Part shown: positions 1 to 64,000 of the stretch, in pieces
Numbering within the stretch: the first letter of the stretch is position 1
Layout: every line of letters begins with the position of its first letter
Source of the DNA: Maribellus sediminis
Lineage (GTDB): Bacteria > Bacteroidota > Bacteroidia > Bacteroidales > Prolixibacteraceae
Length of the DNA stretch: 64,000 nucleotides
Direction: 5' to 3'
NCBI RefSeq assembly: GCF_011799805.1
Contig: NZ_WXUB01000001.1
Location: 124,001 to 188,000, forward strand
The notes under the pieces: generated by a model
What the model was told of the DNA's origin: nothing
What the model saw: the letters and a program-made list of their open reading frames with translations, nothing else
The model's database searches: none
Translations under genes and position numbers: made by a program

Positions 1-90
1 ATATCCTTTAAATTGTAATCCTTTTGAAGGATATTAATATCCTGAACAACAAACGTATTCCTTTTCTTATAAATAAAAAGAAGGTTTTCC

Positions 91-1125
91 TTATTTTTTC
101 TTTCCATAGTATCCTTTTACGAATCCACGAGCTTCTTCCATGCCTAATACTTTTGTTTGCCACAATGCTTTAATTAACCCAAAGCCGTAAGCAAAAACCT
201 GGATGTTTAAAGTTATCGGACTTAGCAAGGCAGCCGCTAAGGACTTGTATTTCATGAAAGCCTCGAAAAATGCCCATAGCACAATTAAAGCAAAACCGAA
301 GCCGGTTAGCGACCACAATATCTTTGCGGTTGACGGAACCAGCAAGGTAAATAAGGCCAATGCAACAAGTCCAATTACAACCATTGCAGGAAGTAAATGA
401 ACCGGTTTTAACATCGAAGGATGTTTCTGTGCCAGGTTAATGCGGGCTACTCCCCAGTTAAATATCTGACGGTAAAATTTCGATAAACTTGTCCGGCGCT
501 TGTGATAGACAAAAGCATCGGGGATAAGGCCTACTTTGTATCCGGCGTCGTATATACGTTGCGAAAAATCCATGTCTTGGCCATGGCGCAGTTTGTTCAT
601 TCCACCAATATTTTCGAATATTTTTCGGTGGATGCCCATGTTAAAGCTTCTGGGGTAGAATTTTCCAACCGACTTTTTACTTCCCCGGGTTCCGCCTGTC
701 CCGATTAGCGAAGTCATGGAATAATTGATGGCTTTTAGAAGTGGGGAGAAGGACGGATGAAAGGTATCGGGGCCGCCGAAGGCATCGTAGTTGCTTTTAA
801 CGACTTCTTTGTCGATCTCCTTTAACCAGTGTGTGGGAAACATGCAGTCGGAATCCACATAGATATAATATTCGCCAAGGGCATTTTTCATCGCGTTATT
901 TCGCGCTTCTCCCGGGCCTTTGTTTTCCTGGTAAATGGCCTTTATGTTTAAGCCGCTTTCCGATTTGTAGTGCTCTATAAATTGCTGAAAGCCGTCTTTC
1001 GATCCGTCATCAACGAACAGGAGCTCGAAGTTTTTGCGGTCGAACTCCAGATTTTCGGCCGATTGAAGCAATTCCTGTACTTCATCAACGCGATTATAAA
1101 CGGCTACAATAACGGTATACTTCAT
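91..1125 (-). CDS. Family 2 glycosyltransferase with C-terminal membrane segments
   Basis: This 344-residue protein is a GT-A fold (GT2) glycosyltransferase that would transfer a sugar from a nucleotide-sugar donor at the inner face of the cytoplasmic membrane. Visible signatures are the N-terminal strand TVIVAVYNR, the nucleotide-binding DDGS (residues 39-42), the GPGEARNNA motif (70-78), the metal-binding DSD (91-93) and HGQDMDF near residue 182, in the place of the usual acceptor-site ED. Two hydrophobic helices follow around residues 243-290, so it is membrane anchored. It lies 92 bases downstream of a YfhO-type membrane protein on the same strand, suggesting a shared role in surface glycan or lipid-linked sugar assembly (inference). 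The donor and acceptor cannot be read from sequence. The ATG start is clear. Confidence 0.9.
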   Translation of the reverse strand: MKYTVIVAVYNRVDEVQELLQSAENLEFDRKNFELLFVDDGSKDGFQQFIEHYKSESGLNIKAIYQENKGPGEARNNAMKNALGEYYIYVDSDCMFPTHWLKEIDKEVVKSNYDAFGGPDTFHPSFSPLLKAINYSMTSLIGTGGTRGSKKSVGKFYPRSFNMGIHRKIFENIGGMNKLRHGQDMDFSQRIYDAGYKVGLIPDAFVYHKRRTSLSKFYRQIFNWGVARINLAQKHPSMLKPVHLLPAMVVIGLVALALFTLLVPSTAKILWSLTGFGFALIVLWAFFEAFMKYKSLAAALLSPITLNIQVFAYGFGLIKALWQTKVLGMEEARGFVKGYYGKKK

Positions 1126-1217
1126 TCGTTTATAATTGTTTATTTTTTATGGTAACTCATGTAACTCCCGTAATTTTAATCATCTGCGTTTGTGTGAAAA
1201 ATTTTCTTATGGTCGTT

Positions 1218-3794
1218 TCATTTGCTACTGTTTGTTTTGGATCTTTTGTACCCATCGAAAAGAACGGAACCTAACAGAACTAAAATCAAGATATAGAAAC
1301 TGTATTGCGAGAAAAGGTTTGCATTGTAATAATGCCCCGGATGAAAAACAAATTCTACTTTATGATCGCCCCGAGGAATTTCGATCCCTCTCAACACATA
1401 ATTCACCCGGTAAATTTCGGCTTCTTTACCATCGATGTAGGCTTTCCAGTCGGGGTAATAAACCTCTGAAAAAACAGCAAGCCCGTTTTTGTCAGAACTG
1501 GAAGTATACGACATTCTATCCGGGGAATAATCATCGAGAGTTATCGATCCGTTAATACTGTTTCCTTCAGCTATTGATTTAAGTTTGTCTTTGTTTGTTG
1601 TCCTGATCACCGCTGTATTGGTGACATCGATATCGTTTAATGCGAGTATCTCGTCGTTTGGATTATCAACCCATTTAACGGAATCGACAAACCAGGCATC
1701 TCCCATCACAGCAGGATTGGTTTGAACACCGTTTTGGGTAATAAAATATTTGGCATTTAACATGTTCAAAACCGGCATGTGCATTTTACCGATGTGCTGT
1801 TCAATCATGTCCTGATACCTCCGGAGTTTTACAGGATGATATCCTCCGATCGACTTATGGGCGTTGGCAGTTACATTTTCCTGGAATGGAGAACCGGCTA
1901 AATTGAAAACACGGTACTGTGTGAACTTATTAATGACATGTGTAAGCAGTGCCTCTTCTTCTTCTTTGTTTTTTGGATTAAATTTAGCGGTGTATTCGCT
2001 TAATTTTTCCTGAAGTTCGGGCGAGGCATTCATTTCCTGCAGATAGATCTGACGATCGTTGTTGGATAAAGCATAGGTTTCTTCAACCAGGCTGTTTTTG
2101 TGAAATTGATCGATGCCAACATAACGACGTCCTATACCCCAAAAATCGAATACTGCCAGAACGATAATTGTTCCCCAAAACAGTTGTTTCGACAATTTCT
2201 TTCTTGATAACAGGTATATGGCAGCCGTTACCAAAACAACCAGGATCAAAGCCCGCCACAAATCGGCGCGGAAAACTCCGATACGAAAGGCCACCAGTTC
2301 GTTAATAAGCTGATCGACCTGGTTTCCTACATTTGGTTGACTCTGCCATTGGACGATCTGGTTTTGCTCAACATTACTGATATAGCTGTTGAATAAATGT
2401 GGAAGCGCAATGTTAATCAGCAAGAATAGTACAAAGCCTGCAGCAACAACCAGGTAAACAGGTTGTTCTTTTTTGAGACCGGGTACCTGCGCTTTTTTAG
2501 CCAGTAAGTCGTCGTCGGTACTTATTTGATACGCCGAGTAAAGCGCAAAAAAGCTTAATAATATAGCTGACAGCGCCAAAATAGATACCGGAGTTCGAAA
2601 CTTATTGTACATCGGGAAATAGTCGATCCACAAATCGGTGAAGAACGAAAGATTTCCTCCCATGGCCAGCAGAAGAAAAAGAATAACCGGGATTAACAGG
2701 GCGGTTTTTAAACGGTCTTTTATTACGAAAACACCAATAACAAAGAGAAAGACAAACACAACTCCCAGGTAATTCGGGCCACCGCTAAATGGTTGGTCGC
2801 CCCAGTATTGGTTAAAACTTCCAAGTGTTTGGCGGTACTGGCGAGGTATTGAATTTAGCAATTCGCGATCCTGTGCTATTGACGCAGTTGATCCTCCTTT
2901 TACATTCGGAACGATCACCATCATGGCTTCGTCAACGCCGCTGCTCCACATGTTTATGTAGTCCTTATCCAGCCCTTTTTCGGTTTTTACTCCCTCGTTG
3001 CCAATGGTTAGTTCACTGCTGCCGCGAATTGACTGATCGTTGAAAAGGTAATAGTTTATCAACCGGGAGTAGTTTGGTGCAATACCCAAAATGGCTGCAA
3101 CAACCAATACAAGAACTGTCTTCGAAAATTGTTTGAGTGTTTTTTCTTTAATCTGGTAAAACAGTTCAACGATACCAAATACCAGCAGAGAAATAAAGAA
3201 ATAATAGATCATCTGAATGTGTGCCATGGTTATTTGCATGGCCAGGAAAAATGAAGTAAGAATGAATCCCCATCGGTATTTCCCTCTAAAAATCAGGATA
3301 ATTCCGGCGAGTGTAGGTGGAATTAGTGCCAGCGTATATACCTTCATGTAATGGCCGGCAAGAATGATGATTATATTATACGAGCCAAGTGCGAAGGCAA
3401 TAGCTCCTCCGGCCGATAGCAAGGGTGAAACTCCAACTGCGACCAACAAAATATAAAAGCCCAGCATGTACCAGAAAATGGAGGCCACTTCCCGTGGCAT
3501 GCCTAATCGCATGGGGATATTGAAGACTTTTTTTAATGTTGATGCCCCTTTGTAATTAGCATGTACATATTCTGGCATGCCACTAAAAATCGATCCGTTC
3601 CAGATAACGGTTTCGTTTTCGTATTTCCTGAAATCCCGGGCTTCCCTTCCTTTTCCATATCCTCCAACAACATCTTCGCCTTGTAAGGTTTTGCCTTCCC
3701 AGGCCGGATAGAAATAAACAGAGGAAACAATGATCATGGCTAAAACAGCCAAAACATGCGGAACAAGACTTTTAAGAATGGGCTTGAAATTCAT
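1218..3794 (-). CDS. YfhO family multi-spanning membrane protein
   Basis: An 858-residue polytopic membrane protein of the YfhO type. These proteins resemble GT-C glycosyltransferases and are implicated in glycosylating cell-surface polymers in Firmicutes; the Bacteroidota versions are uncharacterised. It has a first membrane helix at about residues 10-28, many further helices to about residue 560, a soluble region with the family-typical YYPDWKAYIDG near residue 775, and a last helix near the C-terminus before a short basic tail. The length is normal for the family. It precedes the GT2 gene on the same strand, so they may be co-transcribed. The substrate is unknown. Confidence 0.85.
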   Translation of the reverse strand: MNFKPILKSLVPHVLAVLAMIIVSSVYFYPAWEGKTLQGEDVVGGYGKGREARDFRKYENETVIWNGSIFSGMPEYVHANYKGASTLKKVFNIPMRLGMPREVASIFWYMLGFYILLVAVGVSPLLSAGGAIAFALGSYNIIIILAGHYMKVYTLALIPPTLAGIILIFRGKYRWGFILTSFFLAMQITMAHIQMIYYFFISLLVFGIVELFYQIKEKTLKQFSKTVLVLVVAAILGIAPNYSRLINYYLFNDQSIRGSSELTIGNEGVKTEKGLDKDYINMWSSGVDEAMMVIVPNVKGGSTASIAQDRELLNSIPRQYRQTLGSFNQYWGDQPFSGGPNYLGVVFVFLFVIGVFVIKDRLKTALLIPVILFLLLAMGGNLSFFTDLWIDYFPMYNKFRTPVSILALSAILLSFFALYSAYQISTDDDLLAKKAQVPGLKKEQPVYLVVAAGFVLFLLINIALPHLFNSYISNVEQNQIVQWQSQPNVGNQVDQLINELVAFRIGVFRADLWRALILVVLVTAAIYLLSRKKLSKQLFWGTIIVLAVFDFWGIGRRYVGIDQFHKNSLVEETYALSNNDRQIYLQEMNASPELQEKLSEYTAKFNPKNKEEEEALLTHVINKFTQYRVFNLAGSPFQENVTANAHKSIGGYHPVKLRRYQDMIEQHIGKMHMPVLNMLNAKYFITQNGVQTNPAVMGDAWFVDSVKWVDNPNDEILALNDIDVTNTAVIRTTNKDKLKSIAEGNSINGSITLDDYSPDRMSYTSSSDKNGLAVFSEVYYPDWKAYIDGKEAEIYRVNYVLRGIEIPRGDHKVEFVFHPGHYYNANLFSQYSFYILILVLLGSVLFDGYKRSKTNSSK

Positions 3795-3894
3795 GGGTTG
3801 TGGTTTTTAAGCTTCATAATAAATTACCGGATAAAGTTGCATAAACTTTACCATTTACCAAAGGGGAATTTTAATATGTAGGTCAGTAAAAGAT

Positions 3895-5433
3895 TTACTG
3901 AAGTTTCCCAAACAACTTCTTATAACTTATCTGCTCGCCAATAATTTTTCCAAGTTCTGAAATCGCAACGCGTTCCTGTTCCATGGTGTCGCGGTAACGG
4001 ATCGTAACGGTGTTGTCTTCTGCTGTTTGGTGATCCACGGTTACACAGAACGGGGTTCCAATCGCATCCTGGCGGCGGTAGCGTTTACCAATCGAGTCTT
4101 TTTCGTCGTACTGACAGATGAAATCAAATTTCAGTTCGTCGATGATCTCGCGGGCTTTTTCAGGCAGACCGTCTTTTTTCACCAATGGCATAACAGCCAG
4201 TTTTACCGGGGCAAGTACCGGAGGCAATTTTAATACTACCCGTGTATCTTTTTCGAGTTGTTCTTCGCAATACGATGCCGAAATAACCTGCAGGAACATG
4301 CGGTCTACTCCGATTGAAGTTTCAACCACATAAGGCACATACGATTCATTCAGTTCAGGATCGAAATAGCGAATCTTTTTACCCGAATATTGCTCGTGTT
4401 GCGACAGGTCGAAATCAGTACGCGAGTGGATTCCTTCCACTTCTTTGAATCCGAATGGGAATTTGTATTCCACATCAACTGCGGCATTGGCATAGTGTGC
4501 CAGTTTTTCGTGCTCGTGGAAACGGTAGTTCTCGTCTCCGAAACCAAGTGCACGGTGCCACTTCATTCGCGTTTCCTTCCATTTTTCGAACCAGTCGAGT
4601 TCGCTGCCGGGACGCACGAAGAACTGCATTTCCATCTGTTCGAACTCGCGCATGCGGAAGATAAACTGACGGGCTACAATTTCGTTACGGAATGCTTTAC
4701 CAATTTGTGCAATACCAAACGGGATCTTCATACGTCCGGTTTTTTGCACGTTCAGGTAGTTCACAAAAATTCCCTGGGCAGTTTCCGGACGCAGGTACAC
4801 TTTTAGTGCACCGTCAGCTGTTGAGCCCATTTCGGTGGCAAACATCAGGTTAAACTGACGAACGTCGGTCCAGTTTCTTGATCCTGAAATCGGGCAAACA
4901 ATGCCTTCGTCTTCGATGATCTGTTTCAATTCGGCCAGATCGCTATCATTTAACGCTTTTGAAAAGCGGTTGTGCAAAGTATTCCATTTTTCCTTATTGG
5001 CCAGTACTCTCGGGTTGGTTTCGCGGAATTGCTTTTCATCGAAAGCATCGCCAAAACGTTTGGAAGCTTTTTCTACTTCCTTGTTCATTTTTTCTTCGTA
5101 CTTCGCCAGCTGGTCTTCGATCAACACATCGGCACGGTAGCGTTTCTTCGAATCTTTGTTGTCGATCAGCGGATCGTTAAAAGCATCAACGTGGCCCGAA
5201 GCTTTCCAAATAGTCGGGTGCATGAAAATTGCCGAATCAATTCCAACTACATTTTCGTGCAGCAGTACCATGCTGTCCCACCAGTATTTTTTGATGTTAT
5301 TTTTTAACTCAACTCCGTATTGTCCGTAATCGTACACTGCTCCCAAACCATCGTAAATTTCGCTCGATTGAAATACATAACCGTATTCTTTGCAGTGTGC
5401 AACCAGTTTCTTGAAAATATCTTCTTGTGCCAT
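3895..5433 (-). CDS. glyS: Glycyl-tRNA synthetase, homodimeric class II type
   Basis: This 512-residue enzyme charges tRNA-Gly with glycine using ATP in the cytoplasm. It is the single-polypeptide alpha2 form found in Bacteroidota, archaea and eukaryotes, not the alpha2beta2 GlyQ/GlyS form. The N-terminus carries the family start (FKKLVAHCKEYGYVFQSSE, then DGLGAVYDYGQYG). Class II motif 2 is seen as FRNEIVARQF followed by FRMREFEQMEMQFF, and motif 3 as ETSIGVDRMFL. The C-terminal 100 residues form the usual anticodon-binding domain. An insertion of about 70 residues after motif 1 is rich in charged residues. It stands alone: 288 bases of repeat-rich DNA lie upstream. Gene symbols glyS and glyQS are both used for this form. 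Confidence 0.97.
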   Translation of the reverse strand: MAQEDIFKKLVAHCKEYGYVFQSSEIYDGLGAVYDYGQYGVELKNNIKKYWWDSMVLLHENVVGIDSAIFMHPTIWKASGHVDAFNDPLIDNKDSKKRYRADVLIEDQLAKYEEKMNKEVEKASKRFGDAFDEKQFRETNPRVLANKEKWNTLHNRFSKALNDSDLAELKQIIEDEGIVCPISGSRNWTDVRQFNLMFATEMGSTADGALKVYLRPETAQGIFVNYLNVQKTGRMKIPFGIAQIGKAFRNEIVARQFIFRMREFEQMEMQFFVRPGSELDWFEKWKETRMKWHRALGFGDENYRFHEHEKLAHYANAAVDVEYKFPFGFKEVEGIHSRTDFDLSQHEQYSGKKIRYFDPELNESYVPYVVETSIGVDRMFLQVISASYCEEQLEKDTRVVLKLPPVLAPVKLAVMPLVKKDGLPEKAREIIDELKFDFICQYDEKDSIGKRYRRQDAIGTPFCVTVDHQTAEDNTVTIRYRDTMEQERVAISELGKIIGEQISYKKLFGKLQ

Positions 5434-5485
5434 CTATCTTTAATTATCTGAATTGAAGCACAAATGTAAACGATTTTTTTTATTT

Positions 5486-5720
5486 AGCTGCGAGCTGCAA
5501 GCTGCCAGCCGCGAGCTTTGCAATTCTTTTAAAATGAAAATTGAATTTCTATTAATTTGGGAATAAAATATTCAATATTGATGATTGAAAGATGAAGTAT
5601 TCATGCACCTCATATGCCTGACTTTCGCTGACAATTTTACAATTCAGCAGTTTAACAATTCAATCCCCCAATCCTTCAATCCCCCAATCCTTCAGTCCCT
5701 CAATCCTTCCGTCCTTCAAT
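5486..5720. repeat. Intergenic simple repeats: AGCTGC-type and CAATCCTTC-type
   Basis: The gap upstream of the glycyl-tRNA synthetase gene holds two low-complexity tracts. At 5486-5518 a run of GAGCTGCAAGCTGC-like units repeats the core AGCTGC. At 5655-5720 a C/T-rich tract repeats CAATCC(C/T)(C/T)CAA about six times. No coding region is apparent. Similar tracts are scattered between genes in many Bacteroidota genomes (from memory). No promoter could be assigned in the gap. Confidence 0.6.
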
Positions 5721-5721
5721 T

Positions 5722-6000
5722 CTAGTCTACTTCCTCAAAATCGATGTATTCGCCTTTGCTGTCGGCAGCGTTTTTCTTGTGTTGAGGTTGTCCTTCAATG
5801 GTAACTTCTCCTTCAGGACGCCGTGGAGGTTGATTTCCTTGCTGCCGGTCTTGCATTTTTTGTTGCATGTTCTTAATTCCTTTGTCAACCAGCATAGGTA
5901 AAATGTAGCGTGTAAAAACACGAATGCCAAAATAGATCAGCGCTATGATTACTAGCGTCCGAAGAAAATTAACCAGGTATAATAGTACAAATAAGGTCAT
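5722..6000 (-). CDS. Small membrane protein of the DUF4834 type
   Basis: A 92-residue protein with one N-terminal hydrophobic helix (about residues 3-25, LLYLVNFLRTLVIIALIYFG), then a short basic amphipathic region (YILPMLVDKGIKNMQQKMQ) and a hydrophilic tail rich in Arg, Pro and Glu ending in an acidic patch (EYIDFEEVD). This matches the plan of DUF4834, a small family of unknown function from Bacteroidota. It starts 7 bases after the stop of the larger outer-membrane protein gene at 6008-7381, so the two very likely form an operon. No enzymatic motif is present. Confidence 0.7.
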   Translation of the reverse strand: MTLFVLLYLVNFLRTLVIIALIYFGIRVFTRYILPMLVDKGIKNMQQKMQDRQQGNQPPRRPEGEVTIEGQPQHKKNAADSKGEYIDFEEVD

Positions 6001-6007
6001 TTCAGCG

Positions 6008-7381
6008 TTATTTTTCTGTGGTGGAAAATAAAAAATTCACACCAAACGACAAATTTAGATATTTTGCTGAAGTGGGTGCAACAAAGCCAGTGATATTGTT
6101 GGTTGATAGGTAGAATTGGGCCCGCCGGCCGGTGTAACTGGCCGCCACTCCGGGTAAAAATTTATGAAAGTTTAACAGGCTGACGGTAGCTGCCAGGTTA
6201 ACTTTTTCACCCAATTGGGTATGCATGAAACCACTGATATAATTGTCGGTGTATTTTTTTGTGTAGGTCAGCTGGCCCGAAACTCCCAAATCCAGGCTGT
6301 TTGTAAGTTTTTGTTTTAAGCTTGCTGTAAATTTCAGGGGAATTCGTTCAATCTCACGTTTGCTAACTTTACCTGCAGTCGTGATGTATGGGATCGAATC
6401 GCTAAAGGCCTGAATTGCCAGTTTGGGTTCTTTGTAGTTGGGCTCATCCGGGAATTTCGATTGATACAAATCATCCCGACTGTACCTGATCGCATCGGTA
6501 AACTCAACGTCGTAGGTATTGTGCTTAAATCCGATGTAACCAAGATCGAGAATCGCTGCTGAAATTTGAAGACCGTTGTCGAACCGATAATTTATTCCCA
6601 GATCGATTGCCGGGCTCAGGTTGTGAAAGTTGAAAAAATAATCGTTGGGTCGTGGGTTCGGTCGGATATTGGTAGCTCCTATTTCCTCGATATAAGTTAC
6701 CTCAACCGGTGCCGAAAGGGTGTAATTTCCGTTTGGTTTCAAAATTAATTGTTCCGATTCTTCATTGGTGGTTACCTCAAAATTCAGTTCAGTAACATCA
6801 TAATAAAAGCGGGCAAATAAAATCTTTGGTCGCACGCCAACCGAAAATCCTTCCCAGATTTCATAAGCGTAACCCACAGCAAGTTCGCGGAAATAGTAGC
6901 TTTTAAAAATAACGGGGCCAAAATCCTGGTTTTGCCCGTAATAGGGTTGAATGCCCTGGTCTAAAAACTTCAGGATTTCGTGGTCGAAATAACCTGTGGC
7001 ATAGATGCGATCGCGGATCGACAAACTGAAATTGTGGTCGTACTTTTTCAAACTGAGGTAGAACATGGGAATATCGAACGTGCCGGTAGCATCGCCAGGT
7101 TCACCAAGTTCGTCGTAAAAATTCCCAAGGCTGTAGGTAAAATTTTTCGAGAAAATATAGTCGAGCGAAAAATTTGATTTCCAGTCGAAGGAAGCTCCTG
7201 AGATTAAAGGAAAGCCAATGATCAGTTTTTTGCTTTCGTTTTGATGTGCCGGATCAAAAAACGATGACTGACTGACGCCGGGAAGGAATTGCAAAGGATT
7301 TCCATCCTGCGATTTGCAGGGAACAGCAAATGTCAGTATTGAAATTAAAATCAGTAATAAGCTTTTTATTGCCTGCTTCAT
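6008..7381 (-). CDS. DUF5723-type predicted outer-membrane beta-barrel protein
   Basis: A 457-residue exported protein with a signal peptide (lysine near residue 3, hydrophobic core to about residue 20, then CKSQDG). The rest alternates polar and hydrophobic residues in the manner of a transmembrane beta-barrel, with repeated patterns such as FSVGVRPKILFARFYYDV and LSFGVNFLF near the end. The opening QFLPGVSQSSFFDPAH fits the DUF5723 family of Bacteroidota. Its role is unknown. It is transcribed ahead of the DUF4834 gene with a 7-base gap. Confidence 0.7.
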   Translation of the reverse strand: MKQAIKSLLLILISILTFAVPCKSQDGNPLQFLPGVSQSSFFDPAHQNESKKLIIGFPLISGASFDWKSNFSLDYIFSKNFTYSLGNFYDELGEPGDATGTFDIPMFYLSLKKYDHNFSLSIRDRIYATGYFDHEILKFLDQGIQPYYGQNQDFGPVIFKSYYFRELAVGYAYEIWEGFSVGVRPKILFARFYYDVTELNFEVTTNEESEQLILKPNGNYTLSAPVEVTYIEEIGATNIRPNPRPNDYFFNFHNLSPAIDLGINYRFDNGLQISAAILDLGYIGFKHNTYDVEFTDAIRYSRDDLYQSKFPDEPNYKEPKLAIQAFSDSIPYITTAGKVSKREIERIPLKFTASLKQKLTNSLDLGVSGQLTYTKKYTDNYISGFMHTQLGEKVNLAATVSLLNFHKFLPGVAASYTGRRAQFYLSTNNITGFVAPTSAKYLNLSFGVNFLFSTTEK

Positions 7382-7445
7382 CAGCCTGAAAATATGAACG
7401 CAAAAATATGGTTTATATTCGATTACCTGAAAAAGGACATAAAAA

Positions 7446-7465
7446 AAGGCGGAACTTGCCGCCTT
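7446..7465 (-). terminator. Intrinsic terminator after the first GIN-domain gene
   Basis: A 7-bp perfect stem (AAGGCGG / CCGCCTT) with a 6-base loop is followed, reading the minus strand, by a run of seven T. It begins 22 bases beyond the stop codon of the gene at 7487-8194. Confidence 0.85.
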
Positions 7466-7486
7466 AATAGTTTATTGAATTTCAGA

Positions 7487-8194
7487 TTATCTTTCTCTAA
7501 CGTCGCCACCGCTCGATTCGTCAATGTCTTTTTTCTGCGGGTTTCCGTGGTAAACAATATCGGCGCCGCTGCTGGCATCGGCCTCCAGTTCTTCAGTAAC
7601 TGTTAAACTGATGTCGGAACCACTGCTGGCATCCACCTTTGCATAAACCGATTCAAGGTCGGAAGCATCAATGTCGCTGCCACTGCTGGCTGACAGTCTC
7701 AGGTATTTTACTTTTCCGCTAAGTTCGGCATCAGAACCACTGCTGGTATCGAGCGACAGGTTTTTGTAATGTACATCAAGTTCGATATCGCTGCCGCTAC
7801 TTGCCGAGATTTCCAGTTTTTCACCATCCAGTGTATTTTCCGATTCCACGTCGGAGCCCGATGAGGCTTTGATTGAAACCAGTTCGGTTACCGTAACATA
7901 TACTTTTCGGGTTGCATTTCCGCCACCCCAGTTAAACCAATTGTTCTTTTTCATGTAAATGCGAAGGGTTCCGTTCTCAACCTCAGTTTTCAGGTCGTCG
8001 ATAATATCATCGTCGGCTACTACTTTAACTGCTTCCGAATTACCCATGCTAATGTACAGGTCGATTCCGGTTGAGACAGAAATGGCATTAAAACCACTCA
8101 GGTTGCGGTTTTCGGTTTTGTCACTATTGCCTGCCAAAACCGGAACGGTGATGGCGATCATTGCGATTAGCAGAATTGCTTTAAGTTTTTTCAT
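7487..8194 (-). CDS. Periplasmic GIN-domain (DUF2807) beta-helix protein
   Basis: A 235-residue protein with a cleavable signal peptide (MKKLKAILLIAMIAITVPVLAG) and a GIN/DUF2807 autotransporter-adhesin-like fold. From about residue 110 the motif SSGSD or SSGAD recurs six times at roughly 15-24 residue spacing, ending with SSGGD, each marking a turn of a right-handed beta-helix. Function is unknown; family members are envelope proteins widespread in Bacteroidota. It has no lipobox, unlike its neighbour and paralogue at 8369-9079. A 174-base gap separates the two, so separate promoters are possible. It ends at a strong terminator. Confidence 0.85.
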   Translation of the reverse strand: MKKLKAILLIAMIAITVPVLAGNSDKTENRNLSGFNAISVSTGIDLYISMGNSEAVKVVADDDIIDDLKTEVENGTLRIYMKKNNWFNWGGGNATRKVYVTVTELVSIKASSGSDVESENTLDGEKLEISASSGSDIELDVHYKNLSLDTSSGSDAELSGKVKYLRLSASSGSDIDASDLESVYAKVDASSGSDISLTVTEELEADASSGADIVYHGNPQKKDIDESSGGDVRER

Positions 8195-8368
8195 CTCTTT
8201 ATGGTTAAAAATTTTCAGCGGTATTCGATGCCTGCCTGCGGTAGGCTGGGAACTTGCTTGTACTGATTCTCTTTATTGTAAATACTTTTACAAGCTCGTT
8301 TCATTTTTATGAATTGTTTTTGTCGATCTCTGTAAGGACGCAGGTAAATATTGAAAGTTACACACTGC

Positions 8369-9079
8369 CTACATTTTTATCACATTGCCACCCGACGATT
8401 TATGAAAATCGGTTTCTTTGGGATCACCGGCATAAAAAATATTTCCACCGCTATTGGCGTTGGCTTCCAGTCTTTTGTCGGCGCTTATCCAAATGTTGGC
8501 GCCGCTGCTTACTTTTGCTTCGGCATTCTTTGTTTTCAGATCCTCGGCTTTGATGTTCGATCCGGAACTGGCCCGTCCGTAAAAATCTTCAGCCAGTCCT
8601 TCAAGCTTAATGTTCGATCCGGCCGATGAGGCTGCATCTACCGTTGCAGCGTTTATTTCCAGTTTGATATTCGATCCTGCTGAGGCTCTTAATTCAAGCT
8701 CATCGGCAGAAATTTCATTTTCAGAATAAATATTGCAACCGGCCACGCCTTTTATTGCTTCGAATTTAGGCGCAGTTACAAAAACCTTAAAAGATTTGGC
8801 GTTTTTTACATTGGCCGTTGACCGGATGATCAGTTCGTGGCCGACCACTTCGGTTTCAATCACTTCAATCAGGTTTTCGTCGGCTTCAATAACAAGAGCC
8901 TTTGACTCACCCTGTGTGAGGTACAAATTAATTCCCCGGCTTGCTTTAATCTCATCAAACTGATCAAGCTCTCTTTCTTTCGTTGTAACGTTTCCGTTGC
9001 CTTTAATTGTGGGAGAAAATATACACGAAGTAAATAGAAGCGGGAGGCTAAGTAAAGCGAATAATACTTTGAATTTCAT
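8369..9079 (-). CDS. GIN-domain (DUF2807) lipoprotein
   Basis: A 236-residue paralogue of the neighbouring GIN protein. The N-terminus has a lipoprotein signal (LLSLPLLFTSC, with the acylated cysteine at about residue 19), so it should be anchored in the envelope. The body carries degenerate repeats of the same beta-helix turn (SAGSNIKLE, SSAGSNIK, SSGSNIKAE, SSGANIW, NSGGNIF, SSGGNV). The two paralogues differ systematically: Asp follows the turn in one (SSGSD), Asn in the other (SGSN). Function is unknown. No regulatory gene is adjacent. Confidence 0.85.
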   Translation of the reverse strand: MKFKVLFALLSLPLLFTSCIFSPTIKGNGNVTTKERELDQFDEIKASRGINLYLTQGESKALVIEADENLIEVIETEVVGHELIIRSTANVKNAKSFKVFVTAPKFEAIKGVAGCNIYSENEISADELELRASAGSNIKLEINAATVDAASSAGSNIKLEGLAEDFYGRASSGSNIKAEDLKTKNAEAKVSSGANIWISADKRLEANANSGGNIFYAGDPKETDFHKSSGGNVIKM

Positions 9080-9619
9080 TTTAGCGCAATTGTTTGATTT
9101 AAAGCTGAAAGTTAAGCGGATTGCACCACGAACAGATTAATTTTTCGTTGAACACAGGAATTTCATCGGTAAACAAAATAATCTTCAATATCTTTTTGAA
9201 AGCTTTGCGTCTAGTTATGAATAACATATTGTCTTTCCAGACGGGAAATACTTTTTCCAATAGCTGAAAAAGTATTCAAAAAAGCCACCGCTGACATGAA
9301 AATTGCTAAAATTTGGTGAATTACGCTAAAAGAAAAGAACTCCACTGACGCTCGCTGTTCTCGATCAGTGTCAAACAGCTTTTCTTTTTAAACCTGCCCG
9401 ACTGTGTTGTTCAGGCGGGCGCTGCATTCCCTAAATTTCTTTACGCATTTTCATGTAGGCGGAAGGAGTGGGCTTGTTAACATCAATTTTTGAAGAATCT
9501 TCATACCTGCATTGGCCTTTTTTGCTTCGTTTTTGTGTCAAGACAAAAATGAAGGCCTCCGGCAGGAATTATTGAGATTTTATATTATTAATCCAACAAA
9601 TAAAATTCGTTGAAAACAA
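9080..9619. other. 540-base non-coding gap with palindromes and decayed repeat sequence
   Basis: No credible gene is seen. At 9396-9420 an interrupted inverted repeat pairs GCCCG-A-CTG with CAG-G-CGGGC. At about 9525-9550 a TTTTTGTGTCAAGACAAAAA imperfect palindrome sits next to GCTTCG/CGAAGC-like sequence. Read on the minus strand, the segment 9550-9431 gives a short open stretch ending KPTPSAYMKMRKEI with no start codon or upstream gene, most likely a spurious product of a dispersed intergenic repeat. The part nearest 9079 should hold the promoter of the GIN lipoprotein gene, but no exact TAnnTTTG box was found. Confidence 0.5.
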
Positions 9620-9650
9620 AAAAGACTGATCCAAAACAGATCAGTCTTTT
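9620..9650 (-). terminator. Intrinsic terminator after the Spy-like gene
   Basis: A perfect 12-bp stem (AAAAGACTGATC / GATCAGTCTTTT, 9620-9631 and 9639-9650) with a 7-base loop is followed on the minus strand by TTGTTTTC. It lies 22 bases after the stop codon of the gene at 9672-10160. Confidence 0.85.
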
Positions 9651-9671
9651 CACTACCTCTTCTACCTCGTG

Positions 9672-10160
9672 TTATCCCCGATCGTTACGAGGTGGGCGTT
9701 CACCTCTGAAACGATCTTGCGGACGGTCTTTCATCCTTGCCTTTTGGGCATCAAATTTTATAAGTTGTTCTTCTGTCAACATCGACCGAACCTCCTGATG
9801 TTGTTTGGCCATAATTTTTTGAATATCCGCTTTTAGTTCTGAAATCTTGTCAATGTTCTGATAAATGGCATCCATATCAGCTTTTTCAGCGGTAGTCAGT
9901 GTTTGCTGACGAGCTTCCAGTTCGTTCAACTGGTTTTTCAGTGGCTTAATCTGTTTCGCAGTTTCAAGGCGAAGCGCTTTCATTTGTTCCTGTTGTTCTT
10001 CGGTAAAGAAATTGTCCATTCGTTCGGCCCTCAGGTCGTGGCGTTTCATCATTTCACCTTTCTTTTCCAAATCCCGTTTTCCTCTTTCAGCATTTTGGGC
10101 ATTTACACTGCCGATTGCAAAAAAGGCAATCAATGCCAGTGTTAAAAATTTGATTTTCAT
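9672..10160 (-). CDS. Spy/CpxP-like periplasmic protein
   Basis: A 162-residue exported protein with a signal peptide (MKIKFLTLALIAFFAIGSVNA). The mature part is almost entirely helical and highly charged, with two LTxxQ-like segments: FTEEQQEQMKALRLE near residue 55 and LTEEQLIKFDAQKARMKD near residue 130. This is the layout of the Spy/CpxP/ZraP group of periplasmic chaperones and metal-stress proteins, and its length fits. The C-terminus is Arg/Pro-rich (RGERPPRNDRG). It is monocistronic, with a terminator after it and a 280-base divergent intergenic region before the S41 protease. Whether it is an envelope-stress chaperone or a metal sensor cannot be told from sequence. Confidence 0.75.
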   Translation of the reverse strand: MKIKFLTLALIAFFAIGSVNAQNAERGKRDLEKKGEMMKRHDLRAERMDNFFTEEQQEQMKALRLETAKQIKPLKNQLNELEARQQTLTTAEKADMDAIYQNIDKISELKADIQKIMAKQHQEVRSMLTEEQLIKFDAQKARMKDRPQDRFRGERPPRNDRG

Positions 10161-10384
10161 GACTTTAATTTTTTGTTATTGAATTCGTTTTTTTTGACGG
10201 CATTAATTTTTTAAGGTTTAACGGTTGAAAAAGATCATATACTGAAACTTTACGTTATGGAATCCTAACTGGCTGAACAACAGCATGTACTTAGGGGGCT
10301 ATTAAAAGACCAGTTCACCTGTTTTTAATATAAATTAACGTAATGAATAGTCGGTTTTGTTAACTTATATCAGGTAAGAATTGT

Positions 10385-10392
10385 TACTTTTG
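10385..10392 (+). promoter_or_regulatory. Bacteroidota-type promoter box before the S41 protease
   Basis: TACTTTTG matches the TAnnTTTG -7 consensus of Bacteroidota promoters and lies 49 bases before the start codon. A TTTTG at 10355-10359 is a possible -33 element, though the 25-base spacing is longer than the usual 19-21. A Shine-Dalgarno sequence AGGAG at 10431-10435 follows. Confidence 0.45.
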
Positions 10393-10440
10393 GCAGTTCA
10401 TAACTGAATTGAAAGCCAATAAATTCAGAAAGGAGAAAAG

Positions 10441-12111
10441 ATGATGAAGAAAAAAATTTGGATTGGAATAGCTCTGGTAGCAGTATTAAGCTTTTCGTTT
10501 TTCAGCTTTACACGCGATGAGAAAAACTTTGAGATTGCCAAAAACCTGGACATTTACCATACGCTTTTTAGGGAACTCAACATGTTTTACGTGGATGAGA
10601 TCAACCCCAATGAGTTGGTAAAAACCAGTATCGACGATATGTTGCAGTCACTCGATCCGTATACCAATTACATTTCGGAAGACCAGATTGAAGACTTCCG
10701 TTTTATGACTACCGGAGAATATGCCGGTATTGGTGCGCTGATCGGAAAACAAGGAGATAAGATCATAATCTCTGAACCTTACGAGGGTTTTCCCGCACAA
10801 AAATCGGGATTAAAGGCCGGTGATATTATTCTCGAAGTTTCGGGAAAAGACACAAAGGAAATGTCTACCGAAGATGTGAGCAGCCTGTTGAAAGGCCCTG
10901 CGAAAAAACCGGTAACGATTAAAATTCAGCGTCCGGGCGAGAAAAAGCCTTTAACTTTTGATGTGGTTCGCGAGAAAGTGTCGATCGATGCAGTTCCGTA
11001 CTATGGAATGCTTGACAAAAACACCGCTTATATCCGTTTGTCGAATTTTACCGCGAACTGTGGTGAGGATGTGAAGAATGCATTTCTCGAGTTAAAAAAG
11101 AACGATCCGGATGCGCTGGTACTCGATCTTCGTGGAAATCCCGGTGGACTGTTGATGGAAGCGGTAAAGATTGTGAACTTTTTTGTTCCGAAAGGCGAAG
11201 AAATTGTAAGCACCCGCGGCAAAGTAAAGCAATGGGATAAAGTTTACAAGGCTACTGCCGAGCCTATTGATACGACTATTAAAATTGCTGTTCTGGTTAA
11301 CCGTGGTTCGGCTTCGGCTTCCGAAATTGTGTCGGGTGCTATTCAGGACCTCGACCGTGGAATTATCGTTGGTTCGCGAACATTTGGAAAAGGGCTGGTA
11401 CAAACTACCCGCGATTTGAGCTACAATACAAAATTGAAAGTTACTACCGCAAAATATTACATTCCGAGTGGCCGCTGCATCCAGGCGTTGGATTACTCGC
11501 ACCGTAACGAAGACGGAAGTGTTGGTCATGTACCTGATTCACTGATTTCAGAATTTACTACCAAACACGGACGAAAAGTATACGACGGTGGTGGAGTTGT
11601 TCCTGATTTAAAAGTGGATCAGGAAAGCCTGAGTACACTGGCTATTGAGCTGATGACGCAGTTCAAAATTTTCGATTTTGCGACCAAATATGCCAGCGAA
11701 AACGAATCGATTGCCACACCTGAGGAATTTAAAATCACGGATGATATCTACAGCCAGTTTGTCGACTATGTGAAAGCTTCGGATTTCCATTACGATTCGC
11801 AGTCGCAGGCCGATTTCGAAACGCTGCTTGAAACCGCAAAAGATGAAAAATACTATGGCCTGGCGAAAGAGGAATTCGAGGCTTTAAAAGCCAAACTCGA
11901 ACCAAATCTCGATAAAGACCTGAATGGTTTCCGCGACGAGATCAGCGACCTGCTGGAAGACGAAATCGTGACAAGGTATTACTATCAAAAAGGTGCTATT
12001 CGTGCCGCTATCACTGACGACGACGGCATTAAAAAAACAATCGAGGCTTTGCATTCCGAAACTGCTTATGCGGGATACTTTCAGCCGGGACTGGTTATTT
12101 CAATGAATTAA
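10441..12111 (+). CDS. S41 family C-terminal processing protease with PDZ domain
   Basis: A 556-residue serine peptidase of the CtpA/Prc group that would cleave proteins in the periplasm after binding their C-termini. It has one N-terminal hydrophobic anchor or signal (residues 4-23), the LDPYTNYI element (71-78), a PDZ domain (about 92-180, with AGIGALI as the carboxylate-binding loop), then the S41 core with DLRGNPGG (229-236), the nucleophile region GSASASE (289-295) and the base Lys317 in GSRTFGKGLVQ. A C-terminal helical extension of about 150 residues follows. ATGs at 10441 and 10444 are both possible; AGGAG at 10431 fits either. It has its own promoter box and ends at a strong terminator, so it is monocistronic. 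Confidence 0.93.
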   Translation: MMKKKIWIGIALVAVLSFSFFSFTRDEKNFEIAKNLDIYHTLFRELNMFYVDEINPNELVKTSIDDMLQSLDPYTNYISEDQIEDFRFMTTGEYAGIGALIGKQGDKIIISEPYEGFPAQKSGLKAGDIILEVSGKDTKEMSTEDVSSLLKGPAKKPVTIKIQRPGEKKPLTFDVVREKVSIDAVPYYGMLDKNTAYIRLSNFTANCGEDVKNAFLELKKNDPDALVLDLRGNPGGLLMEAVKIVNFFVPKGEEIVSTRGKVKQWDKVYKATAEPIDTTIKIAVLVNRGSASASEIVSGAIQDLDRGIIVGSRTFGKGLVQTTRDLSYNTKLKVTTAKYYIPSGRCIQALDYSHRNEDGSVGHVPDSLISEFTTKHGRKVYDGGGVVPDLKVDQESLSTLAIELMTQFKIFDFATKYASENESIATPEEFKITDDIYSQFVDYVKASDFHYDSQSQADFETLLETAKDEKYYGLAKEEFEALKAKLEPNLDKDLNGFRDEISDLLEDEIVTRYYYQKGAIRAAITDDDGIKKTIEALHSETAYAGYFQPGLVISMN

Positions 12112-12132
12112 CAATTACGACATATATTTTTG

Positions 12133-12160
12133 AAAGGAGGCTGCCAGCCTCCTTTTTTTT
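12133..12160 (+). terminator. Intrinsic terminator after the S41 protease
   Basis: A perfect 10-bp stem AAAGGAGGCT / AGCCTCCTTT (12133-12142 and 12146-12155) with a GCC loop runs into eight T (12153-12160). It starts 22 bases after the stop codon. Confidence 0.92.
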
Positions 12161-12327
12161 GTCAAAACTTCAACATATTCTGGTTGTATGTGTTAGGTTT
12201 TAAAAGCCTACTTTAAATCGGTAATTCACAATCGCCTAAAATTTGTAATTTAAAGGCTTCAAGCGTCTTGTAAATAAAATCGACAGGCCTGCTTGCAGGA
12301 TCACAAAACAACCAAATTGGAATAATT

Positions 12328-13290
12328 ATGAAGCACCTTAAACGATTCATCCTTCCTGTTTTTTTACTGCTTATTTCTGTATTTCTGAAATATTTTCTCG
12401 AAAAGTACGATTTCACAAATGAAGCGTCGTATCCCGTATTTGACAAAATTGGTTCGATTTTAATGATCACCGGCATTGCCTGGATCCTAAGCTCATCATT
12501 ACGAACGATCAAACGCATTTTTCTTGAGAAGTTTAATACGTCGAAAGAGGATAATCTTCGCTCGCGGAAATTCCATACGCAATTCAACATTCTTGAAAGT
12601 GTTTTTATCACGGTGATAATCGTAATTGCAATTGGCGCTGTACTGATGTTGTTTGATGACGTGAGGAAAGTGGGGATCAGTTTGTTTGCCTCGGCTGGAG
12701 TTGCCGGAATTATTGTGGGTTTTGCAGCCCAGAAATTTATTGGAGCTGTTATTGCGGGCTTGCAAATTGCGATTACTCAGCCTATCCGGCTCGACGATGT
12801 TGTGGTAATTGAAGGTGAGTGGGGAAGGATCGAAGAAATTACCTTGACCTACGTGGTTGTAAAGATCTGGGATTTGCGTCGTTTGGTAGTTCCGTCGACC
12901 TATTTTTTCGAAAAACCTTTTCAGAACTGGACCCGCACTTCGGCCGACATTCTGGGAACGGTTTTTATTTACACCGATTACAAAGTTTCGTTCGATGCCA
13001 TGCGCGGAGAGCTGACAAGAATATTGGAGTCTACTCCATTATGGGATAAGAAAGTAAATGTACTTCAGGTAACCGATGCCAAACAAAATGGTGTGGAGGT
13101 GCGTGCGCTGATGAGTGCCAAAGATTCGTCAACCGCCTGGGACCTGCGCGTTCTCGTCCGCGAAAAACTGATTGAATTTCTTCAGAAAAATTATCCCGAA
13201 AGTCTGCCGAAAACCAGAATACTGGTTCAAAGCGATAGCGAACCAGGTGTAAAGATTGGTGGATTTGGTAAATTGCAACAAGGTTCTTAA
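12328..13290 (+). CDS. MscS-family mechanosensitive channel
   Basis: A 320-residue membrane protein of the small-conductance mechanosensitive channel family, which opens under membrane tension to release solutes after osmotic downshock. Helices lie at about residues 5-22, 33-52 and 90-112. The pore-lining Gly/Ala-rich helix is seen as ASAGVAGIIVGFAAQKFIG (about 130-148), followed by the MscS beta domain hallmark (ITQPIRLDDVVVIEGEWG, then VVVKIWDLRRLVVPSTYF). The rest is the cytoplasmic alpha/beta vestibule. The first ATG gives a basic N-terminus before helix 1. It follows the protease terminator and is separated from the next gene by 95 bases. Confidence 0.92.
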   Translation: MKHLKRFILPVFLLLISVFLKYFLEKYDFTNEASYPVFDKIGSILMITGIAWILSSSLRTIKRIFLEKFNTSKEDNLRSRKFHTQFNILESVFITVIIVIAIGAVLMLFDDVRKVGISLFASAGVAGIIVGFAAQKFIGAVIAGLQIAITQPIRLDDVVVIEGEWGRIEEITLTYVVVKIWDLRRLVVPSTYFFEKPFQNWTRTSADILGTVFIYTDYKVSFDAMRGELTRILESTPLWDKKVNVLQVTDAKQNGVEVRALMSAKDSSTAWDLRVLVREKLIEFLQKNYPESLPKTRILVQSDSEPGVKIGGFGKLQQGS

Positions 13291-13385
13291 AACACAGCAA
13301 AGTTCTAAGAAGTTCTAAACTTCTAATAACCTGAGAACCTGAAGATCACAATACTCATGTCTCACTACTCAATTCTATTAATTCA

Positions 13386-13799
13386 ATGAAGATCTATTTT
13401 GCAGGCTCTATCCGCGGTGGCCGCGAGGACGCTGAGTTATATTATCAAATTATTGAATACCTCAAAAGCTTTGGTGAAGTGCTAACTGAGCATGTAGGCG
13501 ATAAAACGCTTTCTGCTTTGGGCGATGACGGTCCAACTGACCGTTTTATCCACGACCGTGACCTCGAGTGGTTGCAGGCTGCCGATGTATTGGTAGCCGA
13601 AGTTACAACCGTTTCAATGGGCGTTGGTTACGAAATTGGACGTGCTGTTGAAGCCGGAAAACCGGTGCTCTGTTTGTTTCGACCCGAATCGGGTAAGAAC
13701 TTATCAGCAATGATTGCCGGCTGCCCTGAAATTAAACTGGTCCGTTATGAGACTTTCGAAGAAGCACAAATGGCTATTTCTGCATTTATTGAGGGATAA
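13386..13799 (+). CDS. 2'-deoxynucleoside 5'-phosphate N-hydrolase (DNPH1-like)
   Basis: A 137-residue cytoplasmic enzyme of the nucleoside 2-deoxyribosyltransferase superfamily, closest in pattern to mammalian DNPH1/Rcl, which hydrolyses the N-glycosidic bond of deoxynucleoside 5'-monophosphates and removes damaged nucleotides. Shared features are AGSIRGGRED (residues 6-15), TEHVGD (34-39), DLEWLQAADVLVAEVT (59-74, containing the expected catalytic Asp67), GVGYEIGRAV (79-88, with the expected catalytic Glu83) and RPESGKNLSAMI (99-110), the phosphate-binding part in DNPH1. The phosphate-binding serine supports the monophosphate hydrolase over a plain deoxyribosyltransferase (family knowledge). 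It appears to be a single gene. Confidence 0.88.
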   Translation: MKIYFAGSIRGGREDAELYYQIIEYLKSFGEVLTEHVGDKTLSALGDDGPTDRFIHDRDLEWLQAADVLVAEVTTVSMGVGYEIGRAVEAGKPVLCLFRPESGKNLSAMIAGCPEIKLVRYETFEEAQMAISAFIEG

Positions 13800-13857
13800 A
13801 CGATTCTTTCATCAGAAATAAAGTATTTTTTCATCGTGCAAGTGAAAGTGAGTCAGG

Positions 13858-13865
13858 TACTTTTG
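13858..13865 (+). promoter_or_regulatory. Possible promoter box before the CotH-like gene
   Basis: TACTTTTG matches the TAnnTTTG -7 consensus. No clear TTTG -33 box is present at the right distance. If used, transcription would start near 13872, about 110 bases before the ATG chosen for the next gene. Confidence 0.35.
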
Positions 13866-13983
13866 TAATCCATTATAAGTGTAGAAATAGAGGGACTCAG
13901 ATATTTTCATAGTTTTGAATGAACTAAACACGAATGAATTTGTACAAATTCCGGTCGGGAATAATTCATTCTTACAAGATTGT

Positions 13984-16900
13984 ATGAAACAGATAGCTCA
14001 ATTGGTCGCTTTGTTTATTACATTATCTGCATTTCTTTTTCCTGCAAGGGTTGAAGCACAGGTAGTGATTAACGAATTTCTGGCTTCCAATACCGGAACA
14101 ACTGTCGATCCTGATTACGGGGAAAGTGCCGACTGGATTGAAATTTACAACGCAGGGAATTCGGTGGTCGACATTGGAGGGTACTACCTTACCGATAATT
14201 TTAACAATACAAGCAAATGGAAGATTCCTGAAGGAACGCAAATTGAGCCACAAGGCTTCCTGCTTATCTGGGCCGATGGATATGACAACGGCCTGCACAC
14301 CAATTTCAAAATTTCCGCTGATGGAGAAGAACTGGCTATTTTAAATCAGGATGGAATATTTATCGATTCGGTTTCATTCGGATTTCAGGAACCCAACATT
14401 TCAATGGGTCGAAAACCTGATGGTGGGCCGGATTGGAACTTTTTCCCCGAATCCTCTCCGGGTTTCCCGAATAGCACACAAAATTTTGAAGGAATTGTAA
14501 AAAATAAGCCTCTTTTTGATCCCTTGGGTGGAATTTTTAAGACGCCTGTTACAGTGTCGGTATTTAACTCTTTTGGAGGTGATATGCGCTATACAATCGA
14601 TGGTTCTGTACCCACCGAGAATTCTCCGGTTTTAACTACAGACCTTCGAATTGAAAAAACTACAGTGCTCAGGGTGCGTATTTTTAAAGAAAACCAGGTT
14701 CCGGGTGAAACGGTAACCAACACTTATTTTATCGATGAGAATGATTCCATCGGGAAACTCCCGGTAGTTTCGCTGGCATCGGATCCTGAAAATTTCTGGG
14801 ATACGGTGCAAGGAATTTATGTGCAGGATTTCAAACCTGAATGGGAAATTCCGATTAACATAGAACTTTTTGAAAACGATGGCAGCGATCGTGCAGGGTT
14901 TAACCTCGCAGCCGGCACAAAAATCAACGGATTGTATTCCTGGCAGCTTCCGCAGAAGATGTTAGGAATTTATTTCCGCAAAGAATACGGAAAAGGGAAG
15001 CTCGAATATCCGCTTTTATTTGATCGCGACCGATCTGCTTACGATGATTTTGCCTTAAGAGCATCGGGAAGCGACTGGGCTTTCACCCTGTTCAGAGATG
15101 GCATGGCACAAACGCTGACTGCTGATAACATGGACGTCGACTTCCAGGGAATCAGACCCTGTGTGGTGTTTGTCAACGGAGCGTACATGGGAATTCATAA
15201 TATCCGCTCAAAAGTGAACGAAGACTTTATAGTGCAGAATCGCAAGCTTGGCGACCGGAAAATTGACATGGTAGAGAATGAAAATTATGTAGAAACCGGC
15301 TCACTTGATCAATACGCGGCGTTTGAAACTTTATACCACAAGGATTTGTCAAATCAGGCTAACTACAATGCTGTGGCCGAATTGATGGATATTGAAAATT
15401 TTACTGATTTTGTGATCACAGAAATCTACTCCCAAAATACTTCAGTCGATCATAACATCATGGCATGGAAGCCGCAGGACGGTGGAAAGTGGAAATGGAT
15501 TTTGAATGATCTGGATCGCACCTTCTTCAATGCCGGGAATAACATGATTAATTTTTACGCCGGCAAAAGTGTGATTCCGCTTTCTGCGCTTCTTAAGAAT
15601 GACGACTACAGGCATTATTTTGGTAAACGCCTGGCTGATCACCTGTTTACAACCTTTGATCCCGATCGGGTAAAGGCGATGATCGATGAATTTAGAACCA
15701 ACATTGAAGAAGAAGTCCCAAAACATATTGAACGATGGAAGGGGACCAGTTCTGGCTATGGTGATCCGATTCCTTCAGTGGAGCACTGGAACAACGAAAT
15801 AGACAAAATGAAGGTGTTTGCCGAGCACCGGCCAGCGGCCCTTTTAAATGATCTGAAAAACTATGGTTTTGAGGCCAGTAAATCTTTAGCGCTGCTGATA
15901 TCCCCCGCAAATGCAGGTACAGTTAATTTCAACGGCATCAAAATTAAACAGGCTGAAAGCGAGGGTGCGTATCCCAAAAATGAAGAAATAAAGTTGTTTG
16001 CCGAAGCAAAAAGCGGAGATGATTTTATAGGTTGGAAAATACTCAGGAGTATTGCCATTATTGAGAAGGAAGCAGTTTGGAAATACAACGATTCAGGAAC
16101 TGCTGCTCCTTCAACATGGAAAACTGCAGATTTTGATGATAGCGAATGGAAAGAAGGGCAGGCGGAACTTGGTTATGGCGACGGCGACGAAAATACACTG
16201 GTCGACTATGGAGGAGACGGCAGTAATAAACACATTACCACGTATTTCAGGAAAAAGTTCGTAATTGAAGATCCCGGCAATCTTGATAACTTAAAAGTTA
16301 ATTTGAAATGCGACGACGGTGCCATAGTATACCTTAACGGTGTTGTGGTAATACGCGAAAACATGCCGGAAGGTGAAATAGTAAACTCAACCCGGGCTCT
16401 TACTGCTATTAGTGGTGGCGATGAAAGCGACTTTTTTGTTTATCCGGTTGATAAAACGCTTCTGGACACAGGTAATAATGTTATTGCCGTAGAAATTCAC
16501 CAGGCAAATCCGACAAGTTCTGATATCAGTTTCGATTTGCAACTGACAGCATTTTCAACCGACAGTTCAGGTTTGATTACCAGTAACTCGTTAACTTTTA
16601 CGCATACCGAAGATCTTGAGGTGATCGCACTTTTTGAAAGCGATGGAAGTTGTATCGTTCCGGAAGAGATTGCTGAAGAAATGATATTGAAAAAGGAATG
16701 TTCTCCTTATTGTGTGCCGGATGATGTTGTGATTACAAAAACGGGTAATCTTATCGTTGAACCGGGCGTTGAAATTTGGTTTTCGGATAATGTTTCAATG
16801 CATGTAACCGGCAAACTCGAAACAAGAGGAACTAATGAAGAGCCGGTGGTTTTCAGAAGTAATCCCGAAAGTAAAAACCACAAATGGGGAAACCTGAATT

Positions 16901-18459
16901 TTGTTAATGCCGATACCTCATATCTGACCAATATTATTATTGAAGATGCTTCGAAAGGAGGAAATCCGATACGGGAAATTGCTGCAGTTTCCGCTTTCAA
17001 TTCCGTATTAATTATTGATGGTGCGGTGATAGAAAATGTTCATGAAAATCCGGTGCTTGGAAGATATTCTGATATTACGATGAAAAACAGCAGGCTGCAT
17101 TCCGGGATAACGGGCGACCTTATCAATATTAAATACGGAAAAGGCTTAATCGACAGTTGTGAATTTATTGGGAATGACTTGCCGGATACCGACGCAATTG
17201 ATTATGATGATGTTGAAAACGGCGTGATCAGGAATTCCTTTATTCGCGATTTTCACGGTTTGAACAGCGATGCGATCGACATAGGTGAAAGGGCAAAGAA
17301 TATCACTATCGAAAATATGTTGGTGTATAACATTACTGACAAAGGTGTTTCAGTAGGGCAGCAATCATCAGCCAATATTTTAAATTCGGTTTTTGTCAAC
17401 TGCAATTTGGGAGCCGGACTGAAAGACTCAAGCCGGGTGACAATAGATCATTGTACCTACTACGGAAATGGAACTTCTGTGGCCACTTACGAAAAGAATG
17501 AAGGTGACGCCGGTGCAAATGTGAGGATTACGAATTCCATTCTTTCGAATGCCTACGATGCCAGTTATTTCAGCGATTCAAAATCTACCATTGAAATTTC
17601 GCATTCAAGCTCCGACAACGATGAACTGCCGAGGTCAGGCAACAATTTATTTGTCGATCCTCAATTTGTCAATCCCAATTTGTTTGATTTTAGCTTATTG
17701 GCTGCTTCACCATGTATTGGTGCGGGATCCTCCGGGGATATCGGTTCAGATCTTTCGATAGAACACGAATTTAACCAGGTTTTAATAAGCGGAATAGCAT
17801 TCAAATCTAATCCTGTATCAGAAATTATTGAGTTTATTAAACTCTCCAATCCGGGAAGGTCAGAAATTGATATTTCCGGTTATGTATTTACAAAAGGTAT
17901 CACATTCGCATTTCCCGAAAATACCATTCTTGAGCCTGGTAAAGATGTTTACGTGGCCTACAACATAAGTTCTGATTTCTGGTTCAATAAAAACCGGGAT
18001 GTTTACCAGTGGGAAAGCGGAAGACTGGCTGATGAAGGGGAAGCTATCAGATTGGAAACTCCCCAGGGAATTATTATCGATCAGGTGCATTACAATTTGG
18101 ATGAAAGCTGGCCGGAAATCGCAAATGGAGAAGGTATTTCGTTAAATTCGAATGAGCTTGATAACCACTTTGGGAAGAACTGGAAGAAGAATAATTTGAA
18201 CACTTTATTGAACGTAAAATCAGAGGATACAACGAATAGTAAATTGGCATTTTACCCAAATCCTACTTCAGGAGTAGTAAATATTTCAGGACTCGATACT
18301 GAGGGTGCACTTATCACTGTCTTCACTCTTACAGGAATTCCGGTGAAAAGTGAAAACCTCAATGCAAATCAGGCTCAAATTGATTTAAGTAATTTGCCTG
18401 AGGGAATGTATCTGTTGCGTTGTGGTTCGTATGCTCAACAAATTATATTATTGAAATAA
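13984..18459 (+). CDS. CotH-domain, lamin-tail, beta-helix surface protein with T9SS sorting domain
   Basis: A very large exported protein (1491 residues from ATG 13984; an in-frame TTG at 13915 would add 23 residues ahead of the signal peptide and is less likely). In order: signal peptide (MKQIAQLVALFITLSAF...EAQ); a lamin-tail domain (VVINEFLASNTG... to about residue 135); a chitobiase/Fn3-associated segment (GGDMRYTIDGSVPTENSP); a CotH kinase-like domain (about 240-610, with WILNDLDRTFFN resembling the family's catalytic Asp region); a galactose-binding-like sandwich with LKCDDGAIVYLNG; a right-handed beta-helix (about 920-1240); a second lamin-tail domain; and a C-terminal type IX sorting domain (LAFYPNPTSGVVNISG...GMYLLR). 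It should reach the cell surface through the T9SS. The target of the CotH domain is unknown. Confidence 0.88.
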   Translation: MKQIAQLVALFITLSAFLFPARVEAQVVINEFLASNTGTTVDPDYGESADWIEIYNAGNSVVDIGGYYLTDNFNNTSKWKIPEGTQIEPQGFLLIWADGYDNGLHTNFKISADGEELAILNQDGIFIDSVSFGFQEPNISMGRKPDGGPDWNFFPESSPGFPNSTQNFEGIVKNKPLFDPLGGIFKTPVTVSVFNSFGGDMRYTIDGSVPTENSPVLTTDLRIEKTTVLRVRIFKENQVPGETVTNTYFIDENDSIGKLPVVSLASDPENFWDTVQGIYVQDFKPEWEIPINIELFENDGSDRAGFNLAAGTKINGLYSWQLPQKMLGIYFRKEYGKGKLEYPLLFDRDRSAYDDFALRASGSDWAFTLFRDGMAQTLTADNMDVDFQGIRPCVVFVNGAYMGIHNIRSKVNEDFIVQNRKLGDRKIDMVENENYVETGSLDQYAAFETLYHKDLSNQANYNAVAELMDIENFTDFVITEIYSQNTSVDHNIMAWKPQDGGKWKWILNDLDRTFFNAGNNMINFYAGKSVIPLSALLKNDDYRHYFGKRLADHLFTTFDPDRVKAMIDEFRTNIEEEVPKHIERWKGTSSGYGDPIPSVEHWNNEIDKMKVFAEHRPAALLNDLKNYGFEASKSLALLISPANAGTVNFNGIKIKQAESEGAYPKNEEIKLFAEAKSGDDFIGWKILRSIAIIEKEAVWKYNDSGTAAPSTWKTADFDDSEWKEGQAELGYGDGDENTLVDYGGDGSNKHITTYFRKKFVIEDPGNLDNLKVNLKCDDGAIVYLNGVVVIRENMPEGEIVNSTRALTAISGGDESDFFVYPVDKTLLDTGNNVIAVEIHQANPTSSDISFDLQLTAFSTDSSGLITSNSLTFTHTEDLEVIALFESDGSCIVPEEIAEEMILKKECSPYCVPDDVVITKTGNLIVEPGVEIWFSDNVSMHVTGKLETRGTNEEPVVFRSNPESKNHKWGNLNFVNADTSYLTNIIIEDASKGGNPIREIAAVSAFNSVLIIDGAVIENVHENPVLGRYSDITMKNSRLHSGITGDLINIKYGKGLIDSCEFIGNDLPDTDAIDYDDVENGVIRNSFIRDFHGLNSDAIDIGERAKNITIENMLVYNITDKGVSVGQQSSANILNSVFVNCNLGAGLKDSSRVTIDHCTYYGNGTSVATYEKNEGDAGANVRITNSILSNAYDASYFSDSKSTIEISHSSSDNDELPRSGNNLFVDPQFVNPNLFDFSLLAASPCIGAGSSGDIGSDLSIEHEFNQVLISGIAFKSNPVSEIIEFIKLSNPGRSEIDISGYVFTKGITFAFPENTILEPGKDVYVAYNISSDFWFNKNRDVYQWESGRLADEGEAIRLETPQGIIIDQVHYNLDESWPEIANGEGISLNSNELDNHFGKNWKKNNLNTLLNVKSEDTTNSKLAFYPNPTSGVVNISGLDTEGALITVFTLTGIPVKSENLNANQAQIDLSNLPEGMYLLRCGSYAQQIILLK

Positions 18460-18496
18460 GCTTACGGCGACAGAAAGCCGATTTCGTTCTCAAGAA

Positions 18497-19399
18497 CTAG
18501 CAATCGGTGCTGCAATTGGCTTCCACCTGTTCTTTTTCAATTTGAAAAGTGGTGTGCCCAATACCAAAGCGATGTTCGAGATCGTTCTGCAGACGGGCCA
18601 AAAAAGCATCGTCGTTTCCGCCGGGCATGATCAGGTGAGCAGTAAGCGCCACTTTGGTGGTACTCATGGCCCAAATGTGCAGGTCGTGCACATTTATCAC
18701 GCCTTTCTGAGCTTCCAGAAAGGTGCGGACCTCCTCCACTTTAATGTGATTTGGTACAGCATCGAGCGCCAGTCTCAGCGAATCGGTAAACAACTTCCAG
18801 GTACCCCACAAAACAACTGCGATAATCACAAAACTGGTTAGTGGATCGATCCAGAGTGCACCGGTGGACATAATAAGTAATCCGGCAATAACCACCCCCA
18901 GCGAAACGCCCGCATCGGCGGCCATGTGCAGAAACGCTCCCTTAATATTGAGGTCTTCCTTCTGGCCTTTCATAAAAAGCAGGGCGGTAATGGTGTTGAT
19001 CACCACTCCGATTCCCGCAACAATCATTACTTGTGTTCCTGCCACCGGTTCAGGATTTTGGATTTTCCCAATGGCATCCCAGGCGATAAAACCTACAGCA
19101 CCGAATAACAGCAGGGCGTTCAAAATAGAAACCAGAATGGTAGTTTTGCGCAGTCCGTAGGTGTATTTGCCGGTTGGTTTAATGGTCGCCATCCAGGCGG
19201 CAGTCCATGCAAAAACAAGACTCAGCACATCGCTGGCATTGTGGCCGGCATCGGCAAGTAACGCCGATGAATTGGCCAGCATGCCATAAATCACTTCTAC
19301 CACCACAAATACCACATTTAGCGCAATGCCAATGGCAAAGGCCTTACCGTGGCGGTTGCCCGGCTCGTGGTGGTGATCATGTGAATGCGAATGTGCCAT
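18497..19399 (-). CDS. Cation diffusion facilitator (zinc/cobalt/cadmium exporter type)
   Basis: A 300-residue CDF protein of the CzcD/ZitB group: an inner-membrane antiporter that exports divalent metal ions against protons. It starts with a His-rich stretch (HSHSHDHHHE), has six predicted membrane helices and carries the two metal-site motifs DAGHNASD (helix 2) and HMAADAGVS (helix 5), i.e. the HxxxD pair typical of zinc-transporting CDFs. The C-terminal cytoplasmic domain (about 205-290) has VHDLHIWAMST. The end CSTDC is an extra Cys pair. It sits tail to tail with the CotH-like gene and is the first of a long series of minus-strand metal genes, though 229 bases separate it from the next. 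Confidence 0.93.
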   Translation of the reverse strand: MAHSHSHDHHHEPGNRHGKAFAIGIALNVVFVVVEVIYGMLANSSALLADAGHNASDVLSLVFAWTAAWMATIKPTGKYTYGLRKTTILVSILNALLLFGAVGFIAWDAIGKIQNPEPVAGTQVMIVAGIGVVINTITALLFMKGQKEDLNIKGAFLHMAADAGVSLGVVIAGLLIMSTGALWIDPLTSFVIIAVVLWGTWKLFTDSLRLALDAVPNHIKVEEVRTFLEAQKGVINVHDLHIWAMSTTKVALTAHLIMPGGNDDAFLARLQNDLEHRFGIGHTTFQIEKEQVEANCSTDC

Positions 19400-19546
19400 C
19401 CTTATTTTGTTAGAATAGAATTACAATGTACAAAAGTCAGTATAATAAACAGTACATATTTAAATCCTTAAATAATCTTCTGACTTACAACAATAAATAC
19501 GTTTTTATTGAACTAACTCACCCTGATTGCGACTTCGTCACAATCG

Positions 19547-19570
19547 TCCCTCTCTATACGTAGAGAGGGA
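19547..19570. repeat. Perfect intergenic palindrome
   Basis: TCCCTCTCTA and TAGAGAGGGA form a perfect 10-bp stem around a TACG tetraloop. No T-run follows on either strand, so this is not an obvious terminator. It lies in the 229-base gap between the CDF gene and the first RND pump operon and looks like a dispersed palindromic element. Confidence 0.65.
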
Positions 19571-19628
19571 ACAGAGGGAGAGTAAAATTCGTACATTAAA
19601 ATGTTCTGGATCAATCATATGTAATTCA

Positions 19629-20807
19629 TTAGCTGTAAATCAGCAATTGAGCTTTGGTTGTACTTAATTCCTTTTCCATTTCCAGTAAATTTTCCAGGCT
19701 GTCGTAATAAACAGTTAGTTCAAACAAGTACTCGGTAAGCGAAATTGAGCCTTTGTCCAAAGCCTTTTTCAGCAATTCGAGGTCGCTTTGTAAAGACAGC
19801 TGATCGCGAAATTCGCTGATGTTCTGCTGCAGCGCGATCGCCTTGGTATGAAGTGTTTTCATTTCGTTGTAAAAACGCATCTTTTCATCGATTTGCCGGT
19901 GCTGGGCCGCTTCGTTTTTCAGCCGTGCATATTTCACCGTGTTCTTGTTTTCAAACAGTGGAATCGATATTCCAACCGTAAGTCCCTGGAAATGTTCGCC
20001 AACTACTTTTTCGCTCATATAACCTGCATTCAGTTTGGGCAGGCTTTGGGCGCTTTGCAGCCTGGTGTTTTTTTCCGATATATCTATTTCCTGTTTTAAC
20101 CAGTTGAGCACCGGATTGTTTACAGCCGCTTGTTCAACCCACTGTTCGAAATCAGTATCGATTGCCGACAGTTGAAAAACGCTGTCGTTAAAATCCACGG
20201 CATTTCCACCGTTAAGCGTTGCCAGTTGTTGCAACAACGTTTGCCGCTGAATTTCAATGTGTCGTAACTCAGCTTCTGTATTTAATAAGGTAACTTTTGC
20301 TTTGTTCCGGTCCAGAATGTTGGCTTCTCCTACATTGAGTTTTGTTTCAACCGATTGTGCAATCCGGCTGGCATTTTCCTGTCGTTTTTGGTATTCTGTT
20401 CGCAGTGCATTCTGGTAAGTGAGTTCAGCACAAATCAAACGCACCCGAAGAAAAATATCCAGCTTTTGCTTTTTGTATTCCAGTTCGGCCTGCTCATTTT
20501 TCATGTCAGCAATTTGATTGCGGTATGCATAGGCCGATGGAAAATCAAACGACTGCTGAACGCTGATGTCGGTACGGTTACCGATAGCCGAAGGGTTGCC
20601 CCACAAGTAATGAAATTCCACCTCGGGATTTTGCAGCTGAATACCTGTTTTATTGCCCATTTTTTCAGCTTCAACAGTTTTTCTGAGGGCTGAAAGCGTG
20701 GTATTGTTGTTCTCAATTTCAGCCAGTAAGGCATCAATATTATTTTGTGCCGATGAAAACTGGCCAATCGTTAGAACAGCGGTAAGTATCAATAGTAGTT
20801 GTTTCAT
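19629..20807 (-). CDS. TolC-family outer-membrane channel of RND pump 1
   Basis: A 392-residue exported protein (signal peptide MKQLLLILTAVLTIGQFSSA) of the outer-membrane efflux protein family. It has the two repeated alpha-helical hairpins of TolC: a first half with YRNQIADMKNEQAELEYKKQ and a second with KYARLKNEAAQHRQIDEK, each rich in heptads, separated by LNWLKQEIDISEKNTRLQSAQS. It would form the trimeric channel that takes metal from the RND/adaptor complex across the outer membrane. Its ATG overlaps the RND gene stop by four bases (ATGA), so translation is coupled. It is the last gene of the operon. Confidence 0.88.
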   Translation of the reverse strand: MKQLLLILTAVLTIGQFSSAQNNIDALLAEIENNNTTLSALRKTVEAEKMGNKTGIQLQNPEVEFHYLWGNPSAIGNRTDISVQQSFDFPSAYAYRNQIADMKNEQAELEYKKQKLDIFLRVRLICAELTYQNALRTEYQKRQENASRIAQSVETKLNVGEANILDRNKAKVTLLNTEAELRHIEIQRQTLLQQLATLNGGNAVDFNDSVFQLSAIDTDFEQWVEQAAVNNPVLNWLKQEIDISEKNTRLQSAQSLPKLNAGYMSEKVVGEHFQGLTVGISIPLFENKNTVKYARLKNEAAQHRQIDEKMRFYNEMKTLHTKAIALQQNISEFRDQLSLQSDLELLKKALDKGSISLTEYLFELTVYYDSLENLLEMEKELSTTKAQLLIYS

Positions 20808-23800
20808 TTCGATTCCTTTTTAGCGTATCCGTTTTTGTTTAAGGCATAGTAAACAATAGGCACAACATAAATATTCATGATGGTTGACGTAAGCAAACCA
20901 CCAAGGATAACCTGTGCCATCGGGCTTTGTATTTCATTACCCGGCAGATCGCCTTTCATTGCCAGCGGAATAAGCGCGAGGGCGGCTGTTAATGCGGTCA
21001 TCAGAATGGGTAACAAGCGGTCTTTAGATCCATGCACTAAGGTTTCGTACAACTTTTCGCCCTGTTGCTCCAGGTTCTGGTAACGCGAAACCAGCAGGAT
21101 GCCGTTTCGGGTAGCGATGCCGAAAAGTGTAATAAAGCCGATAATAGCCGGAATGCTTAACATGCCCGACGTCAGCAAAATGGCAAAAATACCACCAATG
21201 AGCGCCAGCGGCAGATTTAGCAAAATGATGCCTGCCAACTTAAAGTTTTTGAATTCCTGGAACAGAAGCATGAAGATGACGAAAAGTGCTGCAATGGAAG
21301 TGAGTAACAACATGCGCGAAGCCTTTTCCTCGCTTTCAAACTGGCCGCCGTACTCAATGCGATAACCTTCCGGCAGTTCAATGTTTGCGTTGACGTTTTG
21401 TTTGATCTCTTCCACAACGCTGTGCAAATCGCGACCGGCAACGTTGGCCGAAACCACCAGTTTACGTTTTACATTTTCGCGGCTGATGGAGTTTGGCCCG
21501 CTGGCTGAAACGATTTCTGCGACTTCGCCTAGCGGTACTTTTTTCCCGTCGTGTGTATCGATCAATGCATTTTTAATGCCTTCCAGTTTTTCAGTATAAT
21601 CGTTGTTGTACCGAAGTATCAGATCGTATGTTCTTTGTCCTTCGTAAATGTCCGCCATTTTTTCGCCGCCGAGTGCCACATCAACAAATTCGTTGAATTC
21701 GTGGATTGGAATGCCGTAAAATGCCAGCATATCGCGGTTGGGACGGATTTGAATCTGCGGGATCTCAATCTGCTGTTCTACGTTTACATCTACCAGCCCG
21801 TCGATATCAAAGATGCTTGATTTAATTTGATTGCCCATCTGGAACATCCGGTTTAAATCGGAGCCAAACAGTTTAATGGCGATGTTGGCGCGTGTTCCCG
21901 ACAACATGTGGTCGATGCGATGTCCCAAAGGCTGACCTACGGTAAACGCAATTCCCGGAACTCCTGAAAGTTTGCTGCGGACGTCCTTCATAAACGTTTC
22001 CAGTTCGCGGTCTTTTAAAGTGAAATTCACATCGATTTCAGCACTGTTGGTGCTTTGTGAGTGCGTGTCGAGTTCACCACGGCCGGTACGCCGGGCGGTG
22101 CTGTTTACTTCAGGAATTGAAAGCATTTCTGTTTCTACCAGTTCGCCCAATTTGTCGCTTTCTTCCAGCGATGTTCCGGGTTGCGTGATCACCGATAGTG
22201 TTAAAGCTCCTTCGTTAAATTCCGGTAGAAAGCTTCGGCCAAAACCTGTGAAAATAAACAGAGACAGCACAAACAAGCCCAGAATTGGAATTGCAACTGC
22301 TTTTTTATGTTGTAATACCCAGATCAGTGAGCGTTCGTAGCCTATCGTGAGATTGCGTGCCAGCCAGCTTTCTTTTGAATTGCGGGAGAGATATTTGTCG
22401 CTTGATAACATCATTTTCGAAAGTAGCGGGGTGAGTGTCATTGCAACAATCAGCGACATAAACAGCGAAACGATATAGGCAATTCCGAGTGGTTTTAACA
22501 TGCGGCCTTCCATTCCTGATAGGAAGAAGAGTGGCATAAAAGCAACGATGATAATTAAGGTTGCATTCAAAATTGAAGCCCTGATTTCTTTTGAGGCCTC
22601 GTACACCACCGTAAAAGAACTCTGGTGCTCGCCTTTTGGCAGCTGGAAATTTTGCCGGAGACGTTTGTACACGTTCTCCACATCGATAATGGCATCGTCC
22701 ACCAGCGAACCGATGGCGATGGTCATTCCACCCAAACTCATGGTATTGATGTTCAGCCCAAAAAGGTTAAGCACAATTGCCGATCCCAGCAACGAAAGCG
22801 GAATGGCAAGCAGCGAGATCAGTGTTGTTCTGAAACTTCCGAGGAAAAGGAACAGGATGACAATTACCAGAACCGCTCCTTCCAACAGCGCACGTTGCAC
22901 GTTGTTTACTGATGTTTCGATAAATTCTGCCTGGCGGAAAATTTTTGTATTGATGCTTACATCAGGTGGTAAGGTAGCCTTCATGGCAGCCAGCTTTTGC
23001 TCGATGTTTTCGGTAACCTCCAGTGTATTGGTCTTGGGTTGTTTCGAAATGGAAATAATGATCGCCTTTTTGCCATTGTGCGAAGCATATCCCATTTTAA
23101 CGGCACTGCCGATTTTTACTTCTGCAACATCGTTTACCCGAACAGGTTTTCCGTCTATTATTTTGATGAAAGTATTTCCCAGTTCTTCGGGATTCGAAGT
23201 ACGGGCTACGCCGCGCACCACGTATTCGTTACCGTGTTCACGAACGATCTTACCCGTCGAATTCTGGCTCATTTCGCGGCAGGCATCAGCCAGTTCGTTG
23301 ATGGAAACACCGTAGAAATTCATTCTCAGGGGGTCGGCCAGCACCTGGTACTGTTTGTAATCGCCGCCAATAATGGTCACCTGCGAAACTCCTCCGGTGG
23401 CCAAAATTACGGGTTGTATATCCCATTCCGCGATCGAACGAAGTGTCATCAGATCGGTGGTATCTGATTGAAGACTGAGGAAAAATATTTCGCCCATAAC
23501 ACTCGACTGCGGAGCCAGGATTGGTTCGCCAACATTTGCCGGCATTGCTTCCTGAACGCTTATCAGTTTTTCACTAACCACCTGACGTGCTTTGTAAACG
23601 TCGGTTCCCCAATCGAAATCGACCCAAACAAATGAAAAGCCAAGTCCGGATGTTGAACGCACGCGACGAACGCCCATCGCACCGTTTACTGCTGTTTCTA
23701 TGGGGTAGGTAACCAGGCGCTCTACTTCTTCCGGAGCCATGCCGTGTGCATCGGTCATTACAATTACGGTAGGTGCCGTGAGGTCGGGAAACACGTCAAC

Positions 23801-23905
23801 ATCAGTGTGTTTTACCGTGTAGATTCCAAACACGACCAGCACAACCGAACTCAAAATAATCAGGTATTTATTGTTCAGCGAGAACTTTATAATGTTGTTA
23901 ATCAT
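20804..23905 (-). CDS. Heavy-metal efflux RND transporter, pump 1 (CusA/CzcA family)
   Basis: A 1033-residue inner-membrane proton/metal antiporter with the classic RND layout: helix 1 at about 10-28, a large periplasmic loop, helices 2-6, a second periplasmic loop, helices 8-12. HME signatures are HTDVDVFPDLTAPTVIVMT near the N-terminus and LGGMTIAIGSLVDDAIIDVEN in helix 4. The helix-4 motif (AIGxxxDDAxxxVEN) differs from both other RND transporters in this window (33398 and 53920), so the metal preference probably differs; His-rich partners suggest a divalent metal or copper (inference). It starts 12 bases after the adaptor gene stop and overlaps the TolC gene. Confidence 0.92.
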   Translation of the reverse strand: MINNIIKFSLNNKYLIILSSVVLVVFGIYTVKHTDVDVFPDLTAPTVIVMTDAHGMAPEEVERLVTYPIETAVNGAMGVRRVRSTSGLGFSFVWVDFDWGTDVYKARQVVSEKLISVQEAMPANVGEPILAPQSSVMGEIFFLSLQSDTTDLMTLRSIAEWDIQPVILATGGVSQVTIIGGDYKQYQVLADPLRMNFYGVSINELADACREMSQNSTGKIVREHGNEYVVRGVARTSNPEELGNTFIKIIDGKPVRVNDVAEVKIGSAVKMGYASHNGKKAIIISISKQPKTNTLEVTENIEQKLAAMKATLPPDVSINTKIFRQAEFIETSVNNVQRALLEGAVLVIVILFLFLGSFRTTLISLLAIPLSLLGSAIVLNLFGLNINTMSLGGMTIAIGSLVDDAIIDVENVYKRLRQNFQLPKGEHQSSFTVVYEASKEIRASILNATLIIIVAFMPLFFLSGMEGRMLKPLGIAYIVSLFMSLIVAMTLTPLLSKMMLSSDKYLSRNSKESWLARNLTIGYERSLIWVLQHKKAVAIPILGLFVLSLFIFTGFGRSFLPEFNEGALTLSVITQPGTSLEESDKLGELVETEMLSIPEVNSTARRTGRGELDTHSQSTNSAEIDVNFTLKDRELETFMKDVRSKLSGVPGIAFTVGQPLGHRIDHMLSGTRANIAIKLFGSDLNRMFQMGNQIKSSIFDIDGLVDVNVEQQIEIPQIQIRPNRDMLAFYGIPIHEFNEFVDVALGGEKMADIYEGQRTYDLILRYNNDYTEKLEGIKNALIDTHDGKKVPLGEVAEIVSASGPNSISRENVKRKLVVSANVAGRDLHSVVEEIKQNVNANIELPEGYRIEYGGQFESEEKASRMLLLTSIAALFVIFMLLFQEFKNFKLAGIILLNLPLALIGGIFAILLTSGMLSIPAIIGFITLFGIATRNGILLVSRYQNLEQQGEKLYETLVHGSKDRLLPILMTALTAALALIPLAMKGDLPGNEIQSPMAQVILGGLLTSTIMNIYVVPIVYYALNKNGYAKKESK

Positions 23906-23917
23906 TGTGTTTTCTTT

Positions 23918-25456
23918 TTAGTGAACATGTCCGGCGTGGGCATCCAATGTTCCGGTGGCTTTAGCCAGTTTTACCTGCATGGCACCGTGTGTTACAATTC
24001 GCTCATCGGCACTCAAGCCCGAAATTACCTCGGTTTGTAAACCATCGGTTCCACCGATCTTAACTTCGCGTTTCTCAAACATTTCCGGCGTTTGCTGCAC
24101 AAAAACATAGTAAATGCCCTGTTCTTCCAGAAGCGCACCATTCGGAACGGTTATCGCTTTGGAGTTGGTAAGGGTTTTCAGAAATATTTCAACAAAAGTA
24201 CCAGGGGCAAAACCTGCATGGTTGGCAATTTCTATATTTACCGGGAAGAGGTAGGAATCATCGGGTGCCGATTTCCCAAAAGAAAGGATCTTGCCGTTCA
24301 GTTCGTCCAGCGTGAACGTTAGGTCATCATGCATGGTGCTGATGTTTGCTGTATTTACTTCCGGTAACAAGGGCAGGTATTTTTGCTGCACCTGCGCAGT
24401 GAGGAGCAGTTTGTTGTTTTGCGTGATGCTAACCAAAGGCTGGCCGGCAGCGACGTACTGTCCGTTGCTGACAAATATCTGTTTCACAAAACCATTCATT
24501 TTGCTCTTCACCATCTGACCGGATTCATTAAAATTTTTTGAAAGGTTTTCGTAAACTGCTTTGCTGGTTTCGTAGGCATTTTTGGCATTCAGTAATTCCT
24601 GCTCCGAAACCAGGCGGTCTTTCACCAGTTCCGATTTGCGTTCGTAATTGGCTTTGCTGGTTTCGTAATTGCTTTTGGCTTCTGCCAGTTGAACCGCAAA
24701 GTTGTTTTCGGCCATTTCGCTCGAGGAAATCGTGAAAAGCTTTTCGCCATTTGACACTGTTTTTCCTTCAACCAAATTGCTGTTGCTGAACAACACCAGA
24801 CCGGCAGCTTTGGCAGCAATAATTTCTTCTTCGCCAGGTGCTGATTCGATTTTAGCCACTGTTTTTATTACCGGCCCGAACGCTTGTTCCCGGGGCAAAG
24901 CAGTTTCGAAATCGATTTTCCATGATTGCTCTTTTGTGAAAACGGTAGCGTTTACCGCCGATGGTTCGTCTCCGTGGTCATGATGTTCTTCCAGTTCCTC
25001 GTCGCTGGCAAAAACATCTACATCGGGAACAATAACCTCGAATTGATCTCCTCCGGTTTCTATTTCGAAATACAGCTTCCCTTCACCCGAAACAGTAGGA
25101 TCAAGTGAAAAACTGTAGATGCCTTTTCGAAGCGGTTCGTTTAAAGTTTGGCTCACTGTTTTTCCATTAACGATGAGTTTGGCAGTTACTTTTCCCGATT
25201 CAAGTGGTTTGAAATTTTCAAGAAAAGTAAAGTGCGCCAGAATATTGGCCGACTCGCCTAATACCATGGCATCGGCTTCTGCAAACAGTTCAAAGTTAGC
25301 AGTGTAAGCGGTGAATTGAACTTTTTCGTGTTCGTGTTCCTCAGCAGCTTCGTGCTCGTGGTCTTGCTCAGCTTCTTCGCTGTGTGATGACTGGGATTGA
25401 TGGCATGAGAAAAACATAAATGCAATAACTGCCATCCATAAGAATTTTGATTTCAT
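23918..25456 (-). CDS. RND periplasmic adaptor lipoprotein, pump 1, with extra N-terminal domain
   Basis: A 512-residue membrane-fusion protein. The lipoprotein signal ends in FFSC (Cys18), then a His/Glu-rich linker (EEAEQDHEHEAAEEHEHE). Unlike a minimal adaptor, residues 45-155 form a separate beta-sandwich-like domain (VQFTAYTANFELFAEADAM... to VIVPDVDVF), followed by a second acidic His patch (EELEEHHDHGDE). The core then follows: a lipoyl/barrel-sandwich half at about 205-235, a coiled-coil hairpin (AVQLAEAKSNYETSKANYERK...ETSKAVYENLSK), the second lipoyl half (MNGFVKQIFVSNGQYVAAGQP) and beta-barrel domains. It links the RND transporter to the TolC channel and may pass metal to it through the His-rich segments (inference). 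Confidence 0.9.
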   Translation of the reverse strand: MKSKFLWMAVIAFMFFSCHQSQSSHSEEAEQDHEHEAAEEHEHEKVQFTAYTANFELFAEADAMVLGESANILAHFTFLENFKPLESGKVTAKLIVNGKTVSQTLNEPLRKGIYSFSLDPTVSGEGKLYFEIETGGDQFEVIVPDVDVFASDEELEEHHDHGDEPSAVNATVFTKEQSWKIDFETALPREQAFGPVIKTVAKIESAPGEEEIIAAKAAGLVLFSNSNLVEGKTVSNGEKLFTISSSEMAENNFAVQLAEAKSNYETSKANYERKSELVKDRLVSEQELLNAKNAYETSKAVYENLSKNFNESGQMVKSKMNGFVKQIFVSNGQYVAAGQPLVSITQNNKLLLTAQVQQKYLPLLPEVNTANISTMHDDLTFTLDELNGKILSFGKSAPDDSYLFPVNIEIANHAGFAPGTFVEIFLKTLTNSKAITVPNGALLEEQGIYYVFVQQTPEMFEKREVKIGGTDGLQTEVISGLSADERIVTHGAMQVKLAKATGTLDAHAGHVH

Positions 25457-25534
25457 TCTAATAATGTTGTTTAATTTTCCGAATAATAAAACGTGATTCC
25501 GGACGGGAGCCGGAAAGAAGTTTGGCGGGGAAAA

Positions 25535-25972
25535 TTAAACCATTGGTGGAGCACGTAAACCTTTGGTTGACGCGTAAATACTTGCTGGTAAAGGAATGGT
25601 CCCTTCAATGTGATAACGCCAGTCGCAGGTATTTGTAATGAGTTGAGATTTGAATAATTCGGATGTGGTCAGGCTGTAGTTTTTTAGCAAACACGAGATA
25701 ACCGTAGCCTGTTGTGCTTTTATTTGTTTCCCGGGAATTACAAGCAGGTGGTGCAAGGCACAATCGCTCGCTTCGTTTTCAGAATGATCGTGATTACAAG
25801 CTGTTGTGTGGCCATCAGCTTCATGCTGGTTGGTGTGTGTATGGTGACAACTGGAAATTCCGAAAAAAGGTTGCCCATCGTGCTGGTGATGAGGTACTAA
25901 AGCATGTGCCAGAATAACCGATCCGGCCAGCAATAAAAAAAGACTCCCAATATGTTTTAGTTTGCTTTTCAA
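25535..25972 (-). CDS. Small exported His/Cys-rich protein, first gene of pump 1 operon
   Basis: A 145-residue protein with a TTG start (no ATG in frame; upstream frame closed by TAA). An N-terminal hydrophobic segment (GSLFLLLAGSVILAHAL) is followed by PHHQHDG and three dense His/Cys patches (SCHHTHTNQHE, GHTTACNHDHSE, DCALHHLL) and a C-terminal LRAPPMV. This is the plan of small metal-associated proteins found ahead of efflux operons in Bacteroidota (perhaps DUF6769, from memory). It probably binds Zn, Ni, Co or Cu in the periplasm. A TAnnTTTG box lies 36 bases upstream, making it the first gene of a unit that continues into the adaptor (79-base gap). Confidence 0.75.
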   Translation of the reverse strand: MKSKLKHIGSLFLLLAGSVILAHALVPHHQHDGQPFFGISSCHHTHTNQHEADGHTTACNHDHSENEASDCALHHLLVIPGKQIKAQQATVISCLLKNYSLTTSELFKSQLITNTCDWRYHIEGTIPLPASIYASTKGLRAPPMV

Positions 25973-26007
25973 AAAGTATAATTCCAGTTATTTGCTTCAG
26001 CGAATAA

Positions 26008-26015
26008 CAAAAGTA
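26008..26015 (-). promoter_or_regulatory. Promoter box for the pump 1 operon
   Basis: The plus strand reads CAAAAGTA, i.e. TACTTTTG on the minus strand, an exact TAnnTTTG -7 box 36 bases upstream of the TTG start at 25972. No strong -33 TTTG is visible; TTTC occurs about 17 bases further upstream. Confidence 0.45.
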
Positions 26016-26135
26016 AAAAAAAGTTGCTAAGCGAAAAGCTTAACAATAAGTATTTTGATGCGCTTCAAAAAGAAACCCGGCAGCTTAGAAATACTAAACA
26101 AACCGGGTTATTCCTTTCAATCCCTCAACTAAACT

Positions 26136-26483
26136 TTATTTCTCCTCATCTTTTTTCCGGTCGTAATGACAGCAGCCTGGCAGTTCGTTGTATACCTCAT
26201 CCTTTGCTTTGTAATGTGGTGTATCGTGCCCTACTTTTGCAACGGCTTTTTCGATCTTGTCGGTGCTGGTAAGAGCATCGTCGAAAGTTACTTCCAGCAT
26301 TTTTGTTTCTTTATTCCAGTCAGCTTTAGAAACTCCTTCAACCGCACTTGCAGCTTTTTCGATACGTTTTTCGCACATACCACAATTTCCAGACACTTTA
26401 ATTTTTTCCGTTTTGTTTCCTGCAAAAACGGTAAATGCGCCCATTATAAACAGGGCTGCTAAACTCAAAACTTTTGCTTTCAT
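26136..26483 (-). CDS. Exported heavy-metal-associated (HMA) domain protein
   Basis: A 115-residue protein with a signal peptide (MKAKVLSLAALFIMGAFTVFAG) followed by one HMA domain: GNCGMCEKRIEKAA supplies the metal-binding CxxC (Cys34, Cys37), and the fold ends near KVGHDTPHYKA. A second Cys pair with His (GCCHYD) sits in the tail. It is likely a periplasmic copper/silver or mercury-type metallochaperone that feeds the neighbouring pumps or the P-type ATPase (inference). It follows the ATPase gene by 194 bases, a gap holding two palindromes, so it may be separately transcribed. Confidence 0.85.
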   Translation of the reverse strand: MKAKVLSLAALFIMGAFTVFAGNKTEKIKVSGNCGMCEKRIEKAASAVEGVSKADWNKETKMLEVTFDDALTSTDKIEKAVAKVGHDTPHYKAKDEVYNELPGCCHYDRKKDEEK

Positions 26484-26546
26484 CTTTTAAAATTTTAAAT
26501 GGTTAATTATTAAGTTGTTATCCTAATTTTTAAATCTTTCCTTTTT

Positions 26547-26625
26547 CAAATTCACCCTTGAGGGGAATAAAAGGGGTGAATTTTGTTGAAATACTTATTC
26601 ATCCTCCAGCCCCCTTCAAAGGGGG
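26547..26625. repeat. Two adjacent intergenic palindromes
   Basis: AAATTCACCC (26548-26557) pairs with GGGTGAATTT (26574-26583) around a 16-base loop, and CCCCCT (26610-26615) pairs with AGGGGG (26620-26625) around TCAA. Neither has a good T-run for termination, although read-through from the ATPase gene into the HMA gene would cross both. They resemble dispersed C/G-tract palindromes of Bacteroidota. Confidence 0.55.
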
Positions 26626-26677
26626 AGTTGAAAGCTGAATCTGAAGAAAATCTTTTAACATGTGCAATATCTGTTTT

Positions 26678-29137
26678 TTATTTTTTTCGTAATCGCAATG
26701 CATTGGTAATTACTGAAACCGAACTAAAGCTCATGGCAGTTGCTGCAATAATGGGACTCAGCAAAATGCCAAAAAACGGAAACAGGATTCCGGCAGCTAC
26801 CGGGACTCCAACCGAGTTGTAAACAAATGCAAAGAACAGGTTCTGTTTAATGTTCTTCATAACTTTATGACTCAACTCACGAGCCCTTACAATTCCATTC
26901 AAATCACCTTTTACAAGTGTTATTTCTGCACTCTCCATGGCGATATCGGTGCCGGTGCCCATGGCAATACCAATGTTTGCCCTGGTAAGTGCCGGTGCAT
27001 CGTTAATACCGTCGCCTGCCATGGCTACGATATGACCCTGGTCCTGTAATTCTTTTACTTTCCTGTTTTTGTCATCCGGAAGGCAGTTGGCAGAATAGCT
27101 GTCGAGCCCTATTTCATCGGCTACTGCCTTGGCGGTTTGTTCATTGTCGCCGGTAAACATGTGTACCTTTAAACCCTTTCGTTGCAATTCGTGAATGGCT
27201 TTTTTTGAGGTGGATTTTATGGAGTCGGCAACGCTGATAATTCCTTCTATGTTTTTAGTAGATATTACATACATCACTGTGTGGCCATAAGATTGCCATT
27301 CTTTTGCTTCATCTCGAACATCTCTTTCAGCGGTAATTCCAAAATCTTCTAACAAGCGGTGGTTTCCCAGACCAAATGTTTCATTTTTGTAAGTTGCCTT
27401 TACTCCTTTGCCGGTAATCGATTCAAAATCCTCTATTTTTTCGGTTTTGATCTTTTTCTCTTTAGCACCAGCAATAATGGATGCTGCAATGGGGTGTTCG
27501 CTGTTTGCTTCCAGGGATGCCGCCAGTTTCAACACTTCTTCATCGCTCATTTTACCGAACGATTTATAACTCTTGAGCGATGGTTTTCCTTCGGTAATGG
27601 TCCCGGTTTTATCGATTACCAGCGTATCAACCTTATTCATCTCTTCGATGGCACGCGCATCTTTTACCAGGACTCCGGACTGCGCCATTCGTCCCGAACC
27701 AACCATGATAGACATGGGTGTAGCAAGTCCAAGTGCACATGGACAGGCGACGATTAGAACCGCAACTGCATTTACAAAAGCGTAAACATAGGTCGGTTCG
27801 GGTCCCCAAATGGCCCAAATAATAAAAGTTGCTATGGCTACTGAAACCACAATCTGGACAAAATACTTCGAAATGGTATCCGCCATACTCTGAATAGGCG
27901 CCCGCGAGCGTCCGGCTTCATTCACCTGTTCCACAATTTGTGAAAGCAGGGTGTCTTCTCCAACTTTTTCTGCTTTCATTTCAAAGGCCGTTTTTCCGTT
28001 GACCGTTCCCCCGGTAACCTTGTCGTTTTTCTCCTTGTCGACCGGAATCGATTCACCGGTAATCATGCTTTCGTCGATCACGGCATTACCGTTCGTGATT
28101 ACTCCGTCGACGGGTATTTTCTCACCCGGTTTTACTTTCAGAATGTCGCCAACCTGCACCTTTTCAAGTGGTATTTCCATTTCTTCGCCTTCGCGAATGA
28201 TCCGGGCCACGGGAGGCGCAAGTTCCAGCAATGCCTTTATGGCTGAATTAGTTTTACTGTGTGCCTTTAACTCGAGCACCTGTCCCAGCAGCACTAGTGT
28301 AAGGATTACTGCGGCTGCTTCGAAATATACGTGAACATTGCCCTGTCCATCTTTAAATTGCGCAGGGAAGATGCCCGGCATGAGTATGGCAACTACACTA
28401 AACAAAAAAGCAGCCCCGACACCAATTGAAATTAGTGTCCACATGTTAGGACTGCGCCTGACTATTGAACTCCATCCACGTTTGAAAAAGTCCCATCCGG
28501 CATAAAAAACTACAGGAGTAGCCAATGCAAACTCAATCCAGTTCCAGACTTTTTCTGATGCAATGTTATTCAGTTTTAAAAAGGGAACCATTCCCGACAT
28601 GGCTATTATTAACAAAGGCAGGCTAAATCCTACCGCCAGCCAGAACTTACGAAGCATTTTTTTGTACGCTTTTTCTTCCTCGCTTACATTCCCGCTTTTT
28701 TCGGGAACCAGGTCCATCCCGCACTTCGGACAACTTCCGGGGTGGTCTTGTTTTACCTCCGGGTGCATTGGGCAGGTGTAAGTTGTATTTTTGCTGCTGC
28801 TTTTTTTGCTTTCTTCTTTTTTCAGATCCATGCCACAAACCGGACAAGAGCCTGGTTCATTGTACATTTTGTCGCCTTCGCAACGCATGGGGCAGTAGTA
28901 TTTGCCTTTTCCGTTTGATGATGCTTTATGTTGATGTTGGTGATTGTGTTGTTTATTATGCTCATGATGCTTGTGCGAACTACCACCGGCAGAATGATTG
29001 GCATGGTAAGATTGTCCTGCTTCTTCAACAGGAACAAGGTGCATGTTGCACACCGGACAATCACCCGGCTGGTCGTAGCTTTTATCGCCTTCGCAATGCA
29101 TCGGGCAGGCATATTTCTTTACTTTTTCCATATTCAT
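26678..29137 (-). CDS. Copper-type P1B ATPase with three N-terminal CPM..CPxC metal-binding repeats
   Basis: An 819-residue inner-membrane pump that exports Cu(I)/Ag(I) or a related metal using ATP. Instead of classical HMA domains it has three heavy-metal-binding repeats (residues 9-36, 80-105 and 120-146), each with CPM(H/R) followed by PG(D/S)CPxC(G/N)M, with a His-rich linker (45-71) between the first two. Then come the transmembrane and catalytic parts: TGES (360-363) in the actuator domain, the transport motif CPC (465-467) in VACPCALGLATP, phosphorylation site DKTGT (509-513), SEHPIAASI in the nucleotide domain, and GDGINDAPAL. The CPC plus C-terminal helix motifs fit CopA/CopB. It starts 19 bases after the SHOCT gene. 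Confidence 0.93.
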   Translation of the reverse strand: MNMEKVKKYACPMHCEGDKSYDQPGDCPVCNMHLVPVEEAGQSYHANHSAGGSSHKHHEHNKQHNHQHQHKASSNGKGKYYCPMRCEGDKMYNEPGSCPVCGMDLKKEESKKSSSKNTTYTCPMHPEVKQDHPGSCPKCGMDLVPEKSGNVSEEEKAYKKMLRKFWLAVGFSLPLLIIAMSGMVPFLKLNNIASEKVWNWIEFALATPVVFYAGWDFFKRGWSSIVRRSPNMWTLISIGVGAAFLFSVVAILMPGIFPAQFKDGQGNVHVYFEAAAVILTLVLLGQVLELKAHSKTNSAIKALLELAPPVARIIREGEEMEIPLEKVQVGDILKVKPGEKIPVDGVITNGNAVIDESMITGESIPVDKEKNDKVTGGTVNGKTAFEMKAEKVGEDTLLSQIVEQVNEAGRSRAPIQSMADTISKYFVQIVVSVAIATFIIWAIWGPEPTYVYAFVNAVAVLIVACPCALGLATPMSIMVGSGRMAQSGVLVKDARAIEEMNKVDTLVIDKTGTITEGKPSLKSYKSFGKMSDEEVLKLAASLEANSEHPIAASIIAGAKEKKIKTEKIEDFESITGKGVKATYKNETFGLGNHRLLEDFGITAERDVRDEAKEWQSYGHTVMYVISTKNIEGIISVADSIKSTSKKAIHELQRKGLKVHMFTGDNEQTAKAVADEIGLDSYSANCLPDDKNRKVKELQDQGHIVAMAGDGINDAPALTRANIGIAMGTGTDIAMESAEITLVKGDLNGIVRARELSHKVMKNIKQNLFFAFVYNSVGVPVAAGILFPFFGILLSPIIAATAMSFSSVSVITNALRLRKK

Positions 29138-29156
29138 GTTTTTCTTTCTCTATGGA

Positions 29157-29393
29157 TTAATGTGAAAGAACGCTTTTCTTTTCTTCGAACTCATCTTTGT
29201 TGATCTCGCCCCTTGCATAGCGCTCTTTTAAAATGTCAAGAGCCGATTTTCTTTCTGTTGAAACTGAGTTTCCAGAATTGACACTTTTGGTGACCGCCCA
29301 GATAATAAGTACCAGAATTGCCAGGCCAGCCAACCAGCCAAAGCCCATTCCCCAACTCATTCCATTCATTCCTGTTCCAATCATTCCGTACAT
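29157..29393 (-). CDS. Small membrane protein with C-terminal SHOCT motif
   Basis: A 78-residue protein: a Met/Gly-rich N-terminus (MYGMIGTGMNGMSWGMGFG), one membrane helix (WLAGLAILVLIIWAVTK), and a C-terminal SHOCT motif (ALDILKERYARGEINKDEFEEKK). Such proteins accompany copper-resistance genes in many bacteria; the Met-rich start could bind Cu(I) (inference). It has an unusually strong ribosome-binding site and begins a unit with the P-type ATPase, whose start is 19 bases after this stop. Confidence 0.88.
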   Translation of the reverse strand: MYGMIGTGMNGMSWGMGFGWLAGLAILVLIIWAVTKSVNSGNSVSTERKSALDILKERYARGEINKDEFEEKKSVLSH

Positions 29394-29399
29394 GATGTG

Positions 29400-29405
29400 C
29401 CTCCT
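29400..29405 (-). promoter_or_regulatory. Strong Shine-Dalgarno site of the SHOCT gene
   Basis: AGGAGG (within AAAGGAGG on the minus strand) lies 6 bases upstream of ATG 29393. Full Shine-Dalgarno sites are rare in this window, so this one fixes the start and suggests strong translation. Confidence 0.8.
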
Positions 29406-29490
29406 TTCTAAATTTTTACTACTGTAAAGTTACAATGCCGGCCTTCCAAATGCGTTACATCTTTTTTAAATTGATTTACACTATTTTAAG

Positions 29491-30051
29491 TCACACTTTA
29501 TCGATCGATTTGCGCTTTTGTTCTCCCAGTTTTTTATAGTAGGAAGGCGTAAATCCGGTTACTTTTTTAAACTGTCCTGATAGGTGGGCCACACTGCTGT
29601 ATCCCAGTTCCCAGGCAATCTCACTTAAGGTTTTTTCGTCGTACACCAGCAATTCTTTAACTCGTTCAATTTTCAGGTTAATGAGGTGCTTTTCGATGGT
29701 TGTACCTTCAATCGACGAAAACAAGGTGCTCAGATATGGATAATCAAGATTCAATTTACCGGTGAGGTAGTCCGAAAAATTCTCTTCGTGTTCGCCCGAG
29801 TGCTGATACACGTAATCGATTGACGCATTCCTGATCTTTTCAATCAGGCGGCTTTTGGCATCGTTGATGATTTCGAAACCAACTCTTTTTAATTGTTGGT
29901 TCACTTGTTTTACAGTTTCGTCGCGAAGTACTTCAGTAGTAGTCACCTTTCCCAATTGCACGTTTTCCACTTCAATACCTGCTTCACTGAAGATCTGCGA
30001 AACTACCATCACACAACGCTGGCAGACCATGTTCTTAATGTTTATATCCAT
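29491..30051 (-). CDS. AraC-type regulator with N-terminal CxxC HMA-like domain (copy 1)
   Basis: A 186-residue protein joining two parts. Residues 1-64 look like a heavy-metal-associated fold: strand INIKNMVC, then Cys10-x-x-Cys13 (CQRC) at the start of a helix, strands and a second helix (VKQVNQQLKRVGFEII). Residues 85-186 are an AraC DNA-binding domain with both helix-turn-helix units; the second reads SEIAWELGYSSVAHLSGQFKKVTGFTPSYYKK. The usual large sugar- or drug-sensing domain is absent. It is likely a one-component metal sensor for the surrounding copper genes (inference). A paralogue of identical layout sits at 38014-38589. It follows the CusB block by a small membrane-protein gene. 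Confidence 0.85.
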   Translation of the reverse strand: MDINIKNMVCQRCVMVVSQIFSEAGIEVENVQLGKVTTTEVLRDETVKQVNQQLKRVGFEIINDAKSRLIEKIRNASIDYVYQHSGEHEENFSDYLTGKLNLDYPYLSTLFSSIEGTTIEKHLINLKIERVKELLVYDEKTLSEIAWELGYSSVAHLSGQFKKVTGFTPSYYKKLGEQKRKSIDKV

Positions 30052-30105
30052 AATCGTAATTTTATCGCTAGAATTCCATGTTCATGGTTACGCTCTTTCG
30101 AATAT

Positions 30106-30318
30106 TTACGTCTCTTTTTTTGTTAAGTCGTTTACAGACAGTTTCTTTACCTCTATTTTGCGAGTCGGATGAGTTCCTTCCTCTTCGTTTTCTTCATTTA
30201 CGAACGAACAGGAGCGCATCTCGAATTTTGCATTTTTATCGAACAGCATTTTGATCCCCAGTGCCAGCATGACAATAGCAACCAAAACCACAGATACGAT
30301 AATTGTTTTGATGATCAT
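30106..30318 (-). CDS. Small single-pass membrane protein of unknown function
   Basis: A 70-residue protein with an N-terminal membrane helix (MIIKTIIVSVVLVAIVMLALGIKML) and a hydrophilic tail containing one cysteine (MRSCSFVNEENEEEGTH). I do not recognise a family. It starts 7 bases after the CusB-like adaptor stop and precedes the first HMA-AraC regulator by 54 bases, so it belongs to the Cus-type operon. Its size and topology resemble small membrane assembly factors, but no function can be assigned. Confidence 0.7.
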   Translation of the reverse strand: MIIKTIIVSVVLVAIVMLALGIKMLFDKNAKFEMRSCSFVNEENEEEGTHPTRKIEVKKLSVNDLTKKET

Positions 30319-30325
30319 GAGCGTC

Positions 30326-32137
30326 TTATTTAATCGTTTCTTTCGTCTCTCCGCAACTCAACATCATATCCCCGAAATACGGATTCCGGATTTCTTTTTC
30401 AGCGCTAAACCAGTAAGCTCCCTGATCGCCGTTGGCCATAGGGCAGTACTGATAATAAGTAGTGTCGTTGTCAAGCCCGAACATTTTCAGGCTTTTGTAC
30501 AATGCAAGATTTAAAGTGGCGTATTCTAATCTCTGCTCGTCAATGTTGTTGCTGTTACCAATTTTTTGCAATGCCGGTTTTAAGGTTTTTAGTTGATCCA
30601 TCCAGGCCATGTGGGCATCGCCTTTGAGGAGCTCCATTTCAACATTACCCAATGCATTGGCCGAATTTTTTGCTTCGGTACTCACTTTGGCTGCATCCGA
30701 AGCAATAAATGCCTCGTTCATTTTTAAGTAGGTTTCGTAAAAAGCAGTGAGTTGTTTCACAAATTTTGGATCGACTTTAACCTGTTCAATCACTGCATTT
30801 TCTTTATCAGAACTCATATTCATTTCGCCGTGATTGTGACCGGTTGTGATCGCTTCACCTCCGGGATTCATCATACTTTGTTTGCCTTGTAACTGAGCGG
30901 CTGCATCAATTTTGAATACGCCGTTGGTAGCAATTACCTCGCCTTCTTCGAGTCCTTCGGCTACCACATAATTATCGCCCGCTTCAGGTCCGAGTGTAAT
31001 TTCATGATACAGGAACGTTGGATTCTCGCGCTCCGGAACTTTTACGTAAACCACTGCTCGTTTTCCTGTCCACAGCACCGCTGATTTTGGCACAAGCAAC
31101 TGTTCCGAATTACTGGCTATGCGCGATGTAACGGTACCCGAAACAAACATCTCGGGTTTGATTTTTTGTCCGGGATTGCGTTGTTCCACCCTCACTTTTG
31201 CAATACGTGTTTTGGCATCGATGATCGGATCGATAAAAGCTACCTTGCCGCTAAATTTCTCAGCGGGTAACGACGGAATGATGAATTCAACCTTGTCGCC
31301 ACTTTTGACCCATGGAAGGTCGCTTTCGTAGGCATCAAACTGTATCCATACGGTGCTGAGATCCACAACTTTAAAAAGTGCGCTGCCTTCTTTTACGTAA
31401 TCGCCCAATGCCACGTGGCGCATGGTGACGGTCCCCGAGATGGGTGAAACCACATCGAAATGCACCTTCGGTTCGCCATTCTTTTCAATTTCGGCTACTT
31501 GTTCATCGCTAATGTCCCACAACCTGAGTTTGTTTTTTGCGGCATTGTACAGTGCCGGCCGGCTTTCCTTAAATTGTGCAGCCTCAATCAGCTCACGCTG
31601 TGCAGTAACCAGATCGGGTGAATAGATGGTGGCCAGTTTGTCGCCTTTTTTTACGTCCTGGCCTGTAAAATTGATGAACAGTTTTTCGATTCGGCCTCCA
31701 TAGCGGGCAGTTATAAAAGAAATATTGCGTTCGTCTTCCTGTACTTTTCCCTGCAGAAAGATTTCATTTTGCGGTGTTTCCAATTTTACAACTGTTGTAC
31801 GGATATTTGCCAGCTCGGCTGCCGCTTCCGTTAACATCAATTCATTCGGATTGGTGTTGTTTTCATCGTTTTGCATTGATGAAAGCGGAATAAGGTCCAT
31901 GCCGCAAATGGGGCAGTCACCCGGTTCGTTTTGTTTTATTTGCGGGTGCATCGAGCAGGTCCAGACGGTGGCTTCCTCTGCTCCATGATCGTGTCCTTCG
32001 TGGCTTTCAGTTGCTGATCCTGCTTCGGTACTTTCTCCCCCATTGTGGAAGAACAGCCAGCCCAGTAACAAACCGGCCGCCAGCACCACCAGCACCAGTT
32101 TGTAATTCGTTTTTATATTTTGAATGATCTCTTTCAT
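30326..32137 (-). CDS. cusB: CusB-type RND adaptor with metal-binding repeat and DUF3347 domain, pump 2
   Basis: A 603-residue periplasmic adaptor of a copper/silver efflux complex. After one membrane anchor (residues 13-30) and a His-rich stretch (ESHEGHDHG), residues 58-85 form one metal-binding repeat (WTCSMHPQIKQ...GDCPICGMDLIPL) of the same kind as in the P-type ATPase. The adaptor core follows, with the lipoyl and barrel domains (GGRIEKLFINFTGQDVKKGD; SPISGTVTMRHVALGDYVKEG). The last 150 residues form a DUF3347 domain (VKQLTAFYETYLKMNEAF...) ending in the Cys/Met-rich YYQYCPMANGDQGAYWFS and NPYFGDMMLSCGE, likely a second metal site. It starts 25 bases after the TolC gene of the same pump. 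Confidence 0.92.
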   Translation of the reverse strand: MKEIIQNIKTNYKLVLVVLAAGLLLGWLFFHNGGESTEAGSATESHEGHDHGAEEATVWTCSMHPQIKQNEPGDCPICGMDLIPLSSMQNDENNTNPNELMLTEAAAELANIRTTVVKLETPQNEIFLQGKVQEDERNISFITARYGGRIEKLFINFTGQDVKKGDKLATIYSPDLVTAQRELIEAAQFKESRPALYNAAKNKLRLWDISDEQVAEIEKNGEPKVHFDVVSPISGTVTMRHVALGDYVKEGSALFKVVDLSTVWIQFDAYESDLPWVKSGDKVEFIIPSLPAEKFSGKVAFIDPIIDAKTRIAKVRVEQRNPGQKIKPEMFVSGTVTSRIASNSEQLLVPKSAVLWTGKRAVVYVKVPERENPTFLYHEITLGPEAGDNYVVAEGLEEGEVIATNGVFKIDAAAQLQGKQSMMNPGGEAITTGHNHGEMNMSSDKENAVIEQVKVDPKFVKQLTAFYETYLKMNEAFIASDAAKVSTEAKNSANALGNVEMELLKGDAHMAWMDQLKTLKPALQKIGNSNNIDEQRLEYATLNLALYKSLKMFGLDNDTTYYQYCPMANGDQGAYWFSAEKEIRNPYFGDMMLSCGETKETIK

Positions 32138-32162
32138 TTCTTTCTTTTTTTAGGTCTTCAGT

Positions 32163-33395
32163 TTATTTTCCCATCAGGTATTTTATGTTTGAAATAGCCG
32201 CCTGCTTGTCGGTTTTGGCTTTTTCGAGTTCCAGCGCATATTTCAAAAGTTTGCGTTCCATGCGCAGCAACTCTTCGAAATTCTTTCCGCTGGTGGCGTA
32301 CTCGGTTTCCATGATATTCAGCGAACGCTGCGCTAGCGTGAGTTGCATATTGTACAATTCTATTCGCCGGTTGGCATCCATGTACTCCGTGTAAGCCGCT
32401 TCGAAAATCGCTTCAAGCATGTTGTCCTTGTTTTGCATTTCGAATGTTTTAGCCGATTCCTGCAGTACCACCTCTTTTACCATGGAGTTGTATTTATTTC
32501 GGTAAAGCGGAATGCTTAAGCCAATGCGGGGAAACATAAAAGCATCTTTCCCTTCCAGGTTCATTTCGCCTTTACCGACATTGATATAATCGAATCCGAC
32601 CGAAATTGAAGGGCTTCCCTGCTTGCGGGCTACTTCCTGTTTCAAACTGAACAGTTCCCGCTCCAGTTCCAGCTTCAACAACTGGTGGTTTTGAGCGCGA
32701 ATACTATCGAGGATGGCCACTTTTGAAAATTCAAGGTCGTTTGCCCATAAGTCGTTTGGCAATTTTACGGGTGTGTCCAGCGTGTCATTCAGCATTTGGT
32801 TGAAAAGTACCGTTTGCGAACGCATTTTATCCTTGAGCAATGCCAGTTGGTTCTCCAATTCACCGGTTTCCATTTCTATCCGGTATTCATCGACTGTTGA
32901 AACCAGTCCGGCTTCTATTTTAGCCACTGCCAGCTTCTGAAATGCCGATAAAATCTCCAGATTTTCACCGGTAATATCAATGGCTTTTTGCGTGAAGTAC
33001 AGGTTGAAATAGGTCCCCCTAACGTCGTTGAACAATTGCGATTTAGCTTCTTCAAACAATTCATATTTCACTTTAGCCGCCTGAACTGCCACATTTTCGC
33101 GGGCATTCAAAGTTCCGAACCAGGGAAACATCTGGGTAAGTGAAACCTTAAACCGCTGCGGGCCCATTCGGGTTTCCACCGGTTGAATAAAATATCCAAA
33201 TGCCAGTTGCGGATCGGGCAGGGCGCTCACCTGAGGAGCTACCTCCAAAGCCGCCATGTAGTCGTCGAATTTGGCTTTCAGTCCCGGATTATTTTCAGCT
33301 GCCGTTACCAGGTAGGTGTTCAGCTCATCCTGCGCTTTTGTTGGCATTGTTGCCAGAATCAGCAGGCTGCTGATGATATATATTAATTTCTTCAT
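32163..33395 (-). CDS. TolC-family outer-membrane channel of pump 2
   Basis: A 410-residue channel subunit with signal peptide MKKLIYIISSLLILATMPTKA. A longer frame from 33446 exists but runs into the RND gene; the ATG at 33395 has GGAGGG six bases upstream and starts directly with the signal peptide, so it is chosen. The TolC repeats are visible: FKVSLTQMFPWFGTLNARENVAVQ in the first half and MFPRIGLSIPLYRNKYNSM in the second, with long heptad helices (ELENQLALLKDKMRSQTVLF; NIMETEYATSGKNFEELLRM). The FPWFGTL element is typical of copper-pump channels of Bacteroidota. It starts 2 bases after the RND gene stop. Confidence 0.9.
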   Translation of the reverse strand: MKKLIYIISSLLILATMPTKAQDELNTYLVTAAENNPGLKAKFDDYMAALEVAPQVSALPDPQLAFGYFIQPVETRMGPQRFKVSLTQMFPWFGTLNARENVAVQAAKVKYELFEEAKSQLFNDVRGTYFNLYFTQKAIDITGENLEILSAFQKLAVAKIEAGLVSTVDEYRIEMETGELENQLALLKDKMRSQTVLFNQMLNDTLDTPVKLPNDLWANDLEFSKVAILDSIRAQNHQLLKLELERELFSLKQEVARKQGSPSISVGFDYINVGKGEMNLEGKDAFMFPRIGLSIPLYRNKYNSMVKEVVLQESAKTFEMQNKDNMLEAIFEAAYTEYMDANRRIELYNMQLTLAQRSLNIMETEYATSGKNFEELLRMERKLLKYALELEKAKTDKQAAISNIKYLMGK

Positions 33396-33397
33396 AA

Positions 33398-36300
33398 TTA
33401 ACCCTCCATTTTTTTGAGCTGTTTTTTTACCAGGCGTTCCTGCCACATGCTGTACAGAACTGGTACCACAAACATTGTCAGTACCTCAATGGTCATACCG
33501 CCAAACAGTGGAATGGCCATCGGAACCATAATATCCGATCCTTTTCCGGTGGAAGTAAGCACCGGTAACAGCGCAATCAATGTTGTAGCTGTGGTCATCA
33601 TGGCCGGGCGCACCCTTTTCGAGCCGGCCTCCAATACAATGGCACGCACTTCTTTTACGCTTGTGGGCTTGTGTTTTTCGTGCAATTGTTTCAGGTAAGT
33701 GCTTATCAAAACACCGTCGTCGGTGGCAACACCAAAGAGTGCGATAAATCCCACCCAAACGGCCACACTAAGGTTGATGGTTTGTACCTGGAAGAGATCG
33801 CGTAAGTTCATGCCTTCGATGCTGAAGTTTAGAAACCACGGTTGTGCATACAACCAGATCATGATAAATCCGCCGGCCAGTGCTACAATTATCCCCGAGA
33901 AAATGAGTGATGTTGAAGTGACTGACTGAAACTGAAAATACAGGATCAGGAAAATTATAAGCAGGGAGAGTGGTACCACGATCAGCAGACGTTTGGTAGC
34001 CCGGATCTGGTTCTCGTAATTCCCGGTGAAAACATAATTCACTCCGGCAGGAATCACTAATTCTCCCGTTTCGATTTTCTCTTTCAGAAATTGTTGTGCA
34101 TGTTCCACCACATCCACCTCGGCATAACCATCCTGTTTATCGAATATGACATAACCAACAAGGAAGGTGTTTTCGCTTTTTATCATTTGCGGACCACGGG
34201 TATACTGAATGTCTACCAGGGTACCCAAAGGGATCTGTGCACCTCCGGGTGTTGGAATCAAAATATTTTTCAGGTCTTCCGGGTCATCGCGGAATTCGCG
34301 GGCGTAACGTACCCTGATCGGGAAGCGCTCGCGGCCTTCAACAGTATTTCCCAGTTGCATTCCGCCAACTGCACTGCCAATTATCCGCTGCAGGTCCAGC
34401 ACCGAAATCCCGTATCGTGCAATGGCATCGCGGTTGATCTTCAGTTCGATATAAGGTTTCCCTACTATACGGTCGGCAAATACCGACATTGGTTTAACAC
34501 CTTCCACTTCTTTAAGTAAGGTTTCTAACTCCAGCCCAACTTTCTCTATGGTCTCCAGGTCGGGTCCAAAAACTTTTATTCCGATGGGTGCCCGCATACC
34601 GGTTTGCAGCATTACCAAACGTGTTTGAATGGGCTGTAATTTCGGTGCGGAAGTCAGTCCCGGAATATTGGCCTGCTGAACGATCTCATCCCAAATATCA
34701 TTAGGCGAATGAATTTCATCACGCCACTGACGCAGGTATTCACCGTTTTTGTCTTCAATTAACCGGTCTTTATCAATTATCCCGAATCCATCTGTTTCAG
34801 GATTATAAGTACCACCATCTTTTAAAAGATATGCTCCTTCGTCGTTCACTTTGAAACGCATGCGGTGCCCTTTGTCATTCAGCATGTATTCCGGTCGGTA
34901 GTTGATCACATTTTCATACATCGAAACCGGAGCCGGGTCGAGAGCAGAACTTACACGGCCCCATTTGCCGATCACATTCTCCACTTCAGGAATTGAGTTT
35001 ACTTTTTTATCGAGCAGGCGAATCACTTCCAGGTTTTCTTCAATACCCGAGTGTGGCATCGTTGTTGGCATCAGCAGGAAAGAACCTTCATCGAGTGAAG
35101 GCATAAATTCCTTTCCCAGTCCCGGGAAATTCCGGTCGGCCGATGCATAAAATTTGCCTGCCTTTATTTTTTCGGGAACAAACCCGAACAACTTATCAAA
35201 TCCCTGCCAGGTCATGATTCCGAAAGTGACTATCAGGATTGGGACGCTCAGGAATAGCCATTTGTGGTTAAGGCTCCAGCGTAAAATTACCGGGTAGAAA
35301 TATACCACGGATGATAAGGCGCCAAGCACAAATCCAACGATTATGGCAATATAGATGAAATTGGCAAAAGCGCTGTGTTGTGCACCCATCGGCATCCATG
35401 CCCGGGTTAAAAACCAGAGCACAACAAGCAATGTAATGGCTATATTGATGTAGTTAATTACTTTTTTGCTGAGCCATTTCTCGCTTAACAAGCCATTCAC
35501 ACCAAAAGCGGTCAGTGCAAGTGCAATGAAGTTCCCCGAAATTATTGCCAAAACAATTCCGGCAATTATCAGAACGCCGTTCCAGAAAAAGCGCATGCGT
35601 TTTTTATCCGATTTCAGCGAGAAAACAATATTGGCCAGCATCGGAATGATCATTAATCCCAGCAGCAGTGCCGAAACCATGGCAAAAGTTTTTGTGAAAG
35701 CCAGTGGCTTAAACAATTTCCCTTCGGCAGCCTGCATGGCAAAAACCGGCAGGAAACTAACGATGGTAGTTGTTAACGCAGTAATAACAGCACCGGCTAC
35801 TTCTACCGTTCCTTCATAAATGACCTGGGTGAGTTTTTTCCCTTTTGCACCTGCATTTTGTGGTAGCTCCAGATGTCGGATTATGTTTTCTGAAAACACA
35901 ATCCCAACATCCACCATCACGCCGATGGCAATGGCAATTCCCGAAAGTGCTACGATGTTGGCATCAACGCCAAACTGCCGCATGGTAATGAAGGTCATTA
36001 ACACACCAATAGGCAAGACACTCGAAATGAGAAAGGATGCACGCAGATTGAAAACGAGCACGATCACCACAATAATACTGATCAGTATTTCAAGTGTTAA
36101 TGCTTCTTCCAGTGTCCCCAATGTTTCCTTTATTAAACCGGTACGATCGTAAAACGGAACGATGGTAACTTTAGAAGTGGTTCCGTCTTCCAGCGTATGT
36201 GATGGCAAACCAGGAGCGATCTCTTCAATTTTAGCCTTAACATTTTCGATGGCTTGCATGGGGTTTGTGCCATAACGGGCAACCACTACACCACCTACGG

Positions 36301-37198
36301 CTTCGGAGCCACCTTTGTCGAGGCCACCACGACGGGTTGCCGGGCCATAATTAATCTTTGCAACGTCTTTTAACCGAATTGGGACGTTGTCGCGCACCGT
36401 GACCACACTTTTCTCAAGGTCTTCCAGGTTCTTCACATAACCCAGTGCCCTGACCAGGTATTCAGCCCTGTTAAATTCGATGGTTCGGGCACCGATATCG
36501 AGGTTGCTGTTTTTTACAGCCTGTATAATTTGTGCAACATTCACCCCCTGTGCTTTCATGGCAGCGGGATCGATATCGATCTGGTATTCTTTTACAAAGC
36601 CGCCAATTGAAGCGACTTCAGCCACGCCTTCTGCCGAAGTGAGCGCATATTTTACATAGTAGTCCTGAATGGTGCGCAGTTCCTGCGGATCCCAGCCACC
36701 GGCAGGTTTACCATTTTTATCGCGGCCTTCGAGTGTATACCAGTAGATTTGTCCGAGTGCAGTGGCATCGGGGCCAAGAGCCGGTGTTACATCATCGGGG
36801 AGCGTTCCCTGGGGCAAGGAATTTAGCTTTTCCAGTATCCTTGTGCGGCTCCAGTAAAATTCAACCGATTCGTCGAATATGATATAAATACTGGATAGCC
36901 CGAAAATGCTGTTGCTTCTGATGGTTTTAACACCAGGAATACCAAGCAGCGCAGTTGTCAGCGGATAGGAGATCTGGTCTTCAATATCCTGTGGCGACCT
37001 CCCCGGCCATTCGGTATAAACAATTTGCTGATTTTCGCCAATGTCGGGTATGGCATCCACCGGAACCGGATCGCTTGGAAGAATTCCGGTCTTCCAGCTA
37101 AAAGGAGAGGTTACAACTCCCCAAATAATGAAAGTAGCAAGAACCAGTACTGTAACCAGTTTATTTTCAAGAAAAAAGCGAATTATTTTATTGAGCAT
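33398..37198 (-). CDS. cusA: CusA-type copper/silver RND transporter, pump 2, extended form
   Basis: A 1266-residue RND antiporter, over 200 residues longer than E. coli CusA (1047). The helix-4 motif AIGVMVDVGIVFSEN is of the monovalent-metal (Cus) kind. The Met-containing periplasmic segments LLMPTTMPHSG and LQTGMRAPIGIKVFGPDL match the region of the CusA methionine metal site. Extra sequence includes a hydrophobic block of about four added membrane helices after helix 6 (from FWNGVLIIAGIVLAII to FLSVPILIVTFGIMTWQG), a charged periplasmic insert (YRPEYMLNDKGHRMRFKVND...), and an insert near helix 11 (WLYAQPWFLNFSIEGMNLRD). It begins the CusA-TolC-CusB run and follows the CC/PP small protein by 80 bases. 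Confidence 0.93.
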   Translation of the reverse strand: MLNKIIRFFLENKLVTVLVLATFIIWGVVTSPFSWKTGILPSDPVPVDAIPDIGENQQIVYTEWPGRSPQDIEDQISYPLTTALLGIPGVKTIRSNSIFGLSSIYIIFDESVEFYWSRTRILEKLNSLPQGTLPDDVTPALGPDATALGQIYWYTLEGRDKNGKPAGGWDPQELRTIQDYYVKYALTSAEGVAEVASIGGFVKEYQIDIDPAAMKAQGVNVAQIIQAVKNSNLDIGARTIEFNRAEYLVRALGYVKNLEDLEKSVVTVRDNVPIRLKDVAKINYGPATRRGGLDKGGSEAVGGVVVARYGTNPMQAIENVKAKIEEIAPGLPSHTLEDGTTSKVTIVPFYDRTGLIKETLGTLEEALTLEILISIIVVIVLVFNLRASFLISSVLPIGVLMTFITMRQFGVDANIVALSGIAIAIGVMVDVGIVFSENIIRHLELPQNAGAKGKKLTQVIYEGTVEVAGAVITALTTTIVSFLPVFAMQAAEGKLFKPLAFTKTFAMVSALLLGLMIIPMLANIVFSLKSDKKRMRFFWNGVLIIAGIVLAIISGNFIALALTAFGVNGLLSEKWLSKKVINYINIAITLLVVLWFLTRAWMPMGAQHSAFANFIYIAIIVGFVLGALSSVVYFYPVILRWSLNHKWLFLSVPILIVTFGIMTWQGFDKLFGFVPEKIKAGKFYASADRNFPGLGKEFMPSLDEGSFLLMPTTMPHSGIEENLEVIRLLDKKVNSIPEVENVIGKWGRVSSALDPAPVSMYENVINYRPEYMLNDKGHRMRFKVNDEGAYLLKDGGTYNPETDGFGIIDKDRLIEDKNGEYLRQWRDEIHSPNDIWDEIVQQANIPGLTSAPKLQPIQTRLVMLQTGMRAPIGIKVFGPDLETIEKVGLELETLLKEVEGVKPMSVFADRIVGKPYIELKINRDAIARYGISVLDLQRIIGSAVGGMQLGNTVEGRERFPIRVRYAREFRDDPEDLKNILIPTPGGAQIPLGTLVDIQYTRGPQMIKSENTFLVGYVIFDKQDGYAEVDVVEHAQQFLKEKIETGELVIPAGVNYVFTGNYENQIRATKRLLIVVPLSLLIIFLILYFQFQSVTSTSLIFSGIIVALAGGFIMIWLYAQPWFLNFSIEGMNLRDLFQVQTINLSVAVWVGFIALFGVATDDGVLISTYLKQLHEKHKPTSVKEVRAIVLEAGSKRVRPAMMTTATTLIALLPVLTSTGKGSDIMVPMAIPLFGGMTIEVLTMFVVPVLYSMWQERLVKKQLKKMEG
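33402..33407 (-). promoter_or_regulatory. Shine-Dalgarno site inside the end of the RND gene, deciding the TolC start
   Basis: GGAGGG on the minus strand lies in the last codons of the pump 2 RND gene, 6 bases before ATG 33395. It supports translational coupling and rejects the longer upstream start. Confidence 0.75.
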
Positions 37199-37278
37199 AT
37201 CTTATTATCCTATGAGATTAATACAACAGAGAAACCGGATCATGAGCATTCATAATCAGTTAATTTATCATAATAAAA

Positions 37279-37653
37279 TCATAAAAGATATACCTGTTCC
37301 TCGGCAAGAAATTCGAGTACTGTTGGAGGTGGAGGATCGTCGGTTAAAGTAAAGTTTTCTTCTGAATACTCAGAAGGAATCAATAAATCAAGATCGATAA
37401 CGGAATGCTGTAATACGTCGATCTCTGCCAGAACCGGAATCGTATAAATTGCCGGTGTAGAAAAATCATCTTTTACCTGGTAGAAATGGTTTTCATTGGT
37501 ACAGCATCCGCCGTCGTCGCAGCACGAGTCGGCTTCATCGAACATGGCAACCGAAACCAAATGGCCGCCGCAGAAATGTTTGCTCACAGCCATCCCCATT
37601 GTTGATACCAAAAGGAGCGTTGCTAAAACGATATGGCTGAGTTTTTTAATCAT
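37279..37653 (-). CDS. HYC_CC_PP-type small exported Cys-rich protein
   Basis: A 124-residue protein with signal peptide (KKLSHIVLATLLLVSTMGMAVS), then HFCGGHLVSVAMFDEADSCC, GGCC and, near the C-terminus, a PPPP run (DDPPPPTVLEFL). The order His-x-Cys, CC pairs, Pro-Pro fits the HYC_CC_PP family (name from memory), small Bacteroidota proteins found beside copper-efflux genes. The cysteines and the flanking His and Met residues suggest periplasmic Cu(I)/Ag(I) binding (inference). Its position 80 bases before CusA suggests it opens the pump 2 operon. An ACTGT-aaaa-ACAGT inverted repeat lies 9 bases upstream of its start. Confidence 0.8.
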   Translation of the reverse strand: MIKKLSHIVLATLLLVSTMGMAVSKHFCGGHLVSVAMFDEADSCCDDGGCCTNENHFYQVKDDFSTPAIYTIPVLAEIDVLQHSVIDLDLLIPSEYSEENFTLTDDPPPPTVLEFLAEEQVYLL

Positions 37654-37661
37654 TACTATTT

Positions 37662-37675
37662 ACTGTAAAAACAGT
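37662..37675. promoter_or_regulatory. Inverted repeat upstream of the Cus-type operon
   Basis: ACTGT (37662-37666) and ACAGT (37671-37675) flank AAAA, 9 bases upstream of the start of the HYC_CC_PP gene. A related half (ACTGTAAAGTTACA) occurs at 29422-29435, upstream of the SHOCT/P-type ATPase unit. It may be an operator shared by the copper genes; no direct evidence. Confidence 0.35.
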
Positions 37676-37714
37676 TGATCCTTGTAAAAGTTTAATACCT
37701 AAGATTTGACTAAT

Positions 37715-37924
37715 TTACAGTTTTTCTGCAATATAGCCTGCTTTTTTAATATTGGTGATCAACGCATCGATATCAGCACCCTCCGAAGAGAAACTTACCA
37801 GTTTGTCGGGATGGGCCAGATCGATGGAATAATCAACTATTCCTTTTGTTTCTTTAAGGATCGGCTCTACTTTCATGGCACAATGCGGGCAACTCAAGTC
37901 TGTTTTCAGTTTAACTTGTTCCAT
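37715..37924 (-). CDS. Small cytoplasmic HMA metal-binding protein
   Basis: A 69-residue single HMA domain with no signal peptide: CPHC (Cys12, Cys15 from ATG 37924), then DYSIDLAHPDKLVSFSS and IKKAGYIAEKL. The size and fold match CopZ-like copper chaperones, which carry Cu(I) to P-type ATPases or regulators in the cytoplasm. A TTG two codons earlier is in frame, but the ATG is preferred and lies 16 bases after a TAnnTTTG box. It is placed between the second HMA-AraC regulator and the CC/PP gene. Confidence 0.85.
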   Translation of the reverse strand: MEQVKLKTDLSCPHCAMKVEPILKETKGIVDYSIDLAHPDKLVSFSSEGADIDALITNIKKAGYIAEKL

Positions 37925-37940
37925 TTTCAATTCTTTTCCA

Positions 37941-37948
37941 CAAAGTTA
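37941..37948 (-). promoter_or_regulatory. Promoter box before the small HMA protein
   Basis: CAAAGTTA on the plus strand is TAACTTTG on the minus strand, an exact TAnnTTTG -7 box, 17 bases before ATG 37924. No good -33 element is seen. If real, the leader is very short. Confidence 0.4.
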
Positions 37949-38013
37949 AAGGCGAAACAGCCACGGGTTTTTATATAATTTTTGAAAAGTATTGTAAGAT
38001 TTTGGCAAAGGCT

Positions 38014-38589
38014 TCACAATCCGATATGATCCAGCGGATTGCGGTGTTTGTCTTTTAGTTTTTTGTATTGACCGGGTGTCATGCCAGTTTCTTTTTTGAA
38101 TTGCGAAGACAGGTGAGCTGCGCTGCTGTAACCCAATTTAAAGGCGATTTCGCTGGCAGTAAGTTCGCCGTAGGAAAGCAGCTCTTTTACCTTTTCAATT
38201 TTTTGAAGGATGGTAAACCGCTCGATCGTTAGCCCTTCCGATGATGAAAACAGGGTAGAAATTGATGAATAATCGGCACCGATCAGCGCCGAAAGATGAC
38301 TGGAAAGGTTGACGTTTAGAATTTCGTTTTCGCTGTGGTGCACCAATTTTATGATCTCCGATTTCACCTGGTCGACAACAATCTTTTTTTTATCGTGTAA
38401 CAGCTCAAATCCTTTGCTGTGCAATATTCTGGAAATATTTTCGAGTTGATCGGTGGTGGGTTGGCGGTCGATTTCGGCTTCGCCCAGTTTTATCTTCTGC
38501 ACCTCGAATCCTTCGTTTGTCAGCACTTCCTGAACCGATTCGATGCACCGCGGACAAACCATATTTTTTATGTGTAACACTGCCGACAT
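38014..38589 (-). CDS. AraC-type regulator with N-terminal CxxC HMA-like domain (copy 2)
   Basis: A 191-residue paralogue of the regulator at 29491-30051, with the same plan: LHIKNMVCPRC (Cys12, Cys15) opening an HMA-like fold of about 65 residues, then an AraC DNA-binding domain whose second helix-turn-helix reads ASEIAFKLGYSSAAHLSSQFKKETGMTPGQYKK. An upstream in-frame TTG (38610) would add seven residues; the ATG at 38589 lines the protein up with its paralogue and is chosen. It sits at the upstream end of the minus-strand copper block and probably senses Cu, Ag or another thiophilic metal directly (inference). Divergence between the two copies suggests different targets or metals. Confidence 0.85.
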   Translation of the reverse strand: MSAVLHIKNMVCPRCIESVQEVLTNEGFEVQKIKLGEAEIDRQPTTDQLENISRILHSKGFELLHDKKKIVVDQVKSEIIKLVHHSENEILNVNLSSHLSALIGADYSSISTLFSSSEGLTIERFTILQKIEKVKELLSYGELTASEIAFKLGYSSAAHLSSQFKKETGMTPGQYKKLKDKHRNPLDHIGL

Positions 38590-38686
38590 GATCTTTCTGA
38601 ACTTTACCAATGATTAATTCTGTCAATATACGAAACCCAATTTCAAATAAATAGTTTAGTGCAGGCCGACAAAGAAGATTTCACGT

Positions 38687-41266
38687 TTAATCCACTTTTG
38701 AAACAGCTTTTAAAATGGCCGGGAAATAGATCAGGTCGTAATCTGAATCGTAAGCCAGGTATTTATTCACCCAATCGGGCTTAAATTTCTCCTTAAACAA
38801 ATAAAGTCCTTTAAAGTGGTTGAGCGGCTTTAGATTTTCAAGAGCAAATTTCATCGAGCGTTCAGCCATGTTTCTGGTTTCAGTATTTCCGGTAAACGGT
38901 ACCATTCCTAAATTCACTTTCGAAATTCCCTGTTGACGGAAATATTCGAACATTTCAGTTAAAAGAAAATAAATAATGCCGGTTGGAGCGCTGTCTGAAG
39001 TTCGTATCAGATCGTAGGTTCCTTCCGAGTTGGCATAATCCGGCACAATATTCAAAAAGGCCACAATTTTGTCTTCCGAATTTTCGATGCTAAGAATGGT
39101 TGTTTCCTTGATGACATCGGCTAAAAACATTCCCTGCGAAAAGATGGTCTCCTTCTTTCCCGGCTTTTTTAACCATTCGTCAGAAACCTGTTTTAGCTTT
39201 TGAATGACTCCGTCTTTTACAGGATGAGGATGAATATGAAAGGTGTAGCCTTCTTTTTTTGCTTTGTTGATGGCATTTCTCAGGGGATGCATTTTCGATC
39301 CACTCAAACTAAAAGTTTCCAGGTCGAGTATGGCTTCCTGACCAATAAAAAGTGTTTTCTTATTCAGTTTGTTAAACCACTTTGTCGATTCCTCCGGAAT
39401 TCGGTAATAAAAGGTTCGCAAGCCGTTTTCGTACGCATATTTTTCGAAATCGTGTAACAATTTCTTTTTTGCCGATTTTGTTTCGCAAACAGGCAATTCA
39501 AGCACTACGGCAAAGTTCTTATGGATTTTGTAGGCCAAAAAACCATCGTTATGAAAAAAGAAAAGCTTATCGTGGTAGTACTTAAAATAGTCGAGTGCCG
39601 AGTCGCCGTAATTTTTTACTAACAGTTTGGCGTGGGCAATTTCGTTTTCGTCACTTTTGGCATCGTGGTCGAAAATGGGTTTAACAGCCAGAAAAATTGC
39701 AGAAATAAACAGAAATCCACTGCACCAGTACATGGAGGCAATAAAAAACTCGCCAAAGTGTGTTGACGGAATGTATTGCGAAGAGTCGAAAAAGAAGATT
39801 AAACGGGAGGAGGCTTTAATGGCTTCGAAAAAACTGTAATCGAAACCCATGTGGTGCTTTTCGAGAAAAAAGGTAGCTGCCACCGCATATAACAGAAGTG
39901 ATGCCAACGAAACGATCCATATTTTCCACCAACTTGTTCGAAACAGCGGAAGTGATTTTACATGATAAAACCGGTGCGTGATGAGCAGGCTGAGAAAGGC
40001 TACAAATGAAATTGTGGCCTCTTCGTAATCTATGCCTTTTACCAAATGTCCGATAACCGATACGGCCAGTAATACCAATGTAATTCTTCTTGCCCGTTTT
40101 ACGCCACGCAACAAATAAATGGCTAAAATTATCAGTAGTACGCCAATTACAAATACACTGTATTTCGAAACAGCAATGGCCAGCTGAGGCAGTAATTTTT
40201 CGAGAATAACGATGCGATCGGGGATTGAAGGAGTAATTGCCGAGATAACGTTGATGATACCCGAAATAAAAATAATGAACACCGGCAGTACCCGCGATAG
40301 CACATTCTTTTTTGAAAAGAGGAAGGATCCTAAACCGATGAGCAAAGGCATCCAGAATTCAAAAAAACGAAAGACCAAAGTAATGGTAGCTGCACCTGTT
40401 AATGGAATGCCGCTTTTTACGAAAACGTAGGTCATGGTTACTTCAATGGCACCCATTCCGCGTAAAAACGGCGACATAATCAATAACATTACCATGATGA
40501 TGTAAGCGATTAACGACACCATTAAAGTTGGATGAAAACCCAATGCCAGCATCGAAATATAAACGTGGGCAATGCCAGCAAACTCGATAAATACCGACGA
40601 TATAATGGTGTATAAAAAGTGTTTTTTATTTAAGCGCGTGGTATTTATGTTGTCGACAATGATGGATATTCCCGGATTAAAACGAAGCAGGAGTTTGTAC
40701 ACCAGCTTTCTTTGGAGCAGCGACCACACCGAGTAAATTACTAGTGCAATTAGCAGGGTAAGCAATAAAAAGGGGATCAATTCTTTTGATGTGAGCCTGT
40801 TTTTAAGCAATAATAACCCGATTACAGGAATAGCAACCAACACTACCGAAATTAGTCCGGTTAGTCCGTAAATGTACGATGCATAATAAATATCGGTATT
40901 GTTAAGGCCCTTCTTTTTAAGCGGTTTGGTAAAAAATACAAGTGAAGAAAAACCACCGGCCGGCAAAAAAACACTGATCAGGTTTCGTTTCAGAAACAAT
41001 ATTAGGGCATCCCAAACTGCGACTTTCAATCCAATGGTTCGAAAACTGAATACATACATTAAAGCTTGCAGAAAGAGATAAATAACCGTGACGAAAAGCC
41101 CGAGTATCAAATAAAACGAATTAATGTCTTTCAGAGTATTCTTTATTTCAACCAGTTCGAGATGCTCATTTTTTATGAAATAAATACTCATAACCAGCAT
41201 TAACACCGCAAGTGCAACCTGCCAGATAGACTTGTGTATTTTAATATTTCTCAGCCTTTTAAACAT
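38687..41266 (-). CDS. MprF-like bifunctional lipid flippase / aminoacyl-phosphatidylglycerol synthase
   Basis: An 859-residue protein with the two-part layout of MprF. About 500 residues form some 14 membrane helices, including the flippase region with GAIEVTMTYVFVKSGIPL. From about residue 545 a cytoplasmic DUF2156 (GNAT-like) domain follows, with DYFKYYHDKLFFFHNDGFLAYK near its start, AFLNIVPDYANSEGTYDLIR and GMVPFTG toward the end. In Firmicutes MprF attaches Lys or Ala from charged tRNA to phosphatidylglycerol and flips the product, giving resistance to cationic peptides. Substrate amino acid and lipid in this organism are unknown. It borders the metal island but shows no metal motif. 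Confidence 0.87.
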   Translation of the reverse strand: MFKRLRNIKIHKSIWQVALAVLMLVMSIYFIKNEHLELVEIKNTLKDINSFYLILGLFVTVIYLFLQALMYVFSFRTIGLKVAVWDALILFLKRNLISVFLPAGGFSSLVFFTKPLKKKGLNNTDIYYASYIYGLTGLISVVLVAIPVIGLLLLKNRLTSKELIPFLLLTLLIALVIYSVWSLLQRKLVYKLLLRFNPGISIIVDNINTTRLNKKHFLYTIISSVFIEFAGIAHVYISMLALGFHPTLMVSLIAYIIMVMLLIMSPFLRGMGAIEVTMTYVFVKSGIPLTGAATITLVFRFFEFWMPLLIGLGSFLFSKKNVLSRVLPVFIIFISGIINVISAITPSIPDRIVILEKLLPQLAIAVSKYSVFVIGVLLIILAIYLLRGVKRARRITLVLLAVSVIGHLVKGIDYEEATISFVAFLSLLITHRFYHVKSLPLFRTSWWKIWIVSLASLLLYAVAATFFLEKHHMGFDYSFFEAIKASSRLIFFFDSSQYIPSTHFGEFFIASMYWCSGFLFISAIFLAVKPIFDHDAKSDENEIAHAKLLVKNYGDSALDYFKYYHDKLFFFHNDGFLAYKIHKNFAVVLELPVCETKSAKKKLLHDFEKYAYENGLRTFYYRIPEESTKWFNKLNKKTLFIGQEAILDLETFSLSGSKMHPLRNAINKAKKEGYTFHIHPHPVKDGVIQKLKQVSDEWLKKPGKKETIFSQGMFLADVIKETTILSIENSEDKIVAFLNIVPDYANSEGTYDLIRTSDSAPTGIIYFLLTEMFEYFRQQGISKVNLGMVPFTGNTETRNMAERSMKFALENLKPLNHFKGLYLFKEKFKPDWVNKYLAYDSDYDLIYFPAILKAVSKVD

Positions 41267-41448
41267 GTAATACTTGTGCGGGTTTCAGCTAAAAGTTTCT
41301 TTTTTTTGAGGCAACAAAAACACATGCCAGAAATGTTGCGTGTTACCAAAGTTAATTTTTTATTCAGTACCATATTTGAATGAAATGTTAACGATGGAGC
41401 AATTCCAAAACCTGCCGTCAATTTGTATTGAGGGAATTTATTTGCGTG

Positions 41449-42615
41449 TTAGAGCTCGGAAAATTTGATGATCCAGCCATCGCTTCGTGGATTCAGGCGC
41501 TCGTTCAATCCGGGGCCGATTACTACAATCCCGCCATCGGGAGTTACAATTGCTTTACTTGCCTGTTCCAAACGCATGTTTAGCAGTTTTTCATCCAGAA
41601 TGTTTCCATCCGGATCGATACGCAGCAACCAGGGGCCAATTTTTCCGGAGAATGAACTTGCTTTTGTTCCGGCAATAATGAAGTTTCCATCGGGTAGAAT
41701 ACTAACATTATTTCCTCCTTCAGCTCCCTCTCCATCATAGTTTTTGGTCCAGATCAGTTTGCCGTCGGCACTTAGTTTTTTAACAACTATGTCGAAGTCG
41801 AATACCGGGTATTCGCCGGAGATGTCATTCAGGCACAATCCGCCCCAGCCAACCATTATAAACGAGCTGTCGGCAGGCGAACAACAAACACACTGCGGCC
41901 ATTCTTTGCTGTTGGGCGAAGGCAGGTGGCTAAACCAAAGTTGATTTCCCTCGCTATCGGTTCTGATCACGGCAACATCGCAGTCGTTTTCAACTTTACC
42001 GGCAACCTGGGCGCCAATAATAAACTGGCCGTTTGGCATTTGCTTGATGGAGTTGGCACAGCCTTTTCCGTTGTAAGTTTTTTCGCTGATTATTTCTCCG
42101 CTTTCATTCATCTTTGCCAGCCATATTTGCGGTATTTCGCTCCCCGTTTCAAGTTTATTGCCGGCTATCATGAATTCACCATTCGTTAAAGGAAACACAT
42201 CGTTGCCGGTGTATTGTTTGTCAAGATTCGTTTCCCATTTTAGCTGCCCATTCTTGTTTGTTCGCCTTAAAATGCTTACTGTTTTTTCACCTTCAGTTGA
42301 TTTGGACAGAATCAGAAAATCATCATCGCCCAGTGCAATTATTTTTTCGGGGATATCATTTCCGGGAGATTCAAATGTTTGCTCCCACATCAATTCGCCA
42401 TCTTGCCGGTAACAATCCAGGTGCAAATCGGCCGAAGATCCACTTCCGCTTGCGCCCAGAACCAGGTAATTCCCGTCATTTGTCCGGGTGATGTCAGTAT
42501 AATAATCCAACTTGTCGTTCCCTGAATATTTTTCCCAAACGATATTCCAGGATTGTGAGAATGCCGGTACCACCAACATGAGCATTAGCAATGCCGATAA
42601 GTAAGTTGATTTCAT
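41449..42615 (-). CDS. Exported repeat protein, predicted beta-propeller
   Basis: A 388-residue protein with signal peptide MKSTYLSALLMLMLVVPAFSQ. It is built from about seven repeats of the form DG(N/E/K)(L/F)xW..., seen as RTNDGNYLVLGASG, RQDGELMWEQTF, NGQLKWETNL, NGEFMIAGNK, NGQFIIGAQV, ADGKLIWTKNYDG, DGNFIIAGTK and PDGGIVVIG. This is the sequence pattern of a WD40/PQQ-like propeller similar to T9SS-associated delta-60-type repeats, but no C-terminal sorting domain follows, so it is more likely periplasmic. No enzyme motif is seen. It is divergent from the Gfo/Idh gene. Confidence 0.7.
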   Translation of the reverse strand: MKSTYLSALLMLMLVVPAFSQSWNIVWEKYSGNDKLDYYTDITRTNDGNYLVLGASGSGSSADLHLDCYRQDGELMWEQTFESPGNDIPEKIIALGDDDFLILSKSTEGEKTVSILRRTNKNGQLKWETNLDKQYTGNDVFPLTNGEFMIAGNKLETGSEIPQIWLAKMNESGEIISEKTYNGKGCANSIKQMPNGQFIIGAQVAGKVENDCDVAVIRTDSEGNQLWFSHLPSPNSKEWPQCVCCSPADSSFIMVGWGGLCLNDISGEYPVFDFDIVVKKLSADGKLIWTKNYDGEGAEGGNNVSILPDGNFIIAGTKASSFSGKIGPWLLRIDPDGNILDEKLLNMRLEQASKAIVTPDGGIVVIGPGLNERLNPRSDGWIIKFSEL

Positions 42616-42827
42616 GTTTTTTCAAAGATTAAGTTGATTTCTGCTGTATACGGATAATTCAGTGGCAGGTTTAGAATGAATATATATTGTTGAAATGACC
42701 AGAAGGTCTGTTTTCATTCCTTTAAACGCAAAAAGAAATTTCTTATCTTGCTACGCCTTAACTAAACCGACTCTTGTAAAAGCTAAGGTTTTAAGGAACC
42801 GGGATTCAAACTTAAATTTTACTAAAC

Positions 42828-44234
42828 ATGGATAATAAAGAATCGAATCAACTAAATCGGAGGAAGTTTCTTGGTCTTTCGGCGCTCGGACTTACCGGAC
42901 TTACCATCCTTCCGAGTTGGACCATCAACGGAATTAAAATTGCTCCAAGCGATCGTGTAACCATGGGTTTTATTGGCCTTGGTCAGCAGGGAATGAATGA
43001 CTTTCGCAGTTTCTCATCGGTTCCGGGTGTTGAAATTGTTGCCGGTTGCGATGTTGATAGCATGAAAACGGAACGTTTCAAACGATCGGTTGAAGAGTGG
43101 CAAAAATCGCTGGGTTTAGCTCCCCGGGTCGACAGATACGAACAGTACGAAGAACTGCTCGAGCGCAAAGATATCGATGCTGTTGAAGTATGTACGCCCG
43201 ACCACTGGCATGCTTTGATGACCATTCACGCCTGCCAGGCCGGTAAAGATGTTTATGTACAGAAGCCACTGTCGTTTACCATTACCGAAGCGCAAAAAAT
43301 GGTGCGCGTTGCCAACGACAACAAACGCATTGTGCAGGTAGGAAGCCAGCAACGTTCAAGCGGCGAATTCCAGAAAGCCATCGAACTGGTTCAAACCGGA
43401 GCGATTGGCCACATCGATAAGATTTATGCCAAAGTGGGCGATCCGCCAAAACCACTGGATCTGCCGGAAGAAATGGTTCCCGGCAACCTGAATTTTAACC
43501 TGTGGATGGGACCTCTGAACGATCCGAATATTCATTATCATCCTGATCTGTGTCCTCCTATCTCGCTCGACCCGCCGGAAAGAGAGAAACTTTGGGGAGC
43601 ATGGCGTTGGTACCGCGAAACCGGTAACGGTTTTACTGCCGACTGGGGTGCTCACATGTTTGATATCGCGCAGGCTGCCATTGGAATGGACGGATCAGGT
43701 CCTGCCGAAATTATTCCGAAAGGATACGATGGCGCCGAATACCTGACTTTTAAATATTTGAACGGTGTTGTAATGACCGAGCAACCCTATCTTGAAGATA
43801 TGCCGGGAGCTCAGGGAATTAAATTCATTGGCGATAAAGGCTGGATTGAAGTGGGACGGGGTTACCTGGCCTGTTCCGATTCGTCGCTCGTGCCCGATGA
43901 ACTGGCCGGCGCCCGCCCCGGAGATTTAACTGCTGCCGAAAAGGCCCGCAAATTTAAGGAAATGCAAAAAGCGCAGGCAAAAGGTGGTGGCAGTTTCGAA
44001 ATCAGTTCGCCACATATGCAAAACTTTATCGATGGCGTTCGCTCGCGGCAAAAAACAATTGCCCCGATTGAGGTGGGAGCAAGTACTGCCATTGTGTGTT
44101 GCCTGGGTAACATTGCTACCGAATTGCAACGCCCTGTTAAATGGAATGCAGCCACGCAAAGTTTTGGCGAAGACAAGGAAGCCTGGAACCATCGTTTGTA
44201 CCATTATAAATACAGGGGATCGTATAAATTATAG
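42828..44234 (+). CDS. Gfo/Idh/MocA family oxidoreductase with Tat-type signal
   Basis: A 468-residue NAD(P)-dependent sugar or inositol dehydrogenase family protein. The N-terminus carries a twin-arginine signal (NRRKFLGLSALGLTGL), so it should be folded in the cytoplasm and exported. The Rossmann motif GFIGLGQQG follows, then CTPDHWHALM and VQKPLSFT, where the usual EKP is QKP, as is common in this subfamily. SQQRSSGEF and DWGAHMFDIAQAAIGMDGSGP form the catalytic C-terminal domain. Bacteroidota use such exported enzymes for 3-keto-sugar chemistry on glycans. The sugar isomerase gene lies 91 bases downstream in the same direction; the pair is probably one pathway. Confidence 0.9.
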   Translation: MDNKESNQLNRRKFLGLSALGLTGLTILPSWTINGIKIAPSDRVTMGFIGLGQQGMNDFRSFSSVPGVEIVAGCDVDSMKTERFKRSVEEWQKSLGLAPRVDRYEQYEELLERKDIDAVEVCTPDHWHALMTIHACQAGKDVYVQKPLSFTITEAQKMVRVANDNKRIVQVGSQQRSSGEFQKAIELVQTGAIGHIDKIYAKVGDPPKPLDLPEEMVPGNLNFNLWMGPLNDPNIHYHPDLCPPISLDPPEREKLWGAWRWYRETGNGFTADWGAHMFDIAQAAIGMDGSGPAEIIPKGYDGAEYLTFKYLNGVVMTEQPYLEDMPGAQGIKFIGDKGWIEVGRGYLACSDSSLVPDELAGARPGDLTAAEKARKFKEMQKAQAKGGGSFEISSPHMQNFIDGVRSRQKTIAPIEVGASTAIVCCLGNIATELQRPVKWNAATQSFGEDKEAWNHRLYHYKYRGSYKL

Positions 44235-44325
44235 GTCAGCAAAATTTCGAAACCTTTGAAACAAGTCCCGGAATAAGGGGACGAGTTTCTTTTTACCATA
44301 ATAAACCTAATAAAAAATTTGTCAG

Positions 44326-45267
44326 ATGAATAAAAGAGAATTTCTAAAAGGACTTGGCTTGATTACAGCCGGCGGTATGGTGACAAGTGCCATTAACCCG
44401 CTTTCTGCTGCAACAAGTGTCAGCAGTTTACCGGCCAAAAAGAAAATTGGTTTGCAACTCTATTCGCTCGGAAAAGAATTAACCGACGACGTTCCAGCCG
44501 GATTGAAAAAAGTGGCTAAAATTGGCTATGCAACGGCAGAGGCAGCCGGTTATCGCGAGCGGAAAATGTATGGTTACGATATTGCCGAATTTATAAAGGT
44601 AGCGGATGATTCGGGTTTGAAAGTATCCGGATCGCATGTAAATCCGCCGGTGCGTAAGTACACCAAAGACAATAAAAGTGAAATTGCCGATTTTTGGAAG
44701 GCGACGGTTGAAGATCACGTAAAACTTGGTGTTTCATCCCTGGTTCAGCCAGGAATGCCACAAGTAGAAAGTAACGAGGATGCAGCAATGGTTTGCGAGG
44801 TTTTTAATAATGCCGGAGAGATTGCAAAATCGGCAGGCATTAAATGGGGCTATCATAACCACAGCGGCGAATTTAAACGCGTTGTAAAGCCTGAAGATAA
44901 GGAGAAGCAAAGTAATCCGTGGCAACGTGTAGGCGACGTGATTTACGACCTGATGCTGAACGGAACTGATCCGGACCTTGTATTCTTCGAAATGGATGTG
45001 TACTGGACAGTAATGGGCCAAAACGATCCGTTGGAGTATTTTAAAAAATACGCCGGCAGGTTCCCCGTGTTACATATTAAAGACCGCAAAGTTCTTGGTC
45101 AATCGGGAATGATGAACTTCAAGAATATTTTCACCAAAGCCTATGAAAACGGGCTCGATGAATTTTTTGTTGAACTGGAAGGGATTGGAAAAGAAGATAA
45201 TATGACGCAGTTTGAGGGCGTTGAGGCCTGTTTCAATTACCTGAACAAAGCTTCGTTTGTAAAATAA
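44326..45267 (+). CDS. Exported sugar phosphate isomerase/epimerase family protein (TIM barrel)
   Basis: A 313-residue AP endonuclease 2-type TIM barrel, the family of xylose isomerase-like and 3-keto-sugar epimerase/isomerase enzymes. It has a Tat-like N-terminus (NKREFLKGLGLITAGGM, with KR in place of RR), then KIGLQLYSLGKEL, WGYHNHSGEF, FEMDVYWTV and FPVLHIKDR, in which the His, Glu and Asp residues would bind the metal. It follows the Gfo/Idh gene and ends at a strong bidirectional terminator. Its last codons (NKASFVK plus stop) and that terminator occur a second time at 46288-46343. Confidence 0.88.
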   Translation: MNKREFLKGLGLITAGGMVTSAINPLSAATSVSSLPAKKKIGLQLYSLGKELTDDVPAGLKKVAKIGYATAEAAGYRERKMYGYDIAEFIKVADDSGLKVSGSHVNPPVRKYTKDNKSEIADFWKATVEDHVKLGVSSLVQPGMPQVESNEDAAMVCEVFNNAGEIAKSAGIKWGYHNHSGEFKRVVKPEDKEKQSNPWQRVGDVIYDLMLNGTDPDLVFFEMDVYWTVMGQNDPLEYFKKYAGRFPVLHIKDRKVLGQSGMMNFKNIFTKAYENGLDEFFVELEGIGKEDNMTQFEGVEACFNYLNKASFVK

Positions 45268-45318
45268 AGGCCAGGGATCCGATCCCTCCAAGGGATCGGA
45301 TCCTTTATTTTTTTAACC
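45245..45318. repeat. Duplicated boundary, copy A: isomerase tail plus terminator
   Basis: The segment starting ACAAAGCTTCG (from 45245) is repeated from 46288, an offset of 1043 bases. The first 45 bases are identical; the next 25 differ at only a few positions; beyond that the two copies run into the 3' ends of the diverged lipoprotein genes. Confidence 0.9.
45275..45303. terminator. Bidirectional terminator between isomerase and lipoprotein A
   Basis: A perfect 13-bp stem (GGATCCGATCCCT / AGGGATCGGATCC) with a CCA loop. On the plus strand it is followed by TTTATTTTTTT; on the minus strand by CTGGCCTTTATTTT. It can end both converging genes. Confidence 0.9.
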
Positions 45319-45321
45319 CTG

Positions 45322-45708
45322 CTAATTCTCTATGGGCACCGCGTTGTTGTAATCTTCTTGGGTGATTTTAACTATCCTTTCTTCAAGTAGTAAAGCATGG
45401 GCCGAATCCGTGAGGACTAATAGCTTTTTAGAATCAAATACTATACGTACAGAATCTACAGAGGCAATAGAGAAAAAAGACCGACTATCCGAATCTTCAC
45501 CCATTTGTCTTTCAAATTCCAGCCTAGAATTTGGTGATAAAAATATACTATCAGATACAGATGTCCCTCTATTTCGATATCCTACAAGCGAAACATCAAA
45601 ATCTGTATCATTTACCAGGGTATAGGTTATTGTAGGTTGGTTAGTGTACCAACAAGAATACAACGGTAACATTAATAAAAAATATATAATGATTTTTTTT
45701 GTTTTCAT
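45322..45708 (-). CDS. Small lipoprotein A of the duplicated cassette
   Basis: A 128-residue predicted lipoprotein (KKIIIYFLLMLPLYSC, Cys19). The remainder is a beta-rich domain with no recognised family. It is a distant paralogue of the protein at 46364-46801: both have a ITYT/ITYFN strand after the lipobox, a VDSVRI/NDSVRID strand and the same C-terminal motif IT(Q/E)EDYNNA. It lies 9 bases downstream of the truncated peptidase gene, the same order as in the complete cassette. Function is unknown; the constant pairing with a peptidase suggests a partner or inhibitor (inference). Confidence 0.75.
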   Translation of the reverse strand: MKTKKIIIYFLLMLPLYSCWYTNQPTITYTLVNDTDFDVSLVGYRNRGTSVSDSIFLSPNSRLEFERQMGEDSDSRSFFSIASVDSVRIVFDSKKLLVLTDSAHALLLEERIVKITQEDYNNAVPIEN

Positions 45709-45717
45709 GGTAGAATT

Positions 45718-46347
45718 CTATTTGTAAGTTGTAAAAAGATAATCAATGTTTTCTTCAGTAGGGTTGTCAAACATCTTTTTCAAATCATCTCTCCATGCCC
45801 ACCAGTTTCCTGAGGATGTCGGAAGAGCCCTTTCAATCTCGGATAAGGTATAACCCCAAGCTTGATCATTCGGTCGCAGGCTATTAAATTTTCCTTGGTT
45901 ATAGTCATCAATTAAATCAATTACTAATGGTGTATATCCTTTTAAATCATCAATTTCTGAAATATCAACCAATTGATATTTATTATTATAAATGCCATAT
46001 CCTTGATAAATATCGTTCGTTATTTGCCATTCAACTCCTACGGCCCAACTTTCAGGTATTCTTTTATTAACCACCCACAAGATATCTCCATAGCCAGAAT
46101 CCCAATGTGATACATGTGCCAATTCGTGAATTGTTGTGCCAAAAATACCCCTACTGTCTTTGCCATTTCTATGTATGAGCACCGTCGCCGATTGTGCAAT
46201 AACATTCAAATCAAAAAAATGAGAAGCAGAAAAGAAGTCAACCCTACCACCGATATGGAGTCGTTGTTCCAAAAGACCTTTCTCGTCACAAAGCTTCGTT
46301 TGTAAAATAAAGGCCAGGGATCCGATCCCTCCGAGGGATCGGAGCAT
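45718..46347 (-). pseudogene. Truncated HExxH peptidase A, N-terminus replaced at a duplication junction
   Basis: An open frame of 209 residues that aligns with only the last third of the complete peptidase at 46812-48596. Conserved parts are IFGTTIHELAHVSH (zinc motif HELAH), PESWAVGVEWQITND (candidate third ligand Glu), LIDDYNQG and PNDQAWGYTL. The first 20 or so residues are not peptidase: they are the antisense of the duplicated terminator and isomerase tail (46288-46347). Homology to the full protein begins at TKLC, exactly at the junction, so the signal peptide and about 390 residues are missing. The frame remains open because the junction preserves phase. Probably non-functional, or a cytoplasmic remnant. 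Confidence 0.8.
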
Positions 46348-46353
46348 TTATTT
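46288..46353. repeat. Duplicated boundary, copy B
   Basis: Second copy of the isomerase tail and terminator found at 45245. It contains the isomerase's last seven codons (KASFVK and stop) out of context, within the 5' part of the truncated peptidase frame on the opposite strand. Confidence 0.9.
46318..46343 (-). terminator. Terminator after lipoprotein B (decayed copy)
   Basis: TCCGATCCCT and AGGGATCGGA form a 10-bp stem with a CCG loop; the outer three base pairs of copy A are lost through substitutions at 46344-46345. It ends the minus-strand lipoprotein B gene. Confidence 0.7.
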
Positions 46354-46363
46354 TTTTAACCTG

Positions 46364-46801
46364 CTAATACCCTATCAGCAACGCATTATTGTAATCTTCT
46401 TCGGTGATTGTATAAGTATATCTGAAGGTGCTTTCACTTACCTTACCACCAGCATAATTATCAATAATAAGAATATTCCTTGACGATGTATCATTATAGA
46501 AATAATCAATTCTAACAGAATCGTTAAACACAATACTTGCTTTAATCAAAGACTTTCCAAACGGATACTTTGATGTTTGATTTTCGCCATCTTCAACATA
46601 GAAGAATTCAGCCTCGGCCCCTTGATTTATAACCGTTACAGAGTCTAAGACAATTGAGTGACCAGCATCTGTTCTTGGTGCGATTATTTTAAGGTCACTA
46701 TTTGTTGTATTGATAAAGTTAAAATAGGTAATAGATTCGTTGTCTTTAGTACAAGATGTTAGGAATAAAACTCCAATAAAAAATACAAATAACTTCTTCA
46801 T
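46364..46801 (-). CDS. Small lipoprotein B of the peptidase cassette
   Basis: A 145-residue predicted lipoprotein (MKKLFVFFIGVLFLTSC, Cys17) with a beta-rich body and no recognised family. It is paired with the full-length peptidase: its ATG is 10 bases after that gene's stop. It shares the C-terminal TITEEDYNNA motif and several strands with lipoprotein A at 45322, but is otherwise strongly diverged. Confidence 0.75.
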   Translation of the reverse strand: MKKLFVFFIGVLFLTSCTKDNESITYFNFINTTNSDLKIIAPRTDAGHSIVLDSVTVINQGAEAEFFYVEDGENQTSKYPFGKSLIKASIVFNDSVRIDYFYNDTSSRNILIIDNYAGGKVSESTFRYTYTITEEDYNNALLIGY

Positions 46802-46811
46802 AGAAAAGATT

Positions 46812-48596
46812 TTAATATAATTCTAGTAGTAATTCTATCTGAGCATCGGTTGTGCCATTCAACTTATATGCTTTAAGCGCATCTTCCAAACTACTTATAC
46901 CATACGTGTCTTCAAGAATATGGTAATTAATATCTGCTAAAGTGTATCCGAAAATCTGATCATTCGGATAATTATTATTACCGGGTATATTTAAACCATA
47001 ATGTAATCCTCCGTTTCTTTGATTAAAATCATCTAATAAATCAATAAAAACTGGAGAATATTCCCATTGAACGTCAGTTCTTCTCCAATCTTGTTTATCA
47101 TCATGATTGAAATTTGTCATCCCATAGCTGTGATACTCATCATTAGTAATCGCCCACTCAACAGCTTCTGCCCAGCTTTCATAAATAACCTTATTTACTT
47201 GCCAGTACTGAATGTTACCGAGGGACTGGGAATGTACCTGGTGCCCCAATTCATGAGAGGTCGTTCCAAATATTAAATTAGTAGGTTTGTAACTCCCGCT
47301 TGAATATTTTCCATAAACTTTGATATCAGGTAATATACCACTACTACTCCAATCTCCCCAGAAAACACCAGAACCTTCTTCGTCAATATAACATAGCTTA
47401 GTTTTACTCCCGTCTGAAAGAATTGGTCGTCTTATTCCCAAATTATTTTTATAAAACTGTTTGTATGCTGCACGATGTATTGTTGCAAACATAATTGATT
47501 TTCCACCTTGTTCAATATTAAGATTCCAATCACCACTCTGATTCGGACCATTAAAATAAGCTTGCCCAAATGAACCATCACGTATATCGTAGTATGCCCT
47601 TTCCCATTTAATACTATAGTTGGCATCGTTGCTAAAGGTTCCATTGCAGGAGTAGTTTCCATTTGCATCGGTAATGTCGGAATAGGTAGTAAACCACCGG
47701 CGAGCGCGTACCTCAACTCCTTCTAGCGGAATGTAATGGCTGTTTACACTGTTGGTTACATAATGATAAATTGGTCGGGCACAAATATTCTCACCCTCGG
47801 GAATTTCACCCGTATTCTCATCCCCGTCGGCGGGTACCTCTTCGGTTGGGTCACCTGCGTTAACCGGCTCTCCGGTATCGCAATAAATATATTCGTAATG
47901 GCTAAAAACTTTAATCCGGGTGGAATATGAATTGATAATATCATCGAATACTTTTATGTTTCCGGCAGGTCTCCAACTTGTCGATTTTAATGTGTTTTCA
48001 GTTTGTGCGTTTTCGTCCAGGTTTCCGGTAATCCGCAACGCTTCGTTTTCCAGTTTTAACCAGTCGAAATGTTCTATTCCTGTACTTTTTAGTTCTGTCA
48101 ATTCTTCTCCATATTCAGGTAAATACAAATTTGCAAGTTTCTGGTACTGCACCTTAGGAAAAACATAATCAACAGGTACTACCGTATATTGCCAGGTTAT
48201 CTCGTTTTTAGGAATTTCCGGGTCGTGGTAATGTGTGCCACCTCTTTTAATTTCAACATCGAGAGGATAATCGTAAATATAAAGCGTTGTATCGCGGGTT
48301 ATTAAATCAAGTTCCTTTGTGTTTTTGGGCCTGAACCGAACATAGAAATGGGTAGCCTCGATTTCTAAACCCGATTTGAGTTTGTTTTCGGTTTGTAAGT
48401 TTTCATAGGCAATTTTCATGTTTTCAACCGAATAAGGATTTTCAAGTTGTTTTCCCAGTATCATAGGGCCATCTTTGAAATGATCTTGTTCTGCAATAAT
48501 TTCTCCATCCTGTTCATGAGAATAAAACTCTTCTTTCACACAACCAGCGAAAGTGAATAATAGCATAATAATACCTAAAAAAGCTGATCTTTTCAT
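46812..48596 (-). CDS. HExxH zincin-type lipoprotein (complete peptidase B)
   Basis: A 594-residue predicted surface or periplasmic lipoprotein (MKRSAFLGIIMLLFTFAGC, Cys19). The N-terminal 200 residues are unrecognised. Residues 265-350 resemble a carboxypeptidase-regulatory-like beta domain (IPLEGVEVRARRW...ITDANGNYSCNGTF). The C-terminal third holds a zinc metallopeptidase motif FGTTSHELGHQVHSQS with a downstream YESWAEAVEW, in which a Glu about 26 residues after the first His could be the third ligand (gluzincin pattern). The spacing is identical in the truncated copy. No named peptidase family could be assigned. A nine-G tract lies about 200 bases upstream of its start. Confidence 0.78.
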   Translation of the reverse strand: MKRSAFLGIIMLLFTFAGCVKEEFYSHEQDGEIIAEQDHFKDGPMILGKQLENPYSVENMKIAYENLQTENKLKSGLEIEATHFYVRFRPKNTKELDLITRDTTLYIYDYPLDVEIKRGGTHYHDPEIPKNEITWQYTVVPVDYVFPKVQYQKLANLYLPEYGEELTELKSTGIEHFDWLKLENEALRITGNLDENAQTENTLKSTSWRPAGNIKVFDDIINSYSTRIKVFSHYEYIYCDTGEPVNAGDPTEEVPADGDENTGEIPEGENICARPIYHYVTNSVNSHYIPLEGVEVRARRWFTTYSDITDANGNYSCNGTFSNDANYSIKWERAYYDIRDGSFGQAYFNGPNQSGDWNLNIEQGGKSIMFATIHRAAYKQFYKNNLGIRRPILSDGSKTKLCYIDEEGSGVFWGDWSSSGILPDIKVYGKYSSGSYKPTNLIFGTTSHELGHQVHSQSLGNIQYWQVNKVIYESWAEAVEWAITNDEYHSYGMTNFNHDDKQDWRRTDVQWEYSPVFIDLLDDFNQRNGGLHYGLNIPGNNNYPNDQIFGYTLADINYHILEDTYGISSLEDALKAYKLNGTTDAQIELLLELY

Positions 48597-48864
48597 AATT
48601 TTGTAGTGTTTCTGGGGATTTGGAGGTGCAACTCCATTTCCCTGTTAATAAAAATAAATATTTGGGCCGGAGGAAACTCCGGTCTTTTTGTAACTGTGAT
48701 TTGGGTATATTTCATAAAATAATTCGGAATTGAGGTTAAATATTTCTTGTGAAATTAGAAGATTTATTTTATTAAACCAACATTTTGATAATTAGGGGGG
48801 GGGTAATTTAGAGTTGTTCAAAATAAAAGAATCCGACTTTTAAAAGGTGATTAATACCAAATAG
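48597..48864. other. Gap upstream of the peptidase operon with a G9 tract
   Basis: This AT-rich gap has no gene. It should contain the promoter of the minus-strand peptidase/lipoprotein operon, but no exact TAnnTTTG box is visible. A run of nine G at 48795-48803 is the longest such homopolymer I noticed in the window and lies about 200 bases upstream of the peptidase start. Confidence 0.55.
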
Positions 48865-48900
48865 AAAGAGGCTGTTAGAAATTAATCTGACAGCCTCTTT
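48865..48900 (-). terminator. Intrinsic terminator after the rhodanese oxidoreductase
   Basis: AAAGAGGCTGT (48865-48875) pairs with ACAGCCTCTTT (48890-48900), and the inner AGA/TCT extend the stem around an AATTAA loop. On the minus strand it is followed by CTATTT. It is 36 bases beyond the stop codon. Confidence 0.85.
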
Positions 48901-48935
48901 TGATTTATAAAAATTGGGTTTTTTCTTTTTCCGAA

Positions 48936-50939
48936 TTAGTACCTCGACATCATGGCCGAAATACCACCACCGTTTTTCACGTTTGAAAAGCCGCGGCTCA
49001 TCAATACCTGCTGGGCATAAGCCGAACGGGCTCCACTGGCACAATACACAATAATCTCGCGATCGGTATCGTCACCCAAATCGGCATTACCCGACATCAG
49101 GTCATCCAACGGAATATTGATAGCATCAGGGAACGCACCGCTTCTGAATTCTCCCGGCGTACGAACATCAATTACCAGGCGCTCCAGTTCTTTAGCGCTT
49201 ACGTTGTTGTTCGTTTCGGTTTCTTCCATCACCTTTTCGTTGATGCTCTTTTTCTCGATTGCCAACAACATCATGTTGACGTTTTTGAAACCTGCAGTTA
49301 CCGCGTGGCGCTGCAACGAAATATGACCTCCTGAGATATTTTTTACCTCCTGGCATCCTGCTCCAATAAGCATACGAACGGCTTGGTGACCTTTCTTACC
49401 GGTTTCATCATAAATCAGTACCGGAATATCTTTTGGAATTCTGTCGAGGTTAGGCTGCAAATTTTCAAGCGGCAAATGGTAAGCACCATTCATATTGCTT
49501 TTCTGGTGGGCAAATACGTCGCGGATATCCAGTACTATCAGTTTTTCCTGAGTTTCAAGGTATTCATCCAGTTCCGAAGCTAAAATGCTGGGTCCGTAAC
49601 CGCTCATCTTGTTTTCTGCCACGTAGGCTGCCATGTTCATGGCGTCGTTGGCGGTTCCGATTGGTGGCGAATAGGCAAAATCGATATCAGCAATTTCGCT
49701 TACCGGAAGTTTGGCGGCACAAGCAGTTGCAATTACATCCAAACGTTTGTCGGCGCCTTTGTAACCTGCGGTCTGGCCACCCAGTACAACACCGGTGTTT
49801 TTATCGTAAACCAGCATTACACTCACTGTTTCTGCGCCCGGATAGTATGAAGTGTGGTGTTCCTTGTGAACCACAACGGCATCGGCATCGATACCGGCAG
49901 CGCGGGCCTGTTTTAGCGATAGACCGGTAGTTCCGGCAACGGCTTCAAATACTCGAACAACCGAAGTTCCGATCGATCCTTTGTAGCTGTGATTTCCACC
50001 CAATGCGTTTTCGGCGGCAATCCTTCCCTGGCGGTTGGCAGGTCCTGCCAGCGGGATACGTACTTTTTTATCGTTTACACGGTGCTCAATTTCCACCATA
50101 TCGCCGGCAGCAAAAATATCAGGATCCGAAGTTTGCAATTTATCGTTCACCAGCAAACCACCGGCTTCGCCAATTTCCAAACCGGCATCTTTGGCCAGTT
50201 GCAAGGTGGGGCGGACTCCAATCGACAACAGTACCATGTCGGCATTAATGGTTTTTCCGTTATCCAGTTCAACCGTGTTGTGGTTAATTTTTGTAACCGC
50301 AGTTTCGGTATGAACACCAACGCCGTAGGCTTTCAACTCGCGGGTGATAAACCCGGCCGTTTCAGCTTCCATAATCGACATTACATGCTGCATTTTTTCT
50401 ACCACATGCACTTTCAAACCTCTTTTTACCAGCGCTTCCACCATTTCGAGCCCTATAAATCCACCACCCACGACTACGGCCGTTTCCGGTTCTTCGTTTT
50501 TCAGGTAGTTGTCAATTTTGTCCATGTCTTCCAGTGTCCACAAGCTGAAAACATGGTCGGCAACAGCACCCGGAACATCAGGTTGGATTGGGCGGCCACC
50601 CTGCGCTAAAATCAGTTTGGTATAATCGAATGATTTTTTTGAACCGTCGCGGCCATCAATGGTATGAACTACTTTGTTCCCGCGGTCGATTGAATTTACC
50701 AGCGTATGCGTATGTACTTTAACCTGGTATTGTTCATCGAAACTCTCAGGGCTCTGAAGAATCAGTTTCGAACGGCTGTCGATATCGCCGGCAATGTAGT
50801 ACGGCAGTCCGCAGTTAGCGAACGAAATGTCAGGGCCGGCTTCCAGCATCGTAATTTGTGCCTCGGGTGACAGGCGACGTGCTTTTGCCGCCGCAGTAGC
50901 TCCGGCAGCAACTCCTCCAATGATTAAAATCTTTTCCAT
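48936..50939 (-). CDS. CoA-disulfide-reductase-like FAD protein with two rhodanese domains
   Basis: A 667-residue cytoplasmic flavoprotein. The N-terminus has the FAD motif GGVAAGATAAAKARR and SFANCGLPYY with Cys43, the redox cysteine of CoA-disulfide reductases and NADH persulfide reductases. The NAD-binding motif VVVGGGFIGLEMVEAL and the FAD motif DIFAAGDMVEIEHRV follow, then the dimerisation domain to about residue 450. A first rhodanese domain (about 465-560) has IYDETGKKGHQA where the catalytic Cys loop should be, so it is probably inactive. A second rhodanese (about 585-667) has VYCASGARSA with active Cys633. Fused enzymes of this kind reduce persulfides or polysulfides with NAD(P)H. 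Single rhodanese fusion is usual; two is notable. Confidence 0.9.
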   Translation of the reverse strand: MEKILIIGGVAAGATAAAKARRLSPEAQITMLEAGPDISFANCGLPYYIAGDIDSRSKLILQSPESFDEQYQVKVHTHTLVNSIDRGNKVVHTIDGRDGSKKSFDYTKLILAQGGRPIQPDVPGAVADHVFSLWTLEDMDKIDNYLKNEEPETAVVVGGGFIGLEMVEALVKRGLKVHVVEKMQHVMSIMEAETAGFITRELKAYGVGVHTETAVTKINHNTVELDNGKTINADMVLLSIGVRPTLQLAKDAGLEIGEAGGLLVNDKLQTSDPDIFAAGDMVEIEHRVNDKKVRIPLAGPANRQGRIAAENALGGNHSYKGSIGTSVVRVFEAVAGTTGLSLKQARAAGIDADAVVVHKEHHTSYYPGAETVSVMLVYDKNTGVVLGGQTAGYKGADKRLDVIATACAAKLPVSEIADIDFAYSPPIGTANDAMNMAAYVAENKMSGYGPSILASELDEYLETQEKLIVLDIRDVFAHQKSNMNGAYHLPLENLQPNLDRIPKDIPVLIYDETGKKGHQAVRMLIGAGCQEVKNISGGHISLQRHAVTAGFKNVNMMLLAIEKKSINEKVMEETETNNNVSAKELERLVIDVRTPGEFRSGAFPDAINIPLDDLMSGNADLGDDTDREIIVYCASGARSAYAQQVLMSRGFSNVKNGGGISAMMSRY

Positions 50940-50980
50940 TATATTATTTTCTGTTTGTTATTATTTGCGTCTTTTAAATA

Positions 50981-50996
50981 ATCTAGATATCTAGAT
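50981..50996. promoter_or_regulatory. Perfect 16-bp palindrome, likely operator of the rhodanese oxidoreductase
   Basis: ATCTAGATATCTAGAT is a perfect palindrome located 41 bases before the start codon and immediately downstream of a TAnnTTTG promoter box on the same strand. That position is typical for a repressor operator. No regulator gene is adjacent. Confidence 0.55.
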
Positions 50997-51005
50997 ATGT
51001 CGCTG

Positions 51006-51040
51006 CAAAAATAGAGAAGATTCTAAAAAGGATTAACAAA
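51006..51040 (-). promoter_or_regulatory. Promoter of the rhodanese oxidoreductase gene
   Basis: Plus-strand CAAAAATA (51006-51013) is TATTTTTG on the minus strand, an exact TAnnTTTG -7 box. CAAA at 51037-51040 gives a TTTG -33 element with a 23-base spacer, slightly longer than usual. The start would fall near 51000, just before the palindrome. Confidence 0.5.
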
Positions 51041-51435
51041 GGATTGCGAATGTTAAGTTATTGTTTAGCGACTTAAAGTCAACTGGAACGATGTTAAATT
51101 ATCATACTCAATTTACCATCCTGATTGAGTTTGGAAGAGTAGTTTTCAGAACAAAAATGTTTTCCAAAGGATAGCTAAATAGCAGAATATAAAGTGAATA
51201 TGTATTACGTTTTGGCTAACTTTAGATTGAAAAACTAAATGGTTTGCTTGTGTTTTCAGCAGGCTTGAAATTTAATTTTTAGCGCAGTTTTTTACGTCCG
51301 AATGTGTCAAATATTGAGTGTCCTGAAAAATGACAGTAAAAAAGCTATGAAATATCAGTGGATGCTCTTAAGCAAATGATTGTGCACAATAGTTAATAAT
51401 CGAGTATCTTTAATAGAAAAATCAACATTCTGTTC
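51041..51435. other. Gene-free AT-rich region upstream of RND pump 3
   Basis: No coding sequence is seen. A weak promoter for pump 3 may be TTG (51380-51382) and TATCTTTA (51405-51412), with a 22-base spacer and 23 bases to the ATG. The rest shows no repeat or RNA gene that I can support. Confidence 0.4.
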
Positions 51436-52677
51436 ATGAATAAACATCATCTAATCGTAATTGGTCTGTTGTTGCTGGCGGTGCAGAGTTTTGGACAGGA
51501 TTCGCTGCTTACCATCCAAACAGCAGTGCAATCGGCTTATACCCGAAATGCCGAACTTCAGCAATTGTATGCCCAGTTAAAACAAAAGGAAAATGTCTGG
51601 CGTTCGGAAACCGGTATTTCCGCGCCCGAGGTCAGCTATTTTAAAGAAGGGATTTCATCGGGGCCGGGCGATGCTTTCGATGAGCAACGCATTACCATTT
51701 CGCAGGAAATTGACTTTCCGCTTACTACAGCTTATCGTTTAAAAGGTTTGAAAGAAGAAGTACAGGCGATCGAACTTCGGATAAAAGCCAGAGAAAATGA
51801 AATTAAGGCTGCCGTAAAAGGAAAGTATGTTGAAGTGCTGTATGCGCTTCGGCTTCAAAAATCGCGGCAACATCAGGTGGAACTTGCCCAGGAATTGTAC
51901 AATGCCGTTTACACCAAGTTTGAAACCGGAATGGGAAACGGTATCGATCTGGCCAATGCCGAACTGCGCCTTGAGCAATCGAAAAATAACCTCGATCAAA
52001 CCGAGTGGATTTTGCATCAGGCCCGTTACGGTTTGTTTTATGCCATGGGTTTACCGGTAGCCGATCAGAAATACAGCATTCAGTTTTCTGATTCGCTGAG
52101 CGCTACAGATATCGAGATCTCGCAAATTATGACCCTGGCAGTACAGGAAAATCAGCCCGATTTTTTATCCACAGAGCATGAGCTTTCGGCTACCAACTAT
52201 TTTTTAAAGGAAGCCAGAAGCAACATTCTGCCCGATATCCGGCTAAATCTGTACACCCAGGATTATGGTAGCGGCTACGATTACCGCGGTTTTGAAGTGG
52301 GCCTGAAAATACCCATTTGGTATCCCTTCGATCAGCGCGGAAAGATCAACATGGCATTGGCACGTCAGGAGGAAGTTCAGTGGAAACAACAGGAAATAAG
52401 GCTGGATATGAAAAAGCAGATTGAATATGCCTGGCACAATTATTCGGTGAGCCGCAAAATTATTGAACGCTACAATACTACCATGCAGAGTAAGGCGGCA
52501 CATTTACAAAGTCTTACCTTGAAAGCGTATCAGCTTGGTGAAGTTGATTTGCTGAATCTCCTGAATGCTCAGCAAACATTTTTATCGGGCGAAGAAGGCT
52601 ACCTGATGGCTTTGCGCGATTATTACCTGCAATTGGTTTCGCTTGAAAAATACCTCGAACAGGATCTTGTTTATTAA
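51436..52677 (+). CDS. TolC-family outer-membrane channel of pump 3
   Basis: A 413-residue exported protein (signal MNKHHLIVIGLLLLAVQSFGQ) with the two helical-hairpin repeats of outer-membrane efflux proteins: LTIQTAVQSAYTRNAELQQL at the start, the conserved GISSGPGDAF and ISQEIDFPL strands, and FEVGLKIPIWYPFDQRGK in the second half. The last helix ends YLQLVSLEKYLEQDL, typical of CzcC/NccC-like proteins. It is first in a three-gene operon (27-base gap to the adaptor). In the other two pump operons in this window the channel gene follows the RND gene instead. Confidence 0.88.
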   Translation: MNKHHLIVIGLLLLAVQSFGQDSLLTIQTAVQSAYTRNAELQQLYAQLKQKENVWRSETGISAPEVSYFKEGISSGPGDAFDEQRITISQEIDFPLTTAYRLKGLKEEVQAIELRIKARENEIKAAVKGKYVEVLYALRLQKSRQHQVELAQELYNAVYTKFETGMGNGIDLANAELRLEQSKNNLDQTEWILHQARYGLFYAMGLPVADQKYSIQFSDSLSATDIEISQIMTLAVQENQPDFLSTEHELSATNYFLKEARSNILPDIRLNLYTQDYGSGYDYRGFEVGLKIPIWYPFDQRGKINMALARQEEVQWKQQEIRLDMKKQIEYAWHNYSVSRKIIERYNTTMQSKAAHLQSLTLKAYQLGEVDLLNLLNAQQTFLSGEEGYLMALRDYYLQLVSLEKYLEQDLVY

Positions 52678-52704
52678 CCCACTCAACCAGAAAATACCAA
52701 CGAA

Positions 52705-53901
52705 ATGAAGAAAATAATTTTACTCCTGACAATTGCCGCAATTACAAGCACGTTTTTCGCCTGCAATTCTAAAAAGACAAAGGAACAATCCGCAAGTTCC
52801 GAACAAACTGAGTTGCCACCTTCGCTTCAGAAGGCAAGCACTGAGCTTAAATTGATCCACTTATCAGATAAAGAGCAAAAAGAGCTGAGCATTGAAACGA
52901 TGGTTGTAAGCAACAACTTTATCGATTACACGGTTTCAGCTCCCGGCGTAGTGTTTCCGGCACCAAATCACGGCAGTATAATCAGCACGCCAATTAACGG
53001 ACAAATCAACAAAGTGAATAAATTCGAAGGTCAGTGGGTACGTAAAGGTGAGGTACTGTTCGAGATTCAAAGCCTGGAATTTGGCACCCTGGTTTCGGAA
53101 TACCTGCAGGCTTTTGCCGAAGAACGTTATCAGACCAACCGTTTAAGCCGGATAAAGCAACTGGTGGAAGAAACCATTACATCAACAAGTGAATTGGAGC
53201 GTGCAACTGCTGAATACGATCGCGCTTCTGCTTCGGTTCGGGCAAGCTATTCGAAACTAAAGGCAGTTGGCGTTTCTGATGCCGAAATTAAAGCGTTTAC
53301 CGAAGCTGAAAATATTGATCCGCTTCTAAAAATATCGTCGCCGATCGATGGGGTAATTGAAAAGAACTTTGTGGAACTTGGGCAGTCGGTTAATGCGCTT
53401 GAAAACCTTTCGAGAGTGCTTGATACGCGCGATGTTTTGGTTCGTGCCTATTTATCGCCCGATGATGCCCGCCTGATTAATGTGGGTGATTCAGTGGATA
53501 TTTTGAAACGCGAGAAAGCCGAGAATTTACTGTCGGCAACCATTACTTCGGTCAACCCCGGACTCGATGAAAGCAGCCGTTCGGTAATTGCGAATATTCT
53601 GGTTCCAACAAAGGATGGTTGGCCCAAACCGGGTGAAAATGTTCGCTTGTCGATTTCTACTTCTTCGCAACGGGAAATAATCGCGATCCCCGTGAAAGCT
53701 TTAACCTACGACGGTAACGATCCTGTGGTGTTTGTGAAAAAAAGCGTAGGTGTTTTTGAGAAACGATTTATCGGAGTTTCCGAAATCCGGGACCAGAGTG
53801 TGTTTGTAAACTCCGGATTGGACAAAGGCGAAGAAGTTGCCGTGTCGAATGTATTCAGCCTGAAAGCGCTTTCACGTTTCGATATTATTGCTGAAGAATA
53901 A
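52705..53901 (+). CDS. RND periplasmic adaptor lipoprotein of pump 3 (CzcB-like)
   Basis: A 398-residue lipoprotein adaptor (signal ending TSTFFACNS, Cys20). It has the compact CzcB plan: a beta-barrel strand region (LSIETMVVSNNFIDYTVSAPG), lipoyl halves (GSIISTPINGQINKVNKFEGQWVRKGEVL and KISSPIDGVIEKNFVELGQSVNALEN), a short coiled-coil hairpin, and barrel plus membrane-proximal domains to the end. It lacks the His-rich stretches of adaptor 1 and the CPM..CPxC repeat of adaptor 2. It lies 27 bases after the channel gene and 18 before the RND gene. Confidence 0.9.
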   Translation: MKKIILLLTIAAITSTFFACNSKKTKEQSASSEQTELPPSLQKASTELKLIHLSDKEQKELSIETMVVSNNFIDYTVSAPGVVFPAPNHGSIISTPINGQINKVNKFEGQWVRKGEVLFEIQSLEFGTLVSEYLQAFAEERYQTNRLSRIKQLVEETITSTSELERATAEYDRASASVRASYSKLKAVGVSDAEIKAFTEAENIDPLLKISSPIDGVIEKNFVELGQSVNALENLSRVLDTRDVLVRAYLSPDDARLINVGDSVDILKREKAENLLSATITSVNPGLDESSRSVIANILVPTKDGWPKPGENVRLSISTSSQREIIAIPVKALTYDGNDPVVFVKKSVGVFEKRFIGVSEIRDQSVFVNSGLDKGEEVAVSNVFSLKALSRFDIIAEE

Positions 53902-53919
53902 CCAGGAAAGAAAAACACC

Positions 53920-56900
53920 ATGCTAAAACAAATCATAACATTTAGTGTCCGTCAAAAATATGTGGCCCTGGCCTTGGTTATTCTGATGGCTGTTGCCGGA
54001 TATTTTTCTTTGATTCAGTTACCAATTAACTCGCTGCCCGATGTAACTCCGGTGCAGGTGCTGGTTATTACCAAGGCAGGCAGGTATTCGCCTTACGATG
54101 TGGAGAAACTGGTAAGTTACCCCATTGAAACGGCAATGAACGGTTTGCCCGATGTAGCTCAGGTGCGTTCGATTTCTCAGTTTGGATTATCGGCTGTTAC
54201 GGTTGAATTTGAGGAGAAGACCGATATTTATTTTGCGCGTCAGATGGTGAGCCAGCGTTTACAGTCGATTAGCGATGAACTTCCACCCGATGTTTCCAGC
54301 CCGCAATTGGGGCCGATTACAACAGCTTTGGGCGAAATTTACCAGTATGTTGTTCGTGGAGAAAATTACTCGTTGACTGAACTCCGTGAAATACAGGACT
54401 GGCTGATCGCGCCGCAATTAAAAGTGGTGAAGGGAGTTACGGAGATCAACTCGTTCGGAGGTTTTGTAAAACAATACAATGTGGTTGTTCAGCCCGGGCG
54501 GTTGCGCATGTTCGGAATCGGGATTTCTGAAGTGATCACTGCCATAGAAAACAATAATAGTGTTTCGGGTGGTAATTACCTCGAACACAATGGCGAGCAG
54601 TTTATTATTCGCGGTGTGGGGCAGATCAATAAAGTGGACGACCTGGAGAATATTGTGATTACCAACATCAACAACAAACCTGTTTTTATAAAAGATGTTG
54701 CAGCTGTTGAAATTGGGACGCAAATCAGGCAGGGTGGAGTTACCCAGGATGGAAAGGGAGAAATTGTGACCGGTATTGTAATGATGCTTCGAGGGGGAAA
54801 CGGTCGACAGGTTATTTCAGCGATCGAGGAAAAAATCGACAACATCAATAAGAATTTACCCGAAGGAGTTAACATCGAAAAATTCTACGATCAGTCGGAT
54901 CTGATCAGCCGGACCACAGAAACCATTTCTACCAACTTATTGGAAGGAGGTTTTCTGGTTATTGTGGTACTCTTGTTACTACTTGGGGAGATTTCGGGTG
55001 CATTGATCGTCGCTATGGTTATTCCGTTTTCCATGTTGTTTGCCTTTATAGGAATGCGTGAGTTTGGATTGGCTGCCAACCTGATGAGTTTGGGTGCCAT
55101 CGACTTTGGTATGGTGGTCGACGGCTCGGTAGTAATGGTGGAAAACATTGTTCACGGCCTTCAGAAAGAAAAAGGAGGAGATAAAAGCGAGATCATTCGA
55201 AAGTCAGCTCAACAGGTGGTTCGCCCCATCTTTTTTGGTGTTTTGATCATTCTGATGGTTTATGTTCCGATTATGACCTTCAGCGGAATGGAAGGAATTT
55301 TATTCCGGCCAATGGCGATAACGGTTGCAGCAGCCGTACTGGGTTCGCTGTTGCTGGCACTTATTTTTGTGCCGGCTATTTCATCCATCGTTTTCAGGAA
55401 GGGAGTTAAGGTGAGGCGGAATTACCTGATCGATTTTTTGCGTCCACTATATAAAACGCAACTGGCATTATACATGAACAGGAAGTGGTTTGTTGCCTTG
55501 TGGGCAGGAGCATTGTTTGCTGCTTCAGTCTTCCTGATGACTCGCCTCGGAACAGAATTCATTCCCGAACTGGATGAGGGTTCCATCCTGATTGAACAGG
55601 TTCGGATGCCTTCGGTTACACTCAACGAGTCGTTAGAAAATGCCAACTGGCTGGCCGGGAAACTGGTTCAGAATATACCCGAAATTCAAACCGTGGTTCC
55701 AAAAACCGGCCGCTCCGATTTGGCAAACGACTGGATGGGAGTGCACCAAACCGATGTGTGGGTGATTTTAAAACCTGCTGAAGAATGGCGAAAGGGAGTT
55801 ACAAAAGAAGATATAGTAGCGCAGATTCAACCTTACCTGGAAACTGAACCGGGGCTTTCATACAACTTTACCCAACCGATTGCTATGCGAGTTGATGAGC
55901 TGACAAGTGGCGTGAAATCGGACCTGGCAGTAAAAATATATGGCGAAGATCTGGATGTGCTTAGTAATATCGGTGATAACATCTCGAACCTGTTGCCGGG
56001 TTTAAATGGTACCGATAATTTTTATGTGGAACAAACGGTAGGGCAGCCCTACATCACCATCGAGATTGATCGCGAAGCGGTGGCATCTTTTGGTTTGAAT
56101 GTGGATGATGTGCAGCAGGTTATTGAAGCCGGAATTGGCGGGCAGGAGGTTGGACAGCTCTACGAAGGACAGCGTCGTTTTGGAATCGCCATCCGTTACC
56201 CCGAAGATATTCGCGACGAACTGCACAAAATACAGGATGTCCCGGTTCACCTTCCCAATGGCGATTATGTGCCGTTAAAGCGGGTGGCCGAAATTATCTT
56301 GCAGGAGGGTCCGCGCGAAATCCAGCGCGAAAACGGCTGGCGCCGGTTGATCGTTGGGATCAATATAAAAGGGATCGACCTGGGAACTTATGTTTCCAAT
56401 CTTCAGAGCGAGATTATGGAAAAAGCAAATATTCCGGCCGGATACTTTGTAGAATACGGAGGTACTTTCGAAAACCAGCGACGTGCGATGAGGCACCTTT
56501 TGCTGGTTGTTCCGCTTTCAATTTTTATCATCATCGGCCTGTTGTACCTCAATTTCGGTAGGATGCGCTATGCCATTCTTATTTTGCTGAACCTGCCCTT
56601 TGCTTTGTCCGGAGGAATATTCCTGTTGTGGGTTCGCGGCATGTACCTGTCGGTTTCAGCCAGTATCGGATTTGTGGCCTTATTTGGGGTAGCGGTGTTA
56701 AATGGTATTGTGCTGATCGATCACATCAACGAGCTTCGAAAGGAGAAGAAAGGGGCGTTAAAAGACCTTATTGTTGAAGGTTCAGCAGATCGATTACGAC
56801 CGGTATTAATGACCGCGTTAGTGGCCAGTCTTGGTTTTATACCGATGGCATTTAATACCGGCCCGGGTTCCGAAGTACAACGTCCGCTGGCTACAGTAGT

Positions 56901-57009
56901 TATCGGTGGTTTGATCACCTCAACTTTGCTCACATTAATGGTACTTCCAATAGTTTATCACTGGATGGAAAAAAGAGACCTAAAGAAAAAAGCGAAAACA
57001 GCAAAGTAA
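53920..57009 (+). CDS. CzcA-type heavy-metal RND transporter, pump 3
   Basis: A 1029-residue RND antiporter. The N-terminal INSLPDVTPVQVLVITKAGRY and the helix-4 motif IDFGMVVDGSVVMVEN (DFGxxxDGxxxxVEN) belong to the divalent-metal CzcA/NccA/CnrA class, so Co, Zn, Cd or Ni are likely substrates, unlike pump 2. Twelve membrane helices and two periplasmic loops are present in the usual order, and the length is normal. The C-terminus is basic (KRDLKKKAKTAK). It is the last gene of the operon and converges with the Rrf2 regulator gene. Confidence 0.93.
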   Translation: MLKQIITFSVRQKYVALALVILMAVAGYFSLIQLPINSLPDVTPVQVLVITKAGRYSPYDVEKLVSYPIETAMNGLPDVAQVRSISQFGLSAVTVEFEEKTDIYFARQMVSQRLQSISDELPPDVSSPQLGPITTALGEIYQYVVRGENYSLTELREIQDWLIAPQLKVVKGVTEINSFGGFVKQYNVVVQPGRLRMFGIGISEVITAIENNNSVSGGNYLEHNGEQFIIRGVGQINKVDDLENIVITNINNKPVFIKDVAAVEIGTQIRQGGVTQDGKGEIVTGIVMMLRGGNGRQVISAIEEKIDNINKNLPEGVNIEKFYDQSDLISRTTETISTNLLEGGFLVIVVLLLLLGEISGALIVAMVIPFSMLFAFIGMREFGLAANLMSLGAIDFGMVVDGSVVMVENIVHGLQKEKGGDKSEIIRKSAQQVVRPIFFGVLIILMVYVPIMTFSGMEGILFRPMAITVAAAVLGSLLLALIFVPAISSIVFRKGVKVRRNYLIDFLRPLYKTQLALYMNRKWFVALWAGALFAASVFLMTRLGTEFIPELDEGSILIEQVRMPSVTLNESLENANWLAGKLVQNIPEIQTVVPKTGRSDLANDWMGVHQTDVWVILKPAEEWRKGVTKEDIVAQIQPYLETEPGLSYNFTQPIAMRVDELTSGVKSDLAVKIYGEDLDVLSNIGDNISNLLPGLNGTDNFYVEQTVGQPYITIEIDREAVASFGLNVDDVQQVIEAGIGGQEVGQLYEGQRRFGIAIRYPEDIRDELHKIQDVPVHLPNGDYVPLKRVAEIILQEGPREIQRENGWRRLIVGINIKGIDLGTYVSNLQSEIMEKANIPAGYFVEYGGTFENQRRAMRHLLLVVPLSIFIIIGLLYLNFGRMRYAILILLNLPFALSGGIFLLWVRGMYLSVSASIGFVALFGVAVLNGIVLIDHINELRKEKKGALKDLIVEGSADRLRPVLMTALVASLGFIPMAFNTGPGSEVQRPLATVVIGGLITSTLLTLMVLPIVYHWMEKRDLKKKAKTAK

Positions 57010-57144
57010 TTTTTATCTGGGTAAGCTTTTGTAAGCTGCTTTTGTACATGCGGCGCCGTTTCCGGCGATACTTAGTGGGCATATAAATTCGAGTGAAAAT
57101 TGATAAAAATCCACCGGAAATGAAGGTGCTACAGAAAGCAGAAG

Positions 57145-57573
57145 TTAATTAACGATATCGTCGAGTTTCACCTGGTTTTCGAGCAGATCCTGAATAGTAG
57201 TTGCTTTCAGGTAAGCGATGATCTGGTTGTTCAACTTGCCCCAGAAACCTTTTGAAGCGCATTTTCCTTCGCGTTTGCATGAATAGTTGTGCGATAAGCA
57301 ATCGACCACGCAAACACCGGGTTCAAAAGCATTGTGAATATCGTTGATGGTAATTTCTTCAGGTTTTTTCGTGAGAACATAACCACTTTTTCTGCCGGAA
57401 GCTTTCGTGATAAGGCCGGCAACTTTCAGTGAATTCATAATGTGATCGAGGTACTTATACGAGATATTCTGATTCTTGGCGATATCTTTCTGATAAATGC
57501 CATTTTCAGAATCGTTCATAGCTATCTCAAGAATAGCACGAACTCCATACCTGGTTTTTGTACTGAATTTCAC
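57145..57573 (-). CDS. Rrf2-family transcriptional regulator with four cysteines
   Basis: A 142-residue winged-helix regulator with a GTG start. The N-terminus MKFSTKTRYGVRAILEIA, the recognition region KDIAKNQNISYKYLDHIMNSLKVAGLI and KSGYVLTKKPEEIT are typical Rrf2. Four cysteines at 88, 92, 99 and 105 lie in the loop that holds an iron-sulfur cluster in IscR, NsrR and RsrR; the spacing C-x6-C-x5-C for the last three resembles but is not identical to NsrR or IscR. It likely senses iron-sulfur status, nitric oxide or redox (inference). It follows a YceI-like gene by 22 bases and so is in the same operon. The metal or target cannot be read. Confidence 0.85.
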   Translation of the reverse strand: MKFSTKTRYGVRAILEIAMNDSENGIYQKDIAKNQNISYKYLDHIMNSLKVAGLITKASGRKSGYVLTKKPEEITINDIHNAFEPGVCVVDCLSHNYSCKREGKCASKGFWGKLNNQIIAYLKATTIQDLLENQVKLDDIVN

Positions 57574-57595
57574 AAGTGGTTAGTTGAATATGCTC

Positions 57596-58168
57596 TCAAA
57601 TATAATTAAAAGAAAAAGTAATATAAACCTTGTCGTCAACTTTTACAGTTCCAAGAACTTTTCTGGGAGGATCGATATCGAAGGCTGATAGTTTAACTTC
57701 GAGATTACCTTTAATTACAAGGCCCTCATTCTCGCAGTGGTCAACTTCACAAGGAATGATGTAATTATGTGTTTTCCCGGCAATGGTAATTTGAGTCTGT
57801 AATAATGTTCCGCCGGTTTCTTCGTCAAATTCGGCCGAATCGTAAGATTCAAGCCTGATGTTTATGAAAGGATATTTAGCAGCATTTAACAGCTGGTAAA
57901 AATCATTTAGCATTAATTTGTTGGGCCCCGAAAAATCGTACACCGGAATGTGAATATTCTGGGTGTGATTTTGGTTTTCGGCTTTTTGGTTGTTGATTTT
58001 GGTGTTGTAGTTGATAAATTCAAACTTGTTGATGTTTGATGAACCTTTGATTAATACATAGTTTTTGCATTCGCCTGGATTCTCATTGTCACGGTTGTTG
58101 TAAGCCAAAACCTGAAAATTCAAAGCAATGAGCAAAAGGAGTAAATAATATTTTCGGTAATCAGGCAA
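57596..58168 (-). CDS. YceI-like exported protein 2
   Basis: A 190-residue protein with a TTG start and signal peptide (YYLLLLLIALNFQVLA). The remainder is a YceI-type lipocalin-like beta-barrel, seen as IKGSSNINKFEF in the place of the YceI WxxxGTSxxHxW start, then ITIAGKTHNYIIPCEV, GLVIKGNLEVKLSAFDIDPPRKVLGTVKVDD and VYITFSFNY. YceI proteins bind isoprenoid-like lipids in the periplasm. It is diverged from its paralogue at 59472-60059. It lies between the terminator after the beta-barrel gene and the Rrf2 gene. Confidence 0.8.
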   Translation of the reverse strand: MPDYRKYYLLLLLIALNFQVLAYNNRDNENPGECKNYVLIKGSSNINKFEFINYNTKINNQKAENQNHTQNIHIPVYDFSGPNKLMLNDFYQLLNAAKYPFINIRLESYDSAEFDEETGGTLLQTQITIAGKTHNYIIPCEVDHCENEGLVIKGNLEVKLSAFDIDPPRKVLGTVKVDDKVYITFSFNYI

Positions 58169-58193
58169 CGATTGAAATTTATCAGTGAAGAAA

Positions 58194-58227
58194 AAACTTG
58201 TCCGGAATGTTTCAGCCGGACAAGTTT
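58194..58227 (-). terminator. Intrinsic terminator after the beta-barrel gene, within the cluster
   Basis: A perfect 12-bp stem AAACTTGTCCGG / CCGGACAAGTTT with a 10-base loop is followed on the minus strand by six T. It starts 16 bases after the stop of the gene at 58243-59409 and 26 bases before the YceI-like 2 gene, so it separates the first two genes of the cluster from the last two. Confidence 0.9.
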
Positions 58228-58242
58228 ACAAAGTCCCAAAGT

Positions 58243-59409
58243 TTAGAATGAAATAGCAGCTTCAAGTACTACTCCATTGAACTTACCCCCATCAATATCT
58301 CCATGAGCTGGTCCATCATATTTTTGATTTACGTAGTCGAGTTTAACCAATGTGTTTGGTGTCATGTACCAACCACCACCGAAGTTGGCGCGGTTAACTG
58401 TCGATCCGTCGTTGTTGTCAACTTTGTTGAAACGGGTTCCAACATAAAAAGTACCGAATCTGTAGATTGCCTGAGCAGCGGTTTGTGTAAAATCCTGGTC
58501 GTTACTTTTTCTTACACCCTTCATGTTTTCGTAAATTCCGAATACTTCCAGTCCGTGGAATTTCACAAAAAGGTTAGCCATGTAGCTGTTCATTTCCGTC
58601 TGGCCACTGCTCGGATCCCAACGGCCTGAACGGAAGTTGTCGCCTTCGGCAGCAGCTGTCTGCATAACGTTGTAGTAACGTGCACCGGCACGGTCGCCAC
58701 CCCACAGGTACGATCCGCTGTGTCCTTCACCAACATGGTAACCTGAAAGTGTAGCTCTTACACGCAGGTTTTCTGTAATGTTGTTGTCGTAACCAACTTT
58801 CCAGTTAAATACGAGGTCTTCGCCAAGGTCGCCGCCACGTCCGTAGTTCATACGTCCGTTGTTTGCACCAGCCAAAGCCAGAAAACCATTGCTGCGGAAC
58901 ATAACTTCCAATCCAGGATTGGTTGTGTAAGCATCCATTACCCAGTTTCCTACAAACGGGTTGTTCAGTACACCGGCGTTGTTGCTGCGGAAGTAGTGTG
59001 CATCACCATAATCAGGCATCATAACACCTGCTTTAATGGTCAGGTACTTCATAATGTTATCGGCAGCCGGCAAAAACGGCATGTTGTCGATAAGCAAATA
59101 ACCGCCTTCAACCCATGCTTCGTTGTGGTGACGCGACGAAAGGTAGGTGTTCATGTGCAACTGAATACCAGCTGCTAAATCGGTAGTTATACTAAGGTTA
59201 GCAGTAGGGAGGTTGAAATTGTTTTTCAAATCAATCAATTCCACATCTGCTTCATGGTCAATCGCTTGCAATTGTATGGCGAAATCGGCTCCAACTTTAA
59301 CTTTTACTTTTTCGAAAGTAGTCGGATCGAGTTTGGCCTGTTCGAATTGCTGGCCAAATGAAATCATGCTTACAAAAGCAGCAGTAATTACAAGAATAAA
59401 TCTTTTCAT
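58243..59409 (-). CDS. Predicted outer-membrane beta-barrel protein
   Basis: A 388-residue protein with signal peptide MKRFILVITAAFVSMISFGQ and a body of alternating strands, ending in the outer-membrane-type VVLEAAISF with a terminal aromatic residue. Features include GIQLHMNTYLSSRHHNEAWVEGGYLL and FNGVVLEAAISF. It resembles porin-like proteins of Bacteroidota encoded beside YceI genes; substrate unknown. It follows the first YceI gene by 62 bases, a gap that holds a hairpin, and ends at a strong terminator. Together they form the head of the cluster. Confidence 0.75.
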   Translation of the reverse strand: MKRFILVITAAFVSMISFGQQFEQAKLDPTTFEKVKVKVGADFAIQLQAIDHEADVELIDLKNNFNLPTANLSITTDLAAGIQLHMNTYLSSRHHNEAWVEGGYLLIDNMPFLPAADNIMKYLTIKAGVMMPDYGDAHYFRSNNAGVLNNPFVGNWVMDAYTTNPGLEVMFRSNGFLALAGANNGRMNYGRGGDLGEDLVFNWKVGYDNNITENLRVRATLSGYHVGEGHSGSYLWGGDRAGARYYNVMQTAAAEGDNFRSGRWDPSSGQTEMNSYMANLFVKFHGLEVFGIYENMKGVRKSNDQDFTQTAAQAIYRFGTFYVGTRFNKVDNNDGSTVNRANFGGGWYMTPNTLVKLDYVNQKYDGPAHGDIDGGKFNGVVLEAAISF

Positions 59410-59445
59410 TTTAAATAGAATTAGATAATTTACGTTATTACTAAA

Positions 59446-59461
59446 GCCGAAGAGTTTCGGC
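59446..59461. other. Hairpin between the YceI and beta-barrel genes
   Basis: GCCGAA and TTCGGC form a 6-bp stem around GAGT. The good T-run (CTCTTTTTT) follows on the plus strand only, where no gene ends, so on the coding strand it is at most a weak attenuator or RNA-processing site. Confidence 0.4.
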
Positions 59462-59471
59462 CTCTTTTTTA

Positions 59472-60059
59472 TTATTTCTCAGATTTTTTTAAGGTAAGGT
59501 CGTAGCTGATCACTACTTCGTCGCCGGTTTTTAGGGCGCCCATCATGGCTGTTGGAGGATCGATACCAAAATCGCTCATTTTTACAGGCATTTTCCCGGC
59601 AATTTTTACCGTTGAATCGCTTGCGTCGTGAAGCGTAAATGGCAATTCAACTTCTTTTGTTTTTCCGGCAATACTAAGTTGTCCTTTAATTTTTGTTGCC
59701 GTGTTGGCAGAAACGGAAATATTCTCTGCCGATTTAAAAGTGATTTTCGGGTGCTTGTCGCCTTCAAGAGCTTTGTAGGTTTTGCCATCCATAATTTTGT
59801 TGTCGCTCTTTACGTTTTTCACCTCGCAAACCACACTTACATCCGAAACATTCACAATTCCGCTCGCGTCGTTTGTTACGGCAGCGTCGCAACTAAAATC
59901 GGCAACTTCAATTTCCCAGTCGTGTACCGAAGAGGTACCTAAAATAACCATTTTGCTAGCTGTTCCATCTACTTTGTACGGAACATCTGCTGTTGAAACA
60001 AGGTGCGCAGATAAAATCAATGCGCTTAAAATCAAGTATTTAAAATCTAGCTTTTTCAT
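59472..60059 (-). CDS. YceI family periplasmic protein 1
   Basis: A 195-residue protein. The longer frame from 60137 has no ATG or signal; ATG 60059 gives a signal peptide (KKLDFKYLILSALILSAHLVSTA). The mature part has the YceI hallmarks: KMVILGTSSVHDWEIEVADFS at the start, IMDGKTYKALEGDKHPKITFKS, the GQLSIAGKTKEVELPFTL strand and MSDFGIDPPTAMMGALKTGDEV. It is a lipocalin-like carrier of an isoprenoid or other lipid in the periplasm. It has a clear promoter and a 7-9-7 inverted repeat just before it, and opens the cluster that ends with the Rrf2 regulator. Confidence 0.9.
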   Translation of the reverse strand: MKKLDFKYLILSALILSAHLVSTADVPYKVDGTASKMVILGTSSVHDWEIEVADFSCDAAVTNDASGIVNVSDVSVVCEVKNVKSDNKIMDGKTYKALEGDKHPKITFKSAENISVSANTATKIKGQLSIAGKTKEVELPFTLHDASDSTVKIAGKMPVKMSDFGIDPPTAMMGALKTGDEVVISYDLTLKKSEK

Positions 60060-60078
60060 AATAAATTGTTTTCCTATA

Positions 60079-60101
60079 TGTCCTATCGAATAAGTAGGAC
60101 A
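60079..60101. promoter_or_regulatory. Inverted repeat operator overlapping the YceI promoter
   Basis: TGTCCTA (60079-60085) and TAGGACA (60095-60101) are a perfect 7-bp inverted repeat spaced by 9 bases. It overlaps the end of the TAnnTTTG box and the expected transcription start, the position of a repressor site. The Rrf2 regulator of the same cluster is the obvious candidate (inference). Confidence 0.6.
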
Positions 60102-60107
60102 AAGATA
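60100..60107 (-). promoter_or_regulatory. Promoter of the YceI/beta-barrel operon
   Basis: Plus-strand CAAAGATA is TATCTTTG on the minus strand, an exact and typical Bacteroidota -7 box, 40 bases before ATG 60059. No clear -33 TTTG is present at 19-21 bases. Confidence 0.6.
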
Positions 60108-60129
60108 TATTTGAAGCCTCAAATCGAAA

Positions 60130-60145
60130 CCTGACAAAAGTCAGG
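60130..60145. promoter_or_regulatory. Second inverted repeat upstream of the YceI promoter
   Basis: CCTGA-CAAAAG-TCAGG, a 5-6-5 inverted repeat, lies about 22 bases upstream of the -7 box, where an activator could bind. The TGAC-N4-GTCA core is reminiscent of CRP/FNR-type sites, but no regulator of that class is encoded here. Confidence 0.35.
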
Positions 60146-60292
60146 AATTGCTGTATTTTAAATAAGTCTGATTAACTGAAAGCCTTGTCTATACAGTCAA
60201 ATAATGCAATTTCATAATTCATTTATATGTTGAAAATCAAAATATTGGCAGGGAACATTTTGAGATTAATTTCGTTAATTTCCGAAAGTTGA

Positions 60293-61018
60293 ATGATGAT
60301 TTTTAAGCTTTGGTTTTTGCTTATTTATATCCATTCTGTTAGCATTTTGTTTACAATGACGGTTTTTGGGCAGGAAAATAGCTTTGCAGGAGAGCGCTAC
60401 CTCATGGTAAAAAAGCAAATTGAAGCACGTGGAATAAATGACAAAGCAGTTTTGAGTGCATTCAGAACGGTTCCGCGGCACGAATTTGTTCTTTCCGAAT
60501 ATGTCCGTTATGCCTACAACGATTATCCCTTACCTATCGATGAGGGCCAGACCATTTCTCAACCTTTTATAGTAGCTTTTATGACCGATGCGCTCGATCT
60601 AAAGCATACCGACCGGGTATTGGAAGTCGGGACCGGCTCGGGTTATCAGGCTGCAATAATCGCACAAATCTGCGATTCGGTTTTTACTATTGAAATCTTT
60701 GAAGCGCTCACGGAAAAAGCCAAAGCGACTTTTGAGAAGCTCGGATACCAGAATATATATTGTAAGATAGGTGACGGCTATCTGGGTTGGGAAGAGAAAG
60801 CGCCTTTCGATGCCATTATTGTTACCTGTGCTCCCACTCACATTCCTAAAGCACTGGAGGATCAACTGGCTGAAGGAGGACGGATGATTATTCCGGTTGG
60901 GGAAAACCAGGTGCAACATCTTGTTTTGCTTGAAAAGCACAATGGAAAATTAAAAGAAAGGAAAGTTTTGCCGGTGCGTTTTGTACCTATGATCGACGAA
61001 GAAGGGGATAAGTACTGA
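60293..61018 (+). CDS. pcm: Protein-L-isoaspartate O-methyltransferase with an N-terminal signal
   Basis: A 241-residue PIMT, which uses S-adenosylmethionine to methylate L-isoaspartyl residues and start their repair. The catalytic domain is complete: VPRHEFV, PIDEGQTISQPF, the SAM motif VLEVGTGSGYQAAIIA, IEIFEALTEKA, GDGYLGWEEKAPFDAIIVTCA and LAEGGRMIIPVG. Unusually, residues 1-27 are a hydrophobic signal-like segment (WFLLIYIHSVSILFTMTVFGQ) ahead of the normal start, and no internal ATG would give a cleaner cytoplasmic protein. If exported, the source of SAM is unclear. It precedes the propeller lipoprotein by 56 bases. Confidence 0.88.
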   Translation: MMIFKLWFLLIYIHSVSILFTMTVFGQENSFAGERYLMVKKQIEARGINDKAVLSAFRTVPRHEFVLSEYVRYAYNDYPLPIDEGQTISQPFIVAFMTDALDLKHTDRVLEVGTGSGYQAAIIAQICDSVFTIEIFEALTEKAKATFEKLGYQNIYCKIGDGYLGWEEKAPFDAIIVTCAPTHIPKALEDQLAEGGRMIIPVGENQVQHLVLLEKHNGKLKERKVLPVRFVPMIDEEGDKY

Positions 61019-61074
61019 AAGCTTTGAAATTGGAGCCTAAATTTTTTTATTTTAGGGCAACCAAAAATCAAATT

Positions 61075-62436
61075 ATGTCAAAATCAACTTTCTTCTACCT
61101 GTTTCTTCTTCTTATTTTAATGTATTCAGCCGCTTGTCAGCCTGTTGATCCGCAGCGACAGTGGAGTATGTACCGTGGTACTTATGCGTCGGGAATTCTC
61201 GATGAAGCTAATTTGCCTCAGAACTGGGACATTGAAACGGGTGAAAATGTTGCCTGGGTTACAGAGATACCGGGTCTGGGTCACTCTTGTCCGATAGTTT
61301 GGGGCGACAATGTTTTTGTAACAACGGCGGTCAGCCAAGTGGATAGCGGTGCGATTAAAACCGGAATTTACGGCTCTATTGGGTCGGTACCCGATACTTC
61401 GGTTCATCAGTGGAAAGTTTATTGCCTCGACAAAAAAAGTGGTAAGATGAACTGGGAACAAACAGCATGCACGGGAGTTCCCGAACAAAAACGTCACCCG
61501 ATGTCGTCGCATGCCAATTGCACACCGGCAACCAATGGTGATTATGTGGTCGCATTTTTTGGCTCCGAAGGGCTGTATTGCTACGATATGAAAGGACAGT
61601 TGCAGTGGAAGAAGGATTTTGGTGTGCTTAAGTCGAATTTCTTTTTGGTGCCCGATGCGGAATGGGAATTCTCGAGTTCACCGCTTATTCATAAAAATGT
61701 GGTTATTATTCAATGCGATGTACACGAAAATTCTTTTGTAGCTGCCTTCGATCTAAAGACCGGAAAAGAACTCTGGAAACAGGAACGCGACGAGTACCCG
61801 GGCTGGTGTACACCTAATATTTATTCCGACGGAAGCCGTGATATTGTTGCCGTTAATGGCTACAAACACCGTGGTGGCTATGATTTTGAGACCGGTGAAG
61901 AAGTCTGGCGCATGTCGGGTGGCGGCGATATCCCGATACCGACGCCAATAGTTGGAAACGATCTGGTTTATTTTAACAGTGCTCACGGAAAGATATCGCC
62001 AATTCTGGCTATCGATAAATCTGCTGAAGGAGATTTAACATTGGCTGAAGATGAAACTTCTAATGAACATGTAAAATGGGCATTGTTGAGGGGAGGCGCT
62101 TACATGGGAACCATGTTGCTTTACGGCGATTACCTGTACAATGCGCGTTGGAATGGCCGACTGAGCTGTTACAATGCCTTAACGGGTGAGGAGGTTTATT
62201 CCGAGAAAGTGGGGCACGGAAATAGCTATACTTCGTCGCCGGTTGCTGCTGATGGTGTGATTTATATTGTAGACAACGACGGTGTGGTGTACAGTGTTAA
62301 GGCCGGTCCGGAATATAAGCTGCTTAGCGAAAATAACCTCAATGAGGTGTGCATGTCGACCCCTGCCATTACCGATTCTTATTTGCTGTTTCGTACATCC
62401 CGTCACCTTATTGCAGTTGCAGCAACTAAAAATTAG
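61075..62436 (+). CDS. PQQ-like beta-propeller lipoprotein
   Basis: A 453-residue protein with a lipoprotein signal (MSKSTFFYLFLLLILMYSAAC, Cys21). A TTG 51 bases upstream (61024) is in frame but would add a non-signal extension; ATG 61075 is chosen. The mature protein is an eight-bladed-type PQQ-binding-like propeller: QWSMYRGTYASGI, VAWVTEIPGLGHSCPIVWGD, VYCLDKKSGKMNWEQ, LYCYDMKGQLQWKKDFG, AAFDLKTGKELWKQ, YDFETGEEVWRMSG, LSCYNALTGEEVYSE. Bacteroidota homologues occur with glycan degradation or as scaffolds; there is no sign of an alcohol dehydrogenase active site. Its neighbour upstream is the exported PIMT. Confidence 0.82.
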   Translation: MSKSTFFYLFLLLILMYSAACQPVDPQRQWSMYRGTYASGILDEANLPQNWDIETGENVAWVTEIPGLGHSCPIVWGDNVFVTTAVSQVDSGAIKTGIYGSIGSVPDTSVHQWKVYCLDKKSGKMNWEQTACTGVPEQKRHPMSSHANCTPATNGDYVVAFFGSEGLYCYDMKGQLQWKKDFGVLKSNFFLVPDAEWEFSSSPLIHKNVVIIQCDVHENSFVAAFDLKTGKELWKQERDEYPGWCTPNIYSDGSRDIVAVNGYKHRGGYDFETGEEVWRMSGGGDIPIPTPIVGNDLVYFNSAHGKISPILAIDKSAEGDLTLAEDETSNEHVKWALLRGGAYMGTMLLYGDYLYNARWNGRLSCYNALTGEEVYSEKVGHGNSYTSSPVAADGVIYIVDNDGVVYSVKAGPEYKLLSENNLNEVCMSTPAITDSYLLFRTSRHLIAVAATKN

Positions 62437-62481
62437 GCTATCATAAAAAGACTTTAAATTGGCGGTTTCCCGGGGTCTTAC

Positions 62482-62514
62482 TTTTCATTTATCGAAGAAT
62501 TTGTGCTACTTTCG
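62482..62514 (+). promoter_or_regulatory. Possible promoter of the RND/MMPL transporter gene
   Basis: TACTTTCG (62507-62514) is one base off TAnnTTTG. TTTT at 62482-62485 could be the -33 element with a 21-base spacer. The start codon is 22 bases downstream. Confidence 0.35.
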
Positions 62515-62536
62515 CCGGTGATTTAGATTTAAAAGC

Positions 62537-64000
62537 ATGTGGGTCAGGGTTTCCCGGATTATTCTTAGGAATAGAATTTTACTTCTTAGTATTTTAGCAG
62601 TGATCACCATCTTTTTTGGCTACCATGCCCGAAAGGTGGAAATGTCGTACGAATATGCCTCCTTGCTACCCAAGAAAGACCAGGCCTACAAGGATTACCT
62701 GAAATTCGTTGATGTTTTTGGAGAAGAGGGAAATCTCATCATTGTTGGAATAAAAGATACAGCATTTTTCACCCTCGATCATTTTAACCGTTGGGAACGT
62801 TTAAGTAACGAATTATCGAAAATTGATGGAGTGGAAAACCTCCTTTCGGTTACCAATACTTATAACCTGGTTAAAGACACCGAAAAAAAACAGTTCAGAG
62901 TGGTGAATACCTTTCCCGACACGATTGCGAGTCAGGAAGAACTGGATGAATACACCAAAGAATTCAAGCGGTTGCCTTTTTACCGCGACCTTGTTTACAA
63001 TCCCGAAACCGATGCCTATGTGCTGGCCATTACGGTGAACAAGGATAAAATGAAAAGCAAGGAACGCGAAGACGTGGTGGCCGATATCCAGAAAGTTTGC
63101 AAGGCTTTTGAACTGGATGAGAATGTGAAACTGCATTATTCCGGTCTGCCTTATATCCGGGTGGTGAATTCGGTGAAGATCAAAAAAGAACTGTACATGT
63201 TTAGCGCCCTGGCTTTGGCCATTTGTATTGTAGTCCTGTTCTTCTTTTTCAGGTCGTTTAAAGCTGTTTTTGTGCCTGTTCTCATCGTTATTGTTGGCGT
63301 GATCTGGGCCATGGGAATGCTTTCCCTGTTCGGTTATAAAATCACCCTGCTTTCAGGTATGATACCGCCGTTGCTGATCGTGATTGGAATTCCGAATAGT
63401 ATCTATATGCTCAACAAATTTCATCACGAATTTGTGAGCCACGGAAACAAGGTAAAGGCATTGCAACGGGTGATCATAAAAATCGGGAATGCTACTTTCC
63501 TAACCAACCTGACGACTGCATCAGGTTTTGCCACTTTTATGATTGTGAAGAGTGATATCCTGCGGCAGTTCGGTATTATTGCTTCGCTGAATATCCTTGG
63601 TCTGTTTGTGTTGTCGCTTTTGCTGATACCGATTATTTTTAGTTTAATCGGACCGCCATCGTCGAAACACGTTGGGCATCTCGACAATAAATTTGTATCA
63701 GTCATTATTCAAAAACTGATACACATCACGCGCTACCACCGGAAAAAAGTATACATAATTACCATCGTAATTTTGGTTATTGGCCTGTTTGGCATTACCC
63801 GTATGAAAAGTTCGGGTTACATGGTGGACGATATTCCCGAAAGCGACCCGGTGTATGTCGATCTGAAATTCTTCGAAAATAACTTTCACGGGCTGATGCC
63901 ACTTGAAATTATGGTGGATACCAAAAAACCACAGGGGGTAATGCAGCTCACTACATTCCGAAAAATTGAACAGCTGGAAAAACGGCTGGAAGCTTACCCC
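62537..64000 (+). CDS. RND/MMPL superfamily transporter, cut by the window end
   Basis: The first 488 residues of a protein that continues beyond the window. From ATG 62537 it reads MWVRVSRIILRNRILLL, one membrane helix, a periplasmic domain (YEYASLLPKKDQAYKDYLKF to about residue 210), then four or five helices forming a sterol-sensing-like RND domain (LALAICIVVLFFFFRSFKA; IPPLLIVIGIPNSIYMLNKF; FLTNLTTASGFATFMIV) and a second periplasmic domain beginning KSSGYMVDDIPESDPVYVD. This is the half-size layout of MMPL/HpnN-type transporters of lipids or hopanoids rather than drug or metal RND pumps. Substrate unknown. The start is preceded by a possible promoter 22 bases upstream. Confidence 0.85.
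   Translation, partial: MWVRVSRIILRNRILLLSILAVITIFFGYHARKVEMSYEYASLLPKKDQAYKDYLKFVDVFGEEGNLIIVGIKDTAFFTLDHFNRWERLSNELSKIDGVENLLSVTNTYNLVKDTEKKQFRVVNTFPDTIASQEELDEYTKEFKRLPFYRDLVYNPETDAYVLAITVNKDKMKSKEREDVVADIQKVCKAFELDENVKLHYSGLPYIRVVNSVKIKKELYMFSALALAICIVVLFFFFRSFKAVFVPVLIVIVGVIWAMGMLSLFGYKITLLSGMIPPLLIVIGIPNSIYMLNKFHHEFVSHGNKVKALQRVIIKIGNATFLTNLTTASGFATFMIVKSDILRQFGIIASLNILGLFVLSLLLIPIIFSLIGPPSSKHVGHLDNKFVSVIIQKLIHITRYHRKKVYIITIVILVIGLFGITRMKSSGYMVDDIPESDPVYVDLKFFENNFHGLMPLEIMVDTKKPQGVMQLTTFRKIEQLEKRLEAYP

Follow-up and report, generated by a model that had tools for sequence, protein, structure and literature searches.

Rhs, CDI, T6SS and SitA carriers are known to bear polymorphic bacterial weapons (PMC5562445, PMC3482391, PMC3967940). 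In the excerpts of the reports cited here, orphan rhs-CT/rhsI modules comprise a displaced 3' toxin fragment, usually lacking start signals, and a partner gene (PMC3967940), and the C-termini of the SitA proteins are mutually unrelated, one being a predicted tRNase (PMC5562445). HExxH peptidase domains have been described as C-terminal toxins under the name Tox-MPTase; these typically carry Rhs repeats, and of the immunity proteins in the excerpted survey only Imm65 looks like a lipoprotein (PMC3482391). In the EsaG/TipC arrays of the T7SS, as excerpted, recombination between homology blocks, one of which spans the gene end and the downstream intergenic region, gives rise to strings of non-identical immunity genes (PMC9484751). 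Furthermore, C10 proteases of Bacteroides are described in part of the literature as being transcribed together with small inhibitor-like proteins, lipoproteins among them (PMC2873492, PMC3462683).

Here we focus on a locus of Maribellus sediminis within a window of 64,000 nucleotides (contig NZ_WXUB01000001.1, positions 124,001 to 188,000), which we consider somewhat likely to be a polymorphic surface protease-inhibitor cassette, toxin/immunity-like and accompanied by a displaced orphan module. The exchange-and-orphan logic of those weapons would here apply to a protease, probably exposed at the surface, and to its likely inhibitor, both of them lipoproteins; among the best literature matches listed, no title or abstract opening describes this pair. 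A conserved head with recombined tips, an adjacent candidate immunity gene and orphan modules, as in polymorphic toxin systems, are all present, whereas tips of unrelated folds on one head are absent. A fragment and its partner that follow a full gene bearing a different tip recall orphan rhs-CT/rhsI as excerpted (PMC3967940), but here a lipoprotein of about 350 aa forms the head, the tips keep to a single fold and both partners are lipoproteins. With SitA/SitI of Myxococcus the locus shares a lipoprotein head, a variable C-terminus, a partner gene and a mobile setting, although the excerpted report describes no lipoprotein partner of this kind (PMC5562445). The C10 proteases with Bfi/Bti offer the same layout of an exported protease beside small exported, inhibitor-like and partly lipoprotein products; they are, however, cysteine proteases, and the excerpts describe no tip exchange or orphan tips (PMC2873492, PMC3462683). 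EsaG/TipC arrays, in the portion of the report cited, involve immunity genes only, whereas the window locus appears to move a tip fragment with its partner. The window proteins match no Tox-MPTase family of Pfam, a separation drawn by Pfam matches only.

Gene layout and boundary repeat

The locus adjoins a gene for a xylose-isomerase-like TIM-barrel protein (PF01261; 44326..45267, plus strand), whose own 3' end is duplicated. The boundary repeat, consisting of this 3' end and a hairpin terminator (stem 45273-45305), occupies 45245..45318 and returns after 1043 bases at 46288..46361; 71 of the 74 positions are identical. An earlier note on this DNA had already observed the spacing and the identity of the first 45 bases, both of which are confirmed. 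That note also placed the start of the second copy correctly, but its end at 46353 falls short, since the copy extends to 46361. It fades into the 3' end of a lipoprotein gene on one side and meets the start of the orphan tip at 46287/46288 on the other.

The peptidase and lipoprotein genes lie on the minus strand, so that transcription would run from peptidase to lipoprotein towards the isomerase, the reverse of the order given in the note, and the two genes of a pair are presumably co-transcribed. In this sense, a peptidase lipoprotein of 594 aa (46812..48596; HELGH at 47241-47255, conserved Glu473) and its small lipoprotein (46364..46801, 145 aa) are followed by a headless fragment and a second small lipoprotein (45322..45708; 128 aa, lipobox LYSC, end ITQEDYNNAVPIEN). 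The full gene comprises a conserved head (47451..48479, as used for profile A3) and a variable tip of class I (46815..47387, as aligned). The orphan tip, of class II (45718..46287), is a C-terminal metallopeptidase fragment of 189 codons with neither head nor signal peptide and with HExxH intact (HELAHVSH; HELAH at 46114-46128); its frame is open up to a nominal ATG (46345-46347) inside the boundary repeat. The two peptidase/lipoprotein pairs, to which the note gave the same order, are unequal, the left "peptidase" being this fragment and no counterpart of the full gene.

Over their full length, the gene pairs between the repeats are no more alike at the nucleotide level than shuffled DNA, which agrees with the divergence that the note had described: the lipoprotein genes share 234/362 positions (64.6%; shuffled null 63.5 +/- 2.2) and the peptidase C-parts 340/525 (64.8%; null 63.4 +/- 2.0), with short blocks of 72-82% present despite this null-level overall alignment. 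As proteins, the two tips are 40% identical (69/174) and the two lipoproteins 30% (35/117) or 35% (44/126), depending on the alignment. The isomerase 3'-end part of the repeat has no further match in its own genome at E <= 0.001, and copies of the hairpin part are dispersed within the genus; the terminator is therefore no proof of a same-species donor, and the idea of a species-unique terminator was dropped. At the right junction, a possible microhomology of 12/14 bases links ACAAAGCTTCGTTT in the isomerase 3' end with ACATAGCTTAGTTT in the class I tip (47391-47404), and the class II tip of Maribellus luteus does not contain this 14-base stretch.

Structure prediction gives the full peptidase a thermolysin-like fold with HExxH and a downstream Glu, features shared with M4 and M1 peptidases, to which it is about 8-15% identical in structural alignments. 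The M4 profile matches neither the window protein nor any of 24 family members at E <= 0.01, and the peptidase is therefore not filed as M4; among the same 24, one shows a weak M1 match and two a WLM match. For the window peptidase and small lipoproteins, Pfam and NCBIfam give only sub-threshold or chance matches and PADLOC none, so that annotation of the pair as a known family was abandoned. The C10 catalytic domain has no match in the window proteins, nor does a C10 peptidase in their own genome at E <= 0.001. The residues CVKEEF after the lipobox fit the surface export signal C-X-K-(D/E)2-X, and the full peptidase is probably exposed on the outer-membrane surface.

Exchange of the predicted catalytic tip

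The head of the full peptidase is 81% identical (259/319) to that of M. luteus, of the same genus, and this identity collapses around residues 360-390. Compared with the M. luteus tip, the full-gene tip is 35% identical (63/181) and the orphan tip 54% (99/183), and the full-gene tip shares 119/190 positions with Tangfeifania, which has the same tip type (class I). In trees of 19 genes hand-chosen out of 60, plus the orphan, M. luteus groups with the window gene by its head (99/97) but with the orphan by its tip (100/99), and the full-gene tip falls with Tangfeifania (99/96). AU tests reject a tip clade uniting the full window gene with M. luteus (4e-36) as well as one uniting the window's two tips (AU p 6e-32), and the latter rejection indicates tip exchange and not duplication and drift. 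At the level of sequence, these results show an exchange of tips by recombination at the window gene. The proposal of the earlier note that recombination brought in a second allele, as in orphan toxin/immunity loci, is thereby borne out, with the correction that the unit moved would be a tip with its lipoprotein and not two whole genes. dS between the window gene and M. luteus is near saturation for head and tip alike, and hence uninformative. An assembly chimera is unlikely as the sole cause because the pattern recurs in other genomes.

The isomerase locus itself had been put forward as an exchange hotspot. No cassette is seen downstream of the 26 same-genus isomerase orthologues whose loci were read, which are 68-81% identical; the stretch covered was at most 1.5 kb, and shorter in L104 and L108. 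In M. luteus the peptidase lies about 0.5 Mb away from the isomerase gene, so that such a hotspot is not shown across species. Judged by these comparisons, the exchange goes with the gene pair and not with this isomerase site.

Recurrence in other Bacteroidota

All comparisons used one genome per species. Six entries were dropped as the same records (L038, L039, L044, L071, L085 and L092, equal to L021, L020, L022, L023, L024 and L025), as were, before counts, genes shorter than 430 aa or with less than 180 aa of head. Orphan 3' tip fragments lie downstream of 8/60 peptidase genes, within flanks of at most 5 kb and often shorter (a match in L054, its own frame-shifted tip, is left out), and in seven of these eight a lipoprotein-like gene comes next. 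The trees contain three pairs of head sisters with opposite tip classes; the pattern of the window gene and M. luteus is repeated in L059/L061 (one MAG) and L040/L049 (AU 2e-4 and 5e-46). A small lipoprotein was classed as downstream in 36/60 peptidase genes (four of them by hand), and a lipobox is readable in 32 of these 36. Where head identity is at least 60%, the tip is at least 15 points lower in 17/21 partnered pairs and in 0/48 unpartnered ones, counts of pairs that are not independent; seven genes were set aside from this contrast (L042, L069, L081, L095, L027, L028, L041) and four (L022, L043 twice, L086) were assigned manually to the partnered class.

Synonymous divergence was compared in 11 hand-chosen pairs, the six close ones all from one clade; in four of these six, dS is 0.19-0.29 in heads versus 1.45-2.30 in tips, 5-10-fold higher at the tip. 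In one of the six, L069/L078, one member's contig ends 175 bases past the gene, so that its partner is out of view. A diverged middle between conserved ends is also seen in L043, L046 and L052. Among 50,697 phage records there is no match at E 1e-5, and one of 72,556 plasmid records matches, a mobilizable Chryseobacterium plasmid carrying the pair. As far as sequences can tell, the displaced module and its recurrence in other genera are shown, and the signs of swapping in relatives suggest a little-known arms-race locus. On a broader reading, which is less likely than not, Bacteroidota would possess, phylum-wide, an undescribed class of weapons in which surface-anchored thermolysin-like proteases swap their catalytic half as a cassette with a lipoprotein immunity factor; this factor would come from one hypervariable family of beta-proteins that guards against metallo- and cysteine proteases alike, and displaced tips and partners would be kept as orphans.

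Possible roles of the small lipoprotein

In the mechanism we propose, the product of the full gene would be a lipoprotein of the outer membrane, probably facing outwards, in which a thermolysin-like catalytic tip follows a conserved head; the small lipoprotein encoded just downstream would bind and block this tip in the producer. In the ancestor, the same head would have been joined to a class II tip, accompanied by a small lipoprotein of its own. Incoming DNA would have brought a class I tip and the small lipoprotein belonging to it, together with the terminator and the 3' end of the isomerase gene; one of its sides would have been joined to the head through homology, and the other would have come to lie at the boundary of head and tip. 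The result would be a new chimeric gene, with the previous tip and its small lipoprotein left over as an orphan module. The orphan lipoprotein, a putative inhibitor or immunity protein of the displaced tip, may still guard against neighbours bearing that tip. We infer surface location, inhibition, protection, the order of events and use against rival cells. If true, the locus and its relatives would provide protease/inhibitor pairs, matched as well as mismatched, as a series made by nature, with partner-less homologues as a comparison group.

The partner lipoprotein is predicted to be an eight-strand beta protein (pLDDT 90.6), and the orphan lipoprotein matches the family profile, of which it is itself one row, at E 9.1e-25. 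Staphostatin is absent among the fold matches listed, which proves nothing, and small lipoproteins of family members yield one Ig-like match (E 0.01). Given the head, similarity of partner and tip is correlated across 19 genes (partial Mantel r 0.34, p 0.0006, when the last 15 aa are left out; r 0.28, p 0.0024, for the mature form), matching by class permutation gives p 0.07/0.13, and at the window locus pairwise identities do not track tip type. Co-variation of partner and tip is partly shown.

Unlikely, though by no means negligible, is a role in self-protection only, in which a surface protease that serves feeding or contact with a host has a private inhibitor, is no antibacterial weapon, and gains new faces through selection by outside inhibitors, phages or host immunity. 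The same small-lipoprotein family occurs near C10 peptidases in two same-genus genomes (G008 and G013), which counts for our main reading as well; it also lies in clusters that contain DUF4249 and a receptor-like protein, and the excerpted reports read the Bacteroides C10 protease/inhibitor pairs in this manner (PMC2873492, PMC3462683). The tips also keep one fold, with no unrelated folds or activities on one head among 60 tips, 58 of which have HExxH and two HAFAH. However, a private inhibitor needs one copy, whereas three to four non-identical lipoprotein calls are strung behind one peptidase in L024, L063, L064, L070, L076, L078, L079, L083 and L091 (a pattern call in which single members may be wrong); together with the orphan modules, this is the toxin/immunity pattern.

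Clearly less probable is a small lipoprotein that does not inhibit the tip but travels with it, whether as a partner in structure or sorting or as a surface antigen that varies. The lack of a clear fold match in structure comparison, the at least two acidic residues after the cysteine in 33/62 small lipoproteins and the weak matching of partner to tip would suit such a role, but the stringing of several lipoproteins behind one protease and the ties of the family to two unrelated protease families speak against it. That one cassette was duplicated in tandem and that its genes then diverged fast between conserved flanks has next to no credibility: the two modules do lie side by side with flanks 96% identical, and whole-module duplications (81-94% identity) occur in L024, L063 and L091, but trees and AU tests rule it out here, with the window tips in deep, separate clades among relatives from other genera, and the jump extends to synonymous sites in one clade of relatives, an effect that selection on the protein would not produce.

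Organization of the locus and its displaced fragment

The locus, in a 5.6-Mb genome that shares a genus group with Maribellus luteus, contains a 594-aa metallopeptidase lipoprotein with the motif HELGHQVH (48596-46812, minus strand), built of a conserved N-terminal head and a variable C-terminal tip, and its partner, a small lipoprotein of 145 aa (46801-46364, minus strand). Beyond copy 2 of a 74-bp boundary repeat (46361-46288) lie an orphan tip fragment of 189 codons with the motif HELAHVSH (46287-45718, minus strand) and an orphan small lipoprotein of 128 aa (45708-45322, minus strand), while repeat copy 1 (45245-45318) is leftmost, where the isomerase gene of the plus strand ends. The repeat copies are identical at 71 of 74 positions, whereas the inter-repeat DNA over its full length is at the level of shuffled sequence, which bears out the earlier note's claim that the genes are less alike than their flanks.

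A protein search of this genome finds metallopeptidase matches at these two places only. Counting this genome, the full protein is matched in 9 of 101 genomes and the tip profile in 5 of 140 genomes of the family, the nearest full gene being that of Tangfeifania diversioriginum (63% over residues 6-594). The M. luteus gene, which the assembly used breaks close to the N-terminus and which was kept as two pieces, matches the full gene at 81% of head positions (259/319) and 35% of tip positions (63/181); by codon, identity is 67-86% in blocks to residue 360, 58% in 361-390 and 36-57% beyond. The orphan shares 54% with the M. luteus tip (99/183; BLAST 105/195, E 3e-62) and starts with DEKGLLEQRLHIGG, the point at which head gives way to tip in M. 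luteus. Judged from sequence, the left-hand copy is a fragment that has been displaced.

Terminator-like sites number 9 in 45200-48950 (2.5 expected), the longest stem being the hairpin in repeat copy 1. The terminator hairpin (45273-45305 and 46321-46343) is a dispersed repeat, parts of which match elsewhere in the same genome (e.g., C6:880417-880448) and in several same-genus genomes. A nine-G homopolymer at 48795-48803, some 200 bp upstream of where the peptidase starts and the sole G/C tract of at least 7 in the window, is a possible slippage switch; of the 58 genes examined, 4 have a G/C tract of at least 8 near the ORF start, where about 0.3 would be expected given the loci overall.

Tip exchange and protein evolution

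Exchange with displacement at the window locus, as opposed to fast protein evolution, is well supported. Trees were built from 19 heads and, with the orphan added, 20 tips, and the tips form two deep classes (dividing branch 100/100). In the head tree the window's full gene is sister to that of M. luteus (99/97), and their tips belong to opposite classes; the same holds for L059/L061, both from one Paludibacter MAG (100/99), and L040/L049 (99/98). AU tests reject a tip clade for each pair (4e-36, 2e-4 and 5e-46, respectively). Also rejected are a clade of the two window tips (6e-32) and a grouping of the window head with that of Tangfeifania (0.024). All these p values are optimistic because the groups were chosen with the data already in view.

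Four of six pairs from one clade (heads 95-96% identical) have a dS of 0.19-0.29 for the head and 1.45-2.30 for the tip; L076/L078 shows a smaller rise (0.69 to 1.28) and L078/L079 a drop (0.87 to 0.57). Four unpartnered pairs, which are no matched control because their head dS is far higher, comprise two without a rise from head to tip (2.09/1.49, 1.33/1.03) and two with a saturated value, and window versus M. luteus is near saturation in both parts (1.86/1.95). At head identities of at least 60%, tip identity trails head identity by 15 points or more in 17 of 21 both-partnered pairs and 0 of 48 neither-partnered pairs; the pairs are non-independent, and the count by cluster is 5/7 versus 0/3, one partnered cluster including an unpartnered member and another a member whose partner is unseen. 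For head identities of 50-60%, this contrast is absent or reversed (8/22 partnered versus 45/87 unpartnered).

The partnerless homologues L023, L058, L062, L065, L067, L068, L075, L077 and L087 group in a single head cluster, where the tips diverge in step with the heads (lag in 0 of 36 pairs). Several partnerless homologues adjoin what we take to be genes resembling DUF3575 and fimbrial-type genes.

Recurrence in other genomes

A scan of genome contigs gave 61 loci and, after removal of six duplicate loci, 60 full-length head-plus-tip genes. The head is rare in the samples (3/395 genomes of the class and 3/37 of the genus, this genome included in both). Searching the flanks with all 60 tips by tblastn revealed 3' tip fragments, ranging from 25 aa to an almost complete tip, downstream of eight genes (the window, L024, L043, L046, L049, L052, L063 and L095), and no upstream tip fragments, barring part of the tandem first gene in L043. 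In 7 of the 8 loci, all but L043, the fragment is followed by a lipoprotein-like gene; that of L095 is larger (218 aa) and unflagged by the lipobox pattern. Outside the main gene, the head matches one further gene at each of L022 and L043, as well as the split N-terminus of M. luteus itself.

The pattern seen in the window, conserved ends around a diverged middle, shows most clearly in L043 (158-bp flank, 98%), L046 and L052, the latter two having repeats of a lipoprotein 3' end and a hairpin terminator, judged by eye (89% and 86%); partial blocks occur in L076, L078 and L083. In L024, L063 and L091 the repeat spans whole modules (81-94%) and is plain duplication. Up to four small lipoproteins stand in a string behind one peptidase, and a peptidase/small-lipoprotein pair is present on a mobilizable Chryseobacterium plasmid. 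In the full-length homologues L072 and L081, HAFAH replaces HExxH, and both are probably inactive as peptidases.

The small-lipoprotein partner

The 24 aligned small lipoproteins have an invariant Cys and Asn and, in most, an ITEEDY-like end. Across 19 genes, partner distances correlate with tip distances given the head (r 0.336, p 0.0006 without the last 15 aa; r 0.284, p 0.0024 mature) and with head distances given the tip (r 0.169, p 0.04 and r 0.302, p 0.002, respectively). A two-class label test of partners over 20 modules was not significant (p 0.07, 0.13), and partner identity at the window (30-34%) does not track tip type.

Searched with the partner family profile, 32 of 101 relatives give matches at E <= 0.001, many of them weak; the genomes G008, G013 and G060, in which the peptidase has no match, have full-domain matches at 1e-11 to 1e-16. 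G008 and G013, the only genomes examined for this neighbourhood among the 13 of 37 in the genus with C10, have the small-lipoprotein gene one gene away from a C10 peptidase, which the C10 profile finds in both; Pfam assigns PF01640 and an I69 domain to the G008 neighbour. Passages in the Bacteroides literature describe C10 proteases co-transcribed with small inhibitor-like partners, partly lipoproteins (PMC2873492, PMC3462683). Because of this neighbourhood and these pairs, our best guess is that the small lipoprotein probably acts as an inhibitor.

A polymorphic surface protease–inhibitor cassette is the overall explanation we favour, with slightly reduced confidence because the partner contrast breaks down when heads are 50-60% identical and because, at the window, partner similarity does not go with tip type. 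The locus would work like orphan toxin/immunity loci; its use against other bacteria is a tentative suggestion. Tips of unrelated folds, a defining feature of polymorphic toxins, are missing from this family, which is therefore not filed among them.

Two same-genus genomes (L167:3739-9916, L168:4105-10465) carry one cluster with a C10 peptidase, a 252-265 aa lipoprotein, the small lipoprotein, DUF4249 and a TonB-receptor-like CarboxypepD_reg/Plug protein, Pfam having been run on L167 only. The 2.2-Mb same-genus genome G023 (L027, L028 and other contigs) has 11 C10 matches and two distant relatives of the metallopeptidase.
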